Positions 1 to 31,321 of a DNA stretch of 31,321 bases are shown here, in pieces. The translations under genes were made by a program, and so were the position numbers. How positions within the stretch are numbered: position 1 is the first letter of the stretch; each line of letters starts with the position of its first letter. The stretch is from a virus. The stretch lies in IMG/VR virus record IMGVR_UViG_3300023110_000123, positions 1 through 31,321 of that record. The stretch is one strand, 5' to 3'. The notes under the pieces are model-generated. The model was not told where the DNA came from. It worked only from the letters and a program-made list of their open reading frames with translations, and ran no database searches.

Positions 1-1476
1 ACGCATACCGGGTTTAAAGTCGTAACTACCGCTTCCAGCTGGAAGCGGATCAGCAGCTCTACTACCAAGTTCAAAAGTAGTATGACCACTAGTTGCAGGA
101 GATACTGTTAGAGATCCAGTAACTCTCGCATCGGCGTCAACATCGAGTTTATATTGAGGATTATTAGCATTAGAACCAATACCAACATTGCCGCTAGATT
201 TAACACGTATAAAGTCAGTAGGACCGTAGTTAAGTTCTAAGTCACCGTTACTATTTTGTAATATATTAAAATCATATGTTGCAGAAGTGTGTCTAAGTTT
301 TATTCCAACATCCGCTGCATTTGTGATTCTTAAATTACCACCATGAACATGCAGTTTACCACTTGTTGGGGTTGCGGTACCAATACCAACATCACCACCT
401 GTAACTAATCGCATTGATTCAGTTCCGTTTGCAGTAAGTACTAACGGGTTTCCGTTTACCGCTAATGGCACACTAGCACTAACGGCATCATTATACGAAG
501 AAATTCTAGAAACAGTTGCAGCGTCAACAGTTGTTGTATTAATTGCAACATTTAAGTTTGTTCCATTCCTAACAACAAATTTATTAGACGGGGTTTCGGA
601 GTTAATGCCAACATTTCCACTAGATGTAATTGATATATGATCGTAAGAAGTGGCTGCATATCCACCAGTACCACCAGTTAAATTTGCAATAGCAACATAG
701 CCAATACTTAATGAACCATCAGATCTTCCATGAACATAACGTTCGTTGTTTGGATCTGATAAGTTATGGAAGTGCATACCACCGTAGTCATTGATACGCC
801 ACTCGCCATTGCTATTTGAGCCCACAACATGTAATAAGTTTTTAGGAGATTCAGTATTAATTCCAACTTCTCCAGCTATCATAGCCCCAAGAGCAAAACT
901 GGCATCTGCAGTATTAATTGAAGTTGACGGATCTGGTGTGTAACCATTAAAAAACTTAAATTTACCGTCTGTCGAATCACGGAACAATCCGGCGTGTTTA
1001 TCTGAGCCGTCATTATATTCACCAACAAAACCTAAATCTGGATTAACTGTTGATTTAGCACTTGCTGAGCCACCGCTTACATAGGTACCTTGTTCACTAC
1101 CAGCAATAGTAAAACTTGTACTTGTAGCACCAGTAACGGTTGCACCTGTAGTATTATATCCGGCAGGTGACATACCAGTAATAACTACTGTATATCCTAT
1201 TGCATAATTATTATCTGCAGTATATGTTTGTGTAGACCCATCACCGCTTGCACTTGTAATAGTTGCAGCACTTGGCGTGTTGAGGAAAATCATATTATCC
1301 TGAACAGCCAACTCAGTTGATGTAATGGTTATTGTATCCCCGTTTACAGTGAGGTTACCTTCAATTGTTAAATTTCCCGTAAATGTACCGTTGTGATCAT
1401 ATTGTACGGATAAATCTGTATCATCAACAGTAAGCGTATTCGCCATTTGTGATAATTCAAATGATTTTGTTGCCAT
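1..1476 (-). CDS. Tail-fibre-like protein, N-terminal part (3' end outside window)
   Basis: The frame is open from ATG at 1476 to the left edge (492 codons, no stop). It starts MATKSFELSQMANTLTVDDT, then beta repeats GTFTGNLTIEGNLTVNGDTI at about 30-50. Residues about 120-165 (PDLGFVGEYNDGSDKHAGLF and DGKFKFFNGYTPDP) form a module related to the GFFGFDD module of the neighbouring fibres. From about 205 onward it has GEVGINTESP, SGNVGINSETPSNKF, GDVGIGTATPTSGKLHVHGG and SGNVGIGSNANNPQYKLDV, the shaft repeat type also found at the end of the giant fibre. It is probably another tail fibre. The ribosome site is AAGGA. Confidence 0.87.
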   Translation of the reverse strand, partial: MATKSFELSQMANTLTVDDTDLSVQYDHNGTFTGNLTIEGNLTVNGDTITITSTELAVQDNMIFLNTPSAATITSASGDGSTQTYTADNNYAIGYTVVITGMSPAGYNTTGATVTGATSTSFTIAGSEQGTYVSGGSASAKSTVNPDLGFVGEYNDGSDKHAGLFRDSTDGKFKFFNGYTPDPSTSINTADASFALGAMIAGEVGINTESPKNLLHVVGSNSNGEWRINDYGGMHFHNLSDPNNERYVHGRSDGSLSIGYVAIANLTGGTGGYAATSYDHISITSSGNVGINSETPSNKFVVRNGTNLNVAINTTTVDAATVSRISSYNDAVSASVPLAVNGNPLVLTANGTESMRLVTGGDVGIGTATPTSGKLHVHGGNLRITNAADVGIKLRHTSATYDFNILQNSNGDLELNYGPTDFIRVKSSGNVGIGSNANNPQYKLDVDADARVTGSLTVSPATSGHTTFELGSRAADPLPAGSGSYDFKPGMR

Positions 1477-1499
1477 AATGAATCCTTAGTTGTTAATAC

Positions 1500-1507
1500 T
1501 ATTTATC
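1500..1507 (-). promoter_or_regulatory. T4-type late promoter GATAAATA
   Basis: The minus strand reads GATAAATA in the 50-base gap between genes, 23 bases before the ATG at 1476. Downstream GTATTAAC matches the bases after the octamer at 16519 almost exactly. Confidence 0.75.
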
Positions 1508-1526
1508 GAACATTTAAAGATTTCTA

Positions 1527-4500
1527 TTATGCTTGTGATTCTGACCAGGATATTTTACCGTTAACTGTAAACGGTGTACTACCAGTAACACCTGTTGTAC
1601 TTTGTGGCTGAACAGCCAGTGTCAACAAATCAGGCCCTGCAGGGAAAATACCATCACCACCCAATATACTGTTACCAATTTCAAGCAAGTCAGCAAGATC
1701 AACCACAGTCGATCCTGCCGATGCTTTAGCTGAGTAAATTGCAGTACCATTTAGTAGTGTATCTCCTGCACTGTGTTTAATAATTTCACTCAAACTTGGC
1801 GATTGTGCGTTTTGATAGGCAATAACACTAGGCAATGCGTTTTGCAGCAAGAAGAATTCGATATCTGCGTTAGCTGTAATACTTGCTTGTCTCAAACGCA
1901 ACTGCATTCGGTTAATAATTTCACGTTCACCTAGTGCACCTGTTAAGCCGCTGTCAACACTTGGTGCTAGTCGCACACTAATAAGCGGAAGTGGTCTTGT
2001 TAAGTCAACTGCACTGGTTTCACCTAGTGTAAAGCTAGTCGATCCAGCAATAACACTATAAATGCCACCACCAGTTGGATCAGCACTTGTAGCTGGATAA
2101 CTAGTATAAATTTTACTATTACCACCGTCAACTTTAACTTGAGTTACATATGTACCTGCTGGCAAGTCTGTACCTGCAGTTTCTTTAATTTGAGAACCAA
2201 TAGCAACACCAGTCGCATCGTTTGCTGCTACAGGAATAGTATAAACATAAACACGAGTACCGTTTAATGTAATTTGTTCAAATGTTGAAACATTGTTACT
2301 TGTAAATGTACTACTCACACCATTGGTAAATGCAAATGGTTTACTTTCACCTGTAAACTGATATGCTTTATCGTCGTCAAACTTACCGTCCATGATAATC
2401 GATGTACCAAAGTGGAACAGTGTCGGTGCTGTTGTTGCTGTAGGACCGTTTGCAATTTCATATCTTGCAGGCAAGTTACCTGAACGGAAATATGATTCAT
2501 CTAACACGTTGTTGTGTCTAAATTCATGGAAGTATCTAACATGTCCTACCCTGTCTTTAAAACCAAATCTAATCTTACCAGCACCATACCAACTATAGTC
2601 AATATAAGCCATTTGAATTTTTGTAGTATCTAAAATAAATCCTGTAAATCCTGTGCCATCTGCTTTATCCAAGTTCCAAGTGCTTTGTGCAGCTCTAGTA
2701 TCGATAGTTTTTGTTGCTTTAACTTGTACTGCATCAACACCACGATAAGCAGGTTGCACAACCATTCTAATATCAGAACTTACTTCGTTAATTAAATATG
2801 TTTGTCCACGTATAACAACCCTATCACCTGCTTGCAATTGTGTGGTGAAACTAGTGTTAATGCCATTAACAACCTGACTGTTTCGTGTAACACTTACAAA
2901 TCCTGCAATCTGTGTTGTACTACTACGTCTTACAGCGTATAATGCTTGCCCATCATATTCATAAAAGAATCCGTTTTGGTCGTCAAACATACCAGCACGT
3001 ACAAAACTGTCTGTCCAGCCAGCACGTACATATGTTGGGAAACCTGCTGCTTTAACATCAGTCGGTGTTCCAGACATTGTATAGGTGAACTGGAATGGGT
3101 TTGGAATAGTTGCAACTGGAAACGATCCATTATAATAGTTTGTACCTGTTGCAACTTCAGCACCTGCAATAGTAACAACATCTCCTACTTGTAAGTTATG
3201 TTGTTCTTGTGTATTAATAGTTGCAGTTGTACCGCTTGCTTTGATCAAGTCTCTAACAATACGTGGTGGGTTAAAGTTAATAGCAAAACTTGTTTGCAAA
3301 CCTTTACCTGATTGATAACGGAAATACTTACGTGTCTGTCTAGCAATCCTACTGTTTGGACTTGTACCAGCAGTAATATCAACACCACCGTCAAATGGTT
3401 TATGCAAGCTAAATCCATCTGGTCTCAATGACAACTGAGTAGCATAATAATAATCTGTACCAGATATATTACTACTTGCATTTTCAAATATAGTCATATT
3501 TTCTTCAGTAGTAACTGTGTCTACTGTGAGTTCTTCAACATATGATCCGTTGTTAATATATATTTTATCAAACTTTTTAAAGTTTGTCAAGAAGTTTGTT
3601 CCACTACCTACAATATTTTTTCCGTTTAATGTTGTATCGACTGTTCCGCTACCTTGAATATTTTTAATAACATTCGCTGCTTGAATTGTGTGAGTACCTG
3701 ATTGTCCTGTAATGTTAATAGCAAGGTTAGCTAGAGCATCAGTAGCACTAGTTGCTAATTTAATTACTGTTGGACTAATAACAATAACAAATGTATCACC
3801 AACACCAGATGGCAAAATACTTGTATTTCCGCCATCACTATATGTAACTTTTTCACCAGTAACTAAGTTATGTGCTGATGCAAATGTAATAGTATCGTTT
3901 GCATTGTTTACATCTGTACTAGTAAATGAATAAGATCGAATAGGTATTTGGAAATCACTACTCATAACAAATTGATTAGTTTGTGGAATATTTGTCATCG
4001 CAAACACACCATCATACGCACCAACTAGGTTAGCAACTTCAAACTGGTGAGCTCCACTACCTGGGCCTGTTAACACAAGTCCTGTACTGCTACCACTGTA
4101 GGTTATTCTTAAACCCCACCATGGTCCGCCACCTGGGCCATAGTTAACTGTACTACGTGGAGTTACTAACAAATTAATACCACGTTTTCCTGTTGTACCA
4201 TCTGTAACTAACAAGTTTGATAGTTCTTTAAATGTTAATGTAGTACTGGTTGCATAACTAGCACTGTCACCAATGTCATCACTTTGACCAATTCTATAAC
4301 TGTCACCGTCGTCGAACTCAACATCAATATATTCACTGTTAGCACCAAAGTCACCTCTAAATTCTAGCTTTGTAAGTTGTGCAGTACCTGGAATAAATCC
4401 AAATGCTGTTTCCAAATCCAAGAAGAATGTTTGTGTGGTATTGTTGTTTTGTTGTGTAATAGTTTGTCCAGTACCAGTAGCACCTGCAGTACCGTCACTA

Positions 4501-6983
4501 ACACTAATACGACTGTCGTCCACACGAGTAAGAACAACACTTTGATTACTTGTTAAAGGAGGAATAGCTGTACCACTCACATTAGTATAAACAGCATTAC
4601 TGTCTCCTGTAATCTTGTGGTTAGAAATATACACTGTGTTAAACTTCTCGTTTGTTTTTGTATAAGACATTGTAAATTCTTGTGGAACTTGTGCGATGTC
4701 GTCTGTATTTGGGCTTGACTGTGTTGTAAGTCGCAATACATCTTTGTTAACAATACTCGCAACCGCCGTAAACTGTTGAGTCATATTAGTCACAGTACCA
4801 TTACTACTTGCAAATGAGAAACGCTCTCCAGCATTATAGTTTGTAGTATTTGCATTAATCACAACGTTTTGTGTAGATGTAATACCATGGTCCTGTAAAA
4901 ATAATGTATTTCTATCACTTGTTAATGGATTAGCAAATACATAGAATATTTCACTACCTGTGCCATAGTTAACATTATTGTCGTTATAGTCAATAGTAAA
5001 TCTACCAGTACCATTTAGTGTTGTTGGTACTGAAATAACTTGATTGTATTTTACACTCAGAGTACCATAGCGTCCATTGTTTCTTTGGTTAGTTAAGTAA
5101 CTAAATGCGTCAGCTGAGTTTGTATAGCTTCCACTTGTTCTACCTTGGAAAGCGACAACCGCTGCAGGCTGTGATCCGCCTAAACCAAATTGAGAGTCTG
5201 CTAAGTCACCGCCACTGAATTTTTTCTCATCTTCTGTATAGCTACCAGCCGGGGTTGTATTAATAAAGTCGATTTGAAATCTATATCTGTCAGTACCGTA
5301 AACAAACGTACCAACACTACTACGTGCTTGTGCTGTGACTGGTAAAAATGTACGACCATTGCTTACAAACAATGAACTACTAACATCCAAGTTATTAAAA
5401 ATAGGAGTGCCGCCACTTGTGTTTGTTGTAGCTAGGATCGACGTGCTTTGGTTACCAGGTGAATACAAACTCTGACTTTGACCAGCAATAGTAAATGTAA
5501 CATATTCGCCTGAACTGTTAACATCACCACCTAGTCTTATTTCTTCAATTGTTACATTAGTTGGGTTACCAGTTAGTGCTGTTGTTACGTCAACGTTAAA
5601 GTTGATAGCATTTGTACTACCTGAACCATATGCACTAGAGCTACCAGTCACTGTTGCTTCATTTGCTTTGTAAAATTCTGTTTCTCTAGTGGTACCGCTT
5701 GCTTCTTCGACTTTATACACCAGTCCTAAACGTGCTTGTCCATATGTATTGTTTAGTGTAGTTAAGTTTGCAGCACCACTAAGTGCATCTGTACTATGAA
5801 GTTTAATAGTATTAGCGTCAATAACTTCAACATACCAAACGCTTCCGTCAGCAAGTCCACCATCAGACGCACCATGATATGGTGTATTAAACAACAGTGT
5901 GTATCCGTCTCTAAGTTGGTGTGTGTTCCAGGTAATTTCGTCAGTGGTAGCATTCCATTCTGCAGGATCTAAGTATTGAGTATAAGTAGATTCCCAGTCA
6001 TATGTTGTAATAGGTCTGTCTTTGTATGAACCTCTACCAGTTGATGTGGTTTGGTCTATTGTATCGCTAACATTAAAAGTTGCAGTTGTATCAACATAAG
6101 GCCTGCCATCTGGTGCAGTAAGTGTACTATCTGCAATATCCAAAATACGTGGACCAACCGTGTTACGCAAATAAACTTTTGTTCCTTCGGAAAATCCGTG
6201 TGTTTCATTTGTTGTCACTGTAATAGTACTTGGACTATTGCCGTCTGTCTGTGCACCGTCTGCTGTACTAACTGGAAGTGTTGAACCTTCAAAAAACTTA
6301 CCAGGAACAATAGTTGTATAACTACCTGACAGGTCACCGCTAAATGTTGCAATAACATCAAGTTCAAAGAAGAACGTCAATGTATCAGGAACACTAGTAA
6401 CAATAAAGAAGCCTTCAGCTTGATATTGGCTCAAGCCTTGAACACTAATCGGGTCACCAATGCTTAGTCCGTGTATTAGGCTAGTTGTAACTTTAACGTT
6501 TTTACTTCCACTAATGGCTTCAACACTTACAATACCATCAACTGGAGTGTCGCCACTGTTACTATAGATAGTAGGAATGTTATTAACTGTTTGGGTTGTT
6601 TCCCATTTCGTACTTTGCAAACCATATTCAAAGTCAGTATCGATTAAGTTTTCTGGATTGCTAACTCTTAGTTTACCAACAGGATCCAATATATCTTCTG
6701 CAGGCGTTATTTCTTGATAGTCATAGTCTACAAATATTTGTAAAATATCTGTATCATTCATTGTTGTAGTATCATATACTAGTGCAAATTCAGTTCTATC
6801 AGTTGCTACATCATAATATTTTCCTGCAAATCCCAGTGCTGGATCTGCAAAGTTATAAATGATTGTATTAGCTGTAATGTTAGTAATAATTAAAAACTTT
6901 TCAGCATTGATATTACCATCTACATATACAACTTGCTCGCTTGCATCAAATGTGTACTGTCCTACTAAGAGTTTCTTGGCCAT
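1527..6983 (-). CDS. Large virion structural protein (1818 residues), cyanophage-type
   Basis: Motifs typical of the very large structural proteins of T4-like marine phages are present: SNPENLIDTDFEYGLQSTKW (about residues 107-126), IARQTRKYFRYQSGKGLQ (about 1220) and IDYSWYGAGKIRFGF (about 1460) followed by YFRSGNLPARYE. Between them are several copies of a beta segment of the type (H)-x-L-xx-GD-x-V-x-(V/I)-x-G with a following Y-x-G-x-F-x-V-T, for example HGLSIGDPISVQG, HNLVTGEKVTYSD and HNLQVGDVVTIAG. The last 350 residues include VDLTRPLPLISVRLAPSVD, then a helix-rich stretch ending FTVNGKISWSESQA. It probably belongs to the tail tip or baseplate; no enzyme motif is visible. The ribosome site AGGA is rather far (about 13 bases) from ATG. 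Confidence 0.85.
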   Translation of the reverse strand: MAKKLLVGQYTFDASEQVVYVDGNINAEKFLIITNITANTIIYNFADPALGFAGKYYDVATDRTEFALVYDTTTMNDTDILQIFVDYDYQEITPAEDILDPVGKLRVSNPENLIDTDFEYGLQSTKWETTQTVNNIPTIYSNSGDTPVDGIVSVEAISGSKNVKVTTSLIHGLSIGDPISVQGLSQYQAEGFFIVTSVPDTLTFFFELDVIATFSGDLSGSYTTIVPGKFFEGSTLPVSTADGAQTDGNSPSTITVTTNETHGFSEGTKVYLRNTVGPRILDIADSTLTAPDGRPYVDTTATFNVSDTIDQTTSTGRGSYKDRPITTYDWESTYTQYLDPAEWNATTDEITWNTHQLRDGYTLLFNTPYHGASDGGLADGSVWYVEVIDANTIKLHSTDALSGAANLTTLNNTYGQARLGLVYKVEEASGTTRETEFYKANEATVTGSSSAYGSGSTNAINFNVDVTTALTGNPTNVTIEEIRLGGDVNSSGEYVTFTIAGQSQSLYSPGNQSTSILATTNTSGGTPIFNNLDVSSSLFVSNGRTFLPVTAQARSSVGTFVYGTDRYRFQIDFINTTPAGSYTEDEKKFSGGDLADSQFGLGGSQPAAVVAFQGRTSGSYTNSADAFSYLTNQRNNGRYGTLSVKYNQVISVPTTLNGTGRFTIDYNDNNVNYGTGSEIFYVFANPLTSDRNTLFLQDHGITSTQNVVINANTTNYNAGERFSFASSNGTVTNMTQQFTAVASIVNKDVLRLTTQSSPNTDDIAQVPQEFTMSYTKTNEKFNTVYISNHKITGDSNAVYTNVSGTAIPPLTSNQSVVLTRVDDSRISVSDGTAGATGTGQTITQQNNNTTQTFFLDLETAFGFIPGTAQLTKLEFRGDFGANSEYIDVEFDDGDSYRIGQSDDIGDSASYATSTTLTFKELSNLLVTDGTTGKRGINLLVTPRSTVNYGPGGGPWWGLRITYSGSSTGLVLTGPGSGAHQFEVANLVGAYDGVFAMTNIPQTNQFVMSSDFQIPIRSYSFTSTDVNNANDTITFASAHNLVTGEKVTYSDGGNTSILPSGVGDTFVIVISPTVIKLATSATDALANLAINITGQSGTHTIQAANVIKNIQGSGTVDTTLNGKNIVGSGTNFLTNFKKFDKIYINNGSYVEELTVDTVTTEENMTIFENASSNISGTDYYYATQLSLRPDGFSLHKPFDGGVDITAGTSPNSRIARQTRKYFRYQSGKGLQTSFAINFNPPRIVRDLIKASGTTATINTQEQHNLQVGDVVTIAGAEVATGTNYYNGSFPVATIPNPFQFTYTMSGTPTDVKAAGFPTYVRAGWTDSFVRAGMFDDQNGFFYEYDGQALYAVRRSSTTQIAGFVSVTRNSQVVNGINTSFTTQLQAGDRVVIRGQTYLINEVSSDIRMVVQPAYRGVDAVQVKATKTIDTRAAQSTWNLDKADGTGFTGFILDTTKIQMAYIDYSWYGAGKIRFGFKDRVGHVRYFHEFRHNNVLDESYFRSGNLPARYEIANGPTATTAPTLFHFGTSIIMDGKFDDDKAYQFTGESKPFAFTNGVSSTFTSNNVSTFEQITLNGTRVYVYTIPVAANDATGVAIGSQIKETAGTDLPAGTYVTQVKVDGGNSKIYTSYPATSADPTGGGIYSVIAGSTSFTLGETSAVDLTRPLPLISVRLAPSVDSGLTGALGEREIINRMQLRLRQASITANADIEFFLLQNALPSVIAYQNAQSPSLSEIIKHSAGDTLLNGTAIYSAKASAGSTVVDLADLLEIGNSILGGDGIFPAGPDLLTLAVQPQSTTGVTGSTPFTVNGKISWSESQA

Positions 6984-6990
6984 ATTATCT

Positions 6991-7209
6991 TTATCCTAAT
7001 GCTATCGCATATGCTATTGCTTGTGAATCACTAACGCCACTGCCGCCTGAAACAGTTCCAGTAATTGTACCGCTAACTGTAAGGTCTCCAGCAATATTAC
7101 CGTCTCCGGAAATGTGCAGTTCATCAAATTTATTTGTATTCACGCCTAAATCTGCTGTACTATCTCCTGGTACTAGCCCTGTATCAATTGTAAACGATTT
7201 TTTTGCCAT
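6991..7209 (-). CDS. 72-residue fibre-module protein
   Basis: This short protein starts MAKKSFTIDTGLVPGDSTAD, continues with the fibre-type module DLGVNTNKFDELHISGDGN and one beta repeat DLTVSGTITGTVSGG, and ends DSQAIAYAIALG. The end resembles a helix that often caps or starts a fibre module. It has a good ribosome site (AAGGAATAG) and its own late promoter, so I take it as expressed. It could be a stand-alone linker or a remnant of a larger fibre gene; there is no obvious broken continuation downstream, because the next gene begins in a different domain seven bases on. Confidence 0.7.
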   Translation of the reverse strand: MAKKSFTIDTGLVPGDSTADLGVNTNKFDELHISGDGNIAGDLTVSGTITGTVSGGSGVSDSQAIAYAIALG

Positions 7210-7226
7210 TAGCTATTCCTTTTATG

Positions 7227-7234
7227 TATTTATG
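7227..7234 (-). promoter_or_regulatory. T4-type late promoter CATAAATA
   Basis: The minus strand carries CATAAATA 17 bases before the ATG at 7209. The TAA within it is the stop codon of the giant fibre gene. The ribosome site AAGGAATAG follows closely, giving a leader of only about a dozen bases. Confidence 0.75.
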
Positions 7235-10200
7235 TGTCTATTGCTGTTAATGAAATCTTGTAAACTGTGCTTGCTGTTGTTGCGCTTGTTGCAAGAAGCC
7301 TCATTGATCCGCCACTGAGATCAGCATCAAATGTTGCTAATGCAGCACTTCCAGTAAACATAGTACCGTATACTGTGACAAATGCATCTATACCATCGTG
7401 TATCATAAGTGCTTCTGTTACTTGATATTCCGATCCTCTTGTAATCTGAATCATAAATTTAGCACTTCTATAAGTTGTTGAACTTAGGGTTGCAACTGCG
7501 GTTTCAGTAGTTGTTGTTAGTGTACTAGTTACATAATCTCTGTTAACAGATTGTAGTCTAATACTACCTTCAACGTCAAGTTTAGCAGTTGGATTTACTG
7601 TACCAATACCAATATCGCCACGTCCAGTAATAATCATCTTATCGCTAGCTGAACCTCCATTTGTAGTTTCAAATACTAGGTTACTTGCTGCTTCGTCGTT
7701 GTCACCAAAGTCAGTGTCATTGACTGTTAGCATCTTAATACGTGCTTGGTTTGTTAGGTTGTTCGTATCTTGATCTTTAAACAGGATTGCTGGACCACTT
7801 GGCGTAGCACCATGGTCTGATCTGTTCAGTTCTAAGCGTAGCATGTCTGTTGTGCCGGTGTTAGCACCTAGCCCACCTGTGTACATGTGTAGTTTAGCAT
7901 TGACTGTTTCTGTACCAATACCAATATCACCTGTAGTATCCATTACAAGTCTGTATGCACTATCACCTTGATCGTAAATTTTAAGTTCGCCCGCATCTGT
8001 GATTAAGCGGAATTCGCCTTCGGTGTTTTTAAGATCTAAACTTGCCTGATTGCCATCACCTGCTTCTGCTTTTAGTGCAACTGTTGCTCCTGTATCATAA
8101 ACGTGTAGTTGTCTGCCAGGGTCAGTGGTACCCATACCAACATTGCCGCCTTCTTCAACTCTAAATAATTCAGTACTACCGTCGATATTAACAGCATCTT
8201 TACTGATACTAAAATATCTATCTGAATCATTATTATCTGTATCAATAATAACGTGTGTTGAACCCCATGACGTAATTTGCAATCCATCTTTTACGTTTGT
8301 AGAAGAGTCGTAATATTCTATACCCATTGGCGTTGTTGCTGGGGTTTGGTTTAGCATAACTCCGCCGGAACCAGTTACCAACACGCCCCCCACAACATCC
8401 AATGCAAAACCTGCACGTGGTGAAGCAGTATTAATACCAACTCTGTCGTTTGTTGCGTCTACTACTAGTGTATCTGTATCAAATGTTGCACCTGTACCGA
8501 TTGTTGCTGATCCGCTAGTCTGTAAATCACCATTAACGTCTAATTCAATACCAGCCGCTGGTGTTTTACCAATACCAACTCTTGCTGCACCACGTGGAAC
8601 ATAAATTGCATCAACATCATCTGCTGTATCAGAACTGTTAGCATCGTGTGTGCCTAGTTTTAAGTAGTTTGCACTACCGTCATAATGTATGTAAGCACCT
8701 TGGAACAATGGACTTGCACCCATTGGTCCTTCAGTAAATCTAATACGTCCGCTTTCAACTTGGTTAACTGCACTACCTGCTAAGTTAATAATAGGACCAG
8801 TTGTAGCATTGTCTCCTGCAACAACTTGTAGCTTTGCACTTGGTGTTGTAGTACCAATACCAACATTGTTTGCACTTGCATCAACTGCAAATGTAGTCGT
8901 GTCAACTGTTAAATCACCAGTAATAGTAACATTACTACTGAATCCTGCATTACCACTTACACTTAGAATGTCATCGATTGTAGTTGTGCCGCCAGCACTA
9001 TCAATAGTTAGGTTACCACTTGATGTATCAATTTCATTATTACCTGTTACACCAACTTTAATATTACCAAGTGTACCACCTGTTGCTGTAATATCACCTG
9101 ATGCAGTAACAGCACCGCTAGAAACAACAACTCTAAATGTTTCGCTGCTTGCTGCGCCAATGTCAAAGTTTGTTCCATCAAAACGGAAATTTGCATCGTC
9201 TTCTAGCTCTCCGCTAGTGCCTACAATAACAATACGATTGTCTGTTAAGTCACTTACTTTAGCACTTGTAAATGTTGCAGCCGCTGAACTTAATGTACCT
9301 GCAATTGCTGTATTACCTGTTGCACTTGCAACTGTAAACTTGTTTGTATTAATATCAAAGTTACCATCAATACCAGTTGCACCGCTTACGTCTAACGAGT
9401 TTGCACTTAGTGTTGTAAATGCACCTGTACTTGGTGTTACACTACCAATAGGAGTTCCTTCAACAGCACCAACAGTAATTTTACCATTTGTTTCTGTAAT
9501 AGTTGCATTGCCTAAGAAAATACTAGACCCGCTTAGATATAAGTCACGCCACGAACTTCCTGATGCACCCAAGTCATATGTTTCATGCTGTGATGGTATT
9601 AGATGGCTGTCAATATCTGCATTAACTGTAACTGTGTCTGTTGCTGCATTACCAATATCAACATTACCGTTCAGTACAGTATTACCACCAACTGTTAAGT
9701 TACCAGTTGTTTCAGTGTGTCCTGTTGTATTTGCAACTGTAAAGACACCGTCCATGTCAATACCACCATCTAAACTTGCAAGTCCTGCAACGTTTAGTGT
9801 ACCTGCGGTTGTAACATTACCTGTTGAGTTTGCTACAATAAATGCTGTTCCGTCGACTGTAATACCATTGTTTGCTTGTACTGTGCCGCTAAATGTTGCT
9901 GTATTTGTAACACCTAGTGTACCTGACACGCTAACATTGTCATCTAGTGTTGTTGTACCGCCAGCACTGTCAATTGTTAAGTTACCTGAACTTGTATCGA
10001 TTTCATTTGCACCAGTATATCCCATACGGATATTTTGTCCAATAACATGCTTAAACTTTGCACCACCATAGTCTGCTAGTGTAAATGGTCCTGCGCCAGC
10101 TGGATCAAATGCATTTGTACCACTAGAATCTGGAATGAACATAAAGTCATAATCAGTATCATCAAATCCAAAGAAACCAACTTTTGCTGCTGAACCATCA

Positions 10201-13200
10201 TGCCAACGGAAAACTATTCCTCTATCTAAGTTATCATCTGCAGTTGGTGGTGTAGATCCACCTAAGGTAAGAACAGGGTCATTTAATGTCTGTGTACTTG
10301 TACTTGTAGTTGTACCTTGTACAGTCAAGTTACCAGTAATAACAACATTACCGCTACCGTCAACTGTAACTTCATTGTGATTGTCAATGCCTAAACTCGA
10401 TAAATTAATTGAACTTATTGCTTGTGTGTATTTGTGTGTTGTGATTAAATCACCATTTGATGGCGCAACATTAAATGTTATGTCGCCGGTAGTAGAATTA
10501 TAAGTATAGTCGCTTCCATCATCAACAAGAACACCGTTAACGTATACACTTACAGTTGAAAAACCTGTACCAATAGCAAAAACTGTCGTATTTCCATCTC
10601 CAGTATCTGTTGATTCTGTAAATGCAGTACCAGTTGTTGGATTTTCAAATCGTATCGCACCAGTTGTAGTATCTACATCAATATCAATACCTTGACCACT
10701 TACAAAAGTTAATGTATCAGTGTTACCGCTTACACTATAAGTTCCTGTTTCACTCCAGGTATACCCACTGTCTGTGTCAGTAACAATAAAACTTTTTACA
10801 ATGTCTTGCCCACTACCAGGATCGTTAGCTGGACTTGTATTTGTAATTCTGATAGCTTTGTTTGTGGTGTCAACATCAACATTAATGCCTGTGCCACTAA
10901 CAACATCAAAATTGTCTGTATTGCTACTTGCATTAATTGTGCCAGTGGCACTCCAACTGTAACCACTGTCTGTGTCAATAACATCAATACTCTTGAAAAT
11001 ATTCTGTACACTACCTTTATCTGTATTATCTACTAAAATTGATTTGTTTGTAGTATCAATGTCTAAATCAATACCGGAACCACTAACAAAAGTTATACTA
11101 TCAGTATTACTACTTGCTGTCCAGTTTCCTGTTTGTGCCCATGTATACCCACTGTTAGTATCTGTTACATAAACAGTTTTAATAATATTTTGCGAACTAC
11201 CTTTGTCTGTATTTTCAAATGTAATTGTATCACTAGCCGGCGTAGTGGTGATACTCATTCCAGTGCCACTTACACCCAATGATAGTGTATCAATGTTTGA
11301 ATCTGCAACAATGTCACTTTGTCCGGTTACTGCAATTGTTTTAAATGCATAGTTATCTGCAACTACAAAGTCAATACTGTTAGTTGACTGTGTTAAAACG
11401 TGTCCGTAAGTATCATATGTTTGTGCACTAATAAATGTGTTACTTGCAGAGCTTACATTAGCAACACTACTTGTGTCAGCATGTGCAATAGTGAAACTAT
11501 CTGTTGCTGCATCGCCAGTAATAACAATACCATCTATGCTATCAACTTGTGCTGCGGTAATAGTTAATGTATCAGTATTACTATCAGCAATTAATGCCGT
11601 GCCGCCAGCTGAAACTGTTTTGAATGCATAGTTGTCGCTGACATTAAAGTCAACACTGCCTGTTGCAACACTTGTTACATGCCCTTGTGCATCTACTGTA
11701 ATTTCATCTACAAAAGTATTTGCTGCGGCAGTAATAGTTGTGTTTGCACCTGATACATTATGCTGTACTAATATTGCACCTGCTGTAGTGTCTACATCTA
11801 AGTCAATTGCTGTACCACTTACTAATTTAAATGCAGATGAGTTAGATCCTGCGGTTATTGTTCCAGTTTCTGCCCAAGTATATCCAGCATCTGTGTCTGA
11901 TACTTCAATACTTTTAAAGATATTTTGTGCACTACCGACATCAGTGTTAATAATAAGTATTGCATCATTGGTTGTGTCTGCATCTAAATCAATACCAGTG
12001 CCACTAACAAGTGTAACTGTATCACTATTGGTGTCTGCAACTATATTTCCAGTTTCGGCCCAAGTATATCCGCTATTTGTATCAGTAACTGCAATTGTTT
12101 TAAAGATATTCTGTGCACTACCTACATCATCGTTAGTAATTCTGATTGCACCGTTTGTTGTGTCAATGTCTAAGTCAATACCAGTGCTTTGTACAAATGT
12201 AAAACTATCTGCGTTAGCGGCTGTAGTAAACGTACCTGTTTCAGTAAATGTAAATCCTGCACTACTGTCTACAACTGTTACTGTTTTAATAATATTTTGT
12301 GCACTACCTGTATCAGTGTTTTCAAATGTAAGTGCGCCTAATGATGTATCAATGTCTATGTCCATACCAGTAAGCGGTATTAACGTAATGCTATCACCGT
12401 TAGTAGCATTAAATGTTCCTGTCTCAGACATTGTAAAGCCAGTTGTAGTATTTTGTACAGTAATACTAGAAATAGTATTTTGATCACTACCTTTATCTGT
12501 GTTTGTCCAACGAATTGCTTTGCTTACACTATCTACATCGATGTTTAAGCCACTGCCACTAACATATGTTGCTGTATCGCTAGTTTGTCCTGCACCAACA
12601 TTTCCATTAGCACTCCAAGTATAACCGCTGTCTGTATCTGTTACAGTAAGTGTACCAAAATCATTATTAAAAACAACATTACTGTATGTTGGTGTAACTG
12701 TTTGTACGTGGCCATATGTATCAAATGTCATTGCCAATGCAGCAAGGAATTGGTTTGTGTTGTTGCTTGCAGTAAAGTCTGCTATAGTACTTGTATCGGT
12801 ATGTTCAACTCTTATAGCATACTGTGTCGTGTCAATGTCAATATCTATAGCGCCGCCACTCACAAATGTAAGGTTTCCTACATTACTTGGTGCTGCAGCA
12901 CTACCAGTTTCACTCCAACTAAAAATATTATCTGTGTCAGTTACTGACACAGTTTTATAAGCATAGTTGTCACTTCCAGTTAAATCGTCTGTTGTTAACA
13001 GTCGTAATGTACTGTAATAAGGTGCTTTGTTAAACACCCAATAATCATTTGGTTGGTCATAAAGTATAGTTGCGTTAGCAACATCAATTGTAATACCAGC
13101 GCCATCTGTTGCTGCCGCATTTGCAGCACCGCTAGCTAATGTAATATTAATGTCATCGACAACCATTTCTGTACTGTTAACAGTGGTCGTTGTACCATCA

Positions 13201-14783
13201 ATTTGCAAGTTACCTGCAATGACGACTGTACCTGTATTATCACCAACAGTAGCAGGATCAATTGTAAACGTTGCAGGACCTGCTAAGTAACCGCCAACTG
13301 TTAAATTTTGAGTTATTGTTACATCATCTGGTAATCCAATTGTAACTGATTGGTTTGCTGCCGTTGTTTCAATTTCATTTGCTGTACCAGCAATATTAAG
13401 AACTTGTGTTGCACTTTGTACACTGCCAGTTCCAGTATCACCCGAAGTATTGATTGTTACTGCACCTGCTTGTGCATCAACATATGCTTTAGTTGCTGCA
13501 TCTTGTGCTGCTGTTGGATCTGTAACATTAACAATTTTGTTATTGCCCATATCCAGTTCGCCCTGTAGTGTTACATTACCACTACTGTCAACTGTAATTA
13601 AATCATGGTTTGCAATACCTAGTAGTTCTAGTCCAACTAAGTCAGCATCACCTGTAAGCAATACTTCAATTGTGTCATTTGCTAACGGTGCACTGTTAAA
13701 TGTAATAATACCATTACTATATGTAAAGTCGTCTGTTAAACGAAGTAAAATACCATTTAAGAATACAAGTACTTTTTGCACCGAAGGTGCTTGTGTGTCA
13801 AATGCGGTTGTACTACCGTCACCTGCAAATTGTCTTAATGTAAATGCACTTTGTGTTCCGCCTTCAGTAGCACTAATAAACTGTGTACCATTATAAACAA
13901 GAAGGTCTTGTGCTGTAACGCTGTCATACCATAAATCACCAGTGTCTGGATTTGTAGGTTGTGAACCACCATATTGAACTGGTCTATCAAAACTAAGTTG
14001 GCCAAGTCCATCTGTTTTTAAATAACTTCCCGATGTACCGTCTAGCGATGGAAATCTATATCCACCACCAATTAAAAACCCTCCAGATGTATATGAACTA
14101 TATCCGCCACCAGTTCCATCTATACCAGTTGTAAGTGCTTGATCACTATATAAGTCTACTGTAGTTGTATCAATAACATCTACATAATAATCATTACCAT
14201 TAAGTTGTGTTGTTCCTTCAATATCACTAAAAGTAACTAAATCACCGTCAGTTAAATCGTGACTTGTTGAAACAGTAACACGAATAGGATTGCTTAGTGT
14301 AATACCATTGACTGCATCTTGTGGTGCAACTTGTAGTCCTGCAAAATATGGATCATCAGTAGTACGCACACCTTGACCAATGCTAAGTGGCGTGCCTGTA
14401 GTACCGTTACCATCAATAGTACCATCAGTTACAACTGCAGTCAAGGCGTTTGCTGTAGTAGCACCCAAGTTTGCGTCAAGATCTGTCAAAACTTGGTGTA
14501 AGTTGTTTGCAGTAGTATTAATAAAACCTGACGTATCTACAAAAACTGTGTCTTCGTCGACTTTTAAATCACTAGCGGAAACTGTCAAACCTGACAATGA
14601 GCTGTTAGTTGTTAACCAACTTCTAGTACCAGTATTTGTACTAGCAAATAAACTATTAGTTTGTGCAGGAAATCCTGCATCAGGTTCTGCATTTTGTAAG
14701 TTTAAAAAGTCATAACGATTAGCATCAAGTGATGTACCTGTAACTTTTTTAACTCTTCCGCTTAGTAAGTCGAGTTTACGCAT
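7230..14783 (-). CDS. Giant modular tail fibre protein (2517 residues) with tandem repeats
   Basis: Order of parts: an N-terminal domain (1-160); a segment at about 160-215 with SHDLTDGDLVTFSDI, also seen in the 1818-residue protein; a fibre module with FAGDGSTTAFDTQ and VLVFLNGILL near 317-380; then about 11 tandem repeats (607-1385). A second copy of the GDGxTT / VNGVL module follows (1386-1450). Then come DDNLDRGIVFRWHDG (about 1480), the HETYDLGASGSSWRDLYLSG module (about 1738), and many short segments of the type NVGIGTTTPSAKLQV (about 1970-2410). It ends in a globular domain (SAKFMIQITRGSEYQVTEA, residues about 2425-2517), probably receptor-binding or trimerising. There is no endosialidase-type autoprotease domain. 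The start has GGAG and lies inside the end of the preceding gene. Confidence 0.9.
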   Translation of the reverse strand: MRKLDLLSGRVKKVTGTSLDANRYDFLNLQNAEPDAGFPAQTNSLFASTNTGTRSWLTTNSSLSGLTVSASDLKVDEDTVFVDTSGFINTTANNLHQVLTDLDANLGATTANALTAVVTDGTIDGNGTTGTPLSIGQGVRTTDDPYFAGLQVAPQDAVNGITLSNPIRVTVSTSHDLTDGDLVTFSDIEGTTQLNGNDYYVDVIDTTTVDLYSDQALTTGIDGTGGGYSSYTSGGFLIGGGYRFPSLDGTSGSYLKTDGLGQLSFDRPVQYGGSQPTNPDTGDLWYDSVTAQDLLVYNGTQFISATEGGTQSAFTLRQFAGDGSTTAFDTQAPSVQKVLVFLNGILLRLTDDFTYSNGIITFNSAPLANDTIEVLLTGDADLVGLELLGIANHDLITVDSSGNVTLQGELDMGNNKIVNVTDPTAAQDAATKAYVDAQAGAVTINTSGDTGTGSVQSATQVLNIAGTANEIETTAANQSVTIGLPDDVTITQNLTVGGYLAGPATFTIDPATVGDNTGTVVIAGNLQIDGTTTTVNSTEMVVDDINITLASGAANAAATDGAGITIDVANATILYDQPNDYWVFNKAPYYSTLRLLTTDDLTGSDNYAYKTVSVTDTDNIFSWSETGSAAAPSNVGNLTFVSGGAIDIDIDTTQYAIRVEHTDTSTIADFTASNNTNQFLAALAMTFDTYGHVQTVTPTYSNVVFNNDFGTLTVTDTDSGYTWSANGNVGAGQTSDTATYVSGSGLNIDVDSVSKAIRWTNTDKGSDQNTISSITVQNTTTGFTMSETGTFNATNGDSITLIPLTGMDIDIDTSLGALTFENTDTGSAQNIIKTVTVVDSSAGFTFTETGTFTTAANADSFTFVQSTGIDLDIDTTNGAIRITNDDVGSAQNIFKTIAVTDTNSGYTWAETGNIVADTNSDTVTLVSGTGIDLDADTTNDAILIINTDVGSAQNIFKSIEVSDTDAGYTWAETGTITAGSNSSAFKLVSGTAIDLDVDTTAGAILVQHNVSGANTTITAAANTFVDEITVDAQGHVTSVATGSVDFNVSDNYAFKTVSAGGTALIADSNTDTLTITAAQVDSIDGIVITGDAATDSFTIAHADTSSVANVSSASNTFISAQTYDTYGHVLTQSTNSIDFVVADNYAFKTIAVTGQSDIVADSNIDTLSLGVSGTGMSITTTPASDTITFENTDKGSSQNIIKTVYVTDTNSGYTWAQTGNWTASSNTDSITFVSGSGIDLDIDTTNKSILVDNTDKGSVQNIFKSIDVIDTDSGYSWSATGTINASSNTDNFDVVSGTGINVDVDTTNKAIRITNTSPANDPGSGQDIVKSFIVTDTDSGYTWSETGTYSVSGNTDTLTFVSGQGIDIDVDTTTGAIRFENPTTGTAFTESTDTGDGNTTVFAIGTGFSTVSVYVNGVLVDDGSDYTYNSTTGDITFNVAPSNGDLITTHKYTQAISSINLSSLGIDNHNEVTVDGSGNVVITGNLTVQGTTTSTSTQTLNDPVLTLGGSTPPTADDNLDRGIVFRWHDGSAAKVGFFGFDDTDYDFMFIPDSSGTNAFDPAGAGPFTLADYGGAKFKHVIGQNIRMGYTGANEIDTSSGNLTIDSAGGTTTLDDNVSVSGTLGVTNTATFSGTVQANNGITVDGTAFIVANSTGNVTTAGTLNVAGLASLDGGIDMDGVFTVANTTGHTETTGNLTVGGNTVLNGNVDIGNAATDTVTVNADIDSHLIPSQHETYDLGASGSSWRDLYLSGSSIFLGNATITETNGKITVGAVEGTPIGSVTPSTGAFTTLSANSLDVSGATGIDGNFDINTNKFTVASATGNTAIAGTLSSAAATFTSAKVSDLTDNRIVIVGTSGELEDDANFRFDGTNFDIGAASSETFRVVVSSGAVTASGDITATGGTLGNIKVGVTGNNEIDTSSGNLTIDSAGGTTTIDDILSVSGNAGFSSNVTITGDLTVDTTTFAVDASANNVGIGTTTPSAKLQVVAGDNATTGPIINLAGSAVNQVESGRIRFTEGPMGASPLFQGAYIHYDGSANYLKLGTHDANSSDTADDVDAIYVPRGAARVGIGKTPAAGIELDVNGDLQTSGSATIGTGATFDTDTLVVDATNDRVGINTASPRAGFALDVVGGVLVTGSGGVMLNQTPATTPMGIEYYDSSTNVKDGLQITSWGSTHVIIDTDNNDSDRYFSISKDAVNIDGSTELFRVEEGGNVGMGTTDPGRQLHVYDTGATVALKAEAGDGNQASLDLKNTEGEFRLITDAGELKIYDQGDSAYRLVMDTTGDIGIGTETVNAKLHMYTGGLGANTGTTDMLRLELNRSDHGATPSGPAILFKDQDTNNLTNQARIKMLTVNDTDFGDNDEAASNLVFETTNGGSASDKMIITGRGDIGIGTVNPTAKLDVEGSIRLQSVNRDYVTSTLTTTTETAVATLSSTTYRSAKFMIQITRGSEYQVTEALMIHDGIDAFVTVYGTMFTGSAALATFDADLSGGSMRLLATSATTASTVYKISLTAIDT
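10629..12965 (-). repeat. About 11 tandem coding repeats of 55-100 residues in the giant fibre
   Basis: The units read approximately (I/Y)-x-K-(T/S)-(I/V)-x-V-x-D-T-(D/N)-S-G-Y-T-W-x-E-T-G, then a variable loop, then VSGTGIDLDxDTTNxAI and a linker NTDxGSAQN. Most are 55-65 residues; three (the first, sixth and seventh) are longer because they carry an additional segment like NTFISAQTYDTYGHVLT. Two units are degenerate and lack the GYTW half. Each good unit carries an alternating Asp tract (D-x-D-x-D-T-T) that could bind Ca2+. The repeats span about 779 residues and are divergent at the DNA level, so they are old rather than recent duplications. Confidence 0.88.
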
Positions 14784-15117
14784 TTAGTGACTCCAGGATA
14801 CTTAATGTAAGTTTGAATGTACTATTCGCACTTGCTACTGCTTTTACACTATCTCCATCTTCAAGTATGAGTTTACCTGTAAGCAAACTTGCTGCATCTG
14901 CTTCAGGAATATTAAAGGTTTTAACAAGCTCAGTTTCTACCGCTGCACTAGTATCATAATGACTAAATGTTACAGTTTCAGTACTAGTACTTGCAACGTT
15001 GGCTACTTGTGCCATTAGAACAATACCTGTAAATCCTGTTGGTGCAGTATATACAACTGTATTACTTGTTGTTATATCAAATGTTACTGTTTTAAAAACG
15101 TTTAATGGTGTTGCCAT
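14776..15117 (-). CDS. Small beta-rich virion-associated protein of unknown function
   Basis: I do not recognise a named family for this 113-residue protein. It starts MATPLNVFKTVTFDITTSN, is predicted to be mostly beta strand, has no Cys, no signal peptide and no membrane segment, and ends in TLSILESLNA. The sequence TVVYTAPTGFTGIVLMAQV is the sort of jelly-roll-like segment seen in small phage structural proteins. It lies two bases after the beta-helix gene and overlaps the giant fibre gene by eight bases, so it is probably co-translated with both. A small tail, fibre-tip or chaperone role is a guess from context. Confidence 0.78.
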   Translation of the reverse strand: MATPLNVFKTVTFDITTSNTVVYTAPTGFTGIVLMAQVANVASTSTETVTFSHYDTSAAVETELVKTFNIPEADAASLLTGKLILEDGDSVKAVASANSTFKLTLSILESLNA

Positions 15118-15119
15118 AG

Positions 15120-16451
15120 TTAACTCTCAATCGCTAGAATATATGGTGTTAGAACTGCAAATAGTGATCTGTCAAAAGTTGTACCTTCAATAATACCAGC
15201 ACTTGCATTAATAAGCAAATCGCCGCCAATTCTAAAGTCACCTTTTTGGTCAGTACTAGTAAAGAATACCTGCCCTTGACCATCACTGTCTTCAACTACT
15301 TCGTTTGCTTGTACTGGGAAGCCACCATTTTCTGGTAACGCACTAGTAAAGTTGTTACCACTTCCCACATATTCAAATGTAATACTACTTGCTTGAATTA
15401 AACTTCTTTCGTAAAAGTTTACGCCAGCGCCGCTACTAACATTTGTTTCAAAAGTTTCTAGTATAGTAACATCGCTTGATCCTGCACTTAATGCAGTACT
15501 TGCTTCAACAGTATAGTAACGAGCGTCTCCATCAATTTTAATGGCATCGCCGTATTTTGGTCTTGTTGATAAACTACCAATTGTTACTGTATTTCCTGTT
15601 TCAACTGTATTTGTTGTTGTGCTACCAGTATATAAACTTGCACTTTTACCGGTTGCTCTTAATCCGTATGTTCCAAAACTTGCGTTACTGTTAGTAAGTG
15701 AACATTGTCCGCCGCTTTCGCATAAAATACCATCTTGACAAGCAACTGTAAAGATACTAACTAACTGTGCATATCCTCTGTTTAAGATGTGTACACCAGT
15801 ACCACCTAAGTTAATTTGTGTAAATGCATCGCTAACCATACTGCGTGTTCCGCTTGCTAGTGATCCATCGATTTTCATACCTACACCATCGCTAGTGATA
15901 CTCGAGCAGTTTTGTACGTAAGGACTTGTAGTAATTGCTCCTGCACCTGCTGCTGGAAATGCTACTGCCGCAGCACCAGTTGTGTGTCCACGGAACGTGA
16001 CACCAGCAATATAGCAAGCATTGTTTAAATGTAAAATGTCATTGGTTGCAACCGCACCCCGTATAGTTGTGCTTCTAAGATTATCGCCAATAATAGTAAC
16101 ACCTGCAGGAATAACTAATGGATTATTTGCAACTGTATGATCGCCTGATTTAACAAAAATTGTATCACCTGATGTTGCAACTGCAACGGCAGCGTTTAAT
16201 GTAGCAAACGCTTCTGCAATAGTGTCACCGTCTAGTGTGTCGTCACCATTTTCTTTAACGTAATAAACATTTTCAGCACTGTCTGGTCTACCAACTTCTA
16301 CGATAGATACTGCTCCACCAGTGCTTGTTTGATCTTGTTTGAAAAACATAACACCGTCATGGGTGTTGATTGCAACTTCACCTAGAGCAAGTTGTGCTGT
16401 TGTAGGCACTTTTCCAGGAGTCGCACTTCTTCTTAACTTAATCGTTGACAT
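15120..16451 (-). CDS. Right-handed beta-helix (pectate-lyase-like) virion protein
   Basis: This 443-residue protein begins with a fibre-base segment (IKLRRSATPGKVPT, then LALGEVAINTHDGVMFF) similar to the Mtd N-terminal domain, so it is probably anchored to the virion. From about residue 63 it has the pattern YYVKENGDDTLDGD, AFATLNAAVAVATSGDTIFV, PAGVTIIGDNLRSTTIRG, typical of the single-stranded right-handed beta-helix proteins used by phages as tail spikes. Gly/Ala/Asn-rich coils continue to about residue 330, and the end (GDFRIGGDLLINASAGIIEG) looks like a separate trimer or cap domain. No catalytic acid cluster is clear, so enzymatic activity against a surface glycan is possible but not shown. 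The ribosome site is AGAAGG. Confidence 0.87.
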   Translation of the reverse strand: MSTIKLRRSATPGKVPTTAQLALGEVAINTHDGVMFFKQDQTSTGGAVSIVEVGRPDSAENVYYVKENGDDTLDGDTIAEAFATLNAAVAVATSGDTIFVKSGDHTVANNPLVIPAGVTIIGDNLRSTTIRGAVATNDILHLNNACYIAGVTFRGHTTGAAAVAFPAAGAGAITTSPYVQNCSSITSDGVGMKIDGSLASGTRSMVSDAFTQINLGGTGVHILNRGYAQLVSIFTVACQDGILCESGGQCSLTNSNASFGTYGLRATGKSASLYTGSTTTNTVETGNTVTIGSLSTRPKYGDAIKIDGDARYYTVEASTALSAGSSDVTILETFETNVSSGAGVNFYERSLIQASSITFEYVGSGNNFTSALPENGGFPVQANEVVEDSDGQGQVFFTSTDQKGDFRIGGDLLINASAGIIEGTTFDRSLFAVLTPYILAIES

Positions 16452-16470
16452 TTGTCTTACCTTCTAACAC

Positions 16471-16503
16471 GGCTATATAGCCAGGCCCGGGGTTATATAA
16501 CCC
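16471..16503 (-). repeat. Two adjacent perfect palindromes in a leader
   Basis: GGGTTATATAACCC (16490-16503) and GGCTATATAGCC (16471-16482) are perfect palindromes separated by the seven bases CGGGCCT on the minus strand. They share the TATA centre. They lie between the late promoter and the start codon at 16451, before the AGAAGG ribosome site. There is no T-run, so they are not ordinary terminators; they could be protein operators, small RNA hairpins or processing sites. Confidence 0.85.
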
Positions 16504-16518
16504 ACTTTAGCTTAATAC

Positions 16519-16526
16519 TATTTATG
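16519..16526 (-). promoter_or_regulatory. T4-type late promoter CATAAATA
   Basis: The minus strand reads CATAAATA directly after the TAA stop of the preceding gene. It lies 67 bases before the next start codon, the longest leader among the six late promoters here; that leader contains two perfect palindromes. Confidence 0.75.
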
Positions 16527-19500
16527 TTAGTAAGTACCGCCGTCAATGTCACCTTCAAATAGTCCTGCTTCAATAGTGTCACTACCAGCAGTCCATTTGT
16601 CATTTGTTTCGTCCCAGATAAAGCTCTTTGTAGGTTCAGAACCACGTAACACTTCAATACCAGAATCTTCAGTTGGTGAAGTAACATTAGTAATGTCAGC
16701 ATTTAGTGTAATAATATTATCGCCAACATTTAACGTTGTAGTGTTAATATATGTTGTTGTACCGCTAACTGTAAGATCACCAGTAATAGTTACATTTCTA
16801 GTAACTGACAAATCACGTGATACAGTAGCATCATTTCCTACTGTCAGATCGTTTGTAATTTGTGCAGTATTGCCTACACCTAAATCATTTAATATTGTTG
16901 CATCAGTACCAACTTGTAATGTTGTACCAATAGTTGCGGCTGCAGTTACACCTAAATCATTAGATACTGTTAAATCATTAGTAATAGTAACATCGTCTGG
17001 TAAACCTATTGTAAGTGTCTGATTAGCTGCAGATGTTTCGATTTCATTTGCTGTGCCTGACAATGTAAATGTTTGTGTTCCAAGATTAACTGTACCACTA
17101 GTTGGTCCATCGCCATTAAAGTTTAAATCAACATTACCTACACTACTGTCAACATATGCTTTGATACTTTGTTGTGTGGCAAGTGCAACATCGCTGTCGC
17201 TCGCCATATTATCTTCATCTAAAATTCTATCGATTGTAGTGGTACTTGCTACATTTGCCATAGCAAGAGCAGTGATAGTAGTTGTTAGTACACCTGTAGT
17301 AGAGTCTAATACTATTAAGTCGTTTGTTCCGTCACTTATACTTAATGCATCAGCAGTATTAGCTGGTATTAGTATTCTATTTTCGCCTGTTGCACCCAAG
17401 AACTGAATATCTTCAGTAATGAATAAATCTCTCCAGCCTTTAGTTGCACTACCTAAATCATATGTATCTGTGACGTCTGGAATAATATGACTTGTTAGTT
17501 CGCCGCCTAGCGAAATATTATCTGTATCGGAATCACCAATGGTAATATTTCCACCAAGTGTCAAATTACCAGTAATATCTGTGTTACCTGTCAGTACATT
17601 AACTTTAAATGTTTCTGTTCCTGCAGCACCTATCATGAAATCTGTGCCATCATAACGTAGGTTGGAATCGCCTTCTAGTTCACCAAGTGCACCAGCAACA
17701 ACAATTTGATTATCTGTTAAATCTTCTACGTTGGCACTTGCTAATGTTGCTTGGCCGTCAGTTTCAAGTGTACTTACCGTATATACTGCACCAGTTGCTC
17801 CATCAACAGTAAAGTTTGCATCAACTTCAATGCCGCCGTCTAAACTAGACACGCCAGTAACAGTTAATGTGCCTGTCACTTCTGCATCATCGTCAATAGT
17901 AACAGTACCATCTGCGCTGTCGATTGTTAAATTGCCAGAGCTAGTATCTATTTCATTATCACCAGTAATACCAATTTGTATATTGCCTGCTGTAGCACCT
18001 GTAAATGTACCATCACCAAATGCAACATTACCTGCTGTACCACTAAAAACTTCACTGGCATTAGTTGCATCGGGAATAAATGTAAACACTTCAGCACTAT
18101 CATCATAACCAAAGAAGCCAAGTTTTGCACTAACACCATCATGCCATTTAAATTCAATACCTCTATCTTTGTTATCGTCTCCTGCAGGAGTTTGATCTCC
18201 CCCAAGTGTAAAGATAGGATCATCAATTGTAACTACTGTACTATTAACAGTAGTTGTTGTTCCATCAACTTGTAAATTACCTGCAACTTGTAAATCACCG
18301 GCTGTGTATGTATTACCACTTGCTTGTTGTACTGTAAAGTTACCAGCACCGATATTAAATTCGGTACCATCAAATGTTAGATTAACATCATCTTCTAGTT
18401 CGCCGGCGGTACCGACGATAACAATACGATTGTCTGTTAAGTCCTCGACATTTGCACTAGCAAGAGTTGCTTGGCCGTCTACATCAAGTGTGCCTGCAAT
18501 TGCTGTATTACCATTTGCAACTGTTACATCAAATGTTTCACTACCAGATGGACCAATATGAAAATTAGTACCATCGAAACGGAAGTTAGCATCGTCTTCT
18601 AATTCGCCTAAGTTACCCGCAATAACAATTCTATCATCGGTTAAGTCTTCTACATTAGCACTTGCTAGTGTTGCTTGCCCGTCAGTTTCTAATGTACCTG
18701 CTGTATAAACATTTCCTGTTGCATGTTGCACTGTAAAGTTAGTAACACCAACTGCTAGTTGTGTTCCGTCCCAAACTAAGTTAGCATCACCGTCAACAGA
18801 TCCTGCTGTACCTGCAAACATAATGTGTGTTGCTGTAACATCACTGATTGTTGCACTTGCTAGTGTTGATTCACCTGTTACATCAAGTGTGCCTGTGATA
18901 GCTGTATTCGGTGTGATTGTTATTAAATTAGCGCCTGTAGTACTATTAAAAACTATAAAGTCATTAGTTCCGTCTGTTATAGACAGCCCATCTGCTAAGT
19001 TAGTTGGAAATACAATTTCGTTTTCAGTAGTAGCACCTTCAAATGTTAATGCTTCTGTTAGATATATGTCTCTCCATGCTTTACCTGTAGCACCTAAATC
19101 ATATGAGTCTGTTACATCTGGCAATACATCAGAACGTATATCACCATTAATTGTAATTGTGTCAGTATCAGCATCACCAATTGTAACATCGCCAAGTAAA
19201 CTTGTTGCGCCGCTAACTGTTAAACTTGTTAAACTCGCTGCACCAAAGTCAACATCGCCTACTGTTCCGCTAAAAACTTCGTTTGTATTAGTTGCATCTG
19301 GAATAAATGTAAATTTACCAGTGCTATCATCAAAACCAAAGAAACCAACTTTTGCAGATGATGTAGGAGTATCATACCACTGGAATTCAATACCTCTATC
19401 TTTATTGTCATCTGTAGTTGGTGCTGCATCTCCACCTAATGTAAAAATAGGATCATCGATAGTAACAACTGTGCTGTTTACTGTAGTTGTGATGCCATCA

Positions 19501-20531
19501 ACTTGTAAATCTCCTGTGATTGTTAAGTTACCAGAAATTGCAGTATCACCTGTATTTCCATCAACAGTAAATTCTGTTAAATTAAGTCCAAGTGCTAGAT
19601 TTCCATTTGAATTAAGTTGCATAACATGTATGCCAGCAGCATAAAAATCTATTTCGTCGTTGTCTGCACCTGCACTTGTTTCAGCAATAATATATGTATC
19701 ACCGTCAACATCTTTAACACCACCAAGTGACCCCCAGTTAGTTCCATCATAACCTTCAAATGTTGCATCTGTTGTGTTATAACGGATCATACCTTGTTCT
19801 AGTGGTGTTGGTCTTTCTAATGTTGTGCCAGCTGGAATAGTAAGTGCACCTGTACCAGTAATACTAACATTGTCTGCTAATACTGAAAGTTTACCAGTGC
19901 CGTCAGGATCTAAAATAATATCGCCATTGGTGTTTGTAACACCAATAGTATTACCATTAAATGTAAAATTAGCAATTGTTGCACTAGAAAGATTAGACCC
20001 TTTATTGCCAGTGTAACGTGCACCAACTACATATATAACTTTACCTGCTATACCAGATGGTAAGTTATCTCCAATAAAGTTAAGAACACCGCTTTGATAA
20101 TCAAAATACCATTCATCGTTATTACCGCTACCTGCTGCGAATAACTGTGTTCCTGTTGATTGTGGGGTTGCAGCACCACTATTATCTAAATAAACTTTAA
20201 TCTGATATGTACTTCCAAATTCAGTAGGTATCCAGTCTATAGAGTTTGTTTTCCATGTTCTGTTAGGACTAGCTGTCAAGTCAGGTGTACACTGAACAGT
20301 TGCTTGACCATTGCCACTGTCATCATATATTTCTACAGTAGTTGTTGACGCTGTTGGTTTTGTTGATGGAATTTGAGATGCATCTTGCCAAATGTTATCA
20401 CCACGTATTAATAGTGGACTAGCAATACTTTCGTTAGTTGCAGCCTTAATGCTATTAATATCTGTTTTTGCTATACCGTAACCTAACTTTTTCCAAAGCC
20501 AGTCTACTTTTTGTGATTCATTTATAGCCAT
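16527..20531 (-). CDS. Large modular tail-fibre-like protein
   Basis: This 1334-residue protein begins with a distinct N-terminal domain (about residues 1-160, MAINESQKVDWLWKKLGYG onward), perhaps a virion attachment domain. It continues with one copy of the TFEGYDGTNWGSLGGVKDVD module (near 255-270), two copies of a module of about 85 residues with VTIDDPIFTLGGD and DNKDRGIEF, and two copies of a PDVTDxYDLG...WRDxxxTE module. Repeated short segments of the type LASANVEDLTDNRIVI appear four or more times. Near the end runs of INGDLTV-like beta repeats suggest a shaft. It is probably a tail fibre or side-tail protein. The ribosome site is AGGGTGAGAG; the gene begins nine bases after the preceding stop, so they share a transcript. 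Confidence 0.87.
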   Translation of the reverse strand: MAINESQKVDWLWKKLGYGIAKTDINSIKAATNESIASPLLIRGDNIWQDASQIPSTKPTASTTTVEIYDDSGNGQATVQCTPDLTASPNRTWKTNSIDWIPTEFGSTYQIKVYLDNSGAATPQSTGTQLFAAGSGNNDEWYFDYQSGVLNFIGDNLPSGIAGKVIYVVGARYTGNKGSNLSSATIANFTFNGNTIGVTNTNGDIILDPDGTGKLSVLADNVSITGTGALTIPAGTTLERPTPLEQGMIRYNTTDATFEGYDGTNWGSLGGVKDVDGDTYIIAETSAGADNDEIDFYAAGIHVMQLNSNGNLALGLNLTEFTVDGNTGDTAISGNLTITGDLQVDGITTTVNSTVVTIDDPIFTLGGDAAPTTDDNKDRGIEFQWYDTPTSSAKVGFFGFDDSTGKFTFIPDATNTNEVFSGTVGDVDFGAASLTSLTVSGATSLLGDVTIGDADTDTITINGDIRSDVLPDVTDSYDLGATGKAWRDIYLTEALTFEGATTENEIVFPTNLADGLSITDGTNDFIVFNSTTGANLITITPNTAITGTLDVTGESTLASATISDVTATHIMFAGTAGSVDGDANLVWDGTQLAVGVTNFTVQHATGNVYTAGTLETDGQATLASANVEDLTDDRIVIAGNLGELEDDANFRFDGTNFHIGPSGSETFDVTVANGNTAIAGTLDVDGQATLASANVEDLTDNRIVIVGTAGELEDDVNLTFDGTEFNIGAGNFTVQQASGNTYTAGDLQVAGNLQVDGTTTTVNSTVVTIDDPIFTLGGDQTPAGDDNKDRGIEFKWHDGVSAKLGFFGYDDSAEVFTFIPDATNASEVFSGTAGNVAFGDGTFTGATAGNIQIGITGDNEIDTSSGNLTIDSADGTVTIDDDAEVTGTLTVTGVSSLDGGIEVDANFTVDGATGAVYTVSTLETDGQATLASANVEDLTDNQIVVAGALGELEGDSNLRYDGTDFMIGAAGTETFKVNVLTGNTDITGNLTLGGNITIGDSDTDNISLGGELTSHIIPDVTDTYDLGSATKGWRDLFITEDIQFLGATGENRILIPANTADALSISDGTNDLIVLDSTTGVLTTTITALAMANVASTTTIDRILDEDNMASDSDVALATQQSIKAYVDSSVGNVDLNFNGDGPTSGTVNLGTQTFTLSGTANEIETSAANQTLTIGLPDDVTITNDLTVSNDLGVTAAATIGTTLQVGTDATILNDLGVGNTAQITNDLTVGNDATVSRDLSVTRNVTITGDLTVSGTTTYINTTTLNVGDNIITLNADITNVTSPTEDSGIEVLRGSEPTKSFIWDETNDKWTAGSDTIEAGLFEGDIDGGTY

Positions 20532-20540
20532 CTCTCACCC

Positions 20541-23500
20541 TTATGTTATACTCAATCCTGTTATACTTTGGTTTGTGTTTAATGCAATACGCACTAGTGC
20601 TACATTTCCTGTAGCATTTGTTAAGTTTTCGGTACCTAGCGTCATAGTGAACCCACCACTTAATGCTGTATTATTTGCAATAATATCTCCACCTGTTACT
20701 GCACATCCGTTGCTTCCGTTACCGCCATTGCCAGTATCTGCACCTGGTACACCAGAGCCAGCATACTGTATACCGCAGTCTAGCCAACCGTTAATTGTAC
20801 TTGCACTGTCTATTGCTGTACCTGGTGCTGCAATCCAAACACCACTAACGCCTGTTGTACTTGTAATATTAATCGTAAAGTTAGCAACAACTGTTCTGCG
20901 GAATGCAAATGTAAAATATTGCACTCCAGTATCGCCGCTTCTGTCTGGACCGGCTGGTAAAAATGTACTGTAGTTTTCTACATTATGTTCTAACACACCT
21001 AATCGTATTGTTGCTTCTTTTGTTCCTGTTACTCCAGGGTCTGCTGCTTCTGTATATAAATTGTTTGTATAAAAATTTGTTGCACCTGGTATTACAGGGT
21101 TATCTGTAGTTGCTGCACTAAAGTCAAATATACGAACACCATTATCTGTATATGTTGAACCTAAGCTGTTATTAACATCGATTGCAATTTCATTAATACC
21201 GCTTTGGTTAGCAGTATGTACTGCAACTGATTCTGATAATATTTGATAGCCACCAGAACCATTAACATTAGTTGCACGGTGTTGTAAATTTTCAATTGTT
21301 CTAACACTGCTACTGGTAATGTTAACTGTTACATCTCCAATTGCATAAGGTGTTCCATTTCCTGTGTCTGCATTTGGAATTCCACCTGTTAAGAAGGTAA
21401 CAGTTCCGTCAATATCTGAGTAAGAATAATTTTGTGTACTAATTGCACTAGACCCAGTACCTTCTAAATTTGTACCACTAGAAACTTCAAATACATTGGT
21501 TGTATTTCTATATGTTTGTCCGATAAAGTCTTCAATTGTAACTCCGCTTAGTGTCAATGAACTACCAGTGTCGTAATAAGGAACACCACTGATGTATTTG
21601 TAGTTTCCTACATTTTCTGTTAGTGTTCCGCCGGCTGTTGTTGGTGTACTTGTTAAGTTATCTACAACAAATTCTACAGTATTTGTATTTCCTGTTGTAC
21701 TATGACTTAACTGATAATCGTTTGTACCTGCTGTGAAACTTGCACCACTTTTACTAACTTGTGCTTTAAATCCTGTATATAATCCTGGATGATAGATACT
21801 ACTATTAAATGTTGTACTACTGCCTCCTGAATTTAATAAGTTATAATCTTCTTCATCTGTAACAACAAGACTTGTATATGTGCCTGTTTGATTTGTATTA
21901 CTAAATGTCACATTACCGTCGTCTACACCATTAACTAGTGCAGTAAGTGTACCAGCATCTGCATCGTATGCATATGTTGAAATAACACTAGATGATATAG
22001 TGCCACTATTAACAACACGTGTTACAGAAGAGCCTGCTGTTGTAGAACTGGTATTGTTGTTTGTAAATCCAGATGTTAACAATGGATCTGTTCCTGTACT
22101 ACTAGGTCCACTAATAGTTTTTGTGCTTAACCCATCTGGTACAGCAATATTTGGATCGTATACTTTTAATGGCAGCGTTACTAATGATGGTATTGTTGAC
22201 GGGTCTGCTGTACTATGAGAAGTCAATGTTAGTAATAAATTGTCTCTACTGGTTCCAGAACTTGTTCCTGGTCCCCATGTATGTTGTAATCTTGTACCAT
22301 TAACTCCACCAGGATCATTGTCGCTAGCAATATTGTCTACTGCAGTGCCGTCTCCCCAATCCATTGTATATGTAACACTGGCTCCACCAGTATTACTGGT
22401 ATTGTTTTGCATATATAAACTGTCGCCTTCAATCACATATAAATCGTTTCCTGTTAAATCAGTACCGCCAGTTACTACACGATAGAGTTCAAATGCGGCA
22501 ACTGCATTTGCTGTAAAGATCACAATGTAATCTTCACGTGTAGAACTTGCTTCGCTACCGGCACTGCCACTAATAGCATTGTCATTGTAAGCTCTGACTG
22601 TTACAGTAAATGGACTGTTTACGTTTGAATTATATGTATAACTAGGCGTACTATCGGTTGTACCAATAGTAGTACCACCATCTCCCCATGTAATATCGTA
22701 TTTGTTTGCATTACCATCTACATTTAAAGTAAGTGTAATAGTTGACCCAGCACCTGCCGAAGTTGGCGTACCAGTAAATGTTATTGCACGTACAAATGTA
22801 TTGTTGCGTACATTTTCTAAAGACTCGTTTAATTCGTCTAGTACATCAACAACTTTATCAGTATCAACAAATCCCAAGTAGGCACCATCTTGCCATGTGC
22901 CGTCTGTTGGTGTACCTGCTGTAGCTGATAAACTATTTTCAACCCAGTCTTTTGTTACTAAATCTTGTGCATTTGTTGGTATATATGTTGCTTCTGCTGT
23001 GATTTGACCTGTACTATCAATAGTCATTCTATTAACACCGCCAGTATAAAAATCTAACTCGTCATTATCTGCACCAGGACTGTCTTCTGCACTAATATAA
23101 GTATCTTGGTCAACATCTTTAACACCGCCTAGCGATCCCCATGCTGTACCATCATAACCTTCAAAAGTTGTATCATCGCTATTATAACGAATCATACCTT
23201 GTGCTGGTGCGCCAGGACGTTCTGCAACTGTGCCGACTGGTAGCACAAGAGATCCTGTTACATCAACTGTAATTGTTTCTGTATTACTGTCTAGTGTTTG
23301 AACATATGCTGTACTCCAATTTTGTAGTGTACTTCCTAAATCATATGTCGCATCTGTATTTGGAATAACGTTACTATTAACATCAGCGTTAAACACGACA
23401 TTATCTGTGTCATCATCACCAACATTGATTGTACCGCTAGTACCTGCTTTTAATGTTGCTATGCCGTCAACTGTTAGTGTACCATTAACTTGTAAGTTAC

Positions 23501-23891
23501 CACCAACAGTTGTATCTCCTGTCGCTCCATCAATTGTGAATTCAGCAAGGGTATCACCCATTGCAATAATACCAGTAGCACCAATTTGCATACGCTGTGT
23601 ACCATCAGTATAAAAATCTATTTCATTATTGTTGACACCTGGAGAAGTTTCTGCTATAACATATGTGTTACCATCAACATCACGAACACCGCCGAGTGAA
23701 CTCCATCCGGCGCCATTGTAGCCTTCAAAGGTTTGTTGTTGACTGTTGAAACGAATTTGACCTGTGTTTAATACAGCTGGTCTTTGTGCTGTGTTTCCAA
23801 CTGGAATTGTAAAAGCACCAGTGGTGTTTAATGTTAATGTTCCACTACTTGTGCTAATTCTATCTCGTTGATGATCAAAATTAATAGCCAT
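20541..23891 (-). CDS. Large fibre-like virion protein with PKD-like domains
   Basis: This 1116-residue protein has two copies of a module of about 90 residues (residues about 35-120 and 225-305) with the core TFEGYxGxxWxSLGGVxDVD followed by an AE-SPG-(A/V)-(D/N)-NDE-like segment. Between them lies the module NVIPNTDATYDLGSTLQNW. Residues about 375-445 (KYDITWGDGG, then FTVTVRAYN) and about 505-550 (YTMDWGDGTA) look like PKD beta-sandwiches. The rest is Ser/Thr/Asn-rich beta sequence, and the last 150 residues (FTFAFRRTVVANFTINITS, GWLDCGIQYAG) look like a folded C-terminal domain. It is probably a tail fibre or adhesin; no enzyme motif is visible. The start has only a modest ribosome site (GTGAGAG). 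Confidence 0.85.
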   Translation of the reverse strand: MAINFDHQRDRISTSSGTLTLNTTGAFTIPVGNTAQRPAVLNTGQIRFNSQQQTFEGYNGAGWSSLGGVRDVDGNTYVIAETSPGVNNNEIDFYTDGTQRMQIGATGIIAMGDTLAEFTIDGATGDTTVGGNLQVNGTLTVDGIATLKAGTSGTINVGDDDTDNVVFNADVNSNVIPNTDATYDLGSTLQNWSTAYVQTLDSNTETITVDVTGSLVLPVGTVAERPGAPAQGMIRYNSDDTTFEGYDGTAWGSLGGVKDVDQDTYISAEDSPGADNDELDFYTGGVNRMTIDSTGQITAEATYIPTNAQDLVTKDWVENSLSATAGTPTDGTWQDGAYLGFVDTDKVVDVLDELNESLENVRNNTFVRAITFTGTPTSAGAGSTITLTLNVDGNANKYDITWGDGGTTIGTTDSTPSYTYNSNVNSPFTVTVRAYNDNAISGSAGSEASSTREDYIVIFTANAVAAFELYRVVTGGTDLTGNDLYVIEGDSLYMQNNTSNTGGASVTYTMDWGDGTAVDNIASDNDPGGVNGTRLQHTWGPGTSSGTSRDNLLLTLTSHSTADPSTIPSLVTLPLKVYDPNIAVPDGLSTKTISGPSSTGTDPLLTSGFTNNNTSSTTAGSSVTRVVNSGTISSSVISTYAYDADAGTLTALVNGVDDGNVTFSNTNQTGTYTSLVVTDEEDYNLLNSGGSSTTFNSSIYHPGLYTGFKAQVSKSGASFTAGTNDYQLSHSTTGNTNTVEFVVDNLTSTPTTAGGTLTENVGNYKYISGVPYYDTGSSLTLSGVTIEDFIGQTYRNTTNVFEVSSGTNLEGTGSSAISTQNYSYSDIDGTVTFLTGGIPNADTGNGTPYAIGDVTVNITSSSVRTIENLQHRATNVNGSGGYQILSESVAVHTANQSGINEIAIDVNNSLGSTYTDNGVRIFDFSAATTDNPVIPGATNFYTNNLYTEAADPGVTGTKEATIRLGVLEHNVENYSTFLPAGPDRSGDTGVQYFTFAFRRTVVANFTINITSTTGVSGVWIAAPGTAIDSASTINGWLDCGIQYAGSGVPGADTGNGGNGSNGCAVTGGDIIANNTALSGGFTMTLGTENLTNATGNVALVRIALNTNQSITGLSIT

Positions 23892-23916
23892 ATATTACTC
23901 TCACAATACTTTTAAG

Positions 23917-23924
23917 TATTTATG
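23917..23924 (-). promoter_or_regulatory. T4-type late promoter CATAAATA
   Basis: The minus strand carries CATAAATA, 25 bases before the start at 23891. The TAA within it is the heme oxygenase stop codon. It starts the unit of the two large fibre genes. Confidence 0.75.
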
Positions 23925-24471
23925 CAGTAACACTGATTGATAATTTCTCTAAATCTTGGAATTGACGTATAGCAAATTGAAAACATATACCAGCTTCGGT
24001 TGCCATTTCGTCTGTTGTTCTTGATCGAATTTCATTTTTAAGTAGCTCTACATCACCATCAAAAACATACATACGCCCATTACCAGGAACACGGTTTTTA
24101 ATAATTTGACCACCACTCAAATCTCCCATATGATGCACATATATATGCGCAAATATATCATCTTTATTTGTTAATGAATTTATATGATCAATATAATCCA
24201 ATGTACTCCCAAATGTCATTGGCTCAAACTTGTTTTTCCAAAGCTCTTTAAAGTCAGCATTAATGTGCTTTACTCTCAATGCACTTTCTATACCATCAAA
24301 CAGATTGTTTTCCATGGCTACACGTTCAAGTTCAGTGTACTTTAAACTTTGATTCCATAAAAAAGTTGCATATAGTGCATCACTAATATTACCACCAAGA
24401 AGTGTTTTTACAAAGCCACATCTCTCTGCAGCCTTGTGGTGCTCCATAGTTAATTCTTTTATGTTGCTCAT
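23920..24471 (-). CDS. ho1: Heme oxygenase
   Basis: This 183-residue protein matches the heme oxygenase family: the proximal heme-ligand His in MEHHKAAERCGFV (His12 by the H-x-x-A-E pattern) and the distal helix HIYVHHMGDLSGGQI with the diagnostic GDLSGGQ. The family opens heme with O2 and reductant (ferredoxin in cyanobacteria) to biliverdin, CO and iron. It is shorter than typical cyanobacterial HO1 (about 240 residues) but retains the C-terminal helical part (EMATEAGICFQFAIRQF). The ATG lies three bases after the protease stop with only a weak ribosome site, so translation probably depends on coupling. Phage copies are known from marine cyanophages as auxiliary metabolic genes. The position inside a virion gene block is odd. 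Confidence 0.93.
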   Translation of the reverse strand: MSNIKELTMEHHKAAERCGFVKTLLGGNISDALYATFLWNQSLKYTELERVAMENNLFDGIESALRVKHINADFKELWKNKFEPMTFGSTLDYIDHINSLTNKDDIFAHIYVHHMGDLSGGQIIKNRVPGNGRMYVFDGDVELLKNEIRSRTTDEMATEAGICFQFAIRQFQDLEKLSISVTA

Positions 24472-24474
24472 TAA

Positions 24475-27162
24475 TTAAACACGTTTTCTTCTGCGTATTC
24501 TTCTGCGTGGGTATGCTACACCTGACCTCGGACGACCTCTATGCTGTTTTGGCCATCTAGGTCTATTTTCATTTGTAGAGCTTGGCATCCATAATATTAA
24601 GTTTGCAGAACCTTCTAAACTATTAGCAAAGTCAAATGTTCCTGGAGGATCATCATATATTTGATCCGGTTTGCTGATAACTCGTAACATTTCTCTAGCT
24701 TGTCTTTGTGTCATGTCTGGATATTCTTCAAGCATACATGCAAGTATACCACAAACCTGTGGGCCACTCATACTAGTACCACTTACTTTAGCATAGTAGT
24801 TACCGCCGCCTCGATCTGCTTTAGATCTACTTGATAAAGATGGCATCGAACTTTGAATATAATGTCCTGCTGCATATATGTCAACATTTTCTCCAAAATT
24901 ACTAAAATAAACTCTTTGCTCTTTATCATTCAAATGTGTATTATCTAATGCGCCAACACAAATAACAGCACTGTCTGTACCATTACCTGCACCCGCAGGT
25001 GATTGTGGTCTATGATAGTAAGAATTACTTCCGCCAGTTGTTGTTATATAGTTATTATAATATGGGTGATCTGAGCTATACATTGGCACACGACCGTTGC
25101 CTGCACTAGCTACTACAATAACGCCGTCTGCTATTGCATCAACAATATCTGCATCAGTAGAAAGGTTAGTAGCAGTGTGTCTACCACCAGTGTTATAACC
25201 AAAACTTTGTAATTCAGCATTTGTAAATGTAGTTCCTCCGCCTGAAATAGTTTTGGCTCCATTTTGTTCCCAATTTATTTCATATTCATTAGGTGAATTT
25301 TCGAAAAATGTTAATTCCCAACGCATATTTGGCGATTCAGGAGTATTAATATAATAACGATCATGACCTTCCCATACAACCCTATATTCTCTATTAGGAG
25401 TAATTCCTGAAACTCCGTGCCAGATACTATAACCTCGTCTATCTCTGGCGCCTATCATAATTTTAGGTAACAGCGGGTTGGATGCAGACACGTTATATGT
25501 ACTAGAACCACTACCAAATGTAACATAGCTGTTAGTTCCAACATGTATTGTATTGTATGTAACACCTAAATACTGAATGTCAAATGGTAAATTTAATGTC
25601 CAATATCCGTCATCATTATTACCTGATGTTGGTGAACTGTCTGCGGTTAATCCTGTTATGTTAATTGCTGTGTGAGGAAGAGTTATTACTGAACCAGATG
25701 CGTTAGGATCTGCTGCTGGATTATCTTCTGTAAATTCTTCAAACTCATCGTTTCCTAAATCTGCATTAAAATCGCTAAAGAACTGTCCTCGCTCACCTGT
25801 TGTAACAGTCCATGCAACATCAAATGTAAATTCATCACCGTCTGCAGGATATGTTTCTACAATATATCTAATTGTAACGTTACCTGTTGGACCAAAGAAA
25901 CTAAATCCAAAACCACCAGTTAGTTCAAAATCAATCTCTGGACCTCTAACTGTTGTAGCAATACTTGCACCGTTGTTAACAATACGTCTAATAATCATAT
26001 AACTATCTTCACTGTTACAACTTGCAACAATTCTACTATTCTGTCTAACATCACATGGTGTTAGTACTGTAATCTCATAGTTGTCTGCTGGATCAGTTTG
26101 CGTAAAGCTAAATGTTTGGTTTACAATTTTATCCCATTCGTCTGGCCATGCTACCATTCTATCAGTAACACTGGTTGCAGTACCTGTAGTTGTAAATCTA
26201 TTTTTACTATTTTCTGGATCACCTACTCTAGCTACAACTTGGCTTGTAGTGCTGTATGCACCGTAAAATCCATTATACTCAGTATCTTGAGTACCACCAG
26301 GTGTATGTGTTGTACCATCAAATGTAATAGATGCAATGCTAGATGCTGAAGTAGCACTACGACTATAACCCCAACTGTTGTTTACGATAGTTGGATTTTT
26401 ATATCCAGTATCAGGATTAATCGGCTTATTATTATGAAATTCTCTTATGTAGTCAAATGCTAGAGAAGGAGAAATACTGTTGTTTGCATCATTGCCGCTA
26501 AAATTTAATGCAAAGAAATAAATGTTTGCATCCTTTGCCCAACCTTCTTCACGTCCTGCAACTGTTCCTGCACAGTGAATATTATGAAAGTTACTACTGT
26601 CACCACGCTGGGCATATGTTCTTCCAACGTGTGAACTATCACCAACTGCAGAGGCATGTTGCCACCAGTTGTAATCTACAACTCTGCTAACACCATTACC
26701 ATCTAAAAATTCTCTATGATTTGGTTCCCATGCTTGGTCATCTAAGATTACAACGTCAACATTTCTTCCTGTGTATTGATAGTTAATTGTACCATTGATA
26801 GTATCAGATGCGCTATCAAAATTGTTATTGTTTTCCCCAGCAATGTGTCTCCATAATCCCCATTGGTTATGGTTTGCATTTAAACTTGAACTTCTTGAAA
26901 ACTGTCCTGTTTGTGTAAACATTCTTTCCGGTGGACTATCATCTACTATTTCTACAAATTGTACTCTTGCATCGTTTACAACTTCTAAGGCTTCTTGTGG
27001 TGTTAACATATAATGTGTAACTCGACTTTTAGGTTTTCTCAATTCAACATCTACTGCTCTGTCTGGAATAGTAACAGAGCCGCCGTCTGTTTCCATATCG
27101 TTATAAAAGTCGTCTAAGTCTTCGTAGTTGTGTAATACAACAGCATATTTGTGTAAGTTCAT
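24475..27162 (-). CDS. Subtilisin-like (S8) serine protease with large insertion, probable virion protein
   Basis: This 895-residue protein has the complete subtilase signature: Asp in VDVVILDDQAWEP near residue 141, His in HNIHCAGTVAG near 196, the oxyanion Asn in GVIVVASAGNG near 690, and the nucleophile Ser in KVSGTSMSGPQV near 798. Residues 1-75 could be an I9-like propeptide. In subtilisin the strand matching TIVNNSWGYS (about 260) and the oxyanion Asn are some 30 residues apart; here about 400 residues of beta-rich sequence intervene (DGYWTLNLPFDIQYLG, RVVWEGHDRYY), probably one or more inserted beta-sandwich domains. The C-terminus is strongly basic (PRRRIRRRKRV). No signal peptide is visible. 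Position among fibre genes suggests a virion-borne or assembly protease; targets are unknown. Confidence 0.9.
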   Translation of the reverse strand: MNLHKYAVVLHNYEDLDDFYNDMETDGGSVTIPDRAVDVELRKPKSRVTHYMLTPQEALEVVNDARVQFVEIVDDSPPERMFTQTGQFSRSSSLNANHNQWGLWRHIAGENNNNFDSASDTINGTINYQYTGRNVDVVILDDQAWEPNHREFLDGNGVSRVVDYNWWQHASAVGDSSHVGRTYAQRGDSSNFHNIHCAGTVAGREEGWAKDANIYFFALNFSGNDANNSISPSLAFDYIREFHNNKPINPDTGYKNPTIVNNSWGYSRSATSASSIASITFDGTTHTPGGTQDTEYNGFYGAYSTTSQVVARVGDPENSKNRFTTTGTATSVTDRMVAWPDEWDKIVNQTFSFTQTDPADNYEITVLTPCDVRQNSRIVASCNSEDSYMIIRRIVNNGASIATTVRGPEIDFELTGGFGFSFFGPTGNVTIRYIVETYPADGDEFTFDVAWTVTTGERGQFFSDFNADLGNDEFEEFTEDNPAADPNASGSVITLPHTAINITGLTADSSPTSGNNDDGYWTLNLPFDIQYLGVTYNTIHVGTNSYVTFGSGSSTYNVSASNPLLPKIMIGARDRRGYSIWHGVSGITPNREYRVVWEGHDRYYINTPESPNMRWELTFFENSPNEYEINWEQNGAKTISGGGTTFTNAELQSFGYNTGGRHTATNLSTDADIVDAIADGVIVVASAGNGRVPMYSSDHPYYNNYITTTGGSNSYYHRPQSPAGAGNGTDSAVICVGALDNTHLNDKEQRVYFSNFGENVDIYAAGHYIQSSMPSLSSRSKADRGGGNYYAKVSGTSMSGPQVCGILACMLEEYPDMTQRQAREMLRVISKPDQIYDDPPGTFDFANSLEGSANLILWMPSSTNENRPRWPKQHRGRPRSGVAYPRRRIRRRKRV

Positions 27163-27163
27163 T

Positions 27164-27709
27164 TTATGTTTCCAATGGTAAAATTAATAGTGTTGTTGTT
27201 ATTGTATTTGTGCTGCCTGATTTGTTAGTTACTGCCAAATAAATTGTATCTGTTACAGGATTTTCATCGTTCCAGCCAACACTTGACGGTGTAAATTTAA
27301 CAGTAGTTGCACCAGTTGTAATAATTTCAGCGTGTACGCCAGCATCTGGATCTGGGTCAACACCTTCAGAACGTCCGCTGTCGTTTGTTCTTGCTGCAGC
27401 ACTGCTATAAACTCTAACCCATGCTGCTTGGTCTACTTCAATTGATAACACACTGTATGCTTTTGCTGCACTTGTGATATCAACATCGTCCGATGCTGCA
27501 TTTGCAATACTAGCAGTTGTACCGCTTACAGTTGTACGTGGGGCTGTGCCTCCACCACCACCGCCAGAACCTGTAACTTCGTTACCGCCCGCAGTGGCGC
27601 CATCTCCTACATACACTTTCTTAGTGTCTGTTGTGTAGATTAATTCGCCTTCAGCAGGAGTAATTCCTGATCTGTCTGCGTCTACACCTCTTCTTAATAA
27701 TAAAGCCAT
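27164..27709 (-). CDS. Virion protein with tropism-determinant-like N-terminus
   Basis: I start this 181-residue protein at MALLLRRGVDADRSG because a ribosome site (TTTGGAGA) precedes that ATG; the longer open frame to 27757 would overlap the preceding gene and its late promoter. Residues 1-40 (LLRRGVDADRS, ITPAEGELIYTTDTKKVYVG, DGATAGG) match the pattern of the Mtd N-terminal domain found at the base of many phage tail fibres. A run of six Gly near residue 50 links to a beta-rich C-terminal domain ending TITTTLLILPLET. It probably attaches to or forms part of a fibre. There is no C-type lectin variable domain, so it is not a tropism determinant in the diversity-generating sense. The protease gene starts one base after its stop. 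Confidence 0.8.
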   Translation of the reverse strand: MALLLRRGVDADRSGITPAEGELIYTTDTKKVYVGDGATAGGNEVTGSGGGGGGTAPRTTVSGTTASIANAASDDVDITSAAKAYSVLSIEVDQAAWVRVYSSAAARTNDSGRSEGVDPDPDAGVHAEIITTGATTVKFTPSSVGWNDENPVTDTIYLAVTNKSGSTNTITTTLLILPLET

Positions 27710-27734
27710 TTTTTTCTCCAAAGAGTTATTAATA

Positions 27735-27742
27735 TATTTATA
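27735..27742 (-). promoter_or_regulatory. T4-type late promoter TATAAATA (exact consensus)
   Basis: The minus strand carries the exact T4 late octamer, 25 bases before the ATG at 27709. The TAA of the octamer is at the same time the stop codon of the preceding gene. Confidence 0.82.
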
Positions 27743-28343
27743 TTGATCCCATATCAATCGTTAGTGCATTAGGTGCAGCATATGATCCCATGTCAATATC
27801 TGATCCGAGAGATAATAGATATCCGGTTGCACTTGTGTGGTAGTTTGTATTATAATAACCAAAGTCAAAAGAACTAATACCAGAAGTGCTGCCAGTACCA
27901 TTTAAATTAACCCATTCTCTTGTAGCAAGAGTTCCGTCTTCGTCTGGTAAAATTACATTTCTGTCTGCAGTTGCAGCAAGTGCTTGTAATTTAATTTCGT
28001 AATCATCTGGTACAGTACCTTCAAAAATTAACTTAGTTTGTTGTTTAATCCAAATGTTTCCTGTAGGATATAATGCAATGTCAGCACCGCTATGTATGTC
28101 TAGATCATCACCACTAACACTGTTAACTTTACTTGTAAAAACTTCACGCCATGATTTTGTAGATGTACCTATGTCGTAAGTAGCATTAACATCTGGAACA
28201 ATATTGCTAGTAATGTCTGCTGTTAAACTAATACTATCAGTGTCAGCATCACCTAGTATCACATTACCATTTGCTGTAACATTTCCTGAGAGTGTAATAT
28301 TACCAGTAACATCCAAATCTTGTTTAAATTTTGTCGAACTCAT
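27738..28343 (-). CDS. Small fibre-like virion protein
   Basis: This 201-residue protein starts with short beta-repeat sequence (DLDVTGNITLSGNVTANGNV) typical of phage fibre shafts. It then carries the module NIVPDVNATYDIGTSTKSW at about residues 48-66, which recurs in the larger fibre proteins of this window. A stretch near residues 105-140 (FEGTVPDDYEIKLQALAA, then VILPDEDGTLAT) resembles a common fibre segment. There is no signal peptide or membrane segment. It is probably a minor virion or fibre protein; no enzymatic motif is visible. The ribosome site is GGAG seven bases before ATG. Its TAA stop lies inside the late promoter of the next gene. Confidence 0.8.
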   Translation of the reverse strand: MSSTKFKQDLDVTGNITLSGNVTANGNVILGDADTDSISLTADITSNIVPDVNATYDIGTSTKSWREVFTSKVNSVSGDDLDIHSGADIALYPTGNIWIKQQTKLIFEGTVPDDYEIKLQALAATADRNVILPDEDGTLATREWVNLNGTGSTSGISSFDFGYYNTNYHTSATGYLLSLGSDIDMGSYAAPNALTIDMGSI

Positions 28344-28364
28344 ATCTTATCTCCGTACTAAAAG

Positions 28365-28372
28365 TATTTATC
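28365..28372 (-). promoter_or_regulatory. T4-type late promoter GATAAATA
   Basis: The minus strand reads GATAAATA, one base from the T4 late consensus TATAAATA, 21 bases before the start codon at 28343. It lies just after the terminator of the noncoding RNA and would start the first fibre-block transcript. In T4 such octamers are recognised by gp55 with the gp33/gp45 co-activators; those genes are not in the window. Confidence 0.75.
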
Positions 28373-28382
28373 GCATAGAGAT

Positions 28383-28407
28383 AAAAAAAGCTAGCACAAG
28401 GCTAGCT
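28383..28407 (-). terminator. Intrinsic terminator of the noncoding RNA
   Basis: A 7-bp stem AGCTAGC/GCTAGCT (28401-28407 with 28389-28395) closes a five-base loop and is followed on the minus strand by a run of T (complement of 28383-28389). On the opposite strand the run after the stem is weak, so the terminator works mainly on minus-strand transcripts. It ends the noncoding RNA just upstream of the late promoter at 28365-28372. Confidence 0.9.
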
Positions 28408-28439
28408 CTTTTGTAGTCATCAATTTGAAAGGAAAAGCA

Positions 28440-28546
28440 ATTATAGTGTTTTAGTATACACACTCACTTGATAGCCTCTCGGCCCTTGTCCTATGCACAG
28501 GAAAGCAGGTGCATCTACTCTGGCGTGTATACTAAAACACTATAAT
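28440..28546 (-). repeat. 22-bp perfect inverted repeat enclosing two small hairpins
   Basis: Bases 28440-28461 and 28525-28546 are exact reverse complements (22 bp), separated by 63 bases. In the minus-strand RNA they would form a long uninterrupted helix. Inside it are a 6-bp hairpin (ATGCAC with GTGCAT, 28493-28498 and 28509-28514, 10-base loop) and GCC-GAGA-GGC (28474-28483), so the domain looks like a three-way junction. The arms are AT-rich while the enclosed part is not. It occupies the 3' third of the noncoding RNA, before the terminator. Confidence 0.9.
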
Positions 28547-28761
28547 ATATGATAGGAGGGACTCGAGAATACCCTCAACCTAGGTTTACAGTCTCGCTGT
28601 CTAATACCCAGGAGCCTAGCATTGGATAGTTACTTCCAAAATACGCATCTTCATGTCTCCATGCTCATGCGCTGCTACTACAGCTACTAGCCAAGTTCGG
28701 AGCCTGTCTACTCCTCTTCCTTGCACTATCTAACTCGGACCGTCGTCTCTGTTATGTTTAT

Positions 28762-28790
28762 AATATAGTATATACAGAAACAAATGTCAA
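28762..28790 (-). promoter_or_regulatory. Sigma70-like promoter of the noncoding RNA
   Basis: On the minus strand a perfect -35 box TTGACA (28785-28790) is separated by 17 bases from TATATT (28762-28767), one mismatch from TATAAT. Transcription would begin near 28755. This is the only good sigma70-type promoter I found in an intergenic space here; the structural genes downstream use the T4 late octamer instead. It therefore suggests expression by unmodified host polymerase, probably earlier in infection than the capsid genes. Confidence 0.8.
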
Positions 28791-28811
28791 CACTTTTTTT
28801 AAAAAAAGTCA

Positions 28812-28842
28812 CAAAAAAAGGCACCGAAGTGCCTTTTTTCTT
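28812..28842 (-). terminator. Intrinsic terminator after gp23, probably bidirectional
   Basis: On the minus strand a 5-bp GGCAC/GTGCC stem closes a TTCG tetraloop (C-UUCG-G, an exceptionally stable type) at 28820-28833 and is followed by seven T residues. The stem is flanked by an A-run on the other side (28834-28839 on the opposite strand), so it can also extend by A-U pairs and end transcription on the plus strand. It lies 25 bases after the gp23 stop and closes the head gene unit before the next promoter. Confidence 0.93.
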
Positions 28843-28858
28843 ATTGTGTGAAAACCTA

Positions 28859-30019
28859 TTACTGGAATGATAGGTTGTTTGTTGTAACAGCAATTTTACT
28901 TAGGTAATCTGCTGCGTTACCTAGCGATGATGCTTGGTTGCTTAGTTCAACATAACCATAACGTGTCATGAAGCTAACAACTGGCTCGAATGTCGCTGGG
29001 TCTAGTACTGTACCGCTTGACATTAGTGGGATGTATGGGCAATAGAACGCTGCTGCGTCTGTTTCTGTTGAACCCTTGTAACCTACTAGGATGTCGTCGT
29101 TTGCTGCGTACTGGTTTACATAAACACGCATAGTACCGTTTAGTGTACCTACGAATTTTGTGTTTGTTGGTGCCTCGAAAGGACCTTCAGTTGTACGTGC
29201 AAATGCGCTTGTTGTTGCTGACTGTAGAACAGTTAGAACGTCTGGGCTTACAACTGCCCAGTTACCTGCGCCACGGCGTGTACGTGCTGCAATTGTGTTT
29301 GCATTTTTGTTGATTAGAACTGCTAGTGCTGCATGTTCGTCACCAACGAAAGTAGCTGTACCACTTACACCTGCTTGGTTGTATGTGTCAGCTGCTGCGC
29401 CTGCTAGACTTGTTAGAGATGCAATGATCTCTTGGTCGATTTCAGCAGTAATTTCTTGTGCAAGTGCTTGCATAATTTCTGCTTCGACGTCTAGGCCGTG
29501 CATTGAGTTAGCGTCTTGCGCTGCTTCAAATGTCCAACGTGCTGATAGCTTACGTGTTTTAGCTTCAACAGTTTGCTTTAGGACTTGAATACTCATTTTC
29601 TTACCTGCTTCACCTTCTAGTGTTGCAGTTGCATCCGCTCTGTTTGTTGTTGCGTTACCTGAGTAACCTGTTGCAATTGCGAATGGGCTTAGTGCTTCAT
29701 CACCTGCAGTTGCGCTGTCAAATGTTTCAGCGTAACGTACACGTAGTGTGTGAATCTGACCAACTGGGCCTGTCATAGGCTGTACACCAACGATCTCGTT
29801 AGCAATAACAGTTGGCATTACACGGCGAATAACTGGAAGAATCACTTTGTTAAGTGTTGCAACGTTGCCTGCTTGAGTTGCACCAGCACTTGCACTTTCT
29901 GACAAGTAACGCTTAGTGTTTTCAAGTGTTGTTTCCATCACTTTTTTCTTTGTTCCAGTTAGACCGTCTGTTAGGGCTGTTTTAGTTTCTGCCCAATTTT
30001 CCATTAGGTTGTCTGCCAT
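28859..30019 (-). CDS. gp23: gp23-like major capsid protein
   Basis: This 386-residue protein is the T4-type major head protein (HK97 fold in the family). The recognisable parts are the N-terminal MADNLMENWAE segment, a prepro region of about 41 residues, the capsid-like stretch NKVILPVIRRVMPTVIANEI followed by VGVQPMTGPVGQ at about residues 57-88, and the end MTRYGYVELSNQASSLGNAA. A gp21-type processing site is visible as YLSE at residues 38-41 followed by Ser-Ala-Ser-Ala; T4 gp23 is cut after a Glu at residue 65. The protein is clearly shorter than T4 gp23 (521 residues), so insertions of the T4 version seem absent. The ribosome site is AAGGAGA. A strong terminator follows the stop. Confidence 0.95.
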   Translation of the reverse strand: MADNLMENWAETKTALTDGLTGTKKKVMETTLENTKRYLSESASAGATQAGNVATLNKVILPVIRRVMPTVIANEIVGVQPMTGPVGQIHTLRVRYAETFDSATAGDEALSPFAIATGYSGNATTNRADATATLEGEAGKKMSIQVLKQTVEAKTRKLSARWTFEAAQDANSMHGLDVEAEIMQALAQEITAEIDQEIIASLTSLAGAAADTYNQAGVSGTATFVGDEHAALAVLINKNANTIAARTRRGAGNWAVVSPDVLTVLQSATTSAFARTTEGPFEAPTNTKFVGTLNGTMRVYVNQYAANDDILVGYKGSTETDAAAFYCPYIPLMSSGTVLDPATFEPVVSFMTRYGYVELSNQASSLGNAADYLSKIAVTTNNLSFQ

Positions 30020-30030
30020 TTTCGGTCTCC

Positions 30031-31122
30031 TTAACTTATACCGGCTAATTTGCGAAGGTTAACAATGTTAGTATCTACCGCAGCTTCTGCTTCAGTTGAT
30101 TTTCCACCAGTGACTTCTTTTGTAGATTCACTTAGCACCTTCTTAGTTTGAGGTTTAGCATCTTCCTTCAATACTGACGGTAGATACTTATTGAATGCAT
30201 TTTGTAGATCTGCTGTTTTAGTAGATTCTAGTAGTGCACCCATAATCTCTTTTTGTTGTTTTGAAAGCGGTGCCATCATTTCATTCATGACTAGCTTGCG
30301 CTCTGCTTTATCTTCAGCAACACGTGCTTTACGTGTTGATTCAGTTAGCTGAACTTCTTTCTCCACTACGGCTTTGTTTGCTTCATCAAGCTGTGACTTT
30401 AGTTCGTCCATTGCTTTGTTCATTTTAGCAACTTCAGTACCTTCATTAAGGTAGCTGCTCATGAACTCTGCTGCAAATGTTTCAAAGATCTTACGTCCAA
30501 ATGTGTTTTCTTTTGCCACTTGGATGTCTTCTCTTAGTGTTGTTAGTTCGTTCTTGATTGTTGATTCTAGAACTTTTTCAACTTTAGTTGCAGCACCTTC
30601 AATGAACTTACGTTTAGTCTGCTCAATGACTTCTTTGCCTTCTTTGATCATTTTGACTTTTGCTTCAACTAGTGAGCGTTTGTCTTCATGAAACTCGTTG
30701 AGCTCTTTAGTAAGTTGTTCAAGTACAAAGCCTTCTAATTCGGCCATGTTCTTGTCTTGTGCCTCACGGTCTTCGCGAAGTTCATTAATTTCTTTGCGAA
30801 GTGTTTCCATCACAAACTCATCAAGAACACCTGCATGTTCTTTCATATGCTTACGATATTCAACACGATCTTCTGCTACTTTGGCTTTGTCTGCTTGGAA
30901 CTCTTCAAGTTCTTTTGCAATAACTTCGCCAATCATTGTGTCCATTGCTTCTACGATTTGCGCTTTGTCATTTTCATAACGTTCCGCAAATTCTTCACGT
31001 AGTTCTGCTGCAACTTCTTCACGTAGTTCAGTTTGCTTGGTTTCCCACGCTTCACTGATAGAAGATCTAACCTCTTCGGAGAGCGCACCTGAGCTTAATA
31101 GTTCATCAATTGAGTGAGCCAT
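30031..31122 (-). CDS. gp22: gp22-like prohead core scaffold protein
   Basis: This 363-residue protein is the likely internal scaffold around which the capsid assembles, later degraded by gp21. Most of it (about residues 10-300) is Glu/Lys/Ala-rich heptad-like sequence expected to form long helices and coiled coils, with no membrane segment or cysteine cluster. Several (I/L)-x-E sites fit gp21 cleavage, for example LLES near residue 305 and VLSE near residue 335. The end, NIVNLRKLAGIS, is a short conserved-looking tail. The start has a good ribosome site (AGGAGAG) and follows the gp21 stop by one base. The gp23 gene begins 11 bases after its stop, so the three head genes look co-transcribed. 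Identification rests on composition and position between gp21 and gp23. Confidence 0.88.
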   Translation of the reverse strand: MAHSIDELLSSGALSEEVRSSISEAWETKQTELREEVAAELREEFAERYENDKAQIVEAMDTMIGEVIAKELEEFQADKAKVAEDRVEYRKHMKEHAGVLDEFVMETLRKEINELREDREAQDKNMAELEGFVLEQLTKELNEFHEDKRSLVEAKVKMIKEGKEVIEQTKRKFIEGAATKVEKVLESTIKNELTTLREDIQVAKENTFGRKIFETFAAEFMSSYLNEGTEVAKMNKAMDELKSQLDEANKAVVEKEVQLTESTRKARVAEDKAERKLVMNEMMAPLSKQQKEIMGALLESTKTADLQNAFNKYLPSVLKEDAKPQTKKVLSESTKEVTGGKSTEAEAAVDTNIVNLRKLAGIS

Positions 31123-31123
31123 A

Positions 31124-31321
31124 TTAATCTCTCCTATACTTCAGGTTGTTTATAAAGTTTGTCACCTCTTCCTGGAGATAACGTTGTGCTCTGTCGTCGT
31201 GCTTAACAGCCGAAGCAACATCCATCAGTACATTACCCCTTCTATGATTCATAATTCTTTCATAGATTGGATCGGGATAAGCATCTGGAGCACTTGGATT
31301 GGCAACAATGTCTACAGTAAT
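31124..31321 (-). CDS. gp21: gp21-like prohead core protease, C-terminal part (5' end outside window)
   Basis: Only the last 65 codons are present; the reading frame is open to the right edge and ends in TAA one base before the gp22 start. The visible part begins with ITVDIVANPSAPDAYPDP, which resembles the region near the end of the T4-like prohead protease, and finishes with a charged stretch ending NNLKYRRD. In T4 this serine protease sits in the prohead core, cleaves scaffold and capsid proteins after (I/L)-x-E and destroys itself. Its position directly ahead of the scaffold and capsid genes is the T4 order 21-22-23. The catalytic residues lie outside the window, so the name depends on order and this short piece. 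Confidence 0.8.
   Translation of the reverse strand: MTVDIVANPSAPDAYPDPIYERIMNHRRGNVLMDVASAVKHDDRAQRYLQEEVTNFINNLKYRRD

Follow-up and report, generated by a model that had tools for sequence, protein, structure and literature searches.

Compact heme oxygenases (HOs) are encoded by pelagimyophages and by phage CB_2, and the breakdown of heme into biliverdin, Fe and CO has been shown for the CB_2 enzyme (PMC11480375). What a heme oxygenase offers to phages whose hosts may not be photosynthetic is an open question (PMC11480375). A ferredoxin-dependent bilin reductase (FDBR) is present in all four isolate genomes with an HO that we checked, and in three of them (P-SSM2, P-HM2 and P-RSM6) it is located far from HO. 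The two genes are 162 kb apart in P-SSM2. Small genes flank its HO on one side and an HNH endonuclease on the other; tail fibres come after the endonuclease, and a subtilase is located about 7 kb further on.

We analyzed a stretch of 31,321 nucleotides (the window), which is a fragment of a virus genome. The source phage belongs to the T4 superfamily and its closest capsid relatives are jumbo phages, the major capsid protein gp23 sharing 70% identity with its counterpart in Pseudomonas jumbo phage PA5oct. A second contig, 99.8-99.9% identical to the window across a 15.5-kb overlap, adds about 13.8 kb and brings the sequence of this phage to about 45 kb in total. It encodes an S77 prohead protease, a T4 portal, a gp46/gp47-type SbcCD pair and a gp55-like late sigma factor. 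No relative was found when the genome was to be extended with the tail protein at window positions 1-1476, and the protein at the far end of sister-lineage contig G045 retrieved no further contig. Most of the phage genome is probably unseen, because contigs of its relatives reach 190-360 kb. G045 (L418-L420) itself carries, at about 21000-45000, a run of about 20 genes after the baseplate genes; radical-SAM, glycosyltransferase and sugar-nucleotide enzymes can be read there by eye, possibly a virion or surface sugar cluster. The HO gene lies on the strand of nearly all large ORFs in the window, among the following genes:

20541-23891, minus strand: virion structural/tail protein, 1116 aa, downstream neighbour of HO (PHROG head/baseplate families)
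23920-24471, minus strand: heme oxygenase, 183 aa (PF01126, E 2.8e-17; residues; predicted fold)
24475-27162, minus strand: subtilisin-like (S8) protease, 895 aa (PF00082, E 5.3e-23)
27164-27709, minus strand: tail-region gene with an Mtd N-terminal domain, 181 aa from its ATG (PF18454, E 4.8e-10)
27738-28343, minus strand: tail-fibre-like protein, 201 aa (weak PHROG tail fibre matches)
28859-30019, minus strand: major capsid protein gp23 (PF07068, E 2.5e-103)

The first-pass annotation had read the product of 23920-24471 as a heme oxygenase of 183 residues, and this identification holds. The protein scores 63.7 bits against the Pfam Heme_oxygenase family, whose curated cut-off is 23 bits, and matches 24 solved heme-oxygenase sequences; the gene is therefore not a chance ORF. 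Its heme-pocket residues are intact (H12, Y111 and G116-D117-L-S-G120-G121-Q), and both the proximal His12, the heme ligand, and the distal G116-D-L-S-G-G-Q motif are invariant in every aligned phage homologue. Arg136 of human HO-1 is replaced by His113, at a position that varies in the relatives too. An AlphaFold2 model, built from an alignment without three rows from the annotated phage collection, has a pLDDT of 94.7 and a pTM of 0.90. It predicts the all-helical HO fold, which Foldseek matches along the whole chain to HmuO and to the human, rat and Synechocystis heme oxygenases with a probability of 1.00; VIA-align superposes it on rat HO-1 with a Z-score of 23.1 and an rmsd of 2.1 Å over 180 aligned residues. 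The protein is a genuine heme oxygenase and, judged by sequence and model, probably an active cytoplasmic enzyme. It had also been described as compact, which is right relative to bacterial enzymes (median 236 aa), while among phage HOs (median 188 aa) a length of 183 aa is the norm; compactness was thus rejected as a special trait of this protein.

The gene resides in a virion block of capsid, tail and baseplate genes, as first annotated. It starts 3 nt past the stop codon of the subtilase gene, with which it forms one operon. The spacing to a protease noted earlier is therefore correct; the protease is of the tail-region S8 subtilisin type and not a prohead maturation enzyme (Peptidase_S77), its relatives being tail-region proteins of cyanomyophages annotated as subtilisin-like serine proteases. 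We rejected a coupling of HO to a virion maturation protease, as the gene for the S77 prohead protease is another one, located just beyond the window. The Mtd-like gene is the first of the operon and would encode 197 aa if translation started at the TTG at 27757.

The placement of HO between tail genes and its shared late transcription could suggest that the protein is packaged in the virion and has a role during entry, such as heme-linked adsorption. This is very improbable: the model spans the full HO domain with no extra structural domain fused to it, and all catalytic residues are kept. The gene moreover is found in several different genomic surroundings, as a structural component would not be, and is absent from most of the capsid relatives searched. 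Beyond gene position, we found nothing in favor of the virion-borne heme protein or heme-uptake-linked entry proposed in the first-pass annotation.

The late promoter consensus of T4 and cyanophages is NATAAATA (PMC2984593). Three promoters of this type are relevant to the HO region:

27735-27742, minus strand: late promoter TATAAATA, 33 nt upstream of the ATG of the Mtd-like gene, conserved in L176
23917-23924, minus strand: late promoter CATAAATA, 33 nt ahead of the ATG at 23891 and overlapping the stop codon of HO
28365-28372: late promoter GATAAATA, upstream of the 201-aa tail-fibre-like gene

The exact TATAAATA occurs once in the window and heads the operon formed by the Mtd-like gene, the subtilase and HO. 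The CATAAATA promoter serves the 1116-aa virion gene and is kept in L176 and L178, where the promoter arrangement is the same as in the window; neither HO nor the subtilase has a late promoter of its own. At the junction of subtilase and virion gene, this promoter is absent from the HO-less relatives L181, L182 and L184. The window phage and its relatives have 29 NATAAATA sites, of which 23 are found in the 70 nt preceding an ORF start, against 0.7 expected; the contigs behind this count overlap, so that independent events are fewer, and the window alone accounts for four. By plain count, NATAAATA-like sites are not enriched in the window; the departure from randomness lies solely in where they stand with respect to genes. 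With NATAAATA promoters on both sides of the gene and a gp55-like late sigma factor encoded by the phage itself, late co-transcription of HO with the structural genes, as anticipated in the first-pass annotation, is well supported by these sequence signals. A sigma-70-like site (TTGACA-17-TATATT, 24884-24856) inside the subtilase is at most a possible early promoter and was not accepted as one: it is kept in L176, absent from L178, and such sites occur at chance number.

IMG/VR searches returned 162 loci with a compact HO. Of these, 134 have 1 kb or more of sequence downstream of HO, and 129 of the 134 carry an FDBR within 2.5 kb on that side, usually overlapping or abutting it; the loci were not dereplicated, and these counts are of contigs rather than independent lineages. 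The five loci with no adjoining FDBR are L003, L176 and L095, of the window clade, and the pelagimyophage-like L073 and L074. In the latter two, HO (L073:1723-2289 and L074:774-1340) lies directly before neck genes and lacks the FDBR that Pelagibacter phage Mosig EXVC030M has there, apparently a second, independent loss of the reductase neighbour.

A ClpS adaptor gene lies just upstream of HO in 73 loci, usually preceded by an Hsp20-like gene; Pfam confirmed ClpS for L104 and L128, and Hsp20 for L104. The resulting hsp20-clpS-hemO-bilin reductase cassette of large phages, often found after an IMPDH-like gene, is exemplified by L104:9177-11234, L128, L102, G007 (L428) and G018 (L429), and links bilin synthesis to a small heat-shock protein and a protease adaptor. 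A literature search for a link between ClpS and HO in phages found nothing relevant, and the library searched yielded no publication describing the cassette. G007 is a 357-kb contig whose capsid protein is 77% identical to that of the window, with the HO cassette about 220 kb from the capsid gene. In the 192-kb contig G023, whose capsid protein is 80% identical, a row of genes at L427:2775-5164 includes ClpS, with neither HO nor reductase, beside genes that by eye resemble ClpX, IF3 and bS21.

In a maximum-likelihood tree, the compact phage HOs (48 rows) are separated from bacterial and cyanophage HOs with 100/100 support. The phylogenetic comparison advised in the first-pass annotation thus places the window HO in a compact phage clade, and a recent transfer from a host or cyanobacterium is unsupported by the tree, the best bacterial matches being just 25-36% identical. 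The window clade (window, L094 and L095) is monophyletic (100/100) on a long stem branch of 0.64 changes per site, inside a 17-row group (100/96) in whose other members a reductase adjoins HO. All members of the window clade have HO behind the subtilase, a placement kept in three diverged lineages; in L181, L182 and L184, which lack HO, the virion gene follows about 12 nt after the subtilase. Because the window lineage is nested in a family of HO-reductase pairs yet lacks that neighbour, the phylogeny and gene order show that a cassette-type HO was moved alone into the virion block by an ancestor of this lineage.

Such a moron-like insertion between the subtilase and the next gene, in a gene that diverges faster than its neighbours, might be a hitchhiker of little function, tolerated as the surrounding virion genes keep their promoters. 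We consider this highly unlikely, as the NG86 dN/dS of HO is 0.23-0.27 and the heme-pocket residues are fully kept across the three diverged lineages; these values indicate purifying selection. Relative to L176, HO has an NG86 dS of 1.04 with a dN/dS of 0.27, compared to a dS of 0.17-0.38 for most neighbours, and DNA identity is 60-79% in the middle of HO versus mostly 83-99% in its flanks. An allele exchange has probably occurred at HO. The 201-aa gene and part of the subtilase also look mosaic; for the latter (window 24900-25300), identity to L176 is 78-79% at 25101-25300 and mostly over 90% further out.

We performed a search for bilin reductases with PF05996, which matched nothing in the window and its extending contig (about 45 kb of partial genome) or in the overlapping sister-lineage contigs (about 82 kb of partial genome). 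No bilin reductase was seen downstream of HO in the window or in the clade contigs, and the 16 contigs of capsid relatives contain neither HO nor bilin reductase. The first-pass annotation had taken an absence of pcyA and pebS as favoring an iron role; this absence applies to the partial sequence, own and sister, just described. It had also argued that late expression speaks against bilin synthesis, which the relatives do not bear out: 129 of the 134 loci have a reductase neighbour, the Mosig pair lies at neck genes, and, as the P-SSM2 HO is beside tail fibres with its reductase elsewhere, a position beside tail genes is no argument against bilin synthesis.

The best overall explanation, to which we assign a probability of about 0.55, is a relocated, active and late-expressed auxiliary HO that probably feeds a bilin reductase encoded elsewhere. 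The gene is descended from the compact family of hemO-bilin reductase cassettes and would serve as an auxiliary metabolic gene; an ancestor inserted it, with no reductase, behind the tail subtilase and ahead of a virion gene, and it is under purifying selection with its catalytic residues kept. It ends an operon that has a T4-type late promoter, and late in infection the enzyme would use O2 and host reductant to turn heme into biliverdin IXalpha, Fe2+ and CO. The biliverdin may then supply a bilin reductase whose gene lies at a distance in the phage genome or belongs to the host. By analogy with P-SSM2, this end use has slightly better than even odds; counted against it are the failure to find a reductase in the partial own and sister sequences and in the capsid-relative contigs and, as regards activity, His113 in place of Arg136, although that position varies in relatives.

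It is also possible, if more doubtful, that bilin synthesis was lost and that HO was kept for late iron release from host heme, for heme removal or for CO. No FDBR, clpS or ferredoxin gene is present in what is known of the window and sister lineages, the stem of the clade is long, L073 and L074 are two more HO loci with no adjoining FDBR, and a role in iron supply has been put forward for such phages (PMC11480375). However, the absence of FDBR is drawn from a partial genome, the isolate genomes with HO all have one, and no iron-related gene is seen near HO. The bolder version, in which a large T4-superfamily phage lineage uncoupled HO from bilins and gains a late iron, CO or heme-removal benefit during particle assembly, the gene no longer being a pigment gene, seems somewhat unlikely. 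The preferred reading, with biliverdin passed to a distant or host reductase, would make the locus one more split pigment pathway if the reductase is encoded elsewhere; if the whole genome lacks one, heme breakdown itself (iron, CO or heme removal) must be the selected function. The window lineage thus offers a natural separation, with a selected HO, its usual reductase neighbour missing and clear late-promoter control.

The window HO shares its fold (Z 21-23, rmsd 2.1-2.3 Å) and catalytic motif with the canonical heme oxygenases, human and rat HO-1, HmuO and Synechocystis HO-1, but is about 30-50 residues shorter and 22-26% identical to them. As in cyanophages P-SSM2, P-HM2 and P-RSM6 (ho1, with pebS/pcyA elsewhere), it stands apart from a reductase, and the P-SSM2 gene is similarly beside tail-fibre genes, about 7 kb from a subtilase; the cyanophage HOs, however, are longer, at about 230 aa, and cluster with the picocyanobacterial enzymes, apart from the compact phage clade in which the window HO falls. 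The hsp20-clpS-hemO-FDBR cassettes (L104, L128, G007 and G018) include its closest relatives in the tree, although clpS and FDBR are both missing from the known sequence of the window lineage. The hemO-pcyX/pcyA(-alaS) cassettes of pelagimyophages and CB_2 (PMC11480375) hold members of the same compact family with the same catalytic core. The Mosig HO is 42% identical to that of the window, and its HO-reductase pair abuts neck genes just as the window HO adjoins virion genes. Compared to the Mosig and CB_2-type cassettes, the window locus differs by having no adjoining reductase, a tail subtilase as neighbour and a PA5oct/jumbo-type capsid (70%). The window HO comes from a phage gene family that is already known (PMC11480375) and was relocated, rather than being a new kind of system.

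Follow-up and report, generated by a model that had tools for sequence, protein, structure and literature searches.

The window, that is the whole stretch of DNA analysed here, comprises the 31,321 bases of the IMG/VR virus record IMGVR_UViG_3300023110_000123 and carries gp23, the gene of the T4-type major capsid protein, in its last part (Table 1). Between gp23 and the next gene on the minus strand lies an intergenic gap of 515 bases (28344–28858). An earlier note described this gap as lacking a credible ORF and as enclosed by two terminators, and both statements were borne out: ORFs of at least 25 aa overlapping 28350–28800 reach at most 70 aa, the 70-aa ORF being located mostly inside the next gene and the remaining ones comprising 25–55 aa. 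Read along the minus strand, the gap is composed of an upstream terminator, a promoter, a 204-nt RNA core, a long hairpin, a terminator with seven T and finally the motif GATAAATA, which resembles the T4 late-promoter consensus.

The 201-aa gene behind the RNA has no Pfam match. It is followed by a gene (27164–27757) encoding a Major tropism determinant N-terminal domain (PF18454, E 4.8e-10), and an 895-aa protein with a subtilase (Peptidase_S8) domain is encoded among the structural genes at 24475–27162. The nearest isolate relatives of the gp23 are found in jumbo phages (PA5oct, 70.3%; Vibrio phage 2.275.O, 70.2%), raising the possibility that this record is one piece of a large phage genome. 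Six jumbo-phage gp23 relatives, searched for the RNA with stricter filters, gave no match. In three contigs (L090, L091 and L093), the gp23 is 91–94% identical to that of the window and the next gene follows directly; a manA-type RNA, as described below, was not found in them, indicating that the RNA is optional.

The near-consensus sigma70 promoter named in the earlier note was recovered and predicts a transcription start at about 28755. A region-wide scan yields three promoter-like sites compared with 3.9 expected by chance, so that the promoter of the window taken by itself is weak proof; the proof lies in the homologues, where a promoter is conserved at this position. For the terminator at the downstream end of the RNA, the first tool scored the plus strand only, and a laxer scan detects it on the minus strand.

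Table 1. Features of the gap between gp23 and the following gene, with the flanking genes.
Feature	Position	Strand	Basis or detail
gp23, major capsid protein	28859-30019	minus	Pfam PF07068, 346.8 bits
Terminator between gp23 and RNA promoter	28840-28813	minus	plus strand scored too
Sigma70-type promoter	28790-28762	minus	TTGACA 28790-28785, 17-base spacer, TATATT 28767-28762; 11/12 matches
manA-type RNA core, 204 nt	28753-28550	minus	RF01745 match and covariation
Core helices	P1: 28730-28726 with 28555-28551	minus	P0; closing P1; P2/P2b; P3 around P4, P5 and P6; then P7 and P8
Probable loop-loop contact	L4 GUAGU 28681-28677 with L6 AGUAACUA 28634-28627	minus	permutation test
Module X	28546-28440	minus	27-bp closing stem around hairpins A, B and C; fold z -6.84
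Hairpins of module X	inside module X		A, AGUAG-AUGCAC-CUGCU; B, UCCU-GUGCAU-AGGA; C, with GNRA loop
36-nt core of module X	28520-28485	minus	80 fetched copies compared
Intrinsic terminator	28410-28383	minus	hairpin and seven T; downstream end of RNA
GATAAATA, T4-late-promoter-like motif of next gene	28372-28365	minus	motif search
Gene after RNA, 201 aa	27738-28343	minus	weak tail-fibre-like PHROG matches

Judged by homology, the 204-nt core is a divergent manA RNA that stays below the Rfam cut-off. The earlier note could not match the RNA to tRNA, tmRNA, RNase P, 6S, group I/II introns or a riboswitch core; for the 5′ two thirds of its interval, a match does exist. The Rfam search it recommended returned no match in the whole window at gathering scores; however, a full-length match to RF01745 (manA) spans 28753–28546 and scores 34.7 bits (E 1.9e-7) against a gathering score of 55.2. 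This match appears only in small-region searches run with an E-value threshold. Run over the genome collection, the Rfam manA model missed the copy of the window. The weak matches to mir-927, STnc320, AbsR28 and other families were judged to be chance or terminator hairpins. No tRNA or tmRNA was detected in the window by ARAGORN or Rfam, and GOLLD and ROOL are not among the Rfam matches at E ≤ 5 in 28000–29100.

The whole 192-position manA model aligns in order to the RNA of the window. Both share a multi-branched fold closed by P1 and a P8 hairpin of the form GGGUAU...UCCC, and both are carried by T4-like marine phages, the manA copy of P-RSM4 likewise residing just 3′ of gp23. In contrast, the P2 segment reads GUGCAAGGAA...AACUUG in the window and GUGaCUGAAUAA in manA, and the window adds a separate terminator and the module X.

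Homologues of the gap region adjoin gp23 in other marine viral contigs. The loci collected are a sample, consisting of the best 80 of 599 relatives in one search and of only the matches listed in another. A covariance model built from ten window-type sequences only (R1) recovers the copy in the window. It also matches 32 of the 97 loci retrieved with gp23 or its neighbour as query, several of which stop short of the site, 90 of 100 loci (E ≤ 1) retrieved with a core pattern, and 36 of 100 retrieved with a second pattern. R1 also finds locus L120 (E 4.5e-11), which reaches 92.9 bits with the Rfam manA model, and it misses the manA of S-CREM1. Homology between the RNA of the window and manA thus holds in both directions, from the Rfam model to the window and from R1 to L120. 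A second model (R2) was built from 95 matches, with S-CREM1, Mosig, P-SSM2, P-SSM4, P-RSM4 and S-SSM7 outside the training set. Since its training includes a few canonical-type copies (L120, L142, L178 and others), R1 is the cleaner test of homology. R2 detects manA in S-CREM1 (E 4.3e-21), in Mosig (E 1.5e-44) and in P-SSM2, P-SSM4, P-RSM4 and S-SSM7 (E 8.5e-15 to 1.1e-20); its match in HTVC008M is weaker (E 4.1e-7). These last five phages belong to a set of 11 records, of which the remaining six gave no manA. Cyanophages and pelagiphages are both among the carriers found with these models. The Rfam manA scores of relatives form a continuum from 28.5 to 92.9 bits (28.5, 39.0, 43.8, 42.1, 44.2, 53.3, 61.9, 63.5, 92.9, 41.3, 44.6 and 51.0). 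Relatives of the window above the gathering score include L237 (61.9 bits) and Mosig (64.0 bits), and the Rfam model exceeds its cut-off in six of 13 hand-chosen isolates.

With blastn, the RNA of the window gave only 48-base matches (E 0.01) to two Staphylococcus phages among the phage records, which were judged to be chance. The copies of L049, L241, L165 and L120 had no match in these records, that of S-CREM1 found only itself, and that of L222 found Mosig. A stricter pattern run over 84,980 bacterial and archaeal species hit a single Woesearchaeota MAG and was rejected, as the match lacks model support. In three phage records, small hypothetical CDS are annotated across the manA RNA, namely at 164884–165057 in P-SSM4 (L364), 151441–151572 in S-SSM7 (L367) and 4993–5163 in HTVC008M (L341); these are probably not genes.

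The core fold comprises 59 pairs in 13 helices. Together with the long hairpin and its three sub-hairpins, this bears out the earlier count of at least nine helices. Minimum free energy folding gives a z-score of −5.67 for the minus strand vs −3.86 for the plus strand, and folding of the single sequence misses some helices, P1 among them, that the comparative fold contains. The P5 loop (28659–28656) is a GNRA loop. The minus-strand GAGA motifs at 28659–28656 and 28480–28477 cap stems as GNRA tetraloops, in agreement with the earlier note. In total, the minus strand has four copies of GAGA and the plus strand one.

The decisive evidence for a real structure is covariation, and the comparison of homologues suggested in the earlier note supplies it. 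An alignment fitted to the covariance model (A3) contains 95 distinct matches (E ≤ 0.001) from 96 hand-chosen sources, with duplicates and most truncated matches excluded. Here, 92.5% of 5335 cells are paired vs 37–47% after sliding and 62.7% after shuffling, the covariation score is 0.740 vs 0.07–0.12 after sliding, and double-sided changes occur at 55 of 58 pairs. In a ten-sequence MAFFT alignment, which is not structure-fitted, 91.6% of 582 cells are paired vs 35–42% slid and 78.6% shuffled, and 34 of 59 pairs carry double-sided changes; P2b is paired in only 52% of cells, and P1 and P2 are invariant. As the structure was drawn by hand from the window with that of Rfam as a guide, the paired percentages are biased toward the structure, and the double-sided changes less so. 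The conserved secondary structure with covariation expected of a manA RNA is accordingly present. Judged by these substitution patterns, the core structure is under selection.

Loops L4 and L6 probably form a loop-loop contact. Own loops form 3.86 contiguous pairs vs 3.59 ± 0.09 for swapped loops, a value equalled in 0.1% of 2000 permutations over 37 distinct loop pairs, with statistics that ignore kinship. In Weinberg 2010, a pseudoknot is marked in manA with a question mark.

The surroundings of the copies are similar in many loci, although the counts below stem from related copies and are not independent events. A promoter with at least 10 of 12 matches is located within 70 nt upstream of 71 of 95 copies vs 1.55% of random positions; the remaining 24 have no match of at least 10. 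Intrinsic terminators occur within 200 nt in 57 of the 93 copies with enough sequence vs 6.25% in the control, leaving 36 with none found. The late-promoter motif [TG]ATAAATA lies no more than 250 nt behind the core in 64 of 111 copies (the 95 of A3 and 16 later matches), compared with 3.4% of random stretches; among the 52 copies that follow gp23, 40 have it. These 52 have gp23 upstream on the same strand, and 24 of them, one being the window, had been retrieved with gp23 or its neighbour as query. By eye, a promoter of the TTGACA type ends just ahead of the RNA in P-SSM2, P-SSM4, P-RSM4, S-SSM7, HTVC008M and Mosig; in P-RSM4, manA is immediately 3′ of gp23, an arrangement shared with the window. 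Another group is situated ahead of gp32 and reads toward it (three checked), with the late-promoter motif 4–9 nt behind the RNA in most and 34 nt behind it in L269. A tRNA lies within 12 nt of manA in nine of 111 copies, among them that of S-CREM1, positioned between tRNA-Leu and tRNA-Asn. In S-SSM7, tRNA-Gly begins 1 nt behind the RNA. From this arrangement, many manA copies look like autonomous genes. The claim that the interval encodes a phage noncoding RNA, made by a host-type polymerase in a unit distinct from the late ones, gains support from the conserved promoter, the frequent terminator, the covariation and the late motif before the next gene.

Further structured RNAs occur in some of these loci. 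A freshwater-2 RNA (RF02980) was found close behind the RNA at L032:5919–6000 (72.2 bits) and at L281:3722–3789 (41.6 bits, below the cut-off of 49.9); unlike the elements of the manA unit, it is located beyond the terminator and ahead of the next gene. By eye, similar leaders precede a gene beginning MGRP, after the late-promoter motif, in several gp23 loci. The tRNA cluster of S-CREM1 that contains manA also holds wcaG and abiF RNAs (L330:1246–1343 and 2032–2068), and given this location, the re-reading proposed here for manA may also suit wcaG, which is likewise typed as cis-regulatory.

The 3′ third of the interval is a separate module, X. The earlier note had described 28755–28383 as one free-standing RNA; the unit indeed has its own promoter and terminator, and its 3′ third has to be set apart as an element common to phage tmRNAs and tRNA spacers. 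X has no convincing Rfam match (best mir-927, E 0.35), and searches of the phage collection that included X left it unmatched. Its hexanucleotide loops A and B are exact reverse complements; they may pair with each other inside a molecule or across two, or form the strands of a hairpin stem instead. In the viral collection, 64 stretches contain the core motif, or 71 if the stems are relaxed; the relaxed-loop pattern added one locus and the relaxed-stem pattern seven, so that pairing between the loops is argued mainly from their exact complementarity. Among 80 copies of the X core, 45 equal that of the window, 34 have one base changed and one has two, a near-invariance that arises partly by construction, as the fetch patterns fix 18–24 of the 36 bases. 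Copies with 2–11 substitutions were not found on either strand of the 3.2 Mb of DNA collected before the last locus search. The 80 occurrences, among which a contig can recur with another locus id, represent 27 distinct stem-plus-core sequences and 35 distinct 150-nt contexts. A closing stem of 18–28 bp, with two mismatches allowed, is present in all 27 distinct sequences, whereas random positions average 9.7 and 0.13% of them reach 18. Evidence for the inner stems is mixed: of the six changes seen in the X core, two disrupt pairing in hairpin A or B. The stems are favoured by a compensatory change in L427 and by a substitution in loop A that retains a G-U pair (L419); mismatches in L421-type copies (A-C, hairpin A) and in L424-type copies (A-A, hairpin B) speak against them.

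The first 73 copies of X fall into three settings: 37 reside in permuted tmRNA, 29 behind a window-type manA core and seven before tRNA-Pro in tRNA arrays. With R2, manA was detected directly ahead of X in all seven tRNA-Pro loci and in three of four similar later ones, the fourth (L421) ending there. Among the later loci, L427 carries X in a tmRNA, and L424 and L426 carry it between tRNA-Pro and tRNA-Asn with no manA match. In total, X occurs in tmRNA in 38 of 80 cases, behind manA in 40 (L421 by likeness only) and between tRNAs in two; the majority of the manA RNAs found have no X. In the tmRNA loci, which are permuted and of the alphaproteobacterial type, X lies within the excised segment, which separates the CCA end of the acceptor piece from the 5′ terminus of the coding piece. 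Some phage copies of the two-piece tmRNA (RF01849/RF04321) share X with the window in this way; the RNA of the window, however, has no tRNA-like or tag-coding part, and RF04321 itself does not include X, which aligns there as an insert. Six loci (L395, L406, L408, L421, L423 and L425) combine X behind manA with a permuted tmRNA where no X was detected, and other contigs carry X in the tmRNA. A conserved stretch, reading CCGAACTGTAAC.AGAAAGGA in most, is located 3′ of X in L126, L229, L388 and L409, and a stretch of the same type follows a manA core that lacks X in L285; it is possibly a third module.

Taken together, the interval is probably a self-contained RNA gene, predicted to yield an early, trans-acting and stable phage RNA that shares a module with tmRNA. 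This RNA would be transcribed by host RNA polymerase at an early stage of infection, uncoupled from the late capsid genes, and the manA core would fold and act in trans as a stable phage RNA. Its most likely target would be the translation apparatus, a link read solely from gene neighbourhood, because manA copies lie flush with phage tRNAs and X is otherwise found beside parts of phage tmRNA and tRNA. As the position of X is constant, the module on its 18–28 bp stem 3′ of the mature RNA would most likely serve the release or protection of the 3′ end, as a site for a nuclease or protein or as a self-processing element. The broader proposal remains tentative, namely that manA as such is a stable RNA working with the translation machinery and not a riboswitch, and that X is a new near-invariant element 3′ of manA, of the split-tmRNA acceptor piece and of tRNA, which could be self-cleaving, recruit a processing factor or be released as a small RNA.

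The established label is a different one. Rfam types manA as Cis-reg, and Weinberg 2010 lists it among riboswitch candidates. The 5′-UTR position is repeated in PMC9964418 and PMC7657543, and the S-CREM1 paper lists manA as cis-regulatory, though the S-CREM1 record places it between tRNAs. In the literature on manA RNA and phage permuted tmRNA that was covered in part, with most subscription journals outside its scope, we found neither manA as a free-standing or tRNA-array RNA nor a description of module X. According to the cis-acting explanation, the core is the aptamer of a riboswitch or leader and the terminator behind it the expression platform. The order promoter, RNA, terminator, gene would suit an attenuating riboswitch as well, and the ManA-type and Hsp20 genes named in 2010 are located downstream of some copies. 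Moreover, a minority of copies, namely those of L228, L234, L261, L272 and L287 and tRNA-array copies such as L238, have no terminator found and stop just ahead of a start codon with its likely ribosome-binding site; these could be 5′ leaders and may act in cis. However, the first larger downstream genes (10 examined) encode gp32, Hsp20, rubrerythrin, redoxin, an RNase H-type exonuclease and a mannose-isomerase type protein, and are thus functionally unrelated. The late-promoter motif stands behind the RNA in more than half of the copies, some copies are flush with tRNAs, and in the window the core does not occupy a 5′-UTR position, as module X, the terminator and the late-promoter motif intervene before the next gene. 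In an attenuating riboswitch, the terminator arm is expected to pair with its own core; across 56 copies no such pairing signal was detected (−8.43 vs −8.74 ± 0.20 kcal/mol for permuted cores, with 93% of permutations at least as strong), other mechanisms of coupling being possible. A riboswitch is therefore rather unlikely here.

A structural or scaffold RNA, assembling into multimers by pairing of X loops A and B between molecules, would draw on the exact complementarity of these loops and on the one-base spacing of their hairpins, which may be too close for a kissing interaction within one molecule. The phage RNAs GOLLD and ROOL offer a precedent: in PMC12286853, these phage-borne RNAs of unknown role, often near tRNA islands, are described as forming cages with the help of kissing loops, with GOLLD members often exceeding 800 nt. 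They differ from the RNA of the window in sequence and fold, and the window matches neither family; they are the closest functional analogy and not relatives. With most manA copies found to lack X as well, we regard a scaffold as unlikely. Presence or absence among close relatives, combined with a host-type promoter, would also fit an optional early counter-defence gene whose RNA acts as a decoy or antagonist of host defence or of a host RNA-binding protein; the conservation of the RNA in tRNA arrays of distant cyanophages and the lack of any target found make this quite improbable.

For the manA family, an autonomous stable RNA would shift the questions to be asked. Filed since 2010 as a cis-regulator and riboswitch candidate, manA would be approached by a search for a ligand, whereas the many copies that look autonomous or lie in tRNA arrays call for different experiments. 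The autonomy of the RNA can be checked in the cultured phages P-SSM2, P-RSM4, S-SSM7 and Mosig. Module X links manA with the tmRNA and tRNA spacers of phages, provides a 36-nt element of low variation that can be probed, and raises the question of how phages mature their own stable RNAs.
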